Assembly (NCBI RefSeq): GCF_007744075.1
Contig: NZ_CP036266.1
Location: forward strand, 2,713,748 to 2,777,747
Length of the DNA stretch: 64,000 nt
Reading direction: 5' to 3'
DNA from: Gimesia chilikensis
GTDB lineage: Bacteria > Planctomycetota > Planctomycetia > Planctomycetales > Planctomycetaceae
Made by a program: the position numbers and the translations under genes. Positions 1 to 64,000 of this stretch are shown here, one piece after another. Under the pieces are notes generated by a model that ran no database searches, was not told the origin of the DNA, and worked only from the letters and a program-made list of their open reading frames with translations. Position 1 is the stretch's first letter; each line of letters starts with the position of its first letter.

Positions 1-302
1 TGACCTCTCACGGAATGCTGCTGGGAGTCACGGAATCAAACGATTACGACTATTCGGTCATTCCGATCTGCAAGAATGACATCATTGTCGGATTCAGCGA
101 TGGTATCAGCGAAGCCATGAGCAGCGAACGGAAAATGTTCCGCTCTGATGGTATCATGAAGGTCCTGGAAAATCACATTGAAGATACCGCAGACGAAGTG
201 ATGCGCGGGATCTGGTCCAAGTTACAGCAACACCTCGAAGGGGGGAATGATGGTGACGACCGTACCCTGATGGTTGTCAAGTTCGCCCCCAATCCGGAGT
301 GA
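1..302 (+). CDS. PP2C/SpoIIE-type phosphatase, C-terminal fragment
   Basis: This is the 3' end of a gene that starts before the window; the frame is open from base 3 to the TGA at 300-302. The visible residues include VGFSDGISEA and end in GDDRTLMVVKF. These match the last strands of SpoIIE/RsbU-type PP2C phosphatases, where the aspartates of the DG and DD motifs bind metal. Such enzymes usually dephosphorylate anti-anti-sigma proteins in partner-switching or two-component pathways. The sensor part lies outside the window, so the signal is unknown. The family call rests on about 100 residues. Confidence 0.7.
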   Translation, partial: TSHGMLLGVTESNDYDYSVIPICKNDIIVGFSDGISEAMSSERKMFRSDGIMKVLENHIEDTADEVMRGIWSKLQQHLEGGNDGDDRTLMVVKFAPNPE

Positions 303-329
303 TCTTTAGACTTCCTGACTCCGCGTTGA

Positions 330-1595
330 TCAGCCGACAATGCGAAAGGGAGGACGCTTGGAATCAGGCTCCGCTTGCATAGTGTTCTCTTCGGGCCAGT
401 CCTCCGGCGCAATTGCAGCCAGTTCGATACTCGACTCGATTTCCCGAGAGGCCTGACTGTCACTGACCATTGCTGGACTGCCATTGGCTTTGGGGCTGGC
501 TACAGGCTGTTGCATCCAGCGGTTCAGCCTCAATAACTGTGACCGTGGAACTGTCAGCGGATAATGTGAGCAGCGGTAGCTGTGTCGTACGCTATTCTGC
601 CACAGGCTGGCTGCAGACGTGCTTAATAAGCTCAGGTTCACACCAGGTTCACCATCCAGGATTGACTGCTGTATCATATTTGAGATGAGAGTCGTGACCG
701 TTTCCGGATTGGTATCAGGAGCACGACCGATGGCCAGGTAATCGGTACCAGCAGTGTATTGCAGGCCGTAGGCAAATGCGACGACACGATGATTGACGAA
801 CAGGGCATCGATGCGGGCCATTCCGGAGCGTGATGCAGGGCCATGGATATCCCGCAGGAAGTCCAGCTTTTGTTTGAGAGTATGAGCGCCTCCAGCGATC
901 AGTGTCTGATTCCCATGTCGGAAATCCATCTGCTCGAACTGAGACCAGAGATCCCAGCGAGGATTCCAGCCGGGAGCCAGCGGATCTTTCAACCGTGAGC
1001 GGTAAAAGGAAACATGTCCGTCTCGCGCCGTGATTTCTTCAGACTGTTGAATGTGTTCTCTGGCTTCAGGGGATCGACTGGCCAGATACTCGATCCAACT
1101 GGTATCACTGGTGTTGACCAGGGACAAACGACGCCAGGGAGCCGAACTGCCCTGGTAACCGACCGACTTTAAGGCATTGGCTGTCCGCCGATGGTCGTGA
1201 CCCTCCTGGTCAATATACCGCAGGTCGATCAGGTCCCAGTCACGTCGAGTCGAGCGGATGTGTCTGATCGCTGAGACCATTGTCGCTGCCGAGTTACCAC
1301 CGATCTGTCCATAGAAAGTCCCCCAGTTGTCCAGTGGATAGGTCAGAACTCGCACAGTGCCCAGCGGTGTTGCCACCGGTTTCACTACCAGTGGCACGAT
1401 ACCGATGATTTTATTTCTCAGTGTGACGAACAGAACACGTAATTTGAGCCCCTTTCCGAAGTGTGCCCAGTAGTGTTCCAGCCATTCCGGAGAGTGAGCG
1501 AAGGTCGCTCCCCTGGTTTTACCAAGCAGATCGCGCCACGCCAGTCGAAAGTGATCCAGGCGTTCGATGTCGTTGATTTCAGCAACGGTGATCAT
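330..1595 (-). CDS. GNAT-type acyltransferase (CelD/FemAB-like)
   Basis: A 421-residue protein resembling the GNAT acetyltransferases annotated as CelD/BcsL-like or Acetyltransf_6. The N-terminal part (MITVAEINDIERL, then FAHSPEWLEHYW) and the later tract IDALFVNHRVVAFAYGLQY are typical of the two half-domains of this fold. The likely role is acyl transfer to a sugar or peptide during exopolysaccharide or envelope synthesis; the substrate cannot be read from sequence. I chose the ATG at 1595 because GGGAGC lies just upstream; the frame is open to 1667. The last 60 or so residues are low in complexity. It converges with the phosphatase gene to its left. Confidence 0.6.
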   Translation of the reverse strand: MITVAEINDIERLDHFRLAWRDLLGKTRGATFAHSPEWLEHYWAHFGKGLKLRVLFVTLRNKIIGIVPLVVKPVATPLGTVRVLTYPLDNWGTFYGQIGGNSAATMVSAIRHIRSTRRDWDLIDLRYIDQEGHDHRRTANALKSVGYQGSSAPWRRLSLVNTSDTSWIEYLASRSPEAREHIQQSEEITARDGHVSFYRSRLKDPLAPGWNPRWDLWSQFEQMDFRHGNQTLIAGGAHTLKQKLDFLRDIHGPASRSGMARIDALFVNHRVVAFAYGLQYTAGTDYLAIGRAPDTNPETVTTLISNMIQQSILDGEPGVNLSLLSTSAASLWQNSVRHSYRCSHYPLTVPRSQLLRLNRWMQQPVASPKANGSPAMVSDSQASREIESSIELAAIAPEDWPEENTMQAEPDSKRPPFRIVG

Positions 1596-1900
1596 GGCAG
1601 CTCCCATACTGGTAAAGGATGTCTCGATTTCCGGTTCTCTAACTCTGCAGTAGTAAGAGAATCGCAAGATCCATGCCAGTGACCTGCCGAAGGCCCAATC
1701 ACGGATAATCAGTTCGCGCAGACTTTGAAACTGAAGAGTAGTCTGCGTCTAAACCCTTAGTGAGAGGTTCTTTGTAGAAAGTGTCTCTCGTTGCATATCG
1801 AAATCGCTTGAATCCAGCTGCCAGAGCAGGAGCTTTCCTGCTGATGTCATAAATCAACAAATCGGCGGAGATGTTGATTTATGTCAACAGGTAGTGAGTA
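1596..1900. other. Intergenic stretch with one long inverted repeat
   Basis: No convincing gene. It holds the region upstream of the acyltransferase and the 3' flank of the HEAT-repeat gene. The only clear structure is the inverted repeat at 1845-1886. Confidence 0.6.
1845..1886 (-). repeat. Inverted repeat after the HEAT-repeat gene, possible terminator
   Basis: Arms of 15 nt (1845-1859 and 1872-1886) pair with one mismatch around a 12-nt loop. The hairpin begins 15 nt after the stop codon of the HEAT-repeat gene on the minus strand. There is no T tract, so it may protect or end the transcript without being a standard intrinsic terminator. Confidence 0.5.
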
Positions 1901-3991
1901 TCAGCTGCTCAGTTTTTTGAGAGCTGCTGCGGCTGCTTTTTTCACGCGTGGATCCTGATCCTTGGATGCGGCCTCCAGAGCCTGTTTGATTTCCGGGGTT
2001 TTGATCCCGTATTCACCCAGACTGATTGCCGCTTCGAGACGGGCATCCGGATTCGGATGATCGGTTACGACTTTGGCCATCACGGGAGCTGCTTTCTCAG
2101 CCCGTTGGGGAGTCGGATCAATTTTAGTCAATGCCCAGAGGGTGACAGCATTCTCCATATTGTTATTGCTGGATTTGAGTGTTTTCTCCAGTTGAGGAAC
2201 TTCCGCTTTGGCTACTTTTCCGAAACGGGCCATCGCATAAGTAGCGACCAGACGAAGATCGACATTGCCCGAATTGAGATAGGGGGCAATTGCAGAGATC
2301 GCAGGTGCGGCAGCGGGGCCAATTTCGGCCAGGGCTGTGATCAGTTCCTGGATGACGCGTGGATTCTCTTCTTCTTTCAGCGCCGCTGTCAGTGCAGGAA
2401 TCGCAGATTTCGCTTCAGGTCCCATCAGGGAAATCGCATTAGCGGCCTCTCGGCGGACCAGGGGACGCTCATCTGTGAGTGCTTTCGTCAGACCGGGGAG
2501 TGCTGTTTTAATCGTTTCCGGGTCATGGGGGTTATTGCGGACCAGCGCCCAGGCACAGACAAGCTGTAACCGTTCGTCATCAGATGACTCAGCTGCGAGT
2601 TTCTTGATCTCGGGGATGGCTGCTTTGCTGCCCATTTTGGAGAGGGCGAAGACAGCGGCATTCCGGGTGCGATCCTGGGCTGATTTGAGGATTTCCAGCA
2701 GTTGAGGTTCTGCCTTTTTCGCAGCAGGTCCCATTTCTCCCAGACTGGTAATCGCGGACATTTTTACTTCAGGATCGGTAGAATCTAACAGTTTGATCAG
2801 TTCCGGAATGGAAGCCCCGGCACCAGTACCGATTTCGCCCAATACATGAACTACCAGTAATTTCAAAGGAGAATCGTCCTGCAGCATTTTGTTCAATGCG
2901 GGGACAGATGCATCACCGATGGCTGCCAGAGCAGAGGCACTCGTAAGTGTCAGCGAGACGGGACCTGCCTGCATCGCAGAAGCCAGTTCGGGGACGGCAG
3001 AGGCTGCATCCGGTCCAATGGCTCCCAGAGCAGTGGCGGCGTCCAGTTTGACATTGAGTTCAGGATCTGACAGCAGTTTAGTTAATGCAGGGACAGCCGA
3101 TTTGGCTTCAGGACCAAAGTCTCCCAGCGAGATAGCGGCATTCGCACGCACGATCTCAGATTTATTTGTGAGGACCGTCGTTAATGCGGGGACAACTTTC
3201 TCAGGTTGCGAGCGGATATTTCCCAGAGCGTGTGCGGCTCGCCAGACCAGGTTGGGATCATCTACTTTTTCCAGAATTTTGATCAGGGTCGGAATTGCTG
3301 ATTCGCCACCGGCTCCCATCTGGGCCAGTACATCACAGATCTGCTGGCATTCTTGATTGTGGTTCGCTTCGTGTTCGTGTTTAAGTGTTGTCAGCAATGG
3401 TTTCACTGCGGGAGCACCGATTTGTGCCAGCGCCAGTGCTGCATCATTGCGGACCTCGTTGATCGAAATATTCAAGCCTTCCAGCAAGATGGGGATGACC
3501 TGTTTCAAGGTTTCCTGATTTTCAGGATCGATTTTCGCAGCAGCCCAGGCGGCGGAAATTTTCAAGTAAGAATTGTTACTCTCCAGCAGAGGCATGATCT
3601 GCTTCAGAGCGGGTTTGGCCCCGGGACCAATCTGGCGGAGGGCCTGCAAAGCGTTGTACTTAAGAATGACAGAATAACCACGCAGAACTTTGGCAAGTTC
3701 AGGAACGGCAGCTGAGGCATCAGGCCCGATTTTTCCCAGGGCGGTGATGGCTTCACTGCGGGCCGCTACAGAACCCTCTTTAACGACAGAAATCAGCGCT
3801 GGTACCGCAGCTTTCGCACTCGGCCCCAATTCGCCCAACTGGTGTGCTGCCAGTGCCTGAGCGTCCTCATTGTTGCTTTTCAGTTCCTGGACCAGTTTAT
3901 TGACGTCCATGCTGGCTGAAAGAAGTAGGGGAGTCGCGAGCAGACAGATCGCCAAAGTGAGTCCTGCAGTAAGTAACTGACGCATGAGCAT
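1901..3991 (-). CDS. Secreted HEAT-repeat protein
   Basis: A protein of about 696 residues with an N-terminal signal peptide (LLTAGLTLAICLLATPLLLS) followed almost entirely by HEAT repeats of roughly 37-40 residues. Recurrent phrases are LGELGPSAKAAVPAL, ALGKIGPDASAAVPEL and SLGDFGPEAKSAVPAL, so there are probably 16-17 units. HEAT arrays form solenoids that bind other proteins; no enzymatic domain is seen. The signal peptide places it outside the cytoplasm. The frame opens at 4048, but the ATG at 3991 is preferred because AGGA lies about 5 nt upstream and the signal sequence then starts at the N-terminus. The partner is unknown. Confidence 0.85.
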   Translation of the reverse strand: MLMRQLLTAGLTLAICLLATPLLLSASMDVNKLVQELKSNNEDAQALAAHQLGELGPSAKAAVPALISVVKEGSVAARSEAITALGKIGPDASAAVPELAKVLRGYSVILKYNALQALRQIGPGAKPALKQIMPLLESNNSYLKISAAWAAAKIDPENQETLKQVIPILLEGLNISINEVRNDAALALAQIGAPAVKPLLTTLKHEHEANHNQECQQICDVLAQMGAGGESAIPTLIKILEKVDDPNLVWRAAHALGNIRSQPEKVVPALTTVLTNKSEIVRANAAISLGDFGPEAKSAVPALTKLLSDPELNVKLDAATALGAIGPDAASAVPELASAMQAGPVSLTLTSASALAAIGDASVPALNKMLQDDSPLKLLVVHVLGEIGTGAGASIPELIKLLDSTDPEVKMSAITSLGEMGPAAKKAEPQLLEILKSAQDRTRNAAVFALSKMGSKAAIPEIKKLAAESSDDERLQLVCAWALVRNNPHDPETIKTALPGLTKALTDERPLVRREAANAISLMGPEAKSAIPALTAALKEEENPRVIQELITALAEIGPAAAPAISAIAPYLNSGNVDLRLVATYAMARFGKVAKAEVPQLEKTLKSSNNNMENAVTLWALTKIDPTPQRAEKAAPVMAKVVTDHPNPDARLEAAISLGEYGIKTPEIKQALEAASKDQDPRVKKAAAAALKKLSS

Positions 3992-4093
3992 GGTTCCTGG
4001 AGCTGATCGTTGCGAGTACCAGTGGTCTGTGGATAAGAAAGAATTCATCTTACCTTCAGATGAAAGACTGGCGAAAAAGATTCGAGAACATTA

Positions 4094-4102
4094 TGCTATA
4101 AT
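4094..4102 (+). promoter_or_regulatory. Possible extended -10 promoter for the secreted protein/fhcC/ole run
   Basis: TGCTATAAT is an extended -10 match on the plus strand about 130 nt before the gene at 4236. No good -35 box is visible. It would serve the four closely spaced genes from 4236 to 8569. Confidence 0.35.
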
Positions 4103-4235
4103 TGATATCATGATCCGAGTTTAAAAATCAAGTATTTCCACTCGGATTCATCAGGAAATCACACAAGCCGTCTGCTGCGAATCAGATTTCGGGCAGTCAC
4201 GTGAACTACACTCAAATTCCGCTCTGAGGTCGAAC

Positions 4236-5033
4236 ATGAAAACAGTCACTTTGAAAATGAGCATGTTGTTACTGGGAATCATAACACTGTTTTCTGCTGG
4301 TCATTTCCTGAAGGCAGGTCCCTGGTACAGAAACAATAATGTTTACTACTGGCCCGGCAGCTACAGCCCGGCGATTTACAGTCCCTGGTATGGCGGATAC
4401 TACACCGGCAACTGGGGCTCTCCGGTGGATGCGCTCGGTTCCCGTTATCAGGGAATGGCCGATCTGGTCCGTGCTCGAGGACAGGCCCAGGTGGATCACA
4501 CCAAGGCGCTGGTGAATTACCAGGACGCGCAGAGCAAGTATATTGACAACCAGAAGAAACTGGCTGATACCTACGTCTCAGTCCAAAAGGCACAGCGGGC
4601 TTATAACCAGCAACGGGCCGCGGAACAGAAAGAACGGGAAGAGCAACAGGAAGCCGCCCGTCAGAAACGGGTAGCAGAGAACGAGAAGCGTCGCGAGACC
4701 GGAACTCCCGTGTATTACGAGCCTGGCTTCACGCAAACTGACACGACACTGAGTGCCAGTCAGTTGAATCCTGCGACCGGGGAAATCGCCTGGCCTGAAG
4801 CGTTGATGGGAGAAGAGTACAAAGATTCTCGCGATAAAATGCAGGAGCTCTTCAAACTGCGTGATTCGACCGGTGCCACTTCCGAAATCTCGCAGGAGAT
4901 TTATGACGAAGCACAGGTCATGAAGAATCAGCTGCGGGGACAGATCCGGGACATGGTTCCCAACGATTATCTGTCAGCACGGCGTTTCATCGAAGGTCTG
5001 GCCAACATGGGCCAGAAAACCGTCAACAGCTGA
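4236..5033 (+). CDS. Secreted coiled-coil protein, unknown function
   Basis: A 265-residue protein I do not recognise. It has a signal peptide (MSMLLLGIITLFSAGHFLKA), a Tyr/Trp/Gly/Pro-rich stretch at about 28-62 (YYWPGSYSPAIYSPWYGGYY), then a long Gln/Glu/Arg/Lys-rich coiled coil at about 75-155, and a mixed C-terminal part. The start is well supported: GAGG lies 6 nt before the ATG. It ends 15 nt before fhcC and may be co-transcribed with it. Secreted proteins with an aromatic-rich head and a coiled coil are frequent in planctomycetes, where cell-surface roles are often presumed; that is inference only. Confidence 0.8.
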   Translation: MKTVTLKMSMLLLGIITLFSAGHFLKAGPWYRNNNVYYWPGSYSPAIYSPWYGGYYTGNWGSPVDALGSRYQGMADLVRARGQAQVDHTKALVNYQDAQSKYIDNQKKLADTYVSVQKAQRAYNQQRAAEQKEREEQQEAARQKRVAENEKRRETGTPVYYEPGFTQTDTTLSASQLNPATGEIAWPEALMGEEYKDSRDKMQELFKLRDSTGATSEISQEIYDEAQVMKNQLRGQIRDMVPNDYLSARRFIEGLANMGQKTVNS

Positions 5034-5048
5034 TATAGAACTTCCCGA

Positions 5049-5870
5049 ATGGCCCTCACGTTTACGCTTAAACAGTCACTCCCGGTCTCTCTCGAAGTAA
5101 ACTCGGTGAGTCATGAATCAGTGAGTGGTCAGTCACTGAACCAGATCTGTGCGCTACCGGTTCTGTTGGGCAATCGCCAGGCTACCGTGGGGGAATTCTT
5201 TGATGTCCAGCAGAGTGATGCGGAACCGGATCTATTGGTCTTTACCGGTGATTGTGCGCGCCTGAAATACATTGGTGCCGGTCTCTCACGAGGTCGCATC
5301 CGTGTGGAAGGCAGCGCCGGCATGCATCTGGGGGCGGAGATGACAGGCGGTGAAATTCTCGTTGAAGGAGATGTCGCCGATTGTGCCGCAACCGAGATGC
5401 AGGGAGGAGCGCTCAGCATTCAAGGGAATGCCGGCGACCTTCTTGGGGCTGCCTATCCTGGCAGTAAACGCGGGATGCGGGGAGGCACCATCATGGTCAA
5501 TGGTCATGTTGGTAATGAAGTCGGGCATCGGATGCGTCGTGGCACGATTGTCATCGGGGGTAATGCCGGCGATGCGACCGGGTTTGATATGATTGCCGGT
5601 TCAATTTTTACTTTCGGCAAAATGGGGGTACTGGCCGGAGCCGGAATGCGGCGAGGGACACTCGGGCTGCTGGGAGAAGCGGGAGAACCGGATCTGCTGC
5701 CCACATTTCGCTACTCATGCCTTTATCGGCCGACATGGCTCTCGTTTTTTCTGCGCAAGTTGGCGCAAACCGGTTTTCCGGTACCGGAGAACTGTTTCAG
5801 CAGTGAATATCGCCGCTACTGCGGCGATTTTCTGACCTTGGGGAAGGGAGAAATTCTGGTTCGCCAGTAA
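5049..5870 (+). CDS. fhcC: Formylmethanofuran dehydrogenase subunit C homologue
   Basis: A 273-residue protein with the glycine-rich right-handed beta-helix of FwdC/FhcC at about residues 72-208; examples are GAAYPGSKRGMRGG, GHRMRRGTIVIGG and GAGMRRGTLGLLG. In methylotrophs and planctomycetes FhcC is part of the formyltransferase/hydrolase complex, which releases formate from formyl-methanofuran in the tetrahydromethanopterin C1 pathway. The same fold forms the C-terminal domain of glutamate synthase, but the order and spacing of the repeats fit FhcC better. The other complex genes (fhcA, fhcB, fhcD) are not in the window. The Shine-Dalgarno sequence is weak. It sits between a secreted protein gene and oleC. 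Confidence 0.8.
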   Translation: MALTFTLKQSLPVSLEVNSVSHESVSGQSLNQICALPVLLGNRQATVGEFFDVQQSDAEPDLLVFTGDCARLKYIGAGLSRGRIRVEGSAGMHLGAEMTGGEILVEGDVADCAATEMQGGALSIQGNAGDLLGAAYPGSKRGMRGGTIMVNGHVGNEVGHRMRRGTIVIGGNAGDATGFDMIAGSIFTFGKMGVLAGAGMRRGTLGLLGEAGEPDLLPTFRYSCLYRPTWLSFFLRKLAQTGFPVPENCFSSEYRRYCGDFLTLGKGEILVRQ

Positions 5871-5909
5871 AGGACTTTCCCTGTTTCGGAAGCTGCGTAC
5901 CTGTCTGTC

Positions 5910-7571
5910 ATGTCTGATCAATTTAATATCGCCGATCGTCTTCGCCAGTCTGCTCAAGCCTGGCCGCACCAGAAAGCGGTGGTCTTTCCCGCGGGTCAGG
6001 ACCGACAGGGGCGATACACTTACAGCAGTCTGACCTTTCAGCAACTGGACCAGGAAAGTGATCGCCTGGCGCGGGGGCTGATTGAGTTGGGAGTGAAACC
6101 GGGAACCCGGATGGCCCTGATGGTGCGCCCCAGCCTGGAATTCATCGCACTCACCTTTGCGCTGTTCAAGGCAGGAGCGGTGATCATTCTGATCGATCCG
6201 GGGATGGGCCGCAAAAATATTATTCGCTGTCTGGCCGAAGTGGAGCCCGAAGGTTTTGTTGCGATTCCGCTGGCACAGTTGTTTCGTAAGATCAAGCGAC
6301 GGGACTTTCCCAAAGCCCGCCTGAACGTGACGGTCGGCAAGCCGGTTCTGACTTCAGGAATCGACTATGACTGGTTACTGGGCAAAGAATGGACGCCGTT
6401 TGAAATCATTCAACGCGACCGCACCGACCCGGCGGCGATCATCTTCACCAGCGGGAGCACAGGTCCCCCTAAAGGGGTCGCCTATGAGCATGGCATGTTC
6501 TGGTCTCAGGTAGATCTGTTGCGCGATTATTACCAGATCCAGCCGGGTGAAGTCGATCTGCCGGGCTTTCCGCTGTTTGCACTCTTCAATTCGGCTATGG
6601 GAGTGACTACCGTTGTGCCTGATATGGATCCGACGAAGCCGGCCCTGGTGGATCCGGAGAAAATTATCCGTCAGATGAATGATCAGGGGGTGACACAGGC
6701 CTTTGGTTCTCCCGCGATGTGGAATCGGATTGGCCGGTACTGTGAAGAGCATGACATTAAACTGCCGTCTCTAAAACGTGTGCTCTCTGCTGGAGCCCCC
6801 GTTCCCGTTCATGTGATTAAGCGGATGCGTCAGACGTTAAGCTGTGAGGAAGCAGACATCAATACTCCGTACGGAGCGACAGAATCACTGCCGGTTGCTT
6901 CGATCTGTGGACGTGAGGTACTCGAAGAGACCTCAAAGCAGACGGCGACAGGAGCCGGGACCTGTGTGGGAATTCCGTTTCCCGGAGTGCAGGTGAAAAT
7001 CATCCGGATTCATAACGAACCCCTCGAGTCGATTGAGCAGGCGGAAGAACTTTCAGTTGGGGAGATCGGAGAAATCATCGTACAGGGGCCGATGGCCACG
7101 CGTGAATATTTCCTGCGCCCCGAAGCGACGCGTCTGGCTAAAATTCCAGATGGAGCACAGTTCTGGCACCGCATGGGGGATGTGGGTTACCGGGATGAAC
7201 TTGGAAAACTCTGGTTCTGTGGCCGGAAAGCACATATGGTTGAAACGGCCGAGGGCCCGATGTTTACCATCTGTTGCGAGGCGATCTTCAATCAGCATCC
7301 GCGGATTTACCGCAGTGCTCTGGTGGGCGTCGGTGGGAAACCACAGCAACGTCCGGTGATTATCGTAGAGCCGGAGCAGGGGGACTTTCCGCAAAGTCAG
7401 ACAGCGCGCAAACAACTGACAGAGGAACTGCTCGAGCTGGGGCAGGCGAATGCACTCACGCAGTCAATTGAAACGGTCCTGTTTCATAAATCGTTACCCG
7501 TTGATATCAGGCATAATGTGAAAATCTTTCGTGAAAAGCTGGCTCCCTGGGCCGAAAGGCAGGTTACATGA
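5910..7571 (+). CDS. oleC: OleC-type olefin beta-lactone synthetase (AMP-forming ligase family)
   Basis: A 553-residue ANL-superfamily enzyme. The phosphate-binding loop [12 protein letters not shown] is at 179-190, the A5 motif YGATES at 321-326, and [15 protein letters not shown] follows. Length and the [10 protein letters not shown] region fit OleC, which converts a 2-alkyl-3-hydroxy fatty acid to a beta-lactone with ATP in head-to-head hydrocarbon synthesis. A fatty-acyl-CoA ligase is the alternative, but the stop codon overlaps the ATG of an OleD-like reductase by 4 nt, which supports the Ole assignment. OleA and OleB are not next to it. Confidence 0.75.
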
Positions 7572-8569
7572 AAGTCCTCGTGACCGGGGGAGGCGGCTTC
7601 CTGGGGCTCTACATCGTCGAACAACTGGTCGAAGCAGGGGAGACGGTCCGCGTTTTTTGCCGTGGAGAGTATCCTCGCCTCAAGGAGTTGAATGTCGAAA
7701 CCATCCAGGGGGATATTCGCGACGCTGCTGCAGTAGAGCGAGCCTGTACGGGCATTGAGACGGTCTATCACACGGCAGCCGTTTCCGGCATCTGGGGGCC
7801 GTGGGATTATTTCTATGGCATTAACACTCAGGGCACGTTGAATGTTTTGGAAGCCTGCCAGTCACAGGGTGTGACGCGTCTGATTTATACGAGTTCTCCA
7901 AGTGTGGTCTACGATGGCTCTGCGCATGAAAATGCCAGTGAGAAACTCCCCTACAGCCAGAACTTTCTCTGTCATTATCCACACACCAAGATGCTGGCTG
8001 AGCAGGCTGTCCTGGCGGCCAATGGGACGCGTGGCCTGGCGACCGTTGCTTTGAGACCGCATCTGATCTGGGGCCCGCGTGACAATCATCTGATTCCCCG
8101 ACTGATTCAGCGAGCGAAATCCGGTCGCTTAAGGCAGGTGGGAACGGGCGAGAACCTGATCTCAATGAGTTATGTCGAAAACGCGGCAGCCGCCCATCTG
8201 CAGGCTGCCGCACGTCTGTATTGCGATTCTCCCGTTGGTGGACAGGCCTATTTCATCAATGAACCAGAACCGGTGGTGATGTGGACCTGGATCAATCAAC
8301 TGTTGGCTTTGGCAGGACTGCCGCCCGTTGAAAAGCGGATTTCGGTCAAGGCCGCCAGGCGGATCGGCAGCGTATTGGAATTTTTGTACCGTACGTTGCA
8401 CCTTCCAGGAGAGCCGCCGATGACCCGCTTTCTCGCTTCTCAACTGAGCAGTTCTCATTACTATGATATCAGTCGTGCCCGACTTGATTTCGGATATGCA
8501 CCTCTGGTCAGTTTTGATGACGCGATGCAGCGGATGGAACCGGGACTGCAGCGTCTGGCTGCCCGATAA
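7568..8569 (+). CDS. oleD: OleD-type NAD(P)-dependent 2-alkyl-3-oxoalkanoate reductase
   Basis: A 333-residue extended short-chain dehydrogenase/3-beta-HSD family protein. The Rossmann motif [16 protein letters not shown] is at 5-20, the catalytic Tyr137 and Lys141 are in YPHTK, and the upstream serine is in YTSSPSV (about 107-113). OleD reduces the beta-ketoacid made by OleA to the beta-hydroxyacid that OleC activates. Translational coupling with oleC (ATGA overlap) suggests that the two act together. As an isolated gene it could also be called a generic NAD-dependent epimerase; the neighbour decides. Confidence 0.75.
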
Positions 8570-8747
8570 GACTGCGAACTCCTTTTCTTCTCAGAAAACC
8601 GGACCTGCAGGTGAGAATCACTCTTGGTGAAAGCGCAGCATGATATTAAACTTACGACGCGCCTCTTCCTTAGGTTGTCTGATTGGAACTGGCGGGGATG
8701 GGCAGACTGTGTTTGCTGTGATTTGAGTTCTCAAAATGGAGATGAAA

Positions 8748-10334
8748 ATGGAGTCGTTTGATCTGTCGGAGCATGGAATCAATGTAGATTGGGTCATGCG
8801 GAACCCTGATCCTTCGATGTTGTACGAAGAAGCCATACGCTATGAGCCGGGAACTTCAATTTCCGATACGGGAGCGCTGCTTGCTTATTCAGGTGAGAAG
8901 ACCGGTCGTTCCCCCAAAGACAAACGGGTCGTCAAACACAAGAATTCCCAGGAAGATATCTGGTGGGGGGATGTCAATTATCCCCTGGATCAGCATGCCT
9001 TCTACTGTAACCGCGAACGGGCAACCGACTATCTCAACATCTGCCCGCATCTCTACGTAATCGATGCGTTTGCAGGCTGGGATCCGGAATACCAGATCAA
9101 GGTCCGCGTGATCTGCTCACGTCCGTATCATGCATTATTCATGCACAACATGCTGATTCGTCCGACCGAAGAACAGTTGAAGGATTTCGGAAAGCCGGAC
9201 TACGTGATTTATAATGCAGGCACATTCCCTGCGAATCGATTCACAACGGGGATGACATCCAAAACCAGTGTCGATTTAAGTATTGAGGATGGTGAGATCG
9301 TCATTCTGGGGACCGAGTATGCCGGCGAAATGAAAAAAGGCATCTTCACGGTCATGAACTACCTGATGCCCAAGCGAGGGATTCTCTCAATGCACTGCTC
9401 GGCGACCGCCGATCGCCAGACGGGGCGATCCTCGGTGCTCTTCGGTTTGTCGGGAACGGGGAAAACAACGCTTTCTGCTGATCCTAAGCGGTATCTGATT
9501 GGAGACGATGAACACTGCTGGACCGATAACGGCATCTTCAATATTGAGGGGGGCTGTTATGCAAAGGCTATCTATCTGTCTCGCGAGAATGAACCGGAAA
9601 TCTTCCAGGCACTGCGTTATGGGGCGGTACTGGAGAATGTGGTTTATGACGAAGCGCATCACCACGTGGACTTCAATGATACGAGTTTTACGCAAAATAC
9701 CCGCGGGGCGTATCCGATCGAATATATGCCCAGTGCGAAAATCCCCTGTGTGGCAGATCATCCTACCGATGTGATTTTCCTGACCTGTGATGCGTTTGGC
9801 GTACTGCCTCCTGTAAGTAAACTGACCCCGGAGCAGGCGATGTACCACTTTATCAGTGGTTATACTGCGAAAGTGGCTGGCACCGAAATGGGAGTCAACG
9901 AACCAGAGGCGACCTTCTCTCCCTGCTTTGGTGGGCCGTTCCTGGTCTGGCATCCCGGTAAATATGCGGATCTGCTGGCGGAGAAAATCCGGAAGTACAA
10001 TGCCAACGTCTGGCTGGTCAACACCGGCTGGAACGGTGGTGCCTATGGCGTCGGTAATCGAATCAGTCTGCAGCACACGCGTGCGATCATTGACGCGATC
10101 CATTCCGGAACACTGAATCACGCTCCGACCGAAGTCGATCCAATCTTCGGCACCGCGACCGTGACCAAATGCCCCGATGTGGATTCTAAAATGCTCGTGC
10201 CTCATAACTCCTGGGCGGATCAGAGTGCCTACAAGGAGACCGCGAAAAAACTGGCGCACGCATTCAATCAGAACTTTATGAAGTATTCTTCCGGAGTTTC
10301 TGAAGCTGTGCTGGCTGCGGCACCACAGGTTTAA
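8748..10334 (+). CDS. pckA: Phosphoenolpyruvate carboxykinase (ATP)
   Basis: A protein of about 528 residues of the ATP-dependent PEPCK family, which converts oxaloacetate and ATP to PEP, CO2 and ADP in gluconeogenesis. Clear signatures are YSGEKTGRSPKDKRVV near the N-terminus, the kinase-1 loop GLSGTGKTTLSADP at about 232-245, and IGDDEHCW just after it. Length is normal for the family. In-frame ATGs lie at 8736, 8742 and 8748; the last is preferred because GGAG (8738-8741) is 6 nt upstream. It converges with the endonuclease V-like gene with only 5 nt between the stop codons. Confidence 0.96.
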   Translation: MESFDLSEHGINVDWVMRNPDPSMLYEEAIRYEPGTSISDTGALLAYSGEKTGRSPKDKRVVKHKNSQEDIWWGDVNYPLDQHAFYCNRERATDYLNICPHLYVIDAFAGWDPEYQIKVRVICSRPYHALFMHNMLIRPTEEQLKDFGKPDYVIYNAGTFPANRFTTGMTSKTSVDLSIEDGEIVILGTEYAGEMKKGIFTVMNYLMPKRGILSMHCSATADRQTGRSSVLFGLSGTGKTTLSADPKRYLIGDDEHCWTDNGIFNIEGGCYAKAIYLSRENEPEIFQALRYGAVLENVVYDEAHHHVDFNDTSFTQNTRGAYPIEYMPSAKIPCVADHPTDVIFLTCDAFGVLPPVSKLTPEQAMYHFISGYTAKVAGTEMGVNEPEATFSPCFGGPFLVWHPGKYADLLAEKIRKYNANVWLVNTGWNGGAYGVGNRISLQHTRAIIDAIHSGTLNHAPTEVDPIFGTATVTKCPDVDSKMLVPHNSWADQSAYKETAKKLAHAFNQNFMKYSSGVSEAVLAAAPQV

Positions 10335-10339
10335 ATCCC

Positions 10340-10852
10340 TTATTTTTCTACTCGACAGAGTTGATCGACCTGCTTTAACAGAGTGGGAATACGATACGGA
10401 CCGTGCATGGTCTGAATTTTGTGTCGTGCTTCCGTCAGTGGAATTCCCAGTGCGGTGACAAACAGCGGATTCTGGCTGTTGCCGCGCAGGATTTCCGTCT
10501 CCGAGGGAGTCTGATTAAAGCGGGATTTGGCAACGCCAATGATGGGGATTTCTTCTCCCAGTTCCTGATAGAGACAGGTGCCCAGTCCAGGACGCTGGTC
10601 TGCTCCCAGTGTGACGTAACCATCGATGACGATGGTTTCCAGTTCGGGTTTCACGTCTGCGATCAAAGCCAGCAGGCAGGGGAGTTCGCGTTTGTAGAAT
10701 TGTCCGGGTTCATACTCCGCAACCTCGGGGATCGATTTGAGGAGCGTTTCGGCTACCTGGTCTGATTCCCAGTCGTCGAACAGAAGTCCTGCGACTGTGG
10801 CTGAATCGTCCGGATGGTAATATACGTCTAAAGCGAGATTCACGGGAAACAC
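10340..10852 (-). CDS. Short endonuclease V-like protein
   Basis: A 170-residue protein related to endonuclease V (Nfi), which cuts DNA or RNA 3' to deoxyinosine/inosine. Conserved stretches are LALDVYYH (first metal-binding Asp, D9), YKREL (Glu), IVIDGYVTL (second Asp), GVAKSRF (Lys) and MHGPYRIP (late His). Typical EndoV is about 220 residues; this one lacks roughly 30 N-terminal residues and seems shortened near the C-terminus. The start is a GTG at 10852 or 10843, both with poor Shine-Dalgarno sequences. All the key metal ligands seem present, so activity is possible. Confidence 0.7.
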   Translation of the reverse strand: MFPVNLALDVYYHPDDSATVAGLLFDDWESDQVAETLLKSIPEVAEYEPGQFYKRELPCLLALIADVKPELETIVIDGYVTLGADQRPGLGTCLYQELGEEIPIIGVAKSRFNQTPSETEILRGNSQNPLFVTALGIPLTEARHKIQTMHGPYRIPTLLKQVDQLCRVEK

Positions 10853-10966
10853 TTACCGGATTGAGACTGACTCTCTTACAATGCGATAGTTGGATCGAAG
10901 CCTATCATACCGGTCGCGAATCATATTTCCAGACAGGATGCACAGTCAGGGAGAACGCCGCACATC

Positions 10967-11569
10967 ATGTGGAAGCTTCAACAAAAGTCGCTGTCAGAGG
11001 CCGGGATGCTGCGTTTCCAGGTTGTGGAAGATTCACAGGTCGTTCGCTTTGCAGACGTACTGGAGTTGTGGCAGGAAGACACGGAATTCAGACTCTGGTT
11101 CACCGAGATGCTGGCAGCACTACCTTTTACGGCTTTCCGCTGGGAGACGCCTCCCGTCACAGCCTCAACTCTAAGTCGCCTTTTTGAGTTTGTGATCATT
11201 GACAGCCCCACGCTGGATCGTCCAGTGGACCGTGGTGCGTTTGCCGAGCATTTCTCAATCGTTCCGCATGAAGCTGTTGTGAGTTTTTCGAATCTGGGCC
11301 GCGATGCGATCCTGATTGTTCCCTGTCCAGCTTCTGCCGAGCTTGATTACTGTCATCTGGCGGATTTTGTTCGTCGAGCCCCCCAGGCACAGGTGCTGGA
11401 ATTCTGGAAAACGATCGGCAGTGTCATGCAGAAGCGAGTCAGTGAACAACCTGTCTGGTTAAGTACTGCAGGAGCAGGAGTGGCCTGGCTCCACGTCCGT
11501 CTGGATGATCGACCCAAGTATTACCGGTATCAACCGTATTGTACACTTCCGACATCAGAGTCGAAATAA
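10967..11569 (+). CDS. Conserved hypothetical protein with an RWETPP motif
   Basis: A 200-residue soluble protein of unknown function. It contains FRLWFTEMLAAL, then FTAFRWETPPVT, and a later IDSPTLDRPVDRGAF tract; the pattern of conserved Trp, Phe and Pro suggests a defined globular family (possibly the one catalogued as DUF6940, a weak recollection). No signal peptide or membrane segment. GGGAG lies about 13 nt before the ATG. It stands alone between two minus-strand genes. Confidence 0.65.
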   Translation: MWKLQQKSLSEAGMLRFQVVEDSQVVRFADVLELWQEDTEFRLWFTEMLAALPFTAFRWETPPVTASTLSRLFEFVIIDSPTLDRPVDRGAFAEHFSIVPHEAVVSFSNLGRDAILIVPCPASAELDYCHLADFVRRAPQAQVLEFWKTIGSVMQKRVSEQPVWLSTAGAGVAWLHVRLDDRPKYYRYQPYCTLPTSESK

Positions 11570-11629
11570 TTTCGAATGTTTTTCGTTCCAGTGTTGGGAC
11601 AACTTCACTCAAAGTTATTCAGTCACCTT

Positions 11630-12583
11630 TTACCTGGTCAAATTGATCAGCCCCATCAAATCTCGCCTCACATCTTCCAGGGTGCCTACGGCAACGAAGA
11701 CCTGATACGAATAGGGTCCTACTGCCACTCCCTGTGGATTGCGGACACGAAACACACAGTTCCATTTCACCACTTTCTGTGGGGCAAATCGAAAGCGACC
11801 ATAGCCGGCGTGTTCAAAGCCGGGAGCCGGCTGATCAGGAGAGAAGACGCCCATGGCGTATTGCTGATCTTTGGTGCTCAGGATGACGGGAAATCTCTGC
11901 TCACCCGGTCCATCGTTCAGGGGGTTGAGCATTCCCGTTATTGGATCGAGTTTCCAGAATGACTCGAACTCGGCAGGCATATAACCGGTAAGGGCTTCAA
12001 ACTGAGCGTAATGATGTTGCTCTCCTGCAGGGATGGTAAATGTCACCCGGTAGTCGAGCACCTGATCAAGGTGCTGATAACCGATGCGAACCTGTTTCGT
12101 CAGACGATGATTGGAAAGCACTTGTTTGTTGAGTGCGGGCCTGCCTGATGACTTTTGTCCGGGGGCCAGCCAGTACGCCATCTGAGTCGTTGTTGTGAGT
12201 TGATTTCCCTGAGCCTGGATGCGAAGCAGTCTGCTGGAAGAGGATGGACCTGCACCATCTGAGCGAGAGCCCGCTTCGGTTGGATTAAAACACTCAGCCC
12301 AGAATTCTCCCGGTCTGGCACAGTCAAAGCTGGCGGCAGACTGCAATTGCCTGCCGTGATCGAAACTGTCAATGAATTCTTTCCCATTCCATGTCAGAGA
12401 ATGAATGGCCCCGGCTAACCGATTGGTCGTCGTAATGACGATCTCCGAATCACCTGCTTTATGGCGGATGACTGCGTTACCATTCAGTTCCTCGGCCTGT
12501 GTGATATCAGCAAACAACAGGCTCGCCATCATGATTAGCAGAGAGCTGATCTGGTAATGAGGGTTGTAAGATGAGGGGGGCAT
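11630..12583 (-). CDS. Secreted protein of unknown function
   Basis: A protein of about 317 residues with a signal peptide (SSLLIMMASLLFADITQAEE). The mature part is rich in beta-strand-like segments, with GAIHSLTWNGKEFIDSFDHG and CFNPTEAGSRSDG near its start. That layout recalls galactose-mutarotase-like beta sandwiches found in carbohydrate-acting enzymes, but I cannot name a family. The frame opens at 12658; the ATG at 12583 is chosen because AAGGA lies 10 nt upstream and the signal peptide is then close to the N-terminus. Likely periplasmic. Confidence 0.65.
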   Translation of the reverse strand: MPPSSYNPHYQISSLLIMMASLLFADITQAEELNGNAVIRHKAGDSEIVITTTNRLAGAIHSLTWNGKEFIDSFDHGRQLQSAASFDCARPGEFWAECFNPTEAGSRSDGAGPSSSSRLLRIQAQGNQLTTTTQMAYWLAPGQKSSGRPALNKQVLSNHRLTKQVRIGYQHLDQVLDYRVTFTIPAGEQHHYAQFEALTGYMPAEFESFWKLDPITGMLNPLNDGPGEQRFPVILSTKDQQYAMGVFSPDQPAPGFEHAGYGRFRFAPQKVVKWNCVFRVRNPQGVAVGPYSYQVFVAVGTLEDVRRDLMGLINLTR

Positions 12584-12821
12584 GCAGGATGTTCCTTCAA
12601 AGTCGATGTCTTCCGTCTGAGTAATCATTGAGTTTAGAGTGAGTTTGAAAGCACGCACTCAAGTCCCAGACGGGCTTCGTTTGAATATGTTTTACTGATG
12701 ATAGTCGTTTGAACCTCTGGGGGAAACTCGTGTCTTCTCAGATCAGCCCTTATCGCTGATCAAATGGAACCGTTTTGCACTCTGCTGGATTGGTAAACCT
12801 GTACTGGTAAAGAGTCCTCTA

Positions 12822-13451
12822 TTGAATTGCTATGAAGAACAAATCCGGTTTGTCCGAAAAGCGGCTTCCTTCTTACAGGTTGCCGGAGAGTTGTTTCAAG
12901 ATTCGGCGTTAATGGATGACTTCCAGCTATGGTCGGGCATAATTCCAGACGATGAACGTGAGCGAGATTATTTATCGATCGTTGCTGCGACATTGGAAAA
13001 CCCCGTTTCAGCACGGCATGCGGAATTCCTCTCTAAGATATATAAACAAGCCAAAAAGCAAGATGTGGAGCGAGAGGTCTTCGCAGAAATTCAGAAGGCT
13101 TCGTTGATCACCGTCAGGTATGAAATATTCACGGTGTCTGGGTATCATCGCATTACGCTGCCTTGGAAAGTTTATGAATGGCCTGATGGATTCATCAGCC
13201 TGGATGATCAGGACCTGCTCGAATGTGATCAGACTTATTGTTGTGAGATGTGTGATGGTGAACGGGAAGCGGATCCTCGCGAGAGTCATGTTCCAGGATA
13301 TTATACCGGCTGGATGATCAAGCACTGTTTTATCGCCTTGGCCAGTATCGACAGGCAGTCCTTTTTGAAACTGGATCGGTTTCAGGAGTTCAGCTCTGAT
13401 GAATTAACGCGAGTTGCACTCTGTGCAACTCTGAGGCCTTGGGAAATGTAG
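12822..13451 (+). CDS. Hypothetical protein
   Basis: A 209-residue acidic protein with no family I recognise. The likely start is a TTG at 12822, with AAGAG about 8 nt upstream; the next in-frame ATG is about 30 residues in. Four cysteines cluster at CDQTYCCEMCDGE, a possible metal site or disulfide pair. The N-terminal half is predicted helical. No signal peptide or membrane segment is seen. It stands alone between two minus-strand genes. Confidence 0.55.
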   Translation: MNCYEEQIRFVRKAASFLQVAGELFQDSALMDDFQLWSGIIPDDERERDYLSIVAATLENPVSARHAEFLSKIYKQAKKQDVEREVFAEIQKASLITVRYEIFTVSGYHRITLPWKVYEWPDGFISLDDQDLLECDQTYCCEMCDGEREADPRESHVPGYYTGWMIKHCFIALASIDRQSFLKLDRFQEFSSDELTRVALCATLRPWEM

Positions 13452-13467
13452 CTTTCAATGATGCTGA

Positions 13468-13905
13468 TTAATTTGGGGGTGATTCTTGTGACTGACTTTC
13501 CTGTTTGCTGGAAAGTCGTCTGCGAAATCGTTTCCAGAGGATCAGTTCGATGAAGAGCTGCAGATTGATGATCAGGAAGATCGTCAGTCCAATCAGTGCC
13601 GGTATATTCCAGTCCTCCAGGACCAGATATAGAATGGCTGTGAAACTGGCTGCAGTCAGGACGACAGAAAAAAGCGTCAGTGCGGCGATACTCCGTTCTG
13701 ATCTCTGTTGAATCCCTTTCGACAGCAGGAAGTAGAGCAGGCCCGTGATGAGATGCAGTACCGCGCCAATCAGAATCGTAGGGTGCATTACGAGGCTGAC
13801 TACAAAGAGAACTGTGCCAAAAAACAGACAGTAACCGCCCGTAAAGCGGCTGAGTCTCGAAATGTTTGTGATGTACTGTTTTTCGGTGGCAGGGCTCAGA
13901 TTCAT
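13468..13905 (-). CDS. Small four-helix membrane protein
   Basis: A 145-residue protein with four hydrophobic segments: GGYCLFFGTVLFVVSLVMH, TILIGAVLHLITGLLYFLL, IAALTLFSVVLTAASFTAIL and IPALIGLTIFLIINLQLFIE. It ends in a basic and then Ser/Gln-rich tail (KRFRRRLSSKQES). It is most likely an inner-membrane protein; function unknown. It is convergent with the hypothetical gene at 12822, with 16 nt between the stop codons. The Shine-Dalgarno sequence is weak. Confidence 0.6.
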   Translation of the reverse strand: MNLSPATEKQYITNISRLSRFTGGYCLFFGTVLFVVSLVMHPTILIGAVLHLITGLLYFLLSKGIQQRSERSIAALTLFSVVLTAASFTAILYLVLEDWNIPALIGLTIFLIINLQLFIELILWKRFRRRLSSKQESQSQESPPN

Positions 13906-14025
13906 TTGATCAATCTACTGTTTATGCTCGAAGCACGGGTTTTTTCCTCGAAGGGGATCAGAATGATTTTAGTCCAGCAGACGGCAGGAGCTCTGCGTGT
14001 TTGAGTTTAAAAGGGGCCCTCTGAG

Positions 14026-14736
14026 TTACGCTTCAAACCCCGGGGGAATATGGTCTCTCGACTGAAAACGTTCTCCGTCAGGATTGTTTTCATCGACCAC
14101 CCAGGGATCACCATGATTGTGATACCCGCACTGCTCCCAGTAGCCCGGTTGATCTTCCGCGATGAAATCAATCCGTTTGAGCCACTTGGCACTTTTCCAG
14201 GCGTAGAGCAGGGGGACGATCAGCCGCAGTGGACCTCCATGATCTGGATCGAGGGGTGTGCCATCGTGCGTGTCACAGAGCAGTACATCTTCAGACTGGA
14301 AGTCGGCCAGGGGAAGGTTAGTCGTCCAGTCGCCATCATAACCGGTGGCGATGACATAGCGGGCCGTCGGTTGTACGCTTGCTCGTTGCATGATCTCACG
14401 CGCTGAAACCCCCTCCCAGAGATTTCCCAGACGGGACCAGCGAGTGACACAGTGGAAGTCCGCAAAGACTCGGGTGCGCGGTAACTGTTGATATTCTTCC
14501 CAACTGTATGAGAGAGGCGTGTCGACCAGGCCTCCAATCTCAAGTCGCCAGGTGTCGAGATTTACGGCGGGCACACTGGTGGCGTGCAGGACCGGCCATT
14601 TGCGCGTTCGACTTTGACCGGCAGGAATCCGTTCAGTCCGATGCGTATCTGTACTGACGATAATGTCCAAATCGGGAGCTGGGGGCAGCGGTGGCGGACC
14701 AGCCTGGTATTTTTCGTCATCGGGACTGTTCTGCAT
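14026..14736 (-). CDS. Sulfite-oxidase-like molybdopterin oxidoreductase
   Basis: A 236-residue enzyme with the Oxidored_molyb fold. The molybdenum-ligating cysteine lies in DFHCVTRWS, followed by LWEGVSAREIM; HGGPLRLIVPLLYAWKSAKW is the pterin-binding segment typical of the MsrP/YedY and sulfite oxidase group. No Tat signal or heme domain is present, so it seems cytoplasmic. The substrate is unknown; related proteins reduce sulfoxides or oxidise sulfite. GGAG lies 8 nt before the ATG. It is divergent from secA. Confidence 0.85.
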   Translation of the reverse strand: MQNSPDDEKYQAGPPPLPPAPDLDIIVSTDTHRTERIPAGQSRTRKWPVLHATSVPAVNLDTWRLEIGGLVDTPLSYSWEEYQQLPRTRVFADFHCVTRWSRLGNLWEGVSAREIMQRASVQPTARYVIATGYDGDWTTNLPLADFQSEDVLLCDTHDGTPLDPDHGGPLRLIVPLLYAWKSAKWLKRIDFIAEDQPGYWEQCGYHNHGDPWVVDENNPDGERFQSRDHIPPGFEA

Positions 14737-15133
14737 GTGCAGTCTCCACAGGGGGTTAGGTGTTGTTATGCACTTGGTCTTGCTCTGTGAACTATACGAA
14801 ATTCGTTGATTTTAGCCAGACGTAGATATTACAAATCCCCCAGACTTGGCACATTGGTTGCAATTCTGTATGACGAATCCTTTCTTTTATTCGAAGTAAA
14901 CCGCTGGTCAGAAGGCGAGACCGCCATTGACCATATTTTTCAAAATAAATAAACTTCGGAAAGAGAAGAACTTACAAAAATTAAATGTCTTCTGGACCGT
15001 CGACGGTAGGAGACCTCGCTCTATTTACGTCGGGCGGGGTGAGAATGGGCTCCCTGCCAGTATGACAGTGAGCTCTGACTGCCCGGAAGCAGCAATCGTC
15101 TAAATTTTAGAGAATTCGAGTTCGGGTTACATA
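14737..15133. other. Divergent region and long structured leader before secA
   Basis: It holds a sigma54 promoter (14847-14862) and about 260 nt of predicted secA leader. An 11-nt perfect inverted repeat, ACGAA-A-TTCGT, lies at 14796-14806. The leader has several hairpins between about 15030 and 15115, including CTGC-CCGGAA-GCAG, and a 13-nt palindrome TCTAAATTTTAGA. A 26-codon open frame lies at 14985-15065. Confidence 0.6.
14847..14862 (+). promoter_or_regulatory. Sigma54 (-24/-12) promoter upstream of secA
   Basis: TTGGCAC-ATTGG-TTGCA matches the sigma54 consensus TGGCAC-N5-TTGC exactly. The GG (14848-14849) and GC (14860-14861) are separated by the required 10 bp. The predicted transcription start is near 14873, about 260 nt before the secA ATG. 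No other plus-strand gene lies between. Confidence 0.75.
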
Positions 15134-18100
15134 ATGGAATTCCTTGACAAACTGGGTGAGTGGCTGACAACAGTTACGGCATGGTTAGAGCGGTTTCTGA
15201 CAGGATTGTTTGGCTCTTCCAACGAGCGACAGATCCGCAAACTGGGCTTCGTGCGTGACAAAGACGGCAAAGATGAAATCACTCCCGGTTCCATGCTGGC
15301 AGAAATTGACAGCTTCGAACCGGAGCTGATGAAACTGACCGATGAGGAACTGAAACAAACCGCCGACAGATTAAGAGCAAGGCTGGCTGCGGGTGAAACG
15401 CTGGACGATATTCTGACCTATGCCTTCGCTGCGGTGCGTGAATCGGCCCGTCGGAATTTGAATATGCGTCACTATCCGGTGCAGATGATTGGTGGTTATT
15501 TCCTGCACAAAGGGACGATTGCGGAAATGGTCACCGGGGAAGGTAAGACGCTGGTCTCCTCCCTGCCTGCGTTCCTCAACGCACTTTCGGGCAAAGTGCA
15601 TATCGTCACTGTGAACGATTACCTGGCACTCCGTGATATGGAGTGGATGGGACCAATTCATATCGCCCTGGGACTCACCGTTGGTGCGATTCAGTCGCGA
15701 ATGGGACCCGAAGAGCGGCAGAAGCACTATGCCTGCGACATCACCTACGGAACGAATAATGAGTTTGGTTTCGATTATCTGCGCGACAACATGAAGCCGG
15801 TCAAAGAGCTGCAGGTGCAGGGACCGCTCAATTTTGCTGTCGTGGACGAAATCGATAACATTCTGATCGACGAAGCCCGTACGCCTCTGATTATTTCAGG
15901 TCCCGCCCAGGATGATGTTACCAAGTATTCACGGGCAAATTCTGTTGCGTTGAAACTGAAGGTCGGTGAAGACTTTGAAGTTAAAGAGAAAGAACATACC
16001 TGTCACCTGACTGACGCTGGTGTGAAACATGCCGAGGAACTGGCAGGTGTAGAAAGCTTCTATACAGCAGGTAACATGGAGTGGCCGCACCTGATCGACA
16101 ATTCACTCAAGGCACATCATCTCTACAAACGTGATGTGAATTATGTAGTGCAGCAGGGCGAAGTCATTATCGTGGACGATAATACCGGGCGTCTGATGCC
16201 TGGTCGTCAATGGGGCGATGGTCTGCATCAGGCCGTCGAAGCCAAAGAAGGGGTTAAGATCAAGGAAGAGTCACAGACTCTGGCCACAATTACCCTGCAG
16301 AATTTTTTCAAGCTGTACGACAAGCTGGCCGGGATGACCGGTACTGCGATGACCGAAGCAGAAGAGTTCTGGAAAATCTATAAGCTGGATGTGGTCACGA
16401 TCCCAACGAACCGTCCGATGCAGAGAATTAACCATCCGGATGTGATCTACCAGACGGAAAAAGAAAAATGGAATGCGATCGCGGATGAAGTTCGCGAGGT
16501 CCATGCGACCGGGCGACCAATCCTGGTCGGTACTGTTTCTATTGAGCAGTCTGAAATTGTCAGCCATCGTTTGAGTAAATACGGTATTCCCCACAATGTG
16601 CTTAACGCCAAGAATCATGAGCGTGAAGCAGAAATCATTGCACAGGCTGGTCGAAAAGGTGCCGTGACGATTGCCACAAACATGGCCGGTCGTGGTACTG
16701 ACATCATCCTGGGGGGAAGTGCCGAGCATCTGGCCTGGGAAGAACTGAGCCAGAAATACGACTCCCGAATTGAGATCCCCAAGGCAGAATGGGACTCCAA
16801 GGTAAAGGAAATCGAAAAACGGGAAGGAATGGATGTCGAAGGTGAAGAAGTGATGCAGCTGGGCGGATTGCATGTGATCGGCTCTGAGCGACATGATTCC
16901 CGACGTATCGATCTCCAGCTCCGTGGTCGTTCCGGACGTCAGGGAGACCCGGGTTCCAGCCGGTTCTTCCTCTCACTGGAAGACAAGCTGATGCGTGTGT
17001 TTGCCGGTGAATGGGTGAAAAACATTCTGGCACGTCTGGGTATGGAAGAGGGGGAAGCCATTGAAAGCGGGATGGTTTCCAAGCGAATTGAAGGCGCCCA
17101 GAAAAAGGTAGAAGAACGGCATTTTGAGCAGCGAAAACACCTGCTCGAATACGACGAAGTGATGGACGAACAGCGTAAGAACGTCTATGGCTATCGTCAG
17201 CGGATTCTGGATGGCTGTAACTGCCGTGAGCTGATTATTGAAATGATCCAGAGGCAGGTTGATGAAGAAACTGATCGGCTACTCGACAGCAGTTATCGCT
17301 GGGATACGATTGCAGCCTGGTCAACTCAGGAAGCCCATATCGAAGTCGATGCCTCCGATGTCAGGGATATGACCTTTGACCAACTGGTCAGCTTTCTCAA
17401 AGACGAAGCTGCCTCACAGGCTGATGACCTGATCGCCGAACAGATCAGTGAAAATCTGCCGGAAGAATATGAAGATGACTGGAACTGGCAGGCGCTCACC
17501 AAATGGGCGAATGCTCATTATGGTCTGAATCTGAACGATCGTGAGCTGAAGAAAATCGGTCGCGACGGGCTGCATCAGTTCCTCTACGATCATGCCTTGA
17601 AGGCAATCGAACGAATCGATTTTACTCCGCTGGAAAACTTCCTGGATGAAGACTGGGGGATTCGTTCCCTGTCAGGGTACCTGAATTATCAGTTCGGCCT
17701 GGAAGTCGATCCCCAGGAGTTTAAAAATCTGAGTGTTCCGGAATCGAAAACGAAGATTCTGGAGAAAGTGAAAGAGCTTTACCACGAAAAAGAAGTGACC
17801 TTCCCGGTCACCGTGGGCATGTACAACTTCCTGGGGAATCAGCAACCCGGTAACGAAGCCAATAGCCGCGTGGGACTGGTGAAATGGGCCAATTCCCGGT
17901 TCCATTCCGATCTGGATCTGGAAGCACTGAAGGGGAAGCAGGTCAGCGAAATCCAGAAGATTCTCTCCGCTGAAAGCGAAAAGGTCTTCGTCAATGGAGA
18001 GGCTTCTTCCCGGATTGAGAAATATCTTTCCGAAGCCTATTCGGAAGACCTTCAGGTCATGGGAACACCAGCCGAACATAAGGAATCCACGCTTCAGGAA

Positions 18101-18670
18101 CTCGCCACCTGGGCACAAAAAGAGCTGGAACTGGATGTAACCACAGAAGAGTTGGAGCCGCTCTCCACGGATGAAGTCCGGACTCGTCTGTACCAGGCGT
18201 ACAACAAACGTTACCGTCCTGAATTAAGCCAGGCTGAGCGTTCTTTGATCCTGGAAGTTCTGGATACATCCTGGAAAGATCATCTGTATTACATGGACCA
18301 TCTGCGGTCCGGAATTGGCCTGGTGGGATACGCTCAGAAAGATCCCAAGGTCGAATATCGACGCGAAGGGATGAAGGCTTTCGACGCGATGTGGGGCCGC
18401 ATTGGGCAGCAGGTCACATCGGCGATTTTCCGTCTGGAAAAGCAGAGCCCTGATTTCGTTGGGTCCTTGTGGCAGGTCACTTCGACGGTACATGAAGAGG
18501 TGACCGACGATTTTGAATATGATGATCCGACAGGCGAGCAGGATAATGCTCCCGAACCGGAACAGCGTTCGATTGAGCCCATTGTGAACGATCAGCCGAA
18601 AGTCGGTCGAAATGATCCCTGCCCCTGTGGGAGTGGGAAAAAATATAAGAAGTGTTGCGGCCAAGCCTGA
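15134..18670 (+). CDS. secA: Preprotein translocase ATPase SecA, enlarged
   Basis: A 1178-residue SecA, the motor that drives preproteins through SecYEG. Visible parts: Walker A TGEGKT at 134-139, the DEAD-like box [25 protein letters not shown], the scaffold region with [16 protein letters not shown], and a C-terminal zinc motif [16 protein letters not shown]. coli SecA has 901 residues; the excess lies mainly in the helical wing region (about 780-1030). There, a module seen once in E. coli is repeated four times, anchored at W783/W791, W841, W918 and W993. kdtA follows 48 nt downstream. A sigma54 promoter lies upstream. Confidence 0.97.
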
Positions 18671-18718
18671 TCGGCTCCGGTTTTCAACCTGTTAATTTCG
18701 TAAGGGGAATGGACTCCC

Positions 18719-20059
18719 GTGCGTTTGGTTTCGTATCTGTTGAACCTGGTTTACGGTCTGCTGCTGATCGCGGTCTCTCCCGTGTTGGCCTACCGTGCTC
18801 TGGTGTTGAAGAAATATCGCTCAGGCTGGAGCCAGAAGTTTCTCGGTAAGCTGCCCGAACGTGAAGGGGATCGTCCCTGTTTCTGGTTTCACGCGGTCAG
18901 TGTAGGCGAAGTGCTGCAGCTTCCACCGCTGCTGACAATTCTGAGTGAACAACATCCGGAACTGGAATTCGTGATCACGACGACTACCCACACTGGGTAT
19001 GCGGTGGCCCAGGAAAAGTTTCCCGGCCATACGGTCTGCTATTTCCCGTTGGATTTCTCCTGGTCCGTAAAACGAGCCCTGCAGCGGATCCGTCCCTCGG
19101 CGGTGATTCTGGTCGAAATGGAACTCTGGCCGAACTTTGTTCTGGCAGCAGACCGGATGGGGATTCCTGTATCCATCATCAATGGTCGCTTGAGTGAAAA
19201 GAGTTTCCGCGGATACTGGCGGTTGCGAGCTCTGATCGGTCCACTACTGAATCGTCTGGAGCTCATGGCTGTACAGACTGAAGCTTACGCAGAGCGATTT
19301 TCGCGGCTGGCCGGAACGTCTGAGCGGATTCAGGTGACCGGGTCCATCAAGTTTGACGGAATTGAAGTGGAACGAGGTAATCAACTGACCCGGGAATTAC
19401 GAGATACCTTTCAGTTGAAGCAGAGAGAAATGGTGCTGATCGCGGGCAGTACTCAGGATCCGGAGGAGAGAATTGCGCTGGATGTTTACCTTGAGCTTCG
19501 TCGGCAGTATCCAGATCTGCGTCTGATCCTCGTACCACGGCATCAGGAGCGTTTTGAGGAAGTGGCAGCACTGGTCAGAAGTTACGGGTTGCCTTTGATT
19601 TGTCGAAGTCAGCAGTCTGACGAGGAGCAGGGCCGGTTCATCCCCTTTTCGACCTCGGAAAGACCCCCGATCTGTCTGCTGGATACACTGGGAGAGTTAA
19701 AAGCCTGTTGGGGGCTGGCCGATTTCGCTTTTGTGGGAGGTAGCCTGACGAAGCGAGGAGGGCAGAATATGATTGAGCCTGCCGGGTACGGTGCGGCCTT
19801 GTTATTCGGTCCCAATACCTGGAATTTCAAGGATATCGTTGCTGCTCTATTGCAGCATCAGGCGGCAACGGTGGTTCGGAATCAGGCGGAACTCGAAGGA
19901 CAGCTTTCGAACTGGTTCAGGAATCCTGAGGCTGCCCGGGAGCAGGGGGCCAGAGCGCAGGAGTTCGTCTTGAGTCAGCGGGGGGCCACACTGCGGACAG
20001 CAGAACTGTTAATGCGGTCACTGGATGAAGCGGCACGCTCTACCGGCAAGGCCGCTTGA
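18719..20059 (+). CDS. kdtA: 3-deoxy-D-manno-octulosonic acid (Kdo) transferase
   Basis: A 446-residue GT30 enzyme that transfers Kdo from CMP-Kdo to lipid A precursors at the inner membrane. It has an N-terminal membrane anchor (LVYGLLLIAVSPVLAYRALV), FHAVSVGEVLQLPPLL, EMELWPN, IINGRLSEKSFRGY, RHQERFEEV and FVGGSLTKRGGQNMIEPAGYG, all typical of WaaA/KdtA. The start is a GTG at 18719 with AAGGGG about 11 nt upstream. It lies close behind secA and may share its transcript. Its presence implies a lipopolysaccharide-type outer membrane. Confidence 0.93.
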   Translation: MRLVSYLLNLVYGLLLIAVSPVLAYRALVLKKYRSGWSQKFLGKLPEREGDRPCFWFHAVSVGEVLQLPPLLTILSEQHPELEFVITTTTHTGYAVAQEKFPGHTVCYFPLDFSWSVKRALQRIRPSAVILVEMELWPNFVLAADRMGIPVSIINGRLSEKSFRGYWRLRALIGPLLNRLELMAVQTEAYAERFSRLAGTSERIQVTGSIKFDGIEVERGNQLTRELRDTFQLKQREMVLIAGSTQDPEERIALDVYLELRRQYPDLRLILVPRHQERFEEVAALVRSYGLPLICRSQQSDEEQGRFIPFSTSERPPICLLDTLGELKACWGLADFAFVGGSLTKRGGQNMIEPAGYGAALLFGPNTWNFKDIVAALLQHQAATVVRNQAELEGQLSNWFRNPEAAREQGARAQEFVLSQRGATLRTAELLMRSLDEAARSTGKAA

Positions 20060-20201
20060 TTGAGAGGCTGCAGGCATTCTCTCTGGCATCGAAAAATCGG
20101 GGTACTCTTTTGAGAAACCTTGCGTAAATCACGGAGCGAGAGTGAAGAGACGCTTGTTGAGTGCACTGCAAATTTCTACAATTATGCACAGTCTCAGAAA
20201 T

Positions 20202-20296
20202 ACGTCAGCGCCCGCCGCTCGCGCTCAGCTGACGTGGGATGAAATCTCTTTACAGTGGCTCGAGAGATGCTTAGATCAGCCTCAGAGAGCTTGATC
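20202..20296 (+). promoter_or_regulatory. Three consecutive hairpins upstream of metK
   Basis: Stem 1 is a perfect 8-bp pair, ACGTCAGC (20202-20209) with GCTGACGT (20228-20235). Stem 2 pairs ATCTCT (20244-20249) with AGAGAT (20263-20268). Stem 3 pairs GATCA (20274-20278) with TGATC (20292-20296), with extra inner pairs. They could be a regulatory leader of metK. Against this, TTGATC (20291) and TACAAT (20312) might form a promoter downstream of the hairpins, though their 15-bp spacing is poor. I could not match a known SAM riboswitch class. Confidence 0.35.
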
Positions 20297-20340
20297 CATT
20301 TCCTGACCAGGTACAATGCAATTTAAGGGTGGAGTGACGC

Positions 20341-21519
20341 ATGGCTAAATTTTCGTTCACAAGTGAATCTGTCAGTATGGGACATCCTGACAAAGTCTCT
20401 GACCAGGTTTCCGATGGCATTCTGGATGCACTGCTTGCTGAAGATCCTTACTCACGCGTCGCTTGTGAAACTCTGTGTACCACAGACTTCGTTCTGCTTG
20501 CCGGTGAAATCACCAGCAACGCCAACGTCGATTACGAGAAAATTGCCCGCGATGTCATTCGCGACATCGGTTACACCAGCGAAGACATCGGTTTCAACGC
20601 AGATACCTGCGAAGTGCTGGTGAAATTGCATCAGCAGAGTGCAGATATTGCCCAGGGCGTCGACGCCGAAGGGGCTGGCGACCAGGGGCTGATGTTCGGT
20701 TATGCCTGCAATCAGACGGAAGAGTACATGCCGGTACCAATTGCTCTGTCGCACCGCATTCTGAATAAACTGACTGAAATCCGTCAGAACGGCGAAGTGA
20801 ACTGGCTGCTGCCGGACAGCAAAAGCCAGGTCACTGTCGAATACGAAGACGGCAAGCCTGTCGGTGTTTCCGCGGTTGTTGTTTCAACCCAGCACACTGA
20901 TGATGTTACTCAGGCTGAGATTCGTGAATTTATCATCGAGAAGGTCATCAAGGATGTCATTCCTGCCGACTTTTTGAGTGATGATACCAAATATCATATC
21001 AATCCGACCGGGCGGTTTGTGATCGGCGGACCTCACGGTGACGCTGGTTTGACTGGACGTAAGATTATTGTCGATACCTACGGTGGCTGGGGCCGTCATG
21101 GCGGCGGTGCTTTCAGTGGCAAAGACTCTACCAAAGTAGACCGCTCCGCAGCATACATGGCTCGTTACATTGCCAAGAACATCGTTGCCTCAGGTCTGGC
21201 TACAGAGTGTGAAGTTCAGCTTTCCTATGCGATTGGTGTAGTCGAGCCGACCAGCGTGTTTGTGGACACCAAGGGCACTTCCGTTATTCCGGAAGAGAAG
21301 ATTTCTGAACTGGTTCGTGAGCTGTTCCCACTGAATCCGCAGGGGATCATCGAACACCTGCAGCTGCGTCGTCCCATTTTCAGAAAGACTACCTGGGGCG
21401 GACATTTTGGTCGGAACGATCCCGATTTTACGTGGGAAGCAACCGACAAAGCTGCTGAACTGAGAGACGCTGCTGGCCTGGGAAATGAAGTTCCCGAGCC
21501 TCAATTTGCCATTTCCTGA
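20341..21519 (+). CDS. metK: S-adenosylmethionine synthetase
   Basis: A 392-residue enzyme that makes S-adenosylmethionine from methionine and ATP. The N-terminal [12 protein letters not shown], the [11 protein letters not shown] segment, [10 protein letters not shown] with the following [17 protein letters not shown] loop, and [12 protein letters not shown] at the C-terminus are diagnostic. Length is normal. A clear GGAGTGACGC Shine-Dalgarno region precedes the ATG. The membrane protein gene at 21582 follows after 62 nt. Confidence 0.98.
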
Positions 21520-21581
21520 TATTCAGAGGATCATTGATTTTCTGAAATCAGCAACGCCGAGCCTTATGGAGAACGCTCGTC

Positions 21582-22499
21582 ATGAATACTTCAAATCCGA
21601 GTATTACTCAGATCAGGGAACGATCCACAGGGGGGAAGTCATCTCAACAGAGGTGGCTTTTCCCTTTTTTGTTTCTCGGGGGAAATCTGCTGATTGCCGT
21701 CGGGCTGGTGGTGCTGCGCATCACTGGCTGGTTGCAGATCGAAGCGAGTTTTGTGCCTTTGCTGGTCACAGGCGGCCTGCTATCCGCTTCCGTTGCACTG
21801 GTGTTATTCAGTCTGCATCGGAAACGCCTCATTCTTCAGCTTGAGGATCGCAAGCACTTGCTCACGCTGGCACTGGTCTTACCTGTGTTGATCGGGATGC
21901 TGGCGGTGCACCCGTCTGCGGGACTGTCGTTGCCCGGCATATATTTCTTTTCGCTGACCTATTTCATGGCTTTCGCCGGCGTTCTGGAGTGGCTCAATCG
22001 AGAAGCAGTTCATTGGCAGGAGTCTGATCTACTTCCATTTCCAGAAGAAGAATCACCTGATGCAGATGTCGCTTTGCTGGAAAGCCCGGTGATGGAATCT
22101 GCAGGGGATAACGAAGCGTTGTTTGCAGCATTGCTGGAGCGGGGAGAGAGTGCAGGTGACCTCTCTGAAACGCGTTTAGATGGTGAAAACTGTTCCCAGT
22201 GGATGAATCGTTCAATTGATAAAGCAGGTGGGGAAACGGTTGAGGGAGGGATGCAGGTCCGTTTTGCGAGAAATCAGCGGTTGCAGGTGGTGCATGTGAG
22301 CCTGAATCCTCCTCTGGAAGGCGTATTATCGATCAGCTGTGAGGTGGAAAACGCAACAGGGACGCGAACCCGGGTTCTGGAAAAGCGAGCGTACGGGGTG
22401 AGCATTGAAGTCAAACGTACCTCGGATCTGGATGAGGAGTTTGAGGGCCTGCTGCACTATCAGATCACCGGTTGTACCGCCAGTGAAGATGTGGCCTGA
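21582..22499 (+). CDS. Membrane protein of unknown function
   Basis: A 305-residue protein with four hydrophobic segments in the N-terminal 150 residues (LFPFLFLGGNLLIAVGLVVL, FVPLLVTGGLLSASVALVLF, LLTLALVLPVLIGMLAV and LPGIYFFSLTYFMAFAGVLE). An acidic linker and a soluble C-terminal domain of about 100 residues follow. The latter (MQVRFARNQRLQVVHVSLNPPL) looks beta-rich. GGAGAA lies 9 nt before the ATG. No family is recognised. Confidence 0.65.
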   Translation: MNTSNPSITQIRERSTGGKSSQQRWLFPFLFLGGNLLIAVGLVVLRITGWLQIEASFVPLLVTGGLLSASVALVLFSLHRKRLILQLEDRKHLLTLALVLPVLIGMLAVHPSAGLSLPGIYFFSLTYFMAFAGVLEWLNREAVHWQESDLLPFPEEESPDADVALLESPVMESAGDNEALFAALLERGESAGDLSETRLDGENCSQWMNRSIDKAGGETVEGGMQVRFARNQRLQVVHVSLNPPLEGVLSISCEVENATGTRTRVLEKRAYGVSIEVKRTSDLDEEFEGLLHYQITGCTASEDVA

Positions 22500-22968
22500 T
22501 TTCTGCCGAATTTCCCAGGTGCTGTCATGGCCAGCAGATACGTTCATCCGGCCAGAGAAATAAGAGCAAAATGTGGTAAAATAGGGGTTTATATTTATTT
22601 TCAGGGCACGGAATTTTGCCTATATTATAGCTTAGCTGGATTTTTCTAAATTTCGCTAGTTTCCAATTTTATGAATCGCTATACTTTGCGGTCAACGGTC
22701 AGCGATTGTGGTCTGCTATGTTGCTGACTATGAAGTGAGACAGGAGTTGTTGCCTGGCTTGCACCCAATCATGACAACTCATTGGTTACTTTGGCGTAAG
22801 CGTTTTGGTAATCAGTTAGTGCATCTGCATTTGTCTCAGAATCTGGTTTTCAATAGATTCTGTTCTAAATGGAAATTGTGCTGCATCACGACAGGACGCG
22901 TGTTGAATGGAGTTCGAACTCTGCCCGCGTTGCGAGTTTGACAGAGACTGAATAAGGATGTCAGGAAC
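22500..22968. other. AT-rich intergenic region before fabH
   Basis: No convincing gene. The part around 22580-22660 is AT-rich and probably holds a promoter for fabH. GGCACGGAATTTTGCC near 22604 resembles a sigma54 site, but the GG-GC spacing is 11 instead of 10. Confidence 0.5.
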
Positions 22969-24117
22969 ATGCACAAGATGTCTTTAAAAGTTCAAACAAA
23001 AAATCAGGTAAACTCAAACGATCTGGAATCAGTTCTAGACGCGTCCGGGTTATTAGACCAGCAGATAAGTCTGGCACCTGAGAATAAAAAAATAGAGAGC
23101 AAGCGTGGTCGCCAGGTGATTAGTCAACGAACTAATTCATTGTTGGGGGTCCAGATTGTTTCCAGTGGTTCTTACGTACCCGACAATGTGGTAACGAATC
23201 AGGACCTGCAGAAACGGTATGGTTTTGACCCGGAATGGATTGAACAGCGAACGGGAATTCTGGAGCGTCGACATGCTCCTGAGGGAATTGCAACCAGCGA
23301 TCTCTGCTATGAAGCGGCACAAAAGGCAATTCGTGCTGCCCGCGTGAACCCGGAAGACATCGACCTGTTGATCGTGGGAACGTTTACTCCTGATTTTCAG
23401 TGTCCCTCCGTCGCCTGCCTGGTGCAGGACCGTCTCGGACTGGATGCACCTGCCATTGATCTGCAGGCTGCCTGTGCTGGATTCATGTATGCACTGGTGA
23501 CTGCAGCTCAGTACGTCGCGACCGGTAACAGCAAACTGGCTCTGGTCATCGGTGGTGACTGCAACAGCCGGATTGTCAATCCGGAAGACCGCAGGGTCGC
23601 TCCTCTGTTCGGTGATGGTGCTGGAGCTGTGCTCCTGGCCAAAGGTGATCCGCATCAGGGTTTGACCTGTTATCAGACCGGATCAGATGGCAGTGGCTGT
23701 TCGCTGCTGGATCGTCCTGCAGGGGGAACCCGTAATCCAGCTACCGCGGAAGACATTCAGGAAGGACGGCATTTCCTGAATATGGACGGCCGGAGCGTCT
23801 TTAAATGGGCTGTTCGTACTGTTGCTGATTCCATCGATCTGATGCTGACTAAAACCGGTATGAGCGTGCACGATGTTGATCTGTTTTTAATGCATCAGGC
23901 CAACATCCGCATTATTGATTCCGCCTGCGATCAGCTGGGGATTCCCCGTGAAAAGGTCTACAATAACCTTGATCGCTATGGTAACACCTCCGGCGGTTCA
24001 ATTCCCATTGTTCTGGATGAAGCCTTCAATGCGGGCCGCATTAACCGGGGAGATACAATTCTCCTGAGCGGTTTTGGTGCCGGCCTGGCCTGGGGAACTG
24101 GTCTGTTCCGCTGGTAA
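22969..24117 (+). CDS. fabH: Beta-ketoacyl-ACP synthase III with N-terminal extension
   Basis: A 382-residue FabH-family condensing enzyme that starts fatty acid synthesis by joining acetyl-CoA to malonyl-ACP. The Cys-His-Asn triad is Cys169 (DLQAACAGF), His309 (LMHQANIRI) and Asn339 (GNTSGGSIP). About 60 residues precede the usual FabH start (VQIVSSGSYVPDNVV); this extension is polar, rich in Lys/Gln/Ser, and is not a signal peptide. OleA is a related thiolase-fold enzyme, but the motifs fit FabH better. AGGA lies just upstream of the ATG. Confidence 0.9.
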   Translation: MHKMSLKVQTKNQVNSNDLESVLDASGLLDQQISLAPENKKIESKRGRQVISQRTNSLLGVQIVSSGSYVPDNVVTNQDLQKRYGFDPEWIEQRTGILERRHAPEGIATSDLCYEAAQKAIRAARVNPEDIDLLIVGTFTPDFQCPSVACLVQDRLGLDAPAIDLQAACAGFMYALVTAAQYVATGNSKLALVIGGDCNSRIVNPEDRRVAPLFGDGAGAVLLAKGDPHQGLTCYQTGSDGSGCSLLDRPAGGTRNPATAEDIQEGRHFLNMDGRSVFKWAVRTVADSIDLMLTKTGMSVHDVDLFLMHQANIRIIDSACDQLGIPREKVYNNLDRYGNTSGGSIPIVLDEAFNAGRINRGDTILLSGFGAGLAWGTGLFRW

Positions 24118-24186
24118 CAGCCAGACCTTAAGTACTCTCAATTTTGCCCGCTGGCTTAATCAGCGTCACGCTTTGTTCAGGAATCC

Positions 24187-25464
24187 TTATTCTGACGGTG
24201 TCTGGTTTTCGTCAGTAGGAGACTCTTCGGGTTCCACAGGACGTTCAATGATGGGTTCGCCTGATTTCGCGACGCCAGCCAGTGGAAGCTCGTCTGTCTC
24301 TTCCTGGTCTTCATCTGCCACATAGACGTGATCCAGCGGCGTTCCATCGTCACACTTGCGGAGCAGGAAGTAGACGATGGTACTGGCAGACCAGAAGAAG
24401 CTGATAACGAAGCCTGAGAACAGCAGATTCAGGATAGAGCCCCAGCCAATGGATATCGTTGCAGCCAGAGTCGGCTGATCCTGCTGAAAGAGGTTTTGAG
24501 CCTGTTCGCTGCCCATGCCCCAGCTGACTCCCCAGAAAGCCAGGTACGACATCACCTGCAGCAGAACTGCAGCAAAAAACAGACAGACAGCCCCGTAACA
24601 AAGCACAACGACTGTCAGCCAGAGAAAATACCAGATCCGTCCAAACAGGTAGCTGAAGATCCGGCTCAGGCCATCGAAACCATCGCTGTCTTCCACGCTG
24701 ATGGTAGTCATCATCAGCGGCCAGCCCGCCAGTGTCACCAGCAGGATGAGGGTCAGCACAAAGGCAAACAGGAAGGCAAGTCCCCAGAGGAGGCTTACGA
24801 TCACTCCGCCGGCACCGGGGATGTTGCCAAACAGGCCGATCAGCAGGCAAAGCACCCAGAAAAAGCCCATTCCAGCGAAGGGGAGCAGGGGGGCGCTAAC
24901 CAGTGACAAAATTCGTTTCAGTGAAAATCCCAACGCGGCCCGACAGCCGATATGGTCGTCCTGGGCAAACTGGATCGCTGCAATGCGGGTAATTGCCCCT
25001 CCAAAAACGGCCCAGATAATAACGGCCCATAAGAGCTGCGTCGTCGCATAGGCCAGGGCACTCCAACTGGCGCCTGTTTCAAACAGCGTCAGCACCGGTC
25101 TGGTAAAGAATCCCATCGGTTCCAGCAGAGTCGCAGGAGATAAGAGTTCTCCCGAGGGAGTAGTCGATAGTCCACTCAATCGCTCAGAGGTCAGAGATTC
25201 GGATACCACGCCTGATGAAGGAGGCGGAAACTGGATTGTGTGTTGAACCGCAATCACACCTGTTGACGCGGGTGCCTCTGGTGCGAATGGAAGTTTATTG
25301 AACAGGTAGTTTCCCAGCGAAAGCATCAGCAGGCCGGCGACTGCGAGCAGGATCTTCTGGAAATCAACCGCCAGTCGGAAGGTGCGAAACAGATGCAGCC
25401 AGGGAAACAGGATTTTATAAGGAATTGGTTGAGTGAGTGGTGATGTTTTTTGATTCATCTTCAT
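24187..25464 (-). CDS. Polytopic membrane protein, unknown function
   Basis: A 425-residue protein with about six hydrophobic segments, for example KILLAVAGLLMLSLGNYLF, LLWAVIIWAVFGGAITRIAA, GVIVSLLWGLAFLFAFVLTL and YFLWLTVVVLCYGAVCLFFA. The C-terminal tail is acidic and Pro/Glu-rich. The N-terminus has a basic stretch and a non-cytoplasmic loop rich in Pro/Ser (about 70-120). It is typical of planctomycete membrane proteins with no assigned role. It lies 154 nt downstream of the RND permease stop on the same strand but is probably a separate unit. Confidence 0.7.
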   Translation of the reverse strand: MKMNQKTSPLTQPIPYKILFPWLHLFRTFRLAVDFQKILLAVAGLLMLSLGNYLFNKLPFAPEAPASTGVIAVQHTIQFPPPSSGVVSESLTSERLSGLSTTPSGELLSPATLLEPMGFFTRPVLTLFETGASWSALAYATTQLLWAVIIWAVFGGAITRIAAIQFAQDDHIGCRAALGFSLKRILSLVSAPLLPFAGMGFFWVLCLLIGLFGNIPGAGGVIVSLLWGLAFLFAFVLTLILLVTLAGWPLMMTTISVEDSDGFDGLSRIFSYLFGRIWYFLWLTVVVLCYGAVCLFFAAVLLQVMSYLAFWGVSWGMGSEQAQNLFQQDQPTLAATISIGWGSILNLLFSGFVISFFWSASTIVYFLLRKCDDGTPLDHVYVADEDQEETDELPLAGVAKSGEPIIERPVEPEESPTDENQTPSE

Positions 25465-25618
25465 TAGAATGACGATCCACAGGAGATGAGGCAGATGTTG
25501 ATCTGGTTGCTGAGAGCAGATTGAGAACGGACGCTCTCGGCCCGACTGTTCAATTGAGGCGTATTATAGACAGTCAGGCAGAAATGATGCTATGTCAGAC
25601 TGCGATCTAACGCATTTC

Positions 25619-28600
25619 TCAGACAGATTTTACCGTTTGACCGCTCAGTTTCGGTTCAGCAACAGGCTCGGTGGCTGGCCGCGCAGTTTGTTTCGCGTCC
25701 GGAGTGCAGGACTGGTAAATCAGCGGAATGGCCAGCAGGGTAATTAGAGTGCCTGCGAGCAAGCCTCCGACAACGACTCGTGCCATCGGGGCCTGCAGTT
25801 CGCCTCCCTCACCCCAGCCCAGTGAAATCGGGATCATGGCCAGCACGGTGGTCAGTGTGGTCATGAGAATCGGCCGGAAGCGGCGTGTCGCTGCCTGAAG
25901 AATCAGCTCAGATGTCGGTTTTTCAGGATGCCGGCGTTTCAACTGGTTAATGTAATCCACCAGAACGATCGCATTATTGACGACGATCCCCGAGAGAACG
26001 ACGATGCCGATGAAGGATTGCACATTCAGAGTCGTTTCTGTGAAAACAAAAACCCAGATGACACCGATCATACCCAGTGGGACAGCGAACAGAATATAAA
26101 ATGGATCACGGAGCGATTCGTACTGCGAAGCCATGATCATGTACATCAGGATAATCGCCAGGACAAACCCCTGTTGCAGGGCATCAAAGCTTTTCTGTTG
26201 TTCTTCCCAGTCCCCGGCGACACTGACTGAGAAACCAGATGGGATCTGAATCGCGTTCAGATTATCTTCCAGTTCCGGGACGATGCTGCCCAGGTCCCGT
26301 CCTTCGACGTCAGCAAAAATTCGCAACACCCGCTGCTGGTTGTGCCGTTCAATCACTACTGGTGCATCATCGGATTCAAATTTAAGAAGATTCTTGAGCG
26401 GAATTGTACGACCGTCAGCCGTCGTGACGCCGACCTGCTGGACGTCGCCGATCTGGTTGCGGTCTTCCTCGCGGAGTCGAACCATGACGGGGAATTCGTC
26501 CCCTTCTTCACGGTAGAGCGTAGCTTCCGTTCCGCGGATGGTGGTTTCCAGGGTCTGGGCGATGTCCTGCACGCTGATTTTTAACAGGCCTGCTTTTTCA
26601 CGGTCAATCGAAGCAGTCAATTCGGGACGCTGATCTGAAATTTCTGCTTCGACATTGATCAATCCGGGAGTCGACTTCATGACGCCGACAACCTGCTCCA
26701 CAATCTGTTGAGCCAGTTGCATGTTGTGACCGGCAACCTGTACGACCAGGTCGCCACCCCCTCTACGGCCAATCATACGCATGACCATCATTTCGGTTTG
26801 CGCTTTGACCTGCACTTTCATGCCGGGGATTGGACCGATGGCATCGTCGAGGGCTTTGCGGATTTCTTCGATCCCTCGTTTTCGCTCCGTTCTCGGAGAG
26901 AGTTTAATGCGGAGCGTGGTACGGTTCCAGCGGTCTGCGTCATCAGCGCTATCACCGATAAAGGATGCAATGGCAAGCGCTTCCGGGACCGATTCAATGG
27001 TTGCCTGTTCGAGAATCCGTGACTGTTGATCGAGTTTTTTCAGCTGGATTCCTGCCGCCATTGAGGAATAGACATTGATGGCTGCTTCATCCGTTTTGGG
27101 AAGAAACTCGGTTTTAATCCGCGGGATCAGGCCGAGTGTGGTTGTAAAGCAGAGCAGCAGTAGAAAGCCGATCAGAACTACATGTTTCAGGCTGAATTTT
27201 AATATCCGCTCATAGATCCGCTCCAGTAAGAGAAGCATGCGATGGTTCAGATTGTGGAACCCGTCTATCAGTGCAAACCAGGGGCGGGTCCAGCGGGAAT
27301 GGGTTTTCGGGGTCTGATCCGGAATCCAGTAGGCGCTCATGACAGGAGTCAGAGTCAGGCTGGCAAACAGAGAGCAGATCAGTGAGAAACCGACAACCCA
27401 TGCCAGTTGATGCAACAGAATCCCGGTGGTCCCCTGGATGAAGATCAAGGGCAGGAAGATGATCAGTGTGGTCATAGTGCTGGCGATAATCGCCCCCGAG
27501 ACTTCCTCGGTACCTTCGATGGCGGCGGTTTTGGCATCCAGACCGTCTTCCCGTTTGCGGAAAATGCTTTCCAGCACCACGATGGAATTATCGACCAGCA
27601 TGCCTACTCCGAGAGCCAGACCACCGAACGAAATAATATTCAGTGTGAAGCCCTGGAAGTAGATCAGAATGAAGGTGGCCAGAACCGAGAGGGGCATACA
27701 GACCCCAATCACCAGCATGCTGCGGAAACTGCGCAGGAAGAGAATCAGGACTATGAAGGCCAGTCCCATTCCATACAAGGCCGCCTGCTGGATGTTAGCG
27801 ATTGACTGCCGGATGTATTCCGAGTTGTCGACCCGTATGCTCAGTTGAACGTCGGGCATCGATTTGTTGACGCGTTCGAGCTGTTTCTGTACCAGATCAC
27901 TGACGCTGATTGTATTGGCACCAGATTGTTTATAAACGTAGAGCAGGATCCCCGGTTTGCCATTCATACGGGTGAGCTCGGTTCGCTCCTTTTCGCCATC
28001 AACGACATTGGCGATATCCCGGACATGCACTGTTGCTCCGGATTGTTCGCGGACAACCGTATTTTCGATCTGCTCCAGGCTGGTGAATTCGCCCTGGCTG
28101 CGGATGAGTAAATTCAGGTTACCTTCTTCGTAGTTTCCCGCTGGTTGATTAATGTTTTCCTGCTTCAGGGCGTTGACGACTTCATTCACACCCATGTTGA
28201 GTGATTCGAGCTTGCTGCGATCCAGATCAATCTGGATCTCGCGTTCAATGCCACCCCGCATTCGCAGGCGAGCCACACCTTCCAGCTGCTCGAACTGCGG
28301 AATGATCTGGTTTTCGGTCAGTTGTGAGAGGGTAATGGGGTCAAGTTCGCTGTTCAGGCCGAGGTAGATAATTGGTCGGTCAGCGACGTCAAAATGTCTG
28401 ATGTAAGGATCCTCTGCCCCTTCCGGCAGTGAGTTGCGGAGCTTATTCAACGCGTCGCGGACTTCGTTGATTGCCAGGGTCAGATCGGTGCCCCACTGGA
28501 ATTGCAGGCGAACCGTGCTGCTGCCCTCCATGCTGCTGCTGAGAATGTTCTCAATTCCGGAAACCGAGCTCAGGGTCTGTTCGATCGGTCGAGTAATCAG

Positions 28601-28783
28601 TGTTTCCGCTTCGTTGGGCCCCGCACCTTCATAGATGGTAATTACGCTGATGCTGGGGTTTTGAATGTCCGGCATCAGGTCGACCGCCAGCTGCGACAGC
28701 GAAACACACCCCAACATGACCAGCACGAGAGAGGCCATCAGGGTTGAGATCGGTCGGTGAACTGCCAGTCGAGTCAGGGACAT
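25619..28783 (-). CDS. RND efflux permease (HAE1/AcrB-like)
   Basis: A 1054-residue inner-membrane transporter of the hydrophobe/amphiphile efflux-1 type, driven by proton flow. The fourth transmembrane helix has GVGMLVDNSIVVLES: Asp398 is kept, but the next residue is Asn399 where AcrB has a second Asp. Two large periplasmic loops and the C-terminal GIVVNNAIVLVDYINQ repeat are present. It lies 68 nt behind its membrane fusion partner on the same strand. No outer-membrane channel gene is next to it. Substrates are not predictable. Confidence 0.9.
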   Translation of the reverse strand: MSLTRLAVHRPISTLMASLVLVMLGCVSLSQLAVDLMPDIQNPSISVITIYEGAGPNEAETLITRPIEQTLSSVSGIENILSSSMEGSSTVRLQFQWGTDLTLAINEVRDALNKLRNSLPEGAEDPYIRHFDVADRPIIYLGLNSELDPITLSQLTENQIIPQFEQLEGVARLRMRGGIEREIQIDLDRSKLESLNMGVNEVVNALKQENINQPAGNYEEGNLNLLIRSQGEFTSLEQIENTVVREQSGATVHVRDIANVVDGEKERTELTRMNGKPGILLYVYKQSGANTISVSDLVQKQLERVNKSMPDVQLSIRVDNSEYIRQSIANIQQAALYGMGLAFIVLILFLRSFRSMLVIGVCMPLSVLATFILIYFQGFTLNIISFGGLALGVGMLVDNSIVVLESIFRKREDGLDAKTAAIEGTEEVSGAIIASTMTTLIIFLPLIFIQGTTGILLHQLAWVVGFSLICSLFASLTLTPVMSAYWIPDQTPKTHSRWTRPWFALIDGFHNLNHRMLLLLERIYERILKFSLKHVVLIGFLLLLCFTTTLGLIPRIKTEFLPKTDEAAINVYSSMAAGIQLKKLDQQSRILEQATIESVPEALAIASFIGDSADDADRWNRTTLRIKLSPRTERKRGIEEIRKALDDAIGPIPGMKVQVKAQTEMMVMRMIGRRGGGDLVVQVAGHNMQLAQQIVEQVVGVMKSTPGLINVEAEISDQRPELTASIDREKAGLLKISVQDIAQTLETTIRGTEATLYREEGDEFPVMVRLREEDRNQIGDVQQVGVTTADGRTIPLKNLLKFESDDAPVVIERHNQQRVLRIFADVEGRDLGSIVPELEDNLNAIQIPSGFSVSVAGDWEEQQKSFDALQQGFVLAIILMYMIMASQYESLRDPFYILFAVPLGMIGVIWVFVFTETTLNVQSFIGIVVLSGIVVNNAIVLVDYINQLKRRHPEKPTSELILQAATRRFRPILMTTLTTVLAMIPISLGWGEGGELQAPMARVVVGGLLAGTLITLLAIPLIYQSCTPDAKQTARPATEPVAEPKLSGQTVKSV

Positions 28784-28851
28784 AACGATGCTTTTCCGGA
28801 TAGATCAGTTAAAAGCAGGAGGTCCTTCTCACATGCTGGCTGATAATAGGC

Positions 28852-30054
28852 TTACAGGTTCGTTTTCTCGGGCAGGGCAGGGGGGGCCTGAAGAATCTGA
28901 TCCATGGGGACTTCGACTGGTGTCACCGTTTGACCTTCATCTACCAGGCGGTTTCCCAGAGTGATCACGAGGTCTTCTGCATTGATACCAGAAAGAATTT
29001 CCACCATTTCTCCATCATTGATACCGACTTCAATGTTGCGGCGATGGGTCATCGGGGGATTTCCTCCAATGATAAAGACTGCAGAACCCGGGCCATCCTT
29101 GCGGCGGGTCAGTGAGGCGATCGGCAGTACTTTGGTTTCCGGGCGATGTTCAAAGACAATCTGCACGCGGGCATGCATTCCCGGCTTCAAGGAGAAATCT
29201 GCATTGGGAATTTCGATGTGAACGGCTGCGGTTCTGGTCTGCGGATCCATTACAGGCGCTTTCCGTTTAACATGACCTGAAAAAGTCTGGTCGGGAAACG
29301 TATCGACGGTGATGGCCGCCTGCTGACCGATTTTCACATCCTCGTAGTCTTTCTCCACGATATGCACGACAGTGCGCACGTGATCCAGATTGACGATTTT
29401 CATCAGTGCGACATCCGGTTTGGCCAGGTCGCCAATATCGACCAGCCTTTCAGCAAGAAATCCACTGGTGGGAGCAATGATTTTGTTTTCCTGCAAACGC
29501 AGGCGACTTTGTTCCAGATCGGCTCCTGCCTGATCGACGCGTGCCTGTTCCAGTTCCGTTTGCGCTTCCTGAATTGCCAGGCTGGCCTGTGCTTCTTCCA
29601 TCTGCTGACGGGTACTGACGCCTGACTTCTGCAGTACCAGCAGTCGGTCATAGGCCTTCTGGGCGAGTTCCTGAGAAGTAATTTGTGCTTTTAACTGTGC
29701 CTTGGCGACACTGAGAGCAGCTTCTGCCTTCGATACCAGTTCCCGGTTCTCTGAATCATTCAACTCCAGAATGACATCGCCTTCCATGATCCGGTCGCCG
29801 ACGTCAAAGGGCATCGACTTGATGTAGCCACTATAGCGCGTCCGGACTTCTACCTGGGAACCTGCCTCCAGGTTACCGACGAGGTTAATCCGTTTTTCGA
29901 GGGTTTTGGTAGTAGAGCGGGTGACCTGAACTGCAATCGGTTCGGGGATGATGGTTTTGGTCGGGACCTGGACATCTTTGACGGATTTGTCATAGACCAG
30001 CCATCCGACAACCATGGCAATCGCTGTGCAGGCGGGCGCAATCAGAACTTTCAT
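28852..30054 (-). CDS. RND periplasmic adaptor (membrane fusion protein)
   Basis: A 400-residue HlyD/AcrA-family adaptor. It has an N-terminal membrane anchor (VLIAPACTAIAMVVGWLVYD), a split lipoyl domain (VEVRTRYSGYIKSMPFDVGD and later IIAPTSGFLAERLVDIGD), a helical hairpin in between (about 105-175), and a beta-barrel domain. It links the permease encoded downstream to an outer-membrane channel. GGAG lies about 12 nt before the ATG. The first gene of a two-gene operon with the permease. Confidence 0.9.
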   Translation of the reverse strand: MKVLIAPACTAIAMVVGWLVYDKSVKDVQVPTKTIIPEPIAVQVTRSTTKTLEKRINLVGNLEAGSQVEVRTRYSGYIKSMPFDVGDRIMEGDVILELNDSENRELVSKAEAALSVAKAQLKAQITSQELAQKAYDRLLVLQKSGVSTRQQMEEAQASLAIQEAQTELEQARVDQAGADLEQSRLRLQENKIIAPTSGFLAERLVDIGDLAKPDVALMKIVNLDHVRTVVHIVEKDYEDVKIGQQAAITVDTFPDQTFSGHVKRKAPVMDPQTRTAAVHIEIPNADFSLKPGMHARVQIVFEHRPETKVLPIASLTRRKDGPGSAVFIIGGNPPMTHRRNIEVGINDGEMVEILSGINAEDLVITLGNRLVDEGQTVTPVEVPMDQILQAPPALPEKTNL

Positions 30055-30190
30055 CTGTTATGTATCTCCGGTTGTGTGAACCGTAGCAGGAACAGACCTC
30101 AGGCACAGGATTACTCGTAGAGCGGATCTATGCTGAAACAGTTCCTGTTAATGACAGCAGAGCTTGAACTCTGTTGTGCTATCAGGCAGG

Positions 30191-30247
30191 TTAACGGTTA
30201 TCGTTAAAAGACAATCTATGGGAGTGTTTTGGCCCTCGAGATTGTCT
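30191..30247. repeat. Paired inverted repeats upstream of the RND operon
   Basis: TTAACG (30191-30196) and CGTTAA (30202-30207) flank a 5-nt centre. Directly beside them, AGACAATCT (30209-30217) and AGATTGTCT (30239-30247) form perfect 9-nt arms around 21 nt. They lie about 140-190 nt upstream of the adaptor gene on the minus strand. Possible regulator sites. Confidence 0.45.
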
Positions 30248-30496
30248 GGGAGGTAGTTTGCAGGCGGGATTGATTACTTGTAAAAGCAGTCAACTCTGCC
30301 TTCCTATTAGAACTATATCGGTCAGAGAATTCAAGATGTTTGTCGAACAGAAGTCCCTTGTTTAATTATTCTTCTGTTTATGAAATCAGGGACCGTTGGT
30401 TCCTGTTTTCCCGGTGTTTCTGTGTTAGAATCCACGCCAGCTGCCGAATTATGCAACAATCGTAAGAAATTAGCGATATTTGACAATTTAAACAGT

Positions 30497-30512
30497 TTCA
30501 CAAATCTGTGAA
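30497..30512. promoter_or_regulatory. Palindrome just upstream of the NagB-like gene
   Basis: TTCACA-AATC-TGTGAA is a perfect 6-bp inverted repeat 24 nt before the ATG at 30536. A TTGACA match lies at 30480-30485, but no -10 box at normal spacing was found. Candidate operator. Confidence 0.35.
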
Positions 30513-30535
30513 TATGCTTTGAGAAGGGGAATATT

Positions 30536-31486
30536 ATGGATTTAATGAGTACGATTGCCGGTTCGATGATGGAAGGCTATTTTCCAGCCGGCTGGGATCT
30601 GACCAAAATTGATCAGTGCATGAGTGCCGATCCGACTACAATTACAGATCGTCAACCATGGTGGCACGAGAAGTTTGAGCCCGTCATGTGTGGCAGTGTT
30701 ACTGATTTCGATACAATCATGGGGCATGAGATTGCTCTGACGATCAAACAGTCGCGTGATGCAGGCGAAAAGCTGGCATTGATTCTGCCCGTGGGACCGA
30801 TGGGCATGTATCGTTGGGCTGTTTACTTCCTCAAAGAATGGGGCGTTTCCTGCGATCATGTTTACGGATTCAACATGGATGAATGGAGCGATGCTGAAGG
30901 AAATACACTTCCGCCAGATAATCCGGGTGCATTCCAGTATGCCATGAAAGAAGCCTTCTACGGTCCTTTAGGCGAACTGACTGTTCCGGAAAACCAGCGT
31001 CACTTCGCTACGCCAGATGTCCTGCCCACTTATGCGGAAAAAATTGGTGAGCTTAAAGCCGCCGGCGCAAAACTGGGTGTGATTTTCGGAATTGGTCGCG
31101 TCTGTCATATTGCATTCTGGGAACCTCACTTTGCGGGTGAGTTCAATTCAGAGGAAGAATGGAAAGCACAGACACACCGGATTGGTGCTAAACTGCATCC
31201 GCTGACCATTGAGCAGAATGCCGTAACCAGCTTCAAGAGCCGCACGACCCTGGTTCCTGCTTACGCCAATACCATTGGTCCGGGCTGCTTCCTCAACGCC
31301 GACAAGATCATCGGTGGTTGCGACGGAATCTTCTCGCGTGGGATGCAGTGGCAGGGCATGAGCGTCTGGATGACTCTGCGTCATGAACCGACCAGCTGGA
31401 TTCCTTCGACGTACATGACAACTCAACCCGGTCGTCTGATCATTCTGGATGAACTGGCCGGTCCGCTGGTAGCAGAATGTAACTAA
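30536..31486 (+). CDS. NagB-family (glucosamine-6-phosphate isomerase-like) protein
   Basis: A 316-residue protein related to glucosamine-6-phosphate deaminase. It keeps FNMDEW (112-117, with Asp115 matching E. coli Asp72) and [13 protein letters not shown] (185-197), in which His191 and Glu196 match E. coli His143 and Glu148. However, the residue matching the catalytic Asp141 is Val189, and the next Gly is Cys. It is also longer than E. coli NagB (266 residues). The family includes 6-phosphogluconolactonases, so another sugar-phosphate reaction is possible. GGGG lies 8 nt before the ATG; a terminator follows. Confidence 0.75.
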
Positions 31487-31524
31487 GGTCAAAGTTGACC
31501 CGTTATCAAGACCTGAAAATAGAG

Positions 31525-31570
31525 CAGGGGCCTCTCAGAATCAGTTCAGAGGGGCCCCTGTTTCGTTTGT
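31525..31570 (+). terminator. Intrinsic terminator after the NagB-like gene
   Basis: CAGGGGCC pairs with GGCCCCTG, with further TCT/AGA pairs and a small bulge, and TTTCGTTTGT follows. It sits between two convergent genes and may also stop transcription from the other side. Confidence 0.75.
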
Positions 31571-31581
31571 GATGCTTGGTG

Positions 31582-31986
31582 TTATTTGGCGGTCTGTTCG
31601 AGCACCGATTCGTGAACGTAGATTGGCAGGTGAGGCTCGAAATGAATCGACAAAGCAATCGCATCACTGGGGCGACTGTCGATTTCAATCAACTCACCAT
31701 CCTGTTCGACGCGGAGTACCGCATAGTAGGTATGATCTTCCAGGTGTGTGATCACGATGTCTTTCAGAGTACCGCCCAGTGATTCGATGGTGTTCTTGAG
31801 CAGATCATGCGTCAAAGGTCGCTGGGGCTTGAACTCATTATTGACACGACGCTCGATGGTTGTCGCCTCAAAAATACCGATCAGAATCGGAAAGACCCGG
31901 TCTCCCTCGACTTCACGCAGGTAGATCACCTGCTGGTCACCGATCTCGCTGATAATGATGCGAGATAACTCCATTTCAACTAGCAA
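31582..31986 (-). CDS. BFN-domain (DUF151) bifunctional nuclease family protein
   Basis: A 134-residue protein of the BFN/DUF151 family, seen in MELSRIIISE, YLREVEGDRVFPILIGIFEA, RPLTHDLLKN and DSRPSDAIALS. Plant members were reported to have DNase and RNase activity; the role in bacteria is unclear. The start is most likely TTG at 31986, because AGGAGG lies exactly 5 nt upstream, whereas the in-frame ATG at 31974 would be 17 nt away. Confidence 0.88.
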   Translation of the reverse strand: MLVEMELSRIIISEIGDQQVIYLREVEGDRVFPILIGIFEATTIERRVNNEFKPQRPLTHDLLKNTIESLGGTLKDIVITHLEDHTYYAVLRVEQDGELIEIDSRPSDAIALSIHFEPHLPIYVHESVLEQTAK

Positions 31987-32144
31987 GAGAACCTCCTGAG
32001 GTCAGCCCCGCGTCAGCAGAGAGGACCAGCAACCATAATAAGAATGAAATTAAGGAGCCGAATACCTGTTTTCAGTTTGTCCATTATACAACAGGAATGA
32101 ACGGGGAAACAGAATCTCCCCGTATCTGTTCCTGAAATACAGGC

Positions 32145-35069
32145 TTACTGCTCGCTCAGTTGATTAATGGAGTCCTGGACACTCTGTAACTGTTTCTGCA
32201 GTCCGGCCAGCGTTTCTTTAACCCCTTCCACAACATCGGCAGGGGCGCGATCGACAAAGTTCTTGTTGGCCAGTTTCTTTTCGCTGCCTTCAATGTGCTT
32301 TTGCAGTTTTTCTGCTTCGGCTTGCAGTCGGGCGAGTTCCGCATCCAGATCGATAATGCCTTTCAAGGCAATGAAACCATCCACCTCATTGAGGGAGAAT
32401 GTCGCTGAACCGCCCGGTCGCTGCACGTCGGCTCCTGCTGATTCCAGCAGTGTTTTCGCCAGGTTATCGAACTGGCTGGCTACGTTCTGCATGTCATCTG
32501 CAATCCCGGCTTCACAACGCAGGAAGAGTTTCAGAGGAGTGGCCGGGGAAATTTTGTAAACTGCCCGAATATTGCGGACCGCAACGATCATTTCCTGCAG
32601 ACGCTCAAACCGTTTTTCCAGCTGAGAATCCTGCCAGCTCTGTGGTGGTTCGGGCCAGGCAGCTATCATGACGCTCTCGACAGCCGGTTCTGGTGTGAAC
32701 AGTCCCCTCTCGGGAGCAATTTCATTCAGACGCTGCCAGAGCTCTTCTGTAACGAAGGGCACAAATGGCTGCAGGAGTCGCAGCAGATTGTCCAGTACAC
32801 CCACCAGCACGCGTTGAGCGACCGGTTTGAGAGTTTCATCCCGCAGTCGCGGTTTGATCATTTCCAGGTACCAGTCACAGAATTCGTTCCAGGTGAAATC
32901 CCGAATGGCGCGCGTCGCGACATCGAACTGGTAGCGTCCCAGAACGGTCGTCACTTCTTCAGCCACGGTCGACAGTCGGCTCAGGATCCAGCGATCTTCC
33001 ATCGTCAGGTCGTCTTCATCGACCACTCCGGGCGTATAGCCTTCCAGGTTCAGCATCGCGAACCGGCAGGCATTCCAGAGCTTGTTACAGAAGTTGCGGC
33101 CGTATTCAAAGCGTTCACTGACAATACGCGCCACTTTTTCGCCCGGATCGGGATCAAACCAGGGGCTCGTATACTGATACGACTTACCACTCTTGGGGAA
33201 CTTGATTCGCGGCTTCTCGCCACCTGCGGGGATGGCGGTCTGGTGTTCCAGAGTTTGCGGTACCACTTCGCCGGTCTCCGGATCCTCATAACCGACGGGC
33301 AGACGGACGTCCTGTGTTTCCCCGGCGAAAGAGGAGATTGTAAACCGAACGGCATCGACGCCGTATTTGTCGATGAGATCCATCGGATCCACGCCGTTAC
33401 CTTTGGATTTGGACATGGTCTGTCCGAAACCATCGAGAATTTTTGGATGGATGCAGACGTGCTTGAATGGGATATCGCCCATGTTATACAGGCCGGTGAG
33501 TACCATGCGTGCTACCCAGAGCGTGATGATATCGCGGCTGGTAACCAGTACGCTGCCCGGATAGAAGTAATCGAGGTCAGGATTTTTTTCGGGCCAGCCC
33601 AGGGTTGCGTGTGGCCAGAGGGCACTGCTGAACCAGGTATCCAGTACGTCATCGTCCTGTGTCAGCTGATGGGCAGCACCCAGTTCGTCACCATTCAGAT
33701 CAGTTTCAGAGCAGATCAGCCAGCAGGTATCTTCATCATCCCGGCGGAAGCTGACATCATAACGATCGCCGAAGGCCTGGTTCAGCTCTTCTTCCGTGCA
33801 TGTTTCACAGTACCAGATCGGGATGCGATGTCCCCACCAGAGCTGGCGACTGATACACCAGTCCCGTTTTTCTTTCAGCCAGTCGAGATACGTTTTGGAA
33901 TAGCGACTGGGGAAGAAGCGGACGCGTCCATCGTCGACTGCATCAATGGCGGACTGGGCCAGTGTATCCATTTTTACGAACCACTGATCGGAGAGGTACG
34001 GTTCAATTGGAGTCTTGGAACGATCGCTGTGCTTGACTGGAATCTTACGGTCTTCAACTTCAATGAAGAAGCCCTGCTGGTCCATGTCTTCAACAACTTT
34101 TTTACGGACCTCATAGCGATCCAGGCCCTCGTATTCACCGGCGGCTTCGTTCATTGTGCCGTCAGGATTGAGGATGTTGATCTGTTCCAGATCGTTCCGC
34201 AGACCGCAGGCATAGTCGTTCGGGTCGTGAGCCGGTGTGACTTTTACGGCACCGGTCCCCAGATCTTTATCTGCCAGAAGTGCATCGGCGATGATGGGGA
34301 TTTCACGTCCGTTCAGAGGGATGCGGACTTTCTTTCCAACCAGGTGCGTATATCGTTCATCGGAGGGATGCACGCAGACCGCCGTGTCTCCCAGCATGGT
34401 TTCAGGACGTGTGGTGGAGAACGAAATCCGTTCGTCGCTGTCTACCACCGGGTATTGAAAGGTCCAGAATTTCCCGTCGATGTCTTCGGAAAAGACTTCG
34501 TCATCTGCTACTGCTGTTTGCAGGAAAGGGTCCCAGTTCACGAGCCGCTTGCCGCGATAAATCAGCCCATCCGAAAAGAGCTTCAGAAATGTGCGTCTGA
34601 CAGCTTTGGAACACATTTCATCCAGTGTGAAGCGGGTGCGTTCCCAGTCGCAGCTGGCACCCAGTTTGCGCAGCTGATTCAGGATCCGCTTTTCGTACTG
34701 GTCTTTCCATTTCCAGATCCGTTCGATGAGAGCGTCTCGGCCGATGTCATGGCGGGTCAGGTTTTCCTCTTCCTTCATCCGGCGTTCGACCACTGCCTGG
34801 GTGGCGATGCCGGCATGGTCGGTTCCGGGCATCCAGAGTGCCTCGTAGCCCTGCATCCGCCGCCAGCGGGTGATCAGGTCCTGTAGCGTACCGTTGAGCG
34901 CGTGTCCCATGTGCAGAGCCCCGGTCACGTTCGGCAGGGGAATCATAATGGTATGCTGCTCTTTTTCCGGGTTGGGCTCGGCATGGAAATAGCCTTTTTC
35001 CTCCCAGAAGGGGTACCATTTCTGTTGTGCACTCTCAGGATTGTAATGTTTCTCAAGCGATTCGGTCAT
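32145..35069 (-). CDS. valS: Valyl-tRNA synthetase
   Basis: A 974-residue class I synthetase that charges tRNA-Val. The HIGH-type motif is in LPNVTGALHMGHALN (about 45-59) and the KMSKS-type motif is TMSKSKGNGVDP. The editing domain lies between them, and a C-terminal coiled coil (AELARLQAEAEKLQKHIEGS) is typical of ValS. The length is near the usual range. The opposite strand has a 690-codon open frame that I regard as a shadow. Confidence 0.98.
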   Translation of the reverse strand: MTESLEKHYNPESAQQKWYPFWEEKGYFHAEPNPEKEQHTIMIPLPNVTGALHMGHALNGTLQDLITRWRRMQGYEALWMPGTDHAGIATQAVVERRMKEEENLTRHDIGRDALIERIWKWKDQYEKRILNQLRKLGASCDWERTRFTLDEMCSKAVRRTFLKLFSDGLIYRGKRLVNWDPFLQTAVADDEVFSEDIDGKFWTFQYPVVDSDERISFSTTRPETMLGDTAVCVHPSDERYTHLVGKKVRIPLNGREIPIIADALLADKDLGTGAVKVTPAHDPNDYACGLRNDLEQINILNPDGTMNEAAGEYEGLDRYEVRKKVVEDMDQQGFFIEVEDRKIPVKHSDRSKTPIEPYLSDQWFVKMDTLAQSAIDAVDDGRVRFFPSRYSKTYLDWLKEKRDWCISRQLWWGHRIPIWYCETCTEEELNQAFGDRYDVSFRRDDEDTCWLICSETDLNGDELGAAHQLTQDDDVLDTWFSSALWPHATLGWPEKNPDLDYFYPGSVLVTSRDIITLWVARMVLTGLYNMGDIPFKHVCIHPKILDGFGQTMSKSKGNGVDPMDLIDKYGVDAVRFTISSFAGETQDVRLPVGYEDPETGEVVPQTLEHQTAIPAGGEKPRIKFPKSGKSYQYTSPWFDPDPGEKVARIVSERFEYGRNFCNKLWNACRFAMLNLEGYTPGVVDEDDLTMEDRWILSRLSTVAEEVTTVLGRYQFDVATRAIRDFTWNEFCDWYLEMIKPRLRDETLKPVAQRVLVGVLDNLLRLLQPFVPFVTEELWQRLNEIAPERGLFTPEPAVESVMIAAWPEPPQSWQDSQLEKRFERLQEMIVAVRNIRAVYKISPATPLKLFLRCEAGIADDMQNVASQFDNLAKTLLESAGADVQRPGGSATFSLNEVDGFIALKGIIDLDAELARLQAEAEKLQKHIEGSEKKLANKNFVDRAPADVVEGVKETLAGLQKQLQSVQDSINQLSEQ

Positions 35070-35222
35070 GGGATCCGGTTGGGCTTATGATTAAGGATAG
35101 ATGCGAAAAAGAGAGACGGCATGGAAGACAGCAGGTCACAACGTCCACCAAGCCAGTTTCCACCGTCTGGTATAGCAAAAAACGGCTTGACTGGCATTGG
35201 TGACGGTCGAGGATTCCGCGTT

Positions 35223-36797
<1,575 letters not shown>

Positions 36798-37241
36798 CGT
36801 AGGGGCTTTCTTTCTGTTGAAATGAAAAAACGTCGCTGGACTCACTCGGGGAGGCACGCGGTTGCGAGGAGCTGTCACCGTACCGGAAAAAAGTTCGAAC
36901 TACTGTTCTGTTACTCTCTTCTGGCGATTGTATGACAGTCCTTGATGCCTCCTCGTGAATCCAATAAAAAAACCTCAGGTTGTGACCTGAGGTTATGAAA
37001 ATCTGTTAAATTGGTAATGATCCTCAAGTCATAGGGAGTCTGTAATCTCACAAATAATAATAATGCTGCTAATGCAGACAATTTTGGAGACAGACAACAT
37101 GGACAAAAAGACCTTCCAATTGGGTAAACAGTACTGAATTTACAGTTTCTCTGCGAAGATCATAAGCAGCGGGAGAGCAGGAGTCAAACGAAATCCTGGT
37201 TTCAGTCCTGTTTTCAGATCAGCTGCAGAAGAGGGCAGGGC
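36798..37241. other. Intergenic region with ftsK terminator
   Basis: No gene seen. It contains the minus-strand terminator at 36963-36994 and, next to 36798, the upstream region of cimA. Confidence 0.55.
36963..36994 (-). terminator. Intrinsic terminator downstream of ftsK
   Basis: AACCTCAGG (36971-36979) and CCTGAGGTT (36986-36994) form a perfect 9-bp stem with a 6-nt loop. On the minus strand TTTTTTTATT follows. It lies about 250 nt after the ftsK stop and before cimA. Confidence 0.85.
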
Positions 37242-39551
37242 TTAGACGAATTCTTCTTCGTATTCTTCTTCGCCGTAGCCATCGTCGAAATCACTGGATT
37301 TCATGGCTTCCCACTCATCGATTGTGTACAGGACTTCACGTGCCTGGGAGCCGTTATACTCACCCACGATTCCGTCTTCTGCCATGTAGTCGATCAGGCG
37401 GGCACCCCGACCATAGCCGACTCCCAGAGCCCGCTGCAGCAGAGAAACCGAACCACGACCTTCGCGGATGACGACTTCGACTGCTTCGTTGTAGAGGCTG
37501 TCTTCCTTGCGGTCCGAATCGCCGCCACCGTTCTTCTTGGAGTTGGCAGAGGTGATCTGAGCCAGTTCGGGGCTGTATTCGGGTTCCATATCGCTGAAGA
37601 AGTCGATCACGCGTTCGATTTCTTCATCGCTGACGTAGGCTCCCTGAGCACGGGTCAGTTTACTGGTTCCCGGAGCCAGATAGAGCATGTCCCCGTTTCC
37701 GAGCAGGGCATCGGCACCGTTTTCATCCAGAACCACGCGGCTGTCACCACGGCTGGCTACCTGGAATGAAACGCGGGCAGGCAGGTTGGATTTGATCAGA
37801 CCGGTGATGACGTCAACCGTTGGTTTCTGTGTGGCGAGAACCAGGTGAATTCCGACCGCACGCGATTTCTGAGCCAGACGGATAATGTGTGCTTCCACAT
37901 CTTTGCCAGAAGTCATCATCATGTCGGCAATTTCATCTGCCACAATCACGATCGACGGCATTTTTTCGGGCATCTGCTGGGCTTCTTCTGAATCGGGATC
38001 GATGTCAGCCAGTTCCAGTACTCTTGCCTTACCGAGCTTGTTGAAGCTTTCGATGTTCCGGGAGCCACAACGGGCGAGCAGATCATAACGCTCTTCCATT
38101 TTGTCGACGGCCCAGGCCAGAACGGCTTCTGCTTTTTTCATATCAGTGATGACCGGATGCATCAGGTGAGGAATCCGTTTATAACCGCTGAGTTCCACCA
38201 TTTTGGGGTCGATCATCAGCATTTTGACTTCGTTGGGAGTCCGTGTCATCAGCAGTGAGAGAATCAATGTGTTAAGGCAGACACTCTTACCAGTACCGGT
38301 TCGTCCTGCAATCAGCAGGTGAGGCAACTTGGCGAGGTCTGCGGTAAGTGGACGACCGCTGACGTCTTTACCCATGAAGAGCGGAATCCGGTTTTTGTCT
38401 GCATCATCCGCACAGGATTCAATAAGTTCACGCAGACGCACCATGACCTGTTTGTCATTCGGAACTTCCACACCAACGGTATTTTTACCGGGAATTGAAG
38501 GCACAACCCGCACGGAAGGTACACGCAGGGCGACAGCCAGATCGTTGGCCAGTGCGGTGACTTTGGCAACTCGCAAACCAGGTTTCAGATCCAGTTCGAA
38601 CAGAGTGAGTACCGGTCCGGTATCGATTTCAGAGACCTGGATATCGAGTCCGAAGTCAGCGAAGGTATTTTCCAGAATCTCGGCTGCTTCTTCTGCTTTT
38701 TTAGCCAGCAGTTCGAAAGGAAAGTTCTCTGCTTCTTCCAGCAGATCTAACCCGGGCAGCTCATACGAGCTGTTTTTTTTTTGCTCGATCGGTTGCGTCT
38801 GACGGGTCAGTCGCAGGCCGGCAGGTGGATTGACTTTGATCGGCTTCCGCTTTTTCAGTTTCTTAGCTTTAGGAGCTGGTGCTGGTTCCTCTTCTTCCTC
38901 ATACTCTTCTTCGTCTTCTGCGACGATTTCCTCTTCCTCTTCGTATTCTTCCTCTTCTTCTTCAGCTACTTCGGCGTTTTCATCGACTTCAGATGATTCG
39001 CGGCTGAAAGCTTTGAAAGGGAATGCCAGGCAGGCAAACAGGATACGAACGGGAAGTGTGTCGGCGGTCAGTAACAGACCGGCTGCGAACATGGATGCGA
39101 GCAGGATTAAAGAACCCGCGAGAGAGAATTTGGCATTCAGAAGTGAATAGCCGAGTGCGCCGATATAACCACCACTGCCAATGAGAGGCGTAGCGTTATT
39201 TGTTCCAAGCAGGATCTGGCTACCAATACAGAGTGAAACGAGAATCAGAGCCAGACCGAACAGTTCGACCATAACTCCCGATGTCTCCTGGCGGGAGAAC
39301 ATTCGCATATCAACGACGACCAGAGCCAGAAAGATTCCCCAGGCACCAAGACCGAAGCCAGAGCGGAGCAGATGGGCGATATGTGCTCCCGTGGCACCAC
39401 ATAGATTTTGTGCAACTTCACGGACAGGGTAGACCAGTTGCGCAGGGGGATCAGCGGGATCGTAACTGAACAGGCTCAGTCCGAGAAAGACTGTTGCCGC
39501 CAGTAACCCCAGCGCTATCAGATCTGTTTTGAACCGTTGAACGTCGATCAT
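37242..39551 (-). CDS. ftsK: FtsK/SpoIIIE DNA translocase
   Basis: A 769-residue translocase for chromosome segregation at division. It has about four N-terminal membrane segments, a strongly acidic linker (about 195-235, runs of Glu broken by Tyr), the FtsK alpha/beta motor with Walker A AGRTGTGKSVCLNTL and Walker B PSIVIVADEIADMMM, and a C-terminal winged-helix gamma domain (VSLLQRALGVGYGRGARLIDYM) that reads polar DNA sequences. The linker is short compared with E. coli FtsK. The ATG at 39551 is preferred over a TTG at 39560. Confidence 0.95.
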   Translation of the reverse strand: MIDVQRFKTDLIALGLLAATVFLGLSLFSYDPADPPAQLVYPVREVAQNLCGATGAHIAHLLRSGFGLGAWGIFLALVVVDMRMFSRQETSGVMVELFGLALILVSLCIGSQILLGTNNATPLIGSGGYIGALGYSLLNAKFSLAGSLILLASMFAAGLLLTADTLPVRILFACLAFPFKAFSRESSEVDENAEVAEEEEEEYEEEEEIVAEDEEEYEEEEEPAPAPKAKKLKKRKPIKVNPPAGLRLTRQTQPIEQKKNSSYELPGLDLLEEAENFPFELLAKKAEEAAEILENTFADFGLDIQVSEIDTGPVLTLFELDLKPGLRVAKVTALANDLAVALRVPSVRVVPSIPGKNTVGVEVPNDKQVMVRLRELIESCADDADKNRIPLFMGKDVSGRPLTADLAKLPHLLIAGRTGTGKSVCLNTLILSLLMTRTPNEVKMLMIDPKMVELSGYKRIPHLMHPVITDMKKAEAVLAWAVDKMEERYDLLARCGSRNIESFNKLGKARVLELADIDPDSEEAQQMPEKMPSIVIVADEIADMMMTSGKDVEAHIIRLAQKSRAVGIHLVLATQKPTVDVITGLIKSNLPARVSFQVASRGDSRVVLDENGADALLGNGDMLYLAPGTSKLTRAQGAYVSDEEIERVIDFFSDMEPEYSPELAQITSANSKKNGGGDSDRKEDSLYNEAVEVVIREGRGSVSLLQRALGVGYGRGARLIDYMAEDGIVGEYNGSQAREVLYTIDEWEAMKSSDFDDGYGEEEYEEEFV

Positions 39552-40001
39552 TCTGATCAACCCGCAATTCTATGTTGAAAACTTCAGTAGGGTGTTCCAA
39601 AAGGGAATCAACGGCGCGCAAAGTGAGCGCCAGAATTATCAGTCGTTTCTTTTTGTAGTGGGGAGAATTCAGGAGAAGAAAAAATGATTCCCGTCTGCGA
39701 TTAAACCCAAGAACATCAACAGACGGGAACATTTTCACGACTAGTGTCTCAATGAGAGGATCACTGAGACGTACCAAACACAAATATTGGATTCTGCTAT
39801 AAGTTGATTTCCTTAACTACTCAAACCTAGCACACGAACCGGGGGCGTGTCGGAAAAAGTCAACAAAGAGTCGATTCTTTTCATCATCCGTACTGCAGCC
39901 TGTTCGGGTTAGTGCAGTCAGCGGAAGTGGTGGAGTCACCCTGAACCGGTTGTGACAGTTTTACCGGTTATGCGTTTGAGAAGGGGTTAGGGAGACGAGA
40001 A
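39552..40001. other. Intergenic region upstream of ftsK
   Basis: No gene seen. It holds a possible sigma54-like site on the minus strand (39618-39632) and, near coaB, a small inverted repeat AACCGGT/ACCGGTT (39944-39969). Confidence 0.5.
39618..39632 (-). promoter_or_regulatory. Weak sigma54-like site upstream of ftsK
   Basis: On the minus strand TGGCGC-TCACT-TTGC has the exact GG-N10-GC spacing but one mismatch to TGGCAC. The predicted start is near 39606, about 55 nt before the ftsK ATG. One such near-match could occur by chance in a window of this size. Confidence 0.35.
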
Positions 40002-40628
40002 TCAGCCTCGCGCGATGTGTGCCTGGATCCAGGCGATAAGTTCGCGGGCGACCCTCGCTTTGGGGCCGGAATAGGTGGCGACGGTCTCCTGGCTTTGATC
40101 GATGACTTCCACAAAGTTGTCTGTAGAGCCGATTGCGCTCACGCCGTTCAGGACGATCGCATCACATTTCTTGCTGTAGAGTTTACGGACCGCGTTGAAT
40201 CGGGCGTCCTGTGATTCCAGGGCAAAGCCCATCACCCAGCGATCTCCTTTTTGAGTCCCCAGTTCAGCAAGAACATCAATGGTTTCTACCAGTTCCAGCG
40301 TGATTGCTTCTCCGGTTTTGGCGATTTTTCCGGGTTTGCGGGCTTTGATACGATAGTCGCAGACCGCGGCGGTGCCGATCACACCATCACAGTCTTTGAA
40401 GAGTTGTTCGCACTGGGAGTACATCTCATCGGTTGTCTCGACCTGATACAGCTCACAGCCTTCGGGTGCGGGGATGGTGACCGGTCCTGAAACCAGGGCG
40501 ACTTCATGACCTGCCTCCAAGGCAGCCCGGGCCAGTTCGTATCCCATCTGTCCGCTGCTGGCATTCGAAAGATAGCGGACGTCGTCCAGATATTCGCGAG
40601 TAGGACCTGCTGTGATGAGAATTCGCAT
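40002..40628 (-). CDS. coaB: Phosphopantothenate-cysteine ligase (stand-alone CoaB)
   Basis: A 208-residue CoaB, which joins cysteine to 4'-phosphopantothenate in coenzyme A synthesis. LITAGPTREYLDDVRYLSNASSGQMGYELA at its start holds the nucleotide-binding and dimer signature of the domain, and GTAAVCDYR, KPGKIAKTG and VMGFALES follow. In most bacteria CoaB is fused behind CoaC in one protein; here it is a separate gene 49 nt downstream of coaC. Confidence 0.92.
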   Translation of the reverse strand: MRILITAGPTREYLDDVRYLSNASSGQMGYELARAALEAGHEVALVSGPVTIPAPEGCELYQVETTDEMYSQCEQLFKDCDGVIGTAAVCDYRIKARKPGKIAKTGEAITLELVETIDVLAELGTQKGDRWVMGFALESQDARFNAVRKLYSKKCDAIVLNGVSAIGSTDNFVEVIDQSQETVATYSGPKARVARELIAWIQAHIARG

Positions 40629-40677
40629 GGAGATGGTTCGTATTCAGGGAGCTGCAGCCTGGCCTGGCTGACCAAAC

Positions 40678-41217
40678 TCAGCCGAGTATTTCCTCTATCT
40701 GTTTTAAGATATCCGCGGGCTCTGCCATGCGTCCTTTGCCGACGATCCCACAACTCAGCCAGCCTTCGCCGGGGTCGACAATCTGGATTCCGTCTTCTCG
40801 GAGCTGGGCTAAATTCCGTTGTACGGAAGGCTTGGCCCACATATCGGCATTCATCGCGGGGGCCAGCAGAATGGGGGCAGTGCAGGTGAGGGTCAAAGTG
40901 GAGAGCAGATCGTCGGCGAAACCATGCGCAATTTGTGCGATGACATTGGCAGTCGCAGGGGCGATTACAAACAGTTCGGCCCGTCGGGCCAGACCGATGT
41001 GCTCGCCCTGAAAATGCTCCTGAGGCGTAAAGCTGCCCTGGTAAACAGGGCGTCCTGTGAGTGCTTCAAACGTGGTGGGACCAATAAACTTCTGGGCCGC
41101 CTGTGTCATGACAACACTGACGGCGGCCCCTTTCTGGACCAGTTTACTGGTGAGATCGGCCGTTTTGTAAGCGGCGATCCCTCCCGAGACACCAATAAGA
41201 ATTTCCCGCCCCTGCAT
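40678..41217 (-). CDS. coaC: Phosphopantothenoylcysteine decarboxylase (stand-alone CoaC)
   Basis: A 179-residue flavoprotein of the HFCD family that decarboxylates phosphopantothenoylcysteine. The active-site His73 is in [18 protein letters not shown] covers 120-127 with Asn122/123, and Cys156 is in [14 protein letters not shown]. UbiX-type flavin enzymes are related, but PAMN and the C-terminal Cys motif mark CoaC. It lies 37 nt behind rpoZ and just before coaB, in the order gmk-rpoZ-coaC-coaB. Confidence 0.94.
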
Positions 41218-41254
41218 GATTAGAATCCTGTCAGGAATCGTTCTGGTCTAAGAA

Positions 41255-41533
41255 TTAGACCAGATCTTCGAGAGTCGGGCCAGCGTCGTCGTACTCGAGT
41301 TCTTCGAGTGGGCTGCCATCATCGTTGATAGCGACTTCGCCTGACTGGTCGAGGTAGATTTTATCTTCCATGATTTCTTTAACCACGATTTCCATGTGGT
41401 TCTTGGTCTGCATTTCCACCAGGGGACGTGCACCCCGATTGAGGGCTACAATCCGTTTTTGAATCAATGAAGACAGTTTGAAACGACCGCCGACTTTGTT
41501 GACGATTTCTTCTTCTTTAAATTCTTCCAGCAT
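41255..41533 (-). CDS. rpoZ: RNA polymerase omega subunit
   Basis: A 92-residue protein with the omega fold: [20 protein letters not shown] matches the conserved helix region that binds beta'. It helps to assemble RNA polymerase. The C-terminal part is acidic and ends in EDLV. The ATG region overlaps the 3' end of gmk by 17 nt in another frame, which points to translational coupling. gmk-rpoZ pairing is common in bacteria and supports the call. Confidence 0.88.
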
Positions 41534-42131
41534 TAAGTTCTTGCTCCCGTTGTTTCAGGATGGTGCCGATTTCAGCAACGGCTCGATCCAGTTCGTCATT
41601 GATAATGACATGATTATAGTGTTCGGCCAGTTCGAGTTCCTTGCGGATGGTCTCCAGCCGTTTTTCGATGACTTCTTCCGACTCGGTGCCTCGACTCCGG
41701 ATGCGTTTTTCGTATTCTTCATCGGAGGAGGTTCTGACAAAGAGTGTGATCGTCTGCGGAAACTGCTCTTTAAGCTTCAGTGTGCCCTGAACATCGATTT
41801 CCAGAAAAGGCCAGCCCCCTTCCTGTTCGGCGCGAGCTACCTCTGATTTTAACGTTCCGTACCAGTATCCCAACCCATGTACCTGCTCACATTCGAGGAA
41901 TTCGTCATTTTTCTGACGTTCTTCGAACTCTTCCTGAGTCAGGAAATAGTAGTCTTCGCCGTCAACTTCCCCTTTGCGGCGGGGGCGGGTCGTGGCGGAG
42001 ATTGCCTTGATCAGTTTGACTGGAGACTCCTGCATCAACCGGTTCACGATCGTGGTTTTGCCACTGGCTGTGGGGCCGGAAAGGACCACGATCGGTGTAT
42101 CTGGATGAAGATTGTCAGAGGATGCGGACAC
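41517..42131 (-). CDS. gmk: Guanylate kinase
   Basis: A 204-residue kinase that converts GMP to GDP. The P-loop is GPTASGKTT (with Ala where Gly or Ser is common), followed by [21 protein letters not shown], the GMP-binding stretch, and ERLRxR-like [19 protein letters not shown]. Length is normal for the family. It starts the run gmk-rpoZ-coaC-coaB; yicC lies 67 nt upstream on the same strand. Confidence 0.95.
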
Positions 42132-42198
42132 GTCTGCTGGCTCCGGGATTCAGGAGATTGTTCTGAAGGTTTCAGGTCTGAAGAATAGTATACCGGTT

Positions 42199-43083
42199 TT
42201 ATTCTACGTTCTGGACGTTTTCTCTGATTTTTTCAACGGCCAGTTTCATCTCGATCACAGCGTGTGAAATTTCCACATCATTGGCTTTGGAGCCGATCGT
42301 ATTGATTTCGCGAAACATTTCCTGAACCAGAAACTCGAGTTTTTTCCCTTGCGAGGTATCACTGTTCAGAATGGTGTCAAATTGCTCCAGGTGGCAGGTG
42401 AGTCGGCTGATCTCTTCGTTGATATCACAGCGGTCGGCAAACAGGCTTACTTCCCGGATCATGCTGTCCGGATCCAGTTCGACTTCCTGATCTTTGAGTA
42501 AATCGGTCAATCGCTGATGCAGGCGGTCGCGATAGCTGGTGACGACCTGAGGCGCTTTCTGTTTGACCGTTTCCAGTTGTTCGCCGATCGTCTTGTTGCT
42601 GGACTGCAGGTCTGCCTGGGCAGATTCACCTTCTTTCTGACGAAACTCGGTCAGTTCGATAAGAGCCCCTTTGATGGCCTCTTCGATCAGGGGCCAGTCC
42701 GATTCGGGAGTGTGTGTACGTGAATCATTATCGATTACGGCGCCAGGCAGAGTGAGTAGTCTGTCGAGACTGTCTGGCAGGGGAAGATGGCATTCCTCTG
42801 TCAGCTTTTTGAGCTGCTCCCAGTACTGCTGGACTACCTGATCGTCGAGCAGATAGACGCTTTTACGGTTCAGGTGATCGATTCGCAACGTCAGATTCAC
42901 AGTGCCTCGCGTAATGGCACTGCGTAACAGTTTTTCGATCTGGCTGCCCAGCTTGGCATAGAAGTCGGGGTAGCGGGTCGAAATTTTCAGGTATCGATTA
43001 TTGACAGTTCGTATTTCAGCCTGGACCGACAGGCGGTCATTTTCGGCGGTCGAACTTCCAAAACCAGTCATGCCCAGCAGCAC
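42199..43083 (-). CDS. YicC-family endoribonuclease
   Basis: A 294-residue protein of the YicC/YloC family. It begins MLLGMTGFGSS, has EIRTVNNRYLKISTRYP, and ends with FLVQEMFREINTIGSKAND, the C-terminal block of the family. E. coli YicC is an endoribonuclease that affects small RNA stability. The start is probably GTG at 43083 with AGAG 6 nt upstream; the ATG at 43071 has a poorer site. yicC next to gmk is a frequent arrangement. Confidence 0.92.
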   Translation of the reverse strand: MLLGMTGFGSSTAENDRLSVQAEIRTVNNRYLKISTRYPDFYAKLGSQIEKLLRSAITRGTVNLTLRIDHLNRKSVYLLDDQVVQQYWEQLKKLTEECHLPLPDSLDRLLTLPGAVIDNDSRTHTPESDWPLIEEAIKGALIELTEFRQKEGESAQADLQSSNKTIGEQLETVKQKAPQVVTSYRDRLHQRLTDLLKDQEVELDPDSMIREVSLFADRCDINEEISRLTCHLEQFDTILNSDTSQGKKLEFLVQEMFREINTIGSKANDVEISHAVIEMKLAVEKIRENVQNVE

Positions 43084-43150
43084 AACGCACTCTTTTCTGA
43101 AATACAGGAATCAATGAGGTTACAGGAAACAGTTTCAGATCACTGAAGAA

Positions 43151-43744
43151 CTATTCCGACTTAGGCTCTGTGGCAGGCTTTCCTGTTTCAGCAGGTGTTT
43201 CCGGTTTCTTCTCGGGGGCCGGTTTGGTTTCAGCAGGCTTGGCAGAATCCGTTTTGGGTTCTGACTTGGTTGCTTCCTCAGCGGGCTTGGCAGCTTTATC
43301 AGCAGCAGGCTTTGGTTCCGCATCAGGTTTAGCTGGTGCTTCCGGAATGTTGGTATTGAATTCCGACTTGGCATCTTCCTCAGCGGTAGCGGCTTCTGCG
43401 TCTTTTTCGGTCTTGTCGTTATTGACCATTTCTGGATCTTCCGGGGTCACAGCGGCGCCACCTTTGTATTTGCTGTTAGAGCTGGCGCGGGTGACGATCC
43501 CTGACACACCGGAAAGAATTACCCAGATGACTGCCATCACAATGGTGATTTTAGTGAAGACATCGCCGGCTTTAGTACCCAGGGCGCTCTGGCCGCCTGC
43601 ACCACCGAAGGCTCCTGCCAGTCCACCGCCGCGACCCTTCTGCAGCAGGATGATGATGATCAGCATGACTCCGAAGAACATCAGCAGTGTCATCAAGAGG
43701 GTTGCAGGATCCGTGATGGCATCCAGAAAAGAAGCAAGAATCAT
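43151..43744 (-). CDS. secG: Protein-export subunit SecG with long C-terminal tail
   Basis: A 197-residue SecG. The first 80 residues are standard: two membrane helices ([20 protein letters not shown] and [19 protein letters not shown]) around [13 protein letters not shown]. SecG is usually 75-110 residues; here a tail of about 110 residues is low in complexity, rich in Ala, Pro, Lys and Glu ([20 protein letters not shown]). SecG assists SecYEG and SecA. It lies downstream of tpiA (154 nt), a classic pairing. Confidence 0.92.
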
Positions 43745-43898
43745 TGTTTCATCCTAGGGGTAATAATGTCCTGTGAACGTATTTATACAGACCGGCTGTC
43801 GCTCAGACAGATTCGCTGAATCATACAGTAATCGAATACGATCTGTAAATCGTATCTATAGCTTGAGCTGCAGCGAATTCGAATAAAATGGCCTGTTT

Positions 43899-44672
43899 TC
43901 AGCTGGCGGCCAGTCCTGCGGCAGCCTGAATGATGGGAATGAACAGCTCTGGTTTGAGGCTGGCTCCCCCCACGAGGGCACCATCGACGTTTTCCTGCGA
44001 GAGCAGTTCCTGGGCGTTGTCCGGTTTGACACTGCCGCCATACAGAATGCGTGTCGCATCTGCGATTTCAGCAGAATACTTGTCTTTCAGCCAGTTACGC
44101 AGGTACTGATGTGCTGCTTCTGCCTGGTCGGGAGTGGCGGTCAGGCCGGTTCCAATCGCCCAGACCGGTTCGTAGGCAATCACGATCTGATCGAAAGCTG
44201 AAGCATCGACTCCGTCGAGTCCACCGGTCATCTGAGTGTCGAGGACGGCTTCTGTCTGATCGGCTTCCCGCTCGCTCTGCAGTTCACCAACGCACAGAAT
44301 CACCTGCAGACCGGAGGCCAGGGCTTTTTTTACCTTGAGATTAATGTCCGCGTCGGTTTCTTTGAGAATGTGGCGGCGTTCGCTATGTCCCAGAATCACA
44401 GAGCGACAGCCGATATCCGTCAGCATTTCGGTTGCTGTTTCACCCGTAAAAGCGCCGGGAGCTTCGTGGTAGCAGTTCTGGGCCCCAAAACCGACACCCG
44501 AGCCGTTAACAACATCGCCGATCGAAGTCAGGTAAGGGAAGGGGGGGCAGACTAGTACTTCAACACCTGGATTTTCAGCAGGAACTTCTGCGACCAGTGC
44601 CTGAGCCAGCTGAGTACCCGATTCTCTGGTGGTGTTCATTTTCCAGTTACCGGCAACGAGATAACGACGCAT
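43899..44672 (-). CDS. tpiA: Triosephosphate isomerase
   Basis: A 257-residue glycolytic enzyme that interconverts dihydroxyacetone phosphate and glyceraldehyde 3-phosphate. It begins [14 protein letters not shown] (catalytic Lys), has VILGHSERR with the catalytic His, [11 protein letters not shown] with the catalytic Glu, and [11 protein letters not shown] for phosphate binding. Length is normal. A 17-nt near-perfect palindrome, AACCCGTC-A-GACGGGTT (44728-44744), lies 56 nt before the ATG on this strand. Confidence 0.98.
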
Positions 44673-44956
44673 GATAGATCCTGTATATTATCTAAAAATA
44701 GTGGGTTGAGGCTCGACTCAGAATCGGAACCCGTCAGACGGGTTTTGCGGGCAGATCGGAGCGAGAAATCAGTCGAATGCAAATGAAAGCTGGAATGCGA
44801 ACAATACCAGCTTCCTCGGTGTGCTGGATAAGGTATTGAGTCCGGGCGACTGATTCAAGGAATCTCGCGCAAAATCCTGAAATGCAGCCTGTTTTGGCAG
44901 AATAATGCCGTTAAAAGGACGCTGCTGAGGCTCAATCACTTATTCCGGGGTCCGAT

Positions 44957-46120
44957 TTACTCCAGAATGCCACTTCTGGGGTAGGAGCCCATGGTTTCGA
45001 GTCGCACAACCTTCTTGGATAAATCATTCAGCGTACGCTTGATATGGGGTTCTTCCACGTGACCTTCAAAATCAATGAAGAACAGGTAACCTGGCTCTTC
45101 ACCACGCAGGGGGAAGGATTCGATCCAGGTCAGATTGATTTTGTTTTTCTTAAAGATCTGCAGGGTGTCTGCCAGAGAACCGGCTTTGTGGGCAATCTGG
45201 ACCAGAATCGCAGTACGGTCTTTACCCGTTGGTTCACAGACCTCTTCACCAATCACAGCGAAACGGGTCACATTGTTGGCGTTGTCTTCGATCCCTTCCA
45301 CGATGATCTGCAGATCGTATTCGACCGATGCCTGGTGGCTGGCGACCGCTGCGGCACCGGGCTTGGTGGCAGCCAGCTGGGCTGCGGTCGAGGTGCTGGT
45401 CACTTCGTGCAGGTGGGCCTGTGGCATGTTTCGGGAGAGCCATTCACGGCACTGCGAGAGGGCCTGAGGTTTGCTGTAGATTTCCGTGATTTCACTGCGT
45501 TCGCAGCGTGCCAGCAGATTATGGTGTACTGCAATCAGGACTTCACCGCAGATCCGCAGCGGAAGGCGGGTGAACATGTCCAGGGTATCAACGACGCGGC
45601 CGTCGGTGCTGTTTTCAATGGGGACAACGCCGAATTCGGTGTTCCCGCGATTGACCTCTTCAAATACAGATCCGATGGTGTTGACCGGCACCATGTCGGC
45701 CTCTTCGCCGAAACGTTCCAGGGCTGCCAGGTGCGTGTAGCTGTAAGCGGGGCCCAGGTAGGCGACGCGTTGCGGGTGTATCTGTCGACGGGCGGAACTG
45801 AGGATCTGCCGGAAGACGCCGCGGATGGACGCATTGGTCATGGGGCCGGGGGCATTGAGTTTTTCGATGGTCTCGCGAAGCTCTTCATCCGATTTGGGAT
45901 CGAACATGGCCTTGCGCGGTTCCGGATCGGATTTGATCTGTTTGACCGTCATTGAGCAGCGTTTGTTGACCAGCTTGATGATTTCGCGATCGATCTTTTT
46001 TAACTCAGACTGGATCGATGCGGGGCTGCTTTTGCTGGTCTTGCGAACAACTTTTTTCTGTGGAGCTGACTTCGGTTTAGTCACGGAAGCTCGCTTTTTC
46101 ACCGCTTTTTTCTTGGCCAT
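44957..46120 (-). CDS. pheA: Chorismate mutase/prephenate dehydratase (P-protein)
   Basis: A 387-residue enzyme of phenylalanine synthesis. After a Lys-rich start (about 1-35) it has a chorismate mutase-like helix domain (about 35-115), the dehydratase domain ([39 protein letters not shown]) and a C-terminal ACT domain ([20 protein letters not shown]). In the mutase domain FDPKSDEEL replaces the usual D-P-x-R-E, so an active-site Arg is missing. The ACT motif ESRP is ESFP here. The dehydratase part looks intact. Confidence 0.9.
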
Positions 46121-46242
46121 CGGAATCTTTCAGGATGTGAGTCTCGTTTCTGTCTCTCAGAAAATGAACCGCAGCCAGATCACAGCCTTCCTGGATGTGT
46201 GGTCGATGCTCACTGCCAGTTTCACTATGGAATTTCAATCCC

Positions 46243-46276
46243 TTAAGAATTTCTTAACTCGGGGTTTCTCCCGAGT
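46243..46276. repeat. Palindrome and hairpin upstream of pheA
   Basis: TTAAGAA-T-TTCTTAA (46243-46257) is a perfect 15-nt inverted repeat. It overlaps ACTCGGG (46257-46263), which pairs with CCCGAGT (46270-46276). They lie about 125-155 nt upstream of the pheA start on the minus strand. Possible operator or leader hairpin. Confidence 0.45.
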
Positions 46277-46492
46277 GCCTTCCTTGAAAAGACTATCTAA
46301 GGATTTGTAAAATAATCAGTTAGATAGATCGAGGCAGGCACACGTGAAGGACGTTTTGTCCATTGCTTGAGCAGAGGACAGAGTAGTCTTCAATTGTTCT
46401 AGTTTGTACCGCCGTATCTGGGGACTGTCAAGCGGTTGGGCCTTGCGTGTGAACTGTTTAGCCCGTATTTCAGCGGTCCGGCATCAGAGACT

Positions 46493-46511
46493 GCCAAAAT
46501 GTCATTTTGGC
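46493..46511. promoter_or_regulatory. 19-nt inverted repeat, candidate enhancer site for dnaK
   Basis: GCCAAAATG-T-CATTTTGGC is a perfect 9-bp inverted repeat around one base. It lies about 170 bp upstream of the predicted sigma54 start (46674), the usual place for an enhancer-binding protein. Confidence 0.5.
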
Positions 46512-46647
46512 TGTGGCGGGCTTGACTCGGGGGTGGTGTCAATATGGCAGTGTTGCTGCCTGTCTGCTAGATTTTCAGTAAGTGTGACGTCCTGTAAGGT
46601 TATTCATATAAATATCTTACGTTAAACGCTCTTTGTCGGGGATCTGT

Positions 46648-46663
46648 TGGCACGGTCCTTGCA
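46648..46663 (+). promoter_or_regulatory. Sigma54 (-24/-12) promoter upstream of dnaK
   Basis: TTGGCAC-GGTCC-TTGCA matches TGGCAC-N5-TTGC exactly. GG (46649-46650) and GC (46661-46662) are 10 bp apart as required. The predicted start is near 46674, 135 nt before the dnaK ATG. A site of this length is rarely found by chance. Confidence 0.78.
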
Positions 46664-46808
46664 TACAGTGTCAACTGTCCCGTAATTGGGCTGAATTAAA
46701 TCAAAATGGAAAACAAGCCCTGATCGATGTTTCATTTACGGCCATTATGAGGGGCTTTGAATCAGTCATCGATCTGCAATCTCGATATAGAAAGAGGGGA
46801 AACTCAAA

Positions 46809-48719
46809 ATGTCGTCTCAAGGTGAAAAAATCATCGGAATCGATTTGGGAACCACCAACTCAGTGGTTTCAGTAATGGAGGGCGGGGAAGCCAAAGTGAT
46901 CCCGAACCTCGAAGGGAACCGGATTACTCCCAGTGTTGTTGCTTTCACCGATAAAGGCGAGACACTGGTCGGCGAACCAGCCAAACGTCAGGCTGTGACC
47001 AACCCCAAGAACACCGTTTACTCAGTAAAACGGTTTATGGGACGTCGTCACAACGAAGTTCAGAACGAAGAAAAGATCGTGCCTTACACGATCGTTGGTG
47101 GTCCGGAAGACTATGTGAAAATTGAAGCGGGCAGCAAGACTCTCACACCTCCCGAAATTTCCGCATCAATTCTGCGGAAACTGAAGGAAGCTGCTGAAAG
47201 CTACCTGGGACACAAAGTCAATAAGGCTGTTGTGACCGTGCCGGCTTACTTTAACGACGCACAGCGTCAGGCAACCAAAGACGCTGGTCAGATTTCAGGT
47301 CTGGAAGTATCGCGTATTATCAACGAGCCGACCGCAGCTGCTCTGGCTTACGGTCTGGAAAAGAAGAATGATGAAAAGATCGTCGTCTTCGACTTCGGTG
47401 GTGGTACGTTTGACGTTTCCGTTCTGGAAGTCGGTGACGAAGTGATCGAAACCCTGAGCACCAACGGCGATGGTCACCTGGGTGGTGACGACTTCGACGA
47501 AGAACTGATCAACTACATTGCTGATCAGTTTAAGAAAGATCAGGGAATTGACCTCCGCAGTGATCCAATGGCGTTGCAGCGTCTGCGTGAAGCAGCTGAA
47601 AAAGCGAAGAAAGAGCTGTCATCTTCTCAGACGACCGACATCAACCTGCCGTTCATCACAGCCGACAGCAGTGGTGCGAAGCACCTGCAGCTGGCGATTA
47701 CTCGTGCGGAATTCGAAAAACTGATCGATCCACTGGTCGAGCGGTGCCGCAATCCGGTCGAGCAGGCGTTGAAAGACGCCGGACTGGATCCGAGTGCCAT
47801 CGATGAAGTGGTACTGGTTGGTGGTTCCACACGTGTTCCCAAGGTTCAGGAATTCGTTAAGAAGATCTTTGGCAAAGAGCCTCACAAGGGTGTGAATCCC
47901 GATGAAGTGGTTTCAATTGGAGCCGCGATTCAAGGGGGGATCATTGCCGGTGATGTACAGGACGTTGTTCTGCTGGACGTGACACCGCTGTCGCTCGGTA
48001 TCGAAACCGAAGGGGGCGTCATGACCAAACTCGTCGAACGTAACACAACAATTCCGGTTACCAAGGATCAGGTCTTCTCGACTGCTGCCGATAACCAGAC
48101 TGCTGTGACTGTTCGGGTGTTCCAGGGAGAACGCCAGATGGCCAACGATAACCGGCTGCTGGGTCAGTTTAATCTGGAAGAACTTCCTCCGGCTCCGCGT
48201 GGGGTACCGCAGATCAAAGTGGTCTTCGATATCGATGTTAACGGGATCTTGAATGTTTCCGCTAAGGATGTGGCGACCGGAAAAGAGACCTCAGTTCGGA
48301 TCGAGCAGTCCAGCGGGCTGTCGGAAACCGAAATTGAAGATATGAAAAAGCAGGCGGAAGCACACGCCGATGAAGACAAGAAGAAGAAGGAACTGGCCGA
48401 GGCCAAGAACAATGGAACTCGTCTGGTTTACGAAGTCGAGAAGCTGCTCAAAGAGCATGCTGAGAAAATCGATGATTCTTCGAAGTCTGCCATCGAAGCT
48501 TCTGTGAAGAAGGTGAATGATGCTGTCGAGAAAGAAGATGTGGCAGCCATCAATTCCGCCTGTGAAGAATTGCAGCAGGCAACTCACGCCTTTACCGAGC
48601 AGATGTATAAAGCCAGCGAAGCCGCTGGTGGCGAAGGGGCTGCTCCCGAAGGTGGTGAGAGCTCGGCTGCTGCAGAAGACGAAGATGTAATCGATGCAGA
48701 ATTCGAAAAGAAGGACTGA
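46809..48719 (+). CDS. dnaK: Chaperone DnaK (Hsp70)
   Basis: A 636-residue Hsp70 that binds exposed hydrophobic segments in an ATP-controlled cycle. It has [19 protein letters not shown] at the N-terminus, [32 protein letters not shown], and the [19 protein letters not shown] start of the substrate domain. The C-terminal lid ends in an acidic tail ([14 protein letters not shown]). AGGGG lies about 8 nt before the ATG. dnaJ and grpE are not adjacent; clpB, with which DnaK works in disaggregation, follows. Confidence 0.98.
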
Positions 48720-48756
48720 TCGAGTCTGAAGTCTTCGACTAAGAAGAACAGGGACA

Positions 48757-48782
48757 GGGGCTCAGCCGTCCGGCTGGGCCCC
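48757..48782 (+). terminator. Hairpin after dnaK, probable terminator
   Basis: GGGGCTCAGCC pairs with GGCTGGGCCCC (one G-U pair) around a 4-nt loop, 38 nt after the dnaK stop. No direct T run follows; ATTTTT appears about 20 nt later. Confidence 0.6.
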
Positions 48783-48917
48783 GGGCTCCCGAACAAGAGT
48801 ATTTTTAACGACGCGACCGACAATTCCTACCGACCTCGGATCAGGCTCAACTGATTTCCCACCTCTCCGGGCCTGGATCAAAACAATTAAAAATTTGAGT
48901 ATCTCAGCAGGCACTGC

Positions 48918-48945
48918 TTGCCGGCCGATTTTCTGATATGATAAT
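48918..48945 (+). promoter_or_regulatory. Possible housekeeping promoter for clpB
   Basis: TTGCCG (48918-48923) and GATAAT (48940-48945) are 16 bp apart. The predicted start near 48952 gives a 44-nt leader for clpB, so clpB may be expressed apart from dnaK. Confidence 0.4.
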
Positions 48946-48995
48946 CGATGCTGTTGAGTTGCTGCGCAGATGATAAATAGAATTGGAGAAGCATT

Positions 48996-51611
48996 ATGGC
49001 ATTTCGATTTGAAAAATTGACTGTGAAGGCCCAGGAGGCAGTGCAACGAGCCCAGCAGACCGCAGAAGATTTCGGCCAGCAGGAAATCAAGCCACTGCAC
49101 CTGTTGAAGGCATTACTCGATGAAGAGCAGGGAGTAGTCAAACCTCTGATTCAGAAGATTGGGGCGAATCTGTCTCAGCTCCAGAAAATGGTGGATGATG
49201 AGATCAGTCGTCTGCCGAAAGTTTCGGGGGCAGCGATGCAGGTTGGCATCGGTCAGTCGCTGCTCAAGGTTTTGCAGGCAGCGCAGGATCGTGCTGATCA
49301 GATGCAGGATGATTTCGTTTCGACAGAGCATCTGCTGCTGGCATTCACCACGGTCGATGACCAGCCGAAACGTCTGCTGGAGCTCAACGGGATCGAAGAA
49401 GATGACGTACTGTCGGCGCTCAAAGCGGTGCGGGGCGGTCAGCGGGTGACGGACCAGAGTCCGGAAGAGAAGTACCAGTCCTTGCAGCAGTACGGGAAGG
49501 ATCTGGTCGAACTCGCGCGTCAGGGCAAGATTGATCCGGTGATCGGTCGCGACCAGGAAATCCGCCGTGTGGTACAGATTCTCTCCCGTCGTCGTAAAAA
49601 TAATCCGGTGTTGATCGGGGAAGCGGGCGTCGGTAAGACGGCGATCGTGGAAGGTCTGGCGCATCGGATCGTAATGGGCGATGTGCCTCAGAACCTCAAG
49701 AACAAACGCGTTATCGCCCTGGATATGGGGGCATTGATCGCGGGGACCAAGTATCGCGGTGAGTTTGAAGATCGGCTGAAGGCGGTTCTCAAAGAAATTG
49801 AGTCTGCCAAGGGGGAGATCATTCTGTTTATCGACGAGTTGCACACCGTTGTCGGAGCTGGGGCTGCAGAAGGGGGCGCGGATGCGTCGAACCTGTTGAA
49901 GCCGGCTCTGGCACGCGGGGAGCTGCATTGCGTTGGTGCAACAACCCTTGATGAATACCGCAAATACATCGAAAAGGATCCGGCCCTGGAACGCCGTTTC
50001 CAGCCGGTGATGGTTCAGGAACCAACGGTCGAAGATACGATTTCCATTCTGCGGGGATTGAAGGAACGCTACGAAACACACCATGGCGTGCGGATCATGG
50101 ACGATGCCTTGATCAACGCTGCGACGTTGTCTGATCGTTACATCAACGACCGGTTTCTGCCGGACAAGGCGATCGACCTGGTCGATGAGGCAGCCAGTCA
50201 GTTGCGTATGGAGATGGACTCCATGCCGTCTGAAATTGATGAGGCGACCCGACAACTGACCCGGATGCAGATCGAAGCGGCTGCACTGGCTGGAGAAGAT
50301 TCACCGGAAAGCCAGGAACGTCTGGCCGAACTGCGTAAGCACATCGCCGATCGGGAAGAGAGTGTCAATGCGCTGAAGACCCGCTGGGAAACGGAAAAAG
50401 AAGCCCTGGCCGGACTGCAGCCCTTGAAGGAGGAAATTGATCGGTTGAATACCGCTTATGAGCAGGCTTTCCACCGCGCACAGCAGACAAATTCCAATGA
50501 AGACTATGCCCAGGCTTACAACGCCGAACAGGAGTTGAATGCGGCCCGGCAGCGTCTGACGGAGATGGAAGCGCGTGTCGCGGAACTGGGAGATGACGCC
50601 GGTGAGCGGCTTCTGCGTGAAGAGGTGACTTCGGAAGACATTGCCAAGGTCATCAGCATGTGGACCGGAATTCCGGTATCGAAGATGCTGCAAGGCGAAC
50701 GCGATAAGCTGCTGAGGATGGAAGATGAAATTCATAAACGGATGATTAACCAGAGTGAAGCAGTTGAAGCGGTTTCTAACGCGGTTCGTCGTTCGCGATC
50801 TGGTCTGCAGGATCAGAATCGTCCCATCGGTTCGTTCATGTTCCTGGGGCCTACCGGCGTCGGGAAAACGGAGCTTTGCAAGGCATTGGCCAGTTTTCTG
50901 TTTGACGATGAACGCAGTATGATCCGTATCGACATGAGTGAATTCATGGAGAAGCATTCTGTGGCTCGTCTGATTGGTGCCCCTCCGGGGTATGTCGGAT
51001 ACGAAGAAGGGGGACGGTTGACCGAGGCGGTCAGGCGGCAGCCTTATTCGGTGGTCCTGCTGGACGAGGTTGAAAAGGCACACCGGGATGTATTTAACAT
51101 ACTCCTGCAGTTGCTGGACGACGGTCGTCTGACGGATAGCCACGGGCGGACTGTTGATTTCTCAAACACGATTGTGGTGATGACTTCCAACATCGGCAGC
51201 CAGACAATTATGGATTTGTCAGGCAAGGAAGATGAGGAGCTGATTCATAATCGTGTGATGGATGCCCTGCAGCATGAGTTTCTGCCTGAGTTCCTCAACC
51301 GGATCGATGAGGTGATCGTATTTCATCCGCTGGGGAGAGAGGAGATCCGCCAGATCGTGGATCTGCAGCTCAAGCATCTCTCCCGCCTGGTGGAAGCCAA
51401 CGGTTATACGCTGGAAGTCTCAACGGAAGCGAAGGATCTGCTGGCGGAAGAAGGGTATGATCCTGTGTATGGTGCTCGACCTTTGAAGCGGACAATTCAA
51501 CAGCACATCCAGAATGAGCTGGCGAACAAGTTGCTCTCCGGCGATTTTACGGAGGGGGCGACGATTTATGTCGACGCCCACGAAGGGCTGTTTCTGTTCT
51601 CAGAACGATGA
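48996..51611 (+). CDS. clpB: Disaggregase ClpB (Hsp104 family)
   Basis: An 871-residue AAA+ disaggregase that pulls proteins out of aggregates together with DnaK. It has the double Clp N-domain (about 1-145), the first AAA+ module with Walker A GEAGVGKT at 208-215, the ClpB-specific coiled-coil middle domain (about 400-520), and the second module with GPTGVGKTE at 618-626 and [13 protein letters not shown]. The middle domain separates it from ClpA and ClpC. A strong terminator follows. Confidence 0.97.
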
Positions 51612-51635
51612 ATCTAAGCTGGAATTGAATCGAAA

Positions 51636-51670
51636 ACAGCCCCGGGCGAAATACCTGGGGCTGTTTTTGT
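51636..51670 (+). terminator. Intrinsic terminator of clpB
   Basis: ACAGCCCC (51636-51643) pairs with GGGGCTGT (51657-51664), then TTTTGTTTT. It lies 25 nt after the clpB stop. Confidence 0.9.
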
Positions 51671-51697
51671 TTTATGCTGGGACACCGGTTGTGCGCA

Positions 51698-51734
51698 TGA
51701 AAAAACGACGCTCACTTCGGGTTGAGTCAGCGTC
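51698..51734 (-). terminator. Intrinsic terminator of the small basic protein gene
   Basis: GACGCT (51707-51712) pairs with AGCGTC (51729-51734) with inner pairs. On the minus strand a T run (from the A tract at 51699-51705) follows. It faces the clpB terminator. Confidence 0.75.
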
Positions 51735-51772
51735 ATGTTTTCACTCTGTTTCAAATCGCTGAAGCAGCGGGT

Positions 51773-51943
51773 TCAGGCAGATTCTTCGAGAACCGCAAAG
51801 GGGCTGATTTTGCGGACTTTCTCTTTGATCTGTTCTTTTTCAGAGGGGTCTTTGGCTTTCTCGAACTTGTCCCGGAGTTTCTTCAGTTTGGCTTTCCGGC
51901 TACGACGCGAAGCTAACTCACGCCCTTTTTGAACACGTCCCAT
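51773..51943 (-). CDS. Small highly basic planctomycete protein
   Basis: A 56-residue protein on the minus strand, below the usual length cut-off for gene lists. It begins MGRVQKGRELASRRSRKAKL, is rich in Arg and Lys, is helical by composition, and ends KISPFAVLEESA. It resembles the small basic planctomycete family that I recall as DUF6800. Its charge suggests RNA, ribosome or DNA binding, but nothing proves this. GAGAG lies just before the ATG, and a terminator with a T run follows the stop, which supports a real gene. Confidence 0.75.
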   Translation of the reverse strand: MGRVQKGRELASRRSRKAKLKKLRDKFEKAKDPSEKEQIKEKVRKISPFAVLEESA

Positions 51944-52245
51944 GTCTCTCTGGTTCCTGTTAAGTGAAATTGATATGTTCTAATGTATATATCCAATGTG
52001 ATGAATTTGATTCTAACATCATTGAAAGTAAGGGGCAACGATCAGAGAGCAGCATTTTCTGATAGATTTTGAGAGAAGCCGGGGCGCAAGATTCGGGTTG
52101 ACCCGGAGTACCAACCCTGATATTTCACGTTTCCTTCTCTCTACTTCTCCAACCTCATATCTGATTGATTCCGTATCTGCTCGTCTTTCTGCAACTCGGG
52201 CTGCACGCAGAATTTCTATAACTCTCGCTATAATAAACAATTGGG
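51944..52245. other. Divergent promoter region
   Basis: No gene seen. A TATAAT box at 52229-52234 lies just before the outer-membrane-like gene, with no clear -35. The AT-rich part near 51970-52020 may hold the promoter of the small basic protein gene. Confidence 0.5.
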
Positions 52246-52254
52246 ATGATTCTC

Positions 52255-53352
52255 ATGCTCATTCAGTCTTACCGGACTGTAGTACTGATGCTGGCCCTCG
52301 GTGCGTTCCTGTTCTGGGGGGCGATCGATTCCTGTTCTGCGCAGAACAGGAAGACAATCTTTGACGACCCGGACGGATCTGAGTATTCACCGTTGCCTCA
52401 ACGTCATCAGACGATTTTTATGCCCCGCGATGAGAGTCAGATTCAACAGACCAGCCAGTCTCCTCAGATTCCCGATGTACTGGATGCTGAATCCAAGGCC
52501 GCTTTGGGGATTCCTCCCCAGCTGTTAAAAGAGGATCAGGTCTGGGGGACAACCGATGAAGAATGCGTTGATTGCGAAACATTTGTCCCCATGCTGGCCC
52601 ATAAGAGCGCAACCGGTTCGGTAACCTGGTTGCCCGGAAACGACGATAACCTGGGAATATTCACTTTGTATCTTTCGGAGACGGTCGATCTGCCGCGACT
52701 GGAAGGATTTACGATTACACCCCGGTTTGGTGTGCACTACCTGGACGGCCCCGTGCGGACTGATCTGCCGGCGCGGGTGTATGATACTTCGGTTTCCTTC
52801 CGTTGGTTCAACAAGGTCAATGAGAAGTGGTCCTACGAGTTGGAGGTCGCTCCCGGGGTGTATAGTGATTTCAAGAATGTGACTTCCGATTCGCTGAGAA
52901 TCACGGGTAAGGGGCTGGCGTACTATGTCCATTCCCGTGCCAAGCAGTTTGTGATGGGGGTGGTCTATCTGGACCGTGAAGACATCATGATGCTCCCGGC
53001 AGCTGGTATGATCATGTGGTTCAGTGAAGGCTCTCGTCTGGAGCTGATCTTCCCCAAGCCGAAGTTTACCTATCGGCTTGAGAAAGACGAGCATCTGGAA
53101 CGCTGGGCCTATGTGGCCGGTGAGTTCGGTGGCGGTTCCTGGGCTATTCGACGCAGTCCCGGCGGGATCGACGACGTTGTGACGTACAGCGATTTACGCC
53201 TGATTGGTGGCCTGGAAACCAAACATACCAACGGAAAGATCAGTCAATTAGAAGTTGGCCTGGTATTCAGCCGCAGTCTGGAATACGAGTCAAACATTGG
53301 CAATTATGATCCTTCTCCCACCGCGATGCTGCGATACCAGCTGACGTTCTGA
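52255..53352 (+). CDS. Putative outer-membrane beta-barrel protein
   Basis: A protein of about 365 residues with a signal peptide (VVLMLALGAFLFWGAIDSCSAQ). The second half is built of short alternating strands, such as ITPRFGVHYLDGPVR, KWSYELEVAPGVYSDF and KQFVMGVVYLDREDI, and it ends in YQLTF. A final aromatic residue is typical of outer-membrane barrels. It resembles planctomycete proteins of the DUF6268 type. I prefer the ATG at 52255; another in-frame ATG at 52246 would leave only a few nucleotides after the predicted start of transcription. Confidence 0.65.
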   Translation: MLIQSYRTVVLMLALGAFLFWGAIDSCSAQNRKTIFDDPDGSEYSPLPQRHQTIFMPRDESQIQQTSQSPQIPDVLDAESKAALGIPPQLLKEDQVWGTTDEECVDCETFVPMLAHKSATGSVTWLPGNDDNLGIFTLYLSETVDLPRLEGFTITPRFGVHYLDGPVRTDLPARVYDTSVSFRWFNKVNEKWSYELEVAPGVYSDFKNVTSDSLRITGKGLAYYVHSRAKQFVMGVVYLDREDIMMLPAAGMIMWFSEGSRLELIFPKPKFTYRLEKDEHLERWAYVAGEFGGGSWAIRRSPGGIDDVVTYSDLRLIGGLETKHTNGKISQLEVGLVFSRSLEYESNIGNYDPSPTAMLRYQLTF

Positions 53353-53354
53353 GA

Positions 53355-54458
53355 TCAGAGATCGCAGTTGATGTCGATCCAGGTCCGCTTATCAAATGAT
53401 TCCAGGACGGAGTCAGCGATGAGCTGGGCAGAGGCACCGTGGTCGAATCCGGGAATCGCATCGCGCTCTTCTACGATGGCCGACACAAATTCGTAGACCA
53501 GGTCGTAGCGGAACACGGTGCTGGGGACGCCGGCGTGGGGATCACGGGGGCTGCCTTCGATAACGAGATATTCTTCGGGGACGGGCAGCTTTTCCATTGT
53601 CTGTCCCGGCTTACCGATGAGGATGTTGTTGGGATCGGTCAGCTGATAAGCAGCTGAGCCTTCCGAACCGTTGACTTCAGCCCATTCATAACCGAAGCCA
53701 TCGTTGTGGTAGCCTTTCATCAGGGTGCTGCCTTCCCAGACGCCGACGGCACCATTTTCAAACTGCCCGATCAGTGAAGACCAGTCGTCTACTTCAGAAG
53801 GTTCACAGGGCTGTCCCTCGGCTGTTTTGTCGCGGGGGACAAACTGCGCGACGGCACCACAGATGCTCTTAATCGGTCCGAGCAGGTCCTGTGCGAAGTC
53901 AATGCGGTGAATGGTCATGTCGAACAGGTCGCCGGCACCAGCGAGTTTCTTACTCTGACGCCAGCCCCAACTGGACTCGGGCCAGTCCAGAAAACGCTGG
54001 CTGCGGAAGTGACGCGGTACGCCGAGGGCTCCTGATTCGACCAGATGTTTCACATACCGCATCGAGGGGGCGAAGCGATAGGTGAAAGCGGTCATGTGGC
54101 GGACGTTGGCATCACGGGCGGCTCGATACATTTCTGCCGATTCCGTGTAGTTCAATCCCAGCGGTTTTTCACACATGACGTGTTTGCCTCCGTTGATACA
54201 GGCGAGGGCGATTTCGTGGTGTGTGAAGTTGGGCGTCGCGATGATCACGGCGTCGACATCGGGATCATCGGCCATTTCCTGGAAGTTTGTGGTCGCTTTG
54301 GTTTTACCCCAGTCACTTTGACGCTGGGCCAGCAGTTCTGAATTGGGGTCACAGATCGAGACCAGTTCTGCACGGGGATCGAGATTGATACCGGGGACGT
54401 GGTGGTAGTCGGAGACGGCGCCGGCTCCGATGATTCCAATGCGAACTTTGTCTGTCAT
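53355..54458 (-). CDS. Gfo/Idh/MocA-family oxidoreductase
   Basis: A 367-residue NAD(P)-dependent dehydrogenase. The Rossmann motif GIIGAGAVSDYHHVPG is near the N-terminus and the family signature CEKPLGLN follows at about 95-102. The middle region has DMTIHRIDFAQDLLG with the usual Asp/His pair. Planctomycete genomes carry many copies, mostly acting on sugars or inositols; the substrate here is unknown. It lies 29 nt behind the tRNA nucleotidyltransferase gene, so they may be co-transcribed. Confidence 0.9.
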   Translation of the reverse strand: MTDKVRIGIIGAGAVSDYHHVPGINLDPRAELVSICDPNSELLAQRQSDWGKTKATTNFQEMADDPDVDAVIIATPNFTHHEIALACINGGKHVMCEKPLGLNYTESAEMYRAARDANVRHMTAFTYRFAPSMRYVKHLVESGALGVPRHFRSQRFLDWPESSWGWRQSKKLAGAGDLFDMTIHRIDFAQDLLGPIKSICGAVAQFVPRDKTAEGQPCEPSEVDDWSSLIGQFENGAVGVWEGSTLMKGYHNDGFGYEWAEVNGSEGSAAYQLTDPNNILIGKPGQTMEKLPVPEEYLVIEGSPRDPHAGVPSTVFRYDLVYEFVSAIVEERDAIPGFDHGASAQLIADSVLESFDKRTWIDINCDL

Positions 54459-54487
54459 GAGAAAGCCTTTTCAGGGGGTGAGAATGA

Positions 54488-55759
54488 TTATTTCTGATTG
54501 ATCAACTGATTCAGCAGGGCAAGTGCTTCCGCCTGGTCCTGGATGCGCTCTTCCAACTGGGCATCCTGAATTTGAATTAAGAGTTCTTTGAACTGCGGGC
54601 CCGATTTGATGCCGGAAGCAATCAGATCATTGCCCGTAAGCAGTGGCGGGGGATTCAAGACCTCAATGGGGGTATGATCACGATACTCTCGGCAAAATTC
54701 AAGGTCTGCCAGCGACTGATTCCGGGAACGCAGGTCTGCTTCGGCCAGTTCCAGCAGGTAAGGGAAGTTCGGATGTGCCAGCAGGCGTTTCAGCCGGGAG
54801 AGGGGGAATGCAGAGGCTCCCTGCAGGCTGTCTCTGTGTTCAATCAGCCAGTGCACCAGATTGAGTTCATGGTTGGAAAAGCGGAGCTGTTTACAGATCT
54901 CGTAGACGGTATCCAGCCGTTGCTGATCATCGGTGGCAGGCAGGTCGAGCAGCAGGGAGGCGAACGCTGGTTCAAAATGCGTTGACTGCAGGAATTCCAG
55001 CCGTTTGAGGGTCTGTTGCCAGAGTGGCTGGTTTGGCTCAGATTCCCACAGAGGAGCCAGTTCCGGGATCACAGGTTTGAGCAGACCGGCAGTGCAGGCC
55101 AGTTCCATCGCATATTCACGATTCGGGTGAACCAGCATTTTTCGCATTTCTTCTGCGATGCGCTCCGGGCTGACAACAGTGATTTCCTGAGCCATGGTCT
55201 GGATCGCATGAAATGTGGTTTCATCCAGTCGAAAACGCAGAGTGGCAGTGAAGCGGATCGCACGTAGCAGACGCAGTTTATCTTCCTGCATCCGTTCCAG
55301 AGGGTTTCCGATGGCGCGAATGAAATGCTGCTGCAGATCCGTTTTTCCGCCGACATAGTCGAAGATGGAATCGTTGATCGGATCATAGAACATGCCGTTG
55401 ATTGTGAAGTCGCGGCGCTGGGCGTCTTCTTCGGCTGTGGTGAAGTGGACATGTTCCGGTCGGCGGCCATCCAGGTAAGGGCCTTCGGTGCGGAATGTCG
55501 CGACCTCAACATCGCAGTCTGGCTGGTGGCCACGAACGATGATCACACCAAAGCTGGCACCGACGGCCAGGGTTCGACGTTTTCCGAACAGATGACGCAC
55601 TTCTTCAGGCAGGGCATTCGTGGCTACGTCGTAATCTTTAGGCTCTTTGCCCAGTAGCAGATCCCGCACGCAGCCCCCGGCCCAGAGAGCCTGGAAGCCG
55701 GCGTCTCTGAGTTTCTGTACGATTTCGACTGCTGCCTGATAGGGTTCTGTGTGTTTCAT
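54488..55759 (-). CDS. CCA-adding-type tRNA nucleotidyltransferase
   Basis: A 423-residue class II nucleotidyltransferase. The signature GGCVRDLLLGKEPKDYDVAT (about 29-48) carries the two catalytic Asp residues; RRDFTINGMFYDP and the RNA-binding segment with RAIRFTATLRFRLD follow. It may be the CCA-adding enzyme or a poly(A) polymerase, which cannot be told apart with certainty from sequence. The HD domain of the E. coli enzyme is absent. Confidence 0.9.
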   Translation of the reverse strand: MKHTEPYQAAVEIVQKLRDAGFQALWAGGCVRDLLLGKEPKDYDVATNALPEEVRHLFGKRRTLAVGASFGVIIVRGHQPDCDVEVATFRTEGPYLDGRRPEHVHFTTAEEDAQRRDFTINGMFYDPINDSIFDYVGGKTDLQQHFIRAIGNPLERMQEDKLRLLRAIRFTATLRFRLDETTFHAIQTMAQEITVVSPERIAEEMRKMLVHPNREYAMELACTAGLLKPVIPELAPLWESEPNQPLWQQTLKRLEFLQSTHFEPAFASLLLDLPATDDQQRLDTVYEICKQLRFSNHELNLVHWLIEHRDSLQGASAFPLSRLKRLLAHPNFPYLLELAEADLRSRNQSLADLEFCREYRDHTPIEVLNPPPLLTGNDLIASGIKSGPQFKELLIQIQDAQLEERIQDQAEALALLNQLINQK

Positions 55760-56050
55760 GAGGCTGAACGTGTCTTTGGGAATTGATCTGGGACTGTCGT
55801 CGATACGATCATAGCAAGTTCTGTTCAGATATCGACTTATGCTGGCGTTTTTTTAAGCAGGCAGTTTTAGTGATTGTAAATTCATCTGGAAAACCGTGGA
55901 TTTCAGGACAGGGAAAACTGTGTTGAGGTTCAGAAACGGACTTCGCAAACAGGGGAAAATGACGTATGATGTATAGCCATTTATTTCTTGATAACTGGTA
56001 GTTCGGGTTCACTCTACAATGGAGCTCAGCATTTCCAGAACAATAACAGG

Positions 56051-56422
56051 ATGGACGTTTTGCAAGGAACACACGGTATACGCTTTGATGGAACCCGGTT
56101 CTGGGTTCTCCACCGCAGGCGGGAATTCGGCCCCTTCGATTATGAATGGAGCAAGGATTTCTCGGGCGTGGAATTTATGTACCGTGATCAGAAATTTGGC
56201 GAATACTGCAGCTCCGAAGAGATTTTCGCTGATTTAAAACAGTTCTCGCTCCCCATGCGTGTAGTGGAAGTCTCCTGTCTGACGATCGGGATTATCCTGT
56301 ATGGCATTCTGAATGGCCTCCCGGAAAGACATTGGAAAGAACTGCTGCGAGAGCGGCTCGATGAGAGCGGATTTCAGCGGTTCCGTTTTCGTGATGAAGG
56401 CCAGGAGCGTTTAACAGGCTGA
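56051..56422 (+). CDS. Orphan protein, unknown function
   Basis: A protein of about 123 residues. It begins MDVLQGTHGIRFDGTRFWVL and contains FEFxYRD-like GVEFMYRDQKFGEYCSSEEI, which reads as a compact alpha/beta fold. No signal peptide; one mildly hydrophobic stretch (VSCLTIGIILYGILNG) lies at about 83-98. The frame is open from a TTG at 55988, but the ATG at 56051 is more likely despite a poor Shine-Dalgarno sequence. No family recognised. Confidence 0.55.
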   Translation: MDVLQGTHGIRFDGTRFWVLHRRREFGPFDYEWSKDFSGVEFMYRDQKFGEYCSSEEIFADLKQFSLPMRVVEVSCLTIGIILYGILNGLPERHWKELLRERLDESGFQRFRFRDEGQERLTG

Positions 56423-56577
56423 AGTTGGTTCGCACCTCTTTTTCTGCGAAGATCTGCTGTTGGTTTACGAAGTAACTGTCGGCAGTCTTTCGCTTCTCTC
56501 GCTTTCAGTCTGTTTTATCTTAAGTGCTTTTTTATCATTGATTTATGGTGATTGATGGTTCCTGGGTCAGATTCCGA

Positions 56578-56605
56578 TTGATTTTAAACACGTGTTTAAT
56601 ACAAT
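56578..56605 (+). promoter_or_regulatory. Promoter of the TetR gene with operator in the spacer
   Basis: TTGATT (56578-56583) and TACAAT (56600-56605) flank exactly 16 bp, and these are TTAAACACGTGTTTAA, a perfect palindrome (56584-56599). A repressor bound there would cover both promoter boxes. Confidence 0.7.
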
Positions 56606-56705
56606 TGTTTGAAACAGGTTTTTTACGGGTTCTCCCTGATAGTGCCTGTTACCTGATTGTCAAATTCACAATGCGGCGCTAAAAACGTGCAGGAGTCCGG
56701 AATTT

Positions 56706-57374
56706 ATGTCGTCTGTTGATGTGCGAAACCGTTTGCTGGAAGCTGCGGGGCCTGTTTTTTCGGAAAAAGGCTTCGAGAAGGCGACGGTGCGCGAAATCTG
56801 TCAGAAAGCAGACGTCAACGTAGCGAGCGTGAATTACTACTTTGGCGACAAAGAACAGCTTTATCTGGAAGTCATCTGCCTGGCCAAAGAGATGGGAGTT
56901 TCTCGAGCCCCTTTGCCTGAATGGTCTCCCGAAACATCCGCCGAACAAAAATTGCGGGATTGGGTCATTACGCTGGTCAGACGAATGTTAGGAACGGGAG
57001 AACTCTCCTGGAGCAATCACCTGATTATGCGGGAGGTCCTGCGGCCGACGAAAGCCTGCGGGCATTTGATTCAGGAGCTGTTTCGTCCTTTTGTGAATAT
57101 TGCTGATGGGATACTGCTGGAAATGCTGGGGGACGAAATTCCTCCCTATCGCAGGATGCAGTGTATTTTCAGCATCGCGGCTCAGTGTCAGTTTTATCGG
57201 GTCTCAGGGGGTATGGTCAGTCTGATGCTGGGGCCGGAAGAGCAGGCAGCCCACTATGATCCAGAGCATCTGATTGAGCACATTCTGCAGTTCTCCCTTG
57301 CAGCTGTTAAAAATCTGAAACAGGAATTCAGCGAACCCGTTATGGAATCTTCTTCAACACTTCACAAGATCTGA
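56706..57374 (+). CDS. TetR-family transcriptional regulator
   Basis: A 222-residue regulator. The N-terminal helix-turn-helix (VREICQKADVNVASVNYYFGDKEQL region, about 27-52) is typical of TetR, and the C-terminal half resembles the CerR/DUF1956 type ligand domain. It lies 125 nt upstream of an RND adaptor/permease pair and probably represses it and itself through the palindrome at 56584-56599. The ligand is unknown. Confidence 0.9.
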   Translation: MSSVDVRNRLLEAAGPVFSEKGFEKATVREICQKADVNVASVNYYFGDKEQLYLEVICLAKEMGVSRAPLPEWSPETSAEQKLRDWVITLVRRMLGTGELSWSNHLIMREVLRPTKACGHLIQELFRPFVNIADGILLEMLGDEIPPYRRMQCIFSIAAQCQFYRVSGGMVSLMLGPEEQAAHYDPEHLIEHILQFSLAAVKNLKQEFSEPVMESSSTLHKI

Positions 57375-57499
57375 ACCGGAGCAAGGCAGAATGCGACTAG
57401 ATCGATAGACCACTCTCAGTTCTTCCCGGTAATCTCCCGTTGGTCGGAAGCGTCCGCAGCCAACTCTCGTAGGAATGCGATTCAGCATAGAAATCAGTC

Positions 57500-58948
57500 A
57501 TGTCAGAAACGAAAACAAAAACATCTCAAAGCTGGTCTAAGAAGCTGAAGCATATTCTGCTGCCGATTCTGATTCTGGGGATCGGTGGTGGCAGTATGGT
57601 TGTGCTGAAAGCCATGAAGCAGGAGCCGGAACAGCAGGAAACCCTGACCGAACAGACCGCGCCCCTGGTCTCAACCGAAACGATCAAAGTTTCTGATTCC
57701 GGAGTGACTATTGCCGTCGATGGGATTGTAGTTCCCTCGCGAGAAGTGAAGCTGGCAGCGGAAGTCGCCGGCAAGGTGCTCTACACGAAAGATGGATGTA
57801 AGGTCGGTAATCTGGTGCAGAAAGCCACGCAGCAGGAAAAAGAAGCTGGCGGAGATGGAAGTCTGCTGATTCAGATCGATCCGGAAAATTACCAGTTGGA
57901 GGTGCAACGTCTGACACAGGAACTGGGGCAGGCTCAGAACGCCATCGATGAACTGGAAGTTGAAATCGATAATGCAAAGGCAATGATCGATCTGGCACAC
58001 GAAGAAGTCCTGCTGCAGAAAAGTCAGTTAAGCCGGGTCGAAAAACTGCGGACGAGGAATGTCGTCTCTGATACGGAATACGAAGAAGCCAAGCGGGGTG
58101 AACTGGCGGCACGGAACGCGCTGCAGAAACTGACCAACGAAGCAGACCTGCTGCGGTCACGTCGACAACGGATGATGCATGCCCGCGATCTGGTCAAAGT
58201 ACAGCTTTCCCGTGCACAGCTGGATTTGAAGCGTACGAAAATCTATTCCCCCATCAATGGTGTCATCGTGGAAGATACGGTGGAAAAAGATGGGTATGTG
58301 AAGGTCGGTGATCCCCTGGTAATGATCGAAGACACATCTTCGGTTGAAGTGCGTACCAATCTGCGGATGGAAGAACTCTATCAACTCTGGCAGCATGCGG
58401 CACGATCTGCTCAAAAGGGCAAACCTGTGCCCGTTGCCGGAAATGGCGGGCGACATGATCTGGGATACCAGCTTCCCCAGTTGCCGGTCAAAGTGAACTA
58501 CGAAATTGGTGGTAGAAAATTTATCTGGGACGGCAAGCTTTCCCGCTACGATGGGATCGGACTGGATGAGAAAACTCGTACGGTTCCTTGTCGGATTGTC
58601 GTGTCTGATCCGCGGCCGACCGAAATTCTGGTCAATGGAAAACCGACGACTCAGGTTGTGGGCGCACCGCCGCTGGCGCGAGGTATGTACGTCTCGGTGG
58701 AAATTCCTCTGGAGGGTAATGTATCTCTGCTCGAAATACCGGAAACGGCGATTCGACCAGGTAACATGGTCTGGATTGTCCAGGAAGGCAAGCTGCACGA
58801 AGAAAAGATTCGCGTGGTTGATACCAGCGGCAGGCAGTTGCTGGTGGAACTGGGGGCCTCAGGGCTCAAGCCCGGCGATCGTGTGGTGACCTCGCCCTTA
58901 AGTGTGGCCAATGAGGGAATGCCTGTCCGTGAAGGAGAGTTGAAATGA
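57500..58948 (+). CDS. RND periplasmic adaptor, TetR-linked
   Basis: A 482-residue HlyD-family adaptor. It has a membrane anchor (ILLPILILGIGGGSMVVLKA), the lipoyl halves (VVPSREVKLAAEVAGKVLYT and IYSPINGVIVEDTVEKDGYV), a long helical hairpin of about 95 residues between them, and a beta-barrel. It is larger than the adaptor at 28852. Its stop codon overlaps the permease start by 4 nt (ATGA), so the two are translated together. Confidence 0.9.
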   Translation: MSETKTKTSQSWSKKLKHILLPILILGIGGGSMVVLKAMKQEPEQQETLTEQTAPLVSTETIKVSDSGVTIAVDGIVVPSREVKLAAEVAGKVLYTKDGCKVGNLVQKATQQEKEAGGDGSLLIQIDPENYQLEVQRLTQELGQAQNAIDELEVEIDNAKAMIDLAHEEVLLQKSQLSRVEKLRTRNVVSDTEYEEAKRGELAARNALQKLTNEADLLRSRRQRMMHARDLVKVQLSRAQLDLKRTKIYSPINGVIVEDTVEKDGYVKVGDPLVMIEDTSSVEVRTNLRMEELYQLWQHAARSAQKGKPVPVAGNGGRHDLGYQLPQLPVKVNYEIGGRKFIWDGKLSRYDGIGLDEKTRTVPCRIVVSDPRPTEILVNGKPTTQVVGAPPLARGMYVSVEIPLEGNVSLLEIPETAIRPGNMVWIVQEGKLHEEKIRVVDTSGRQLLVELGASGLKPGDRVVTSPLSVANEGMPVREGELK

Positions 58949-61900
58949 AGTCGGTCATTAAATGGGCCATCAACAACTCTCCGGCGATGAACACGTTGAT
59001 GGTCACTGTGCTGGGCGTAGGCCTGGTGTCGCTGATGTTCATGCGACGCGAAGTCTTTCCGGAGTTTGAACTGGAGATCATTCTGGTTTCGGTGCCTTAC
59101 CCCGGAGCAAGCCCCGATGAAGTCGAGGAGGGAATCTGCCAGAAGATGGAAGAATCCGTCCGCGCGATTGACGGAATTAAAAAGATCACCTCCATCGCCA
59201 GTGAAGGTATGGGCTCGCTGGTACTTGAACTCCGCGCCGATGTACCTGACGTGCAGAAGATTTTAAACGAGGTCCGCTCCGAAATTGACCGCATCCCCAG
59301 TTTTCCCGAACTGGCAGAGGATCCGGATATTCAGCAGATTACCTTTCGTCAGGTGGCGATTGAAGTTGCCGTCATTGGGCCCGGGAACGAAGATGAGAAC
59401 AGCGAACTGGAACTCCGCACGGTTTCCGAGAAGATTCGCGATGAACTGTTGCAACTGAAGTCGGTCTCGCAGGCCAACATTGCCGGAGCCCGAGATTATC
59501 AGATCGACATTGAGATACCGGAAGCGACCCTGCGAAAGTACGGCCTCACTCTGCAGGATGTGGCCCGAACTGTAAGGCGGGAAAACCTGGAACTGCCGGG
59601 CGGTAAAATGAATACCAACTCTCAGGTGTTGTTGCTGCGGGGGAAGAACAAGCATCTGATCGGGAGTGAAATTGAAAAAATTCCACTGGTAACCGAAGCG
59701 GGCGGGGTCGTGCTGACAGTCGATGACCTGGGGGAAGTACATGATGAATTTGCTGATACGACCATGATCAGCGAAATCAACGGTAAGCCAGCCATGTCGA
59801 TCGCCGTCGAACGCACATCACAGGAAGACCTGCTGGCGATTGTGGAAGAAGTGCGGCAGTACGTCAAAGATGTCCAACTGCCTCCCGGATATTCGCTCAA
59901 GCTCTGGAAAGATCAGTCCATCGATGTGCGCGACCGTATGGAGTTGTTGAGTTCGAACGGGCTGCAGGGGCTGATATTGGTGTTTATCACTCTGGCCATC
60001 TTTCTGGAATCGAGGTTAGCATTCTGGGTAGCGTTGGGGATTCCAATTTCAATGTTCGGTGCCTGTATCGTATTGTATTACACGGGGCAGACTCTGAACA
60101 TGCTTTCGATGTTCGCCTTCCTGATGGCACTGGGGATCATCGTGGATGACGCGATTGTTGTCGGTGAAAATATCTATGAGCATCGGCAGATGGGGAAATC
60201 GTTCGTCGTTGCCGCCGTCGATGGTGCCTCCGAGGTGCTGCCCTCTGTCTGCGCTTCTGTAACGACAACGGTTATCGCATTTGCTCCTTTGTTGTTTGTC
60301 TCCGGTATCATGGGCAAGTTTATCGCGGTGATGCCGATTGCTGTAATCGCGATGCTGCTCATTTCGCTGTTGGAAAGTACATTTATTCTGCCCTGTCACC
60401 TCGCGCACGGAAATCCCTCGAAATCCGGTGCGCAGAATGGAGAATCGGAGGGATTTGTCGGGCGGAAACTGAATGCGTTCATCGAAAAATGTTACACACC
60501 CGTATTAAAGGCTTCGCTGAATTATCCCTCTTCTACGCTGGCGGTTGCAGCGGCATTAATGCTGCTCTCTGCAGGTTTGATCATGGGCGGATTTGCCCCC
60601 TTCAATCTGTTTCCTAAAACCGATTATCGGATGATTGAAGCCACAGTAGAATTTCCTGATGGTACTCCCAAATCAATAACGGATGCCGCGACGCGTAAGA
60701 TTCGCCAGGACTTTCTCGATCTGGATCAGGAGTACCAGCAGAAACATGGGCAGTCACTGATTAAGCTGACACGAAGAAACGTCGGCTTTGGTACCCGGGA
60801 AGAATCCGGAGCGCAACTGGGGGGGACAGTTGAAGGCAGTCATATCGGCAAGGTCAGCATCGAAATCGTGGAGGCGGGCGAGCGGACAATCGGAAGTGAA
60901 GCGCTGCTTGAGCTCTGGCGGGAACGCGTTGGTGAAGTGCCCGGCGTCGATCGAATGACTTTCAAATCGCCTACAATGGGACCGGGGGGCAAGCCGATTG
61001 AGTTTAAGCTGCTCTCTGATGGTTCGCATTTAAGTGAACTGGAAGCTGCGGTCGAAGCATGCAAGCGAGAGTTGGAAACCTATCCCGGCGTTAAGGACGT
61101 TAATGACGATTCGAGTCCAGGAAAGTGGGAATTCCAGATCAAAATCAAAGATAAAGCCCGCGCCATGGGCGTGCCTCTGGCGGATGTCGCTGAAACAGTT
61201 CGCGCAACGTACTACGGCGAAGAAGTCATGCGGCTGCAGCGTGGTCGTCATGAGGTCAAGCTGATGGTCCGCTACCCGGAAGAGGAGCGACGTTCGCTGA
61301 TGAGCTTTGATGATATTCGAATCCGGACCGGCGACGGAAGCGAACGTCCTTTAACGGAACTGGCGGATGTTACTGTCAAACGTGGGTATTCCGAAATCAA
61401 CCGAATCGATCAGCAGCGATCGATTACGGTCTATTCCGACCTCAATGAGAAAGAGGGAAATGCCCGTGAAATCGTGCAGGCCCTGAAGAAACCGGGAGGC
61501 TTTATCGATGAGCTGGCTGCCAAATACCCGAACGTGCGAGTTCGCTGGGAAGGACAGCAGGAACAGACCAACGAATCGGTGAACAGTCTGATTGTCGGTC
61601 TGATGATCGCACTGGCATCAATGTTCGCGTTGCTGACGGTTGAGTTCCGTTCGTATGTGCAACCCCTGATCATTCTTGGGATCATTCCTTTCGGGATTAT
61701 TGGTGCAGTGTTTGGACATGCGATCCTGGGGATGGAACTGACCCTGTTTTCGCTGTTCGGTCTGGTGGCGTTGACCGGAGTGGTTGTGAATGATTCGATC
61801 GTATTGATCGACTTTATCAATCATCGTGTCGCTGATGGACTGCCTCTCAAGGATGCGTTGATCGATGCGGGGCGTCGTCGTTTTCGTCCGGTGTTATTGA

Positions 61901-62178
61901 CTTCGATGACTACCATTGTGGGGCTGGCTCCCATTTTGAAAGAGACGTCTTTCCAGGCTCAGATTATTATTCCGATGGCGGCCAGTCTGATTTTTGGTCT
62001 GATGCTTGCCACGGTGCTCGTGTTATTCCTGGTTCCCACCTATTATTACCTGTATGCCCGCCTGATGGGGGCACAGCCGAATGAGCCCTGGTGGGACAAA
62101 ATGGATGGAAAGCACGAGGAAGCAGCCTATAATGAAAGTGAAGGGCAGCACTCAGAGGCAGCTCCCGTTCAGGCTTGA
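58945..62178 (+). CDS. RND efflux permease, TetR-linked
   Basis: A 1077-residue RND transporter of the AcrB/MMPL-type efflux group. The proton-relay pair Asp401-Asp402 is intact in GIIVDDAIVVGENIYEH of helix 4. Two periplasmic loops and the C-terminal VVVNDSIVLIDFINH are present. The tail is acidic and His/Glu-rich (HEEAAYNESEGQHSEA). It forms a TetR-adaptor-permease operon. No outer-membrane channel gene is adjacent. The substrate is unknown. Confidence 0.93.
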   Translation: MKSVIKWAINNSPAMNTLMVTVLGVGLVSLMFMRREVFPEFELEIILVSVPYPGASPDEVEEGICQKMEESVRAIDGIKKITSIASEGMGSLVLELRADVPDVQKILNEVRSEIDRIPSFPELAEDPDIQQITFRQVAIEVAVIGPGNEDENSELELRTVSEKIRDELLQLKSVSQANIAGARDYQIDIEIPEATLRKYGLTLQDVARTVRRENLELPGGKMNTNSQVLLLRGKNKHLIGSEIEKIPLVTEAGGVVLTVDDLGEVHDEFADTTMISEINGKPAMSIAVERTSQEDLLAIVEEVRQYVKDVQLPPGYSLKLWKDQSIDVRDRMELLSSNGLQGLILVFITLAIFLESRLAFWVALGIPISMFGACIVLYYTGQTLNMLSMFAFLMALGIIVDDAIVVGENIYEHRQMGKSFVVAAVDGASEVLPSVCASVTTTVIAFAPLLFVSGIMGKFIAVMPIAVIAMLLISLLESTFILPCHLAHGNPSKSGAQNGESEGFVGRKLNAFIEKCYTPVLKASLNYPSSTLAVAAALMLLSAGLIMGGFAPFNLFPKTDYRMIEATVEFPDGTPKSITDAATRKIRQDFLDLDQEYQQKHGQSLIKLTRRNVGFGTREESGAQLGGTVEGSHIGKVSIEIVEAGERTIGSEALLELWRERVGEVPGVDRMTFKSPTMGPGGKPIEFKLLSDGSHLSELEAAVEACKRELETYPGVKDVNDDSSPGKWEFQIKIKDKARAMGVPLADVAETVRATYYGEEVMRLQRGRHEVKLMVRYPEEERRSLMSFDDIRIRTGDGSERPLTELADVTVKRGYSEINRIDQQRSITVYSDLNEKEGNAREIVQALKKPGGFIDELAAKYPNVRVRWEGQQEQTNESVNSLIVGLMIALASMFALLTVEFRSYVQPLIILGIIPFGIIGAVFGHAILGMELTLFSLFGLVALTGVVVNDSIVLIDFINHRVADGLPLKDALIDAGRRRFRPVLLTSMTTIVGLAPILKETSFQAQIIIPMAASLIFGLMLATVLVLFLVPTYYYLYARLMGAQPNEPWWDKMDGKHEEAAYNESEGQHSEAAPVQA

Positions 62179-62310
62179 TTCTGTTTGTGAACAGGGTTAC
62201 AGGCTCTTGCTTGTTGTGATGGCGTCTGGTTAGTATACGCCGTCCATTTTTAAGACAGGCCTCCAGTCAGAGTTGAAAAGAAGACGATATCTTCTTTCAG
62301 GTTGAGAAGA

Positions 62311-62694
62311 ATGAAGCGCGTACTACTCAAATCAAAAATCCACCGAGCAACGGTGACCGAAGCGAATCTGGCCTACAATGGCAGTGTGACCATCGATCAG
62401 GAATTGATGGAAGCAGCCGACATTGTGGAGTACGAACAGGTACAGATCTACAACATTACTTCGGGGACCCGGTTGACCACCTACGCGATTGTAGGAGAGC
62501 CCGGTTCGGGAGTGATCTGCATCAACGGCGCTGCCGCACACCTGGTAAATCCCCAGGATCTGGTGATTATCGCCAGTTACGCGGAATATAAAGAGAAAGA
62601 AGCCCGCGGCCATCAACCCAAGGTCGTGCTGGTTGATGAAAATAACACTCCGATTCCCGCCAGTCAGCCGGTAGCCACCAGCTCAGAATCATGA
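62311..62694 (+). CDS. panD: Aspartate 1-decarboxylase
   Basis: A 127-residue pyruvoyl enzyme that makes beta-alanine from aspartate for pantothenate. The self-cleavage site is Gly24-Ser25 in YNGSVTID, as in E. coli; [11 protein letters not shown] and INGAAAHLV are also conserved. The start is the ATG at 62311 with GAGAAG just upstream; a TTG at 62302 would add 3 residues. Its product feeds the pathway that includes CoaC and CoaB in this window. Confidence 0.96.
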
Positions 62695-63009
62695 TTAGCC
62701 AGATTATTAAGCCGCGTGCTTAATAAATGTGCATGTCTGTGGCGGCCATTCGCAGTCGAATTGTATTGCGTGCAGAATTTCAAAAAAAATCGGTCTGCCA
62801 CTTCCTTCCTCTTCAGTCATAGCGTATCATATTGATGCGTTCGCCATCTTTTTGAGCATGCTGGTGCAATGTTTTCATGCTGTGAATTCAGGGCTGGCAC
62901 CACTTTCGGAAAAAATAATTCACCGAAATGCTTATGACTAAACTGCTTATGAACTTGTTTCGGCATCGAACAACCTTGCTGTGACTGATTAGGATTTTCC
63001 GATAAACGA
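62695..63009. other. Intergenic region before the sigma54 activator
   Basis: No gene seen. An in-frame TGA at 62986-62988 fixes the activator's start at 63010. No clear promoter. Confidence 0.5.
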
Positions 63010-64000
63010 ATGGAAGACGATCGCCCTATTTTAGAAGATATGGTGGGGTACAGCCCTGCGATGCGTAACGTCTATCGTCTAACGCGTCGAGCAGCTGCTA
63101 CTTCATCGACGGTCTTACTGACTGGAGAAACCGGCACCGGTAAAGAGCTGATTGCCCGTGGTATCCACGAACTCAGTCCGCGCGCTACGGGTCCTTTTAT
63201 CCGTGTGAACTGCGGTGCTCTGAGTGAAAGCCTGCTGGAAAGTGAACTGTTTGGCCACATCAAAGGGGCATTCACCAGCGCTGTTGAGAATCGTACAGGA
63301 CGTTTCGAAGCGGCCCACGGAGGAACTATCTTCCTGGACGAGATTAACTCCGTCAGTTTTACGCTACAGGTGAAGCTGCTGCGTGTTCTACAGGAGCATG
63401 AATTTGAACGTGTCGGTGACACGCGATCGATCTCTGTCGACTGTCGCATTGTCGCGGCTACCAACCGTAATCTGCTGGATGAAATCGAAGCAGGGCGGTT
63501 CCGGGAAGACCTGTATTATCGATTGAACGTGATTCCCATCGATTTGCCTCCACTGCGCGAACGTTCTGAGGATATTCCAGATCTGGTGCACTTTTTTGCG
63601 AAGCAGTTCTCTGCAGAAGAAAAGATTCCTCTGCCGAATTTCTCGAGCGAGGTGTTGAACACATTCAAGAACTACAGCTGGCCGGGCAACGTTCGCGAAC
63701 TGCAGAACTATGTTGAACGTCTGATCGTACTCTCTGGTGAAGATGGTCCTTCGCTGGATTTACTGCCGGGGCATGTGACCGGTCGTTCCGCTCCACGTGC
63801 TGTCTCTGCCCGCGCACAGGATCCAGAGACGATCTGTCGTGATCTGGTTTCCATGGAGTTGCAGCGGGTGGGGGAGGATTCCACCGATGTGCATACTCAG
63901 GTTGTATCGCTCGTGGAAAAAGAAGTGATTTTGCAGGTTTTAAGGTCCTGCCAGGGTGTCCAGACCAAGACGGCCACCCGGCTGGGGATCAATCGCAATA
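63010..64000 (+). CDS. Sigma54 enhancer-binding protein without receiver domain (partial)
   Basis: An open frame from the ATG at 63010 to the window end, 330 residues so far. The AAA+ sigma54-activator domain starts at about residue 12: Walker A GETGTGKE (39-46), the sigma54-contacting loop GAFTSA (86-91, usually GAFTGA), Walker B GGTIFLDE (104-111), and [16 protein letters not shown] Fis-type helix-turn-helix begins at the edge ([12 protein letters not shown]). An in-frame stop 22 nt upstream rules out a receiver domain, so it resembles PspF in layout. Control must come from a partner protein or expression level. Shine-Dalgarno is weak. Confidence 0.9.

Follow-up and report, generated by a model that had tools for sequence, protein, structure and literature searches.

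It is quite probable, in our judgment, that the secA gene of Gimesia chilikensis is served by two promoters, of which the upstream one (P1) would be driven by an enhancer-binding protein (EBP) acting through a dyad-symmetric site that is shared with groEL and dnaK, with joint induction of the three under stress as the expected outcome. The sequence elements concerned, their conservation, their co-occurrence, and their spacing are direct observations in the genomes compared (Table 1). Positions refer to the window, that is, the whole stretch of 64,000 nucleotides that was analyzed.

Table 1. Features of the secA and dnaK loci and the candidate activator gene, in window positions
Feature	Position	Strand	Basis or remark
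Sigma54 (RpoN) promoter P1, TGGCAC-ATTGG-TTGCA, TGGCACATTGGTTGCA	14847..14862	+	Zero mismatches to consensus; genus-identical; family enrichment
Sigma70-type promoter P2, TTGACC-N17-TAAACT	14927..14955	+	Consensus scan; family conservation
Dyad CTGCCAGTATGACAG, core TGYCA-N3-TGRCA at 15055-15067	15054..15068	+	Putative EBP site; ~190 bp downstream of P1, in leader
secA, 1178 aa	15134..18670	+	Protein search: full-length SecA relatives, best in Planctomycetota
First dnaK enhancer dyad (predicted), CTGCCAAAATGTCAT	46491..46505	+	Partner of second dyad at the common 45-bp spacing
Second dnaK enhancer dyad (predicted), GTGTCAATATGGCAG	46536..46550	+	112 bp upstream of -24 element
dnaK sigma54 promoter, TGGCACGGTCCTTGCA	46648..46663	+	Zero mismatches
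dnaK (HSP70)	46809..48719	+	Pfam HSP70, E=1e-256
clpB, ClpB-type AAA+	48996-51611		Follows dnaK
Candidate activator, short EBP, 346 aa (C1:2776757-2777794)	63010..64000, past window end	+	PF00158 + HTH_8

A predicted sigma54 promoter upstream of secA

A 397-bp gap precedes secA, with a divergent molybdopterin-domain oxidoreductase gene on its other flank. P1 lies in this gap on the secA strand and, in its 17-nt form (TTGGCAC-ATTGG-TTGCA, TTGGCACATTGGTTGCA, 14846-14862), shows the GG at -24, the GC at -12, and the fixed spacing of the sigma54 pattern TGGCAC-N5-TTGCW. RpoN itself is represented in the genome by one Sigma54_DBD hit (E=4.7e-61). Only two sites in the window matched TGGCAC-N5-TTGCA with zero mismatches, namely, P1 and the site upstream of dnaK. 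Looser matches, with up to two mismatches, were found 19 times against 20.3 expected; as this is chance level, we give weight to exact matches alone within the window. Across the 8.29-Mb genome, the exact TGGCAC-N5-TTGCW pattern occurred 11 times, compared with a single occurrence of a reversed control pattern.

The P1 16-mer was identical in all six genomes of the genus and was always located 286 to 288 bp before the secA ATG. For the family, 90 genomes in which the secA start had been located were scanned over up to 700 bp of upstream sequence. A site with no more than one mismatch was present on the forward strand in 19/90 genomes and on the reverse strand in 1/90; allowing two mismatches, these counts became 34/90 and 6/90, and 21 of the 51 sampled genera carried such a site before secA. 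A sequence-only reading of this DNA had proposed a sigma54 element upstream of secA of the same form as that of dnaK, and the exact match, its identity throughout the genus, and the forward-strand enrichment across the family bear this out. The same reading had looked to relatives for conservation of the element, which proved to hold in the whole genus and in the 21 family genera just mentioned, with the element absent outside the family. Among class members belonging to other families (40 genomes), secA was preceded by the sigma54 site and by the dyad described below at background levels only, the sigma54 site with at most one mismatch occurring in 1/40 (0.4 expected). Because secA regions outside the family are at background level, the secA elements appear to be a lineage-specific addition.

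The frequency of loose matches in the window, no higher than expected, could be taken to mean that the site before secA is itself a chance match. We regard this as extremely improbable, since it is contradicted by the conservation of the site, with the strand bias, the co-occurrence with the dyad across genera, and the background-level result in the 40 out-of-family regions (a negative control) also standing against it. A different fate befell the perfect palindrome ACGAA-A-TTCGT (ACGAAATTCGT, 14796-14806), to which the sequence-only reading had also drawn attention: it is present, yet the window holds 92 perfect 5-1-5 palindromes, a chance-level number, and this one is unconserved even in the genus alignment. 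It was therefore rejected as a regulatory part.

Other sigma54-like sites were noted in passing. A one-mismatch site at 34655-34670, inside a large minus-strand open reading frame (32145-35069), is probably due to chance. Among the exact sites elsewhere in the genome, those of L082, L086, L090, and L092 precede genes whose translations, judged by eye, resemble DUF1559-type pseudopilin-like proteins, and those of L083 and L088 each precede a paralogous permease-like gene, the two genes being very similar in sequence. The exact site of L089 lies at the end of an EBP gene, just before the next gene, and resembles an RtcR-type arrangement.

A probable second promoter inside the secA leader

Sigma54 geometry predicts a P1 start at about 14873. 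Within the leader that this start implies, the genus alignment revealed a strongly conserved block, CATTGACC...AATAAACTTCGG, that fits a sigma70 promoter. The hexamers of this promoter, P2, match the sigma70 consensus (TTGACA-N16..18-TATAAT-like) at 9 of 12 positions, and its predicted start at ~14962 would give a leader of ~170 nt. The pattern TTGACC-N16..19-TANANT was present in 68/87 secA upstream regions of the family, and P2 was found in 24 of 26 genomes examined among those bearing both the sigma54 site and the dyad (3.0 expected). P2 is thus kept more widely in the family than P1. Given a conserved sigma70-type promoter within the P1 leader, secA most likely has two starts and, as far as sequence comparison can tell, is most likely transcribed from tandem promoters, P1 of the sigma54 type and P2 of the sigma70 type.

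According to the sequence-only reading, a single sigma54 promoter drives secA from a start near 14873 with one leader of about 260 nt. Its arithmetic is right, and the perfect, genus-conserved -24/-12 element speaks in its favor. However, a sole start with one long leader is an incomplete account of a region that holds a more widely conserved sigma70-type promoter, and exclusive dependence on an activator fits poorly with SecA, which is essential in bacteria generally. We consider a single promoter very unlikely. Beside P2, a short element (approximately TTACG, window positions 14970-14976) was observed at a fixed distance of 14 to 16 nt past the -10 hexamer in many leaders of the family; TT[AG][CT]G occurred at that spacing in 39/68 leaders, compared with 8.8 in shuffled sequence.

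Alternatively, the leader may have been conserved for translational control, either through a SecM-like arrest peptide or through a structured RNA that senses the secretion state. The fold of the window leader is somewhat more stable than those of its shuffled versions (z=-2.6, a value that means little for a single-sequence fold alone), and GAACTT near the P2 start could pair with GAGTTC near the ATG. Against this, no conserved upstream open reading frame or arrest peptide was found in the six genus genomes, the consensus fold was weak (-6.6 kcal/mol) and lacked covariation support (covariation term, +0.14), no riboswitch or other known leader RNA in Rfam matched above threshold, and the dyad does not pair as RNA in many genomes. 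Translational control of this kind is accordingly given very little credence here. The Escherichia coli secM-secA arrangement resembles the present one in placing a long regulatory leader before secA and differs from it in that no conserved arrest-peptide open reading frame is found here, where regulation appears to be transcriptional. In the same leader, all the genus genomes share an unchanged GAGAATTCGAGTTC at 15110-15123, ahead of the secA ATG; base pairing between it and GAACTT (14969-14974) is conceivable, although the alignment gave it no covariation support.

A dyad common to secA, dnaK, and groEL

The other conserved block of the leader in the genus alignment was ACTGCCAGTATGACAGT. 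The dyad CTGNCA-N3-TGNCAG was first noticed in this alignment and at dnaK in the window and was counted afterwards, so that the counts for the genus and for the window dnaK are not independent of its definition, whereas those for the rest of the family and for groEL are. Mismatch cutoffs were set by us, and chance expectations were derived from first-order Markov sequences built for each region. Among the secA regions of the family, the dyad was exact in 16/87 (0.08 expected from shuffled sequence) and present with at most one mismatch in 39/87 (1.9 expected). Its core, TGYCA-N3-TGRCA, occurs only twice in the window, at secA (15055) and at dnaK (46537). The genome holds 12 exact dyads, with secA accounting for one and groEL loci for two; as the control gave a similar number, 9, the exact dyad alone has no genome-wide predictive value.

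The dyad could in principle act as a hairpin in RNA. We rejected this reading in view of its symmetric positions 4 and 12, which are most often C and A (14/39), a combination that would not pair in RNA. Together with the location of the dyad upstream of the predicted groEL and dnaK starts, these nonpairing positions led us to read it as a DNA site.

At dnaK, a sigma54 site with at most two mismatches was found in 26 of 30 family regions (2.3 expected), and a dyad within the same limit was found in all 30 (7 expected). The dnaK dyads mostly occur in two copies, ~111 and ~156 bp upstream of the sigma54 site, and their commonest spacing of 45 bp is kept across many genera. At groEL, 19/22 loci in the family had the dyad (0.23 expected), in most cases with a sigma54 site ~90 bp farther downstream; outside the family, it was present in 20/29 loci (0.35 expected). 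Unlike secA, then, groEL keeps both the sigma54 site and the dyad beyond the family, and both groEL loci of the present genome carry the pair. A dyad-symmetric site is common to the sigma54 promoters of secA, dnaK, and groEL, as would be expected of members of one regulon, and the behavior of the dyad at the three genes is best read as that of the enhancer of one EBP. The sequence-only reading had placed secA and dnaK in one sigma54-linked folding and export response; this proposal gains support in that both genes, and the groEL loci with them, share a sigma54 site and the dyad.

A putative enhancer downstream of P1

The sigma54 site and the dyad were found together before secA in 28/87 family genomes, a significant association (p=1.4e-8). 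Since genomes of the same genus are not independent, the test was also made at the genus level, which corrects for this in part only; 17/51 genera had both elements (p=3.5e-5). By these criteria, 42/87 genomes and 24/51 genera had neither element, and the arrangement is frequent in the family without being universal. In a further 11 genomes, the dyad was present but no sigma54 site was found within two mismatches; several of these had a three-mismatch candidate at similar spacing.

EBP sites usually lie upstream of the promoter, at ~80-200 bp, which is where the dyad is found at dnaK and groEL but not at secA. In 25 of the 28 genomes with both elements, the secA dyad lies downstream of P1, at 130-207 bp in 23 of them and at +317 and +461 in the other two. 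The exceptions are genus g34 (genomes G033 and G074), in which the dyad occupies the usual enhancer position 104 bp upstream of P1, and genome G005, in which a dyad at -299 relative to P1 is probably due to chance. The ability of the dyad to occupy either side of P1 fits an enhancer that acts by looping. Among sigma54 enhancers in nature, those lying past the transcription start are, to our knowledge, uncommon, a point that counts against the present model. They are said to include the sites of FlrC at Vibrio cholerae flaA and of FleQ at Pseudomonas aeruginosa flagellar genes, and relocated glnAp2 enhancers reportedly work from downstream as well. The likeness to these systems is an activator bound downstream and acting on sigma54-RNA polymerase, which is predicted in the present case. 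The difference is that they concern flagellar or nitrogen genes, whereas here the gene encodes an export ATPase and the enhancer is separated from the sigma54 site by a housekeeping promoter.

The position of the dyad can also be understood in another way, namely, as an operator at which some other regulator represses P2 or blocks its elongation, with the sigma54 site being independent and served by a different, unseen enhancer. The dyad lies ~90 nt past the predicted P2 start, a location from which a bound protein could stop the elongating polymerase, and P2 is present in most dyad-bearing genomes. This reading leaves unexplained, however, that the dyad is found upstream of the groEL and dnaK sigma54 promoters at fixed, enhancer-like distances, that the secA dyad co-occurs with the sigma54 site, and that one genus has it in the upstream enhancer position. 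We think an operator of this kind unlikely and favor an enhancer for P1.

A candidate activator

The genome has 26 PF00158 hits, of which about 19 are strong, as its complement of EBPs. Conservation does not suffice to single out one of them, with L228, L231, L232, L235, and L236 being common to the four genera compared. The flanks examined around secA, dnaK, and groEL contained no EBP gene, and no convincing intergenic dyad was found near the EBP genes among the EBP loci scanned. One short EBP, whose gene begins at 63010, consists of an AAA+ domain and a Fis-type helix-turn-helix (HTH) domain without an N-terminal sensor domain. It has an orthologue in 51/51 genomes of the class, with a clear identity gap to paralogues in nearly all of them, and its recognition helix, LGINRNTLHKK, is near-invariant. 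In its distribution, this EBP follows the groEL dyad more closely than the secA dyad, a pattern that a later entry of secA would produce. We put this protein forward as a candidate only, and the link between it and the dyad is a guess.

Relation to known heat shock systems

Sigma54 promoters have been predicted for the GroEL/GroES, DnaK, DnaJ, GrpE, and small heat shock protein genes of Planctomycetia (PMC12316311, 2025). The main text of that paper contains none of the terms secA, COG0653, translocase, or upstream activating. A sigma54 chaperone regulon had already been predicted; the membership of secA and the shared dyad are the additions made here. A literature search for the dyad spelled in IUPAC form found no paper, which is weak evidence of novelty given that spellings vary and journal coverage is partial.

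Rhodopirellula baltica presumably belongs to another family than the window organism. Its heat shock response includes induction of secA (RB11690) together with dnaK, groEL, and clpB, while the section considered here reports no regulation of rpoH, rpoE, and rpoN and proposes no shared promoter element (PMC2754498). Such co-induction of secA and the chaperones supports the physiological logic of the present model without directly supporting its mechanism. Since secA regions outside the family lack both elements (40 genomes), heat induction of R. baltica secA presumably proceeds by another route.

Proposed mechanism

An updated view of secA regulation in the family can be put forward, in which binding of an EBP to the dyad, the driving of P1 from it, and the inducing signal are what we infer. 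P2 would be the ancestral housekeeping promoter of secA, and P1 would stay inactive until the RpoN holoenzyme is remodeled by an EBP through its AAA+ ATPase activity. One EBP is hypothesized to bind TGYCA-N3-TGRCA at groEL, dnaK, and secA; at secA, where the dyad lies ~190 bp downstream of P1, it would act through DNA looping. Proteotoxic stress of the heat type would then raise GroEL, DnaK, and SecA together, and secA would have joined a pre-existing chaperone regulon governed by one activator. On this view, the cell would raise its capacities for protein export and folding in concert.

A broader version of this model is more speculative, and we rate it as possible but rather doubtful. Throughout the class Planctomycetia, one EBP, possibly the sensorless AAA+-HTH protein described above, might run the sigma54 heat shock response via TGYCA-N3-TGRCA, and one family might have recruited secA with an enhancer placed downstream of P1, in the leader past P2, such that a bound EBP could switch P1 on and at the same time hinder P2.

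In sum, the regulatory model is made testable by the dyad that groEL, dnaK, and secA have in common, by the definition of P2, and by the candidate EBP. If an EBP acts at the dyad, this would account for a chaperone heat response driven by a sigma factor that itself stays constant. If true, an enhancer fixed downstream of a sigma54 promoter at an essential gene in many genera would provide an uncommon natural test case.
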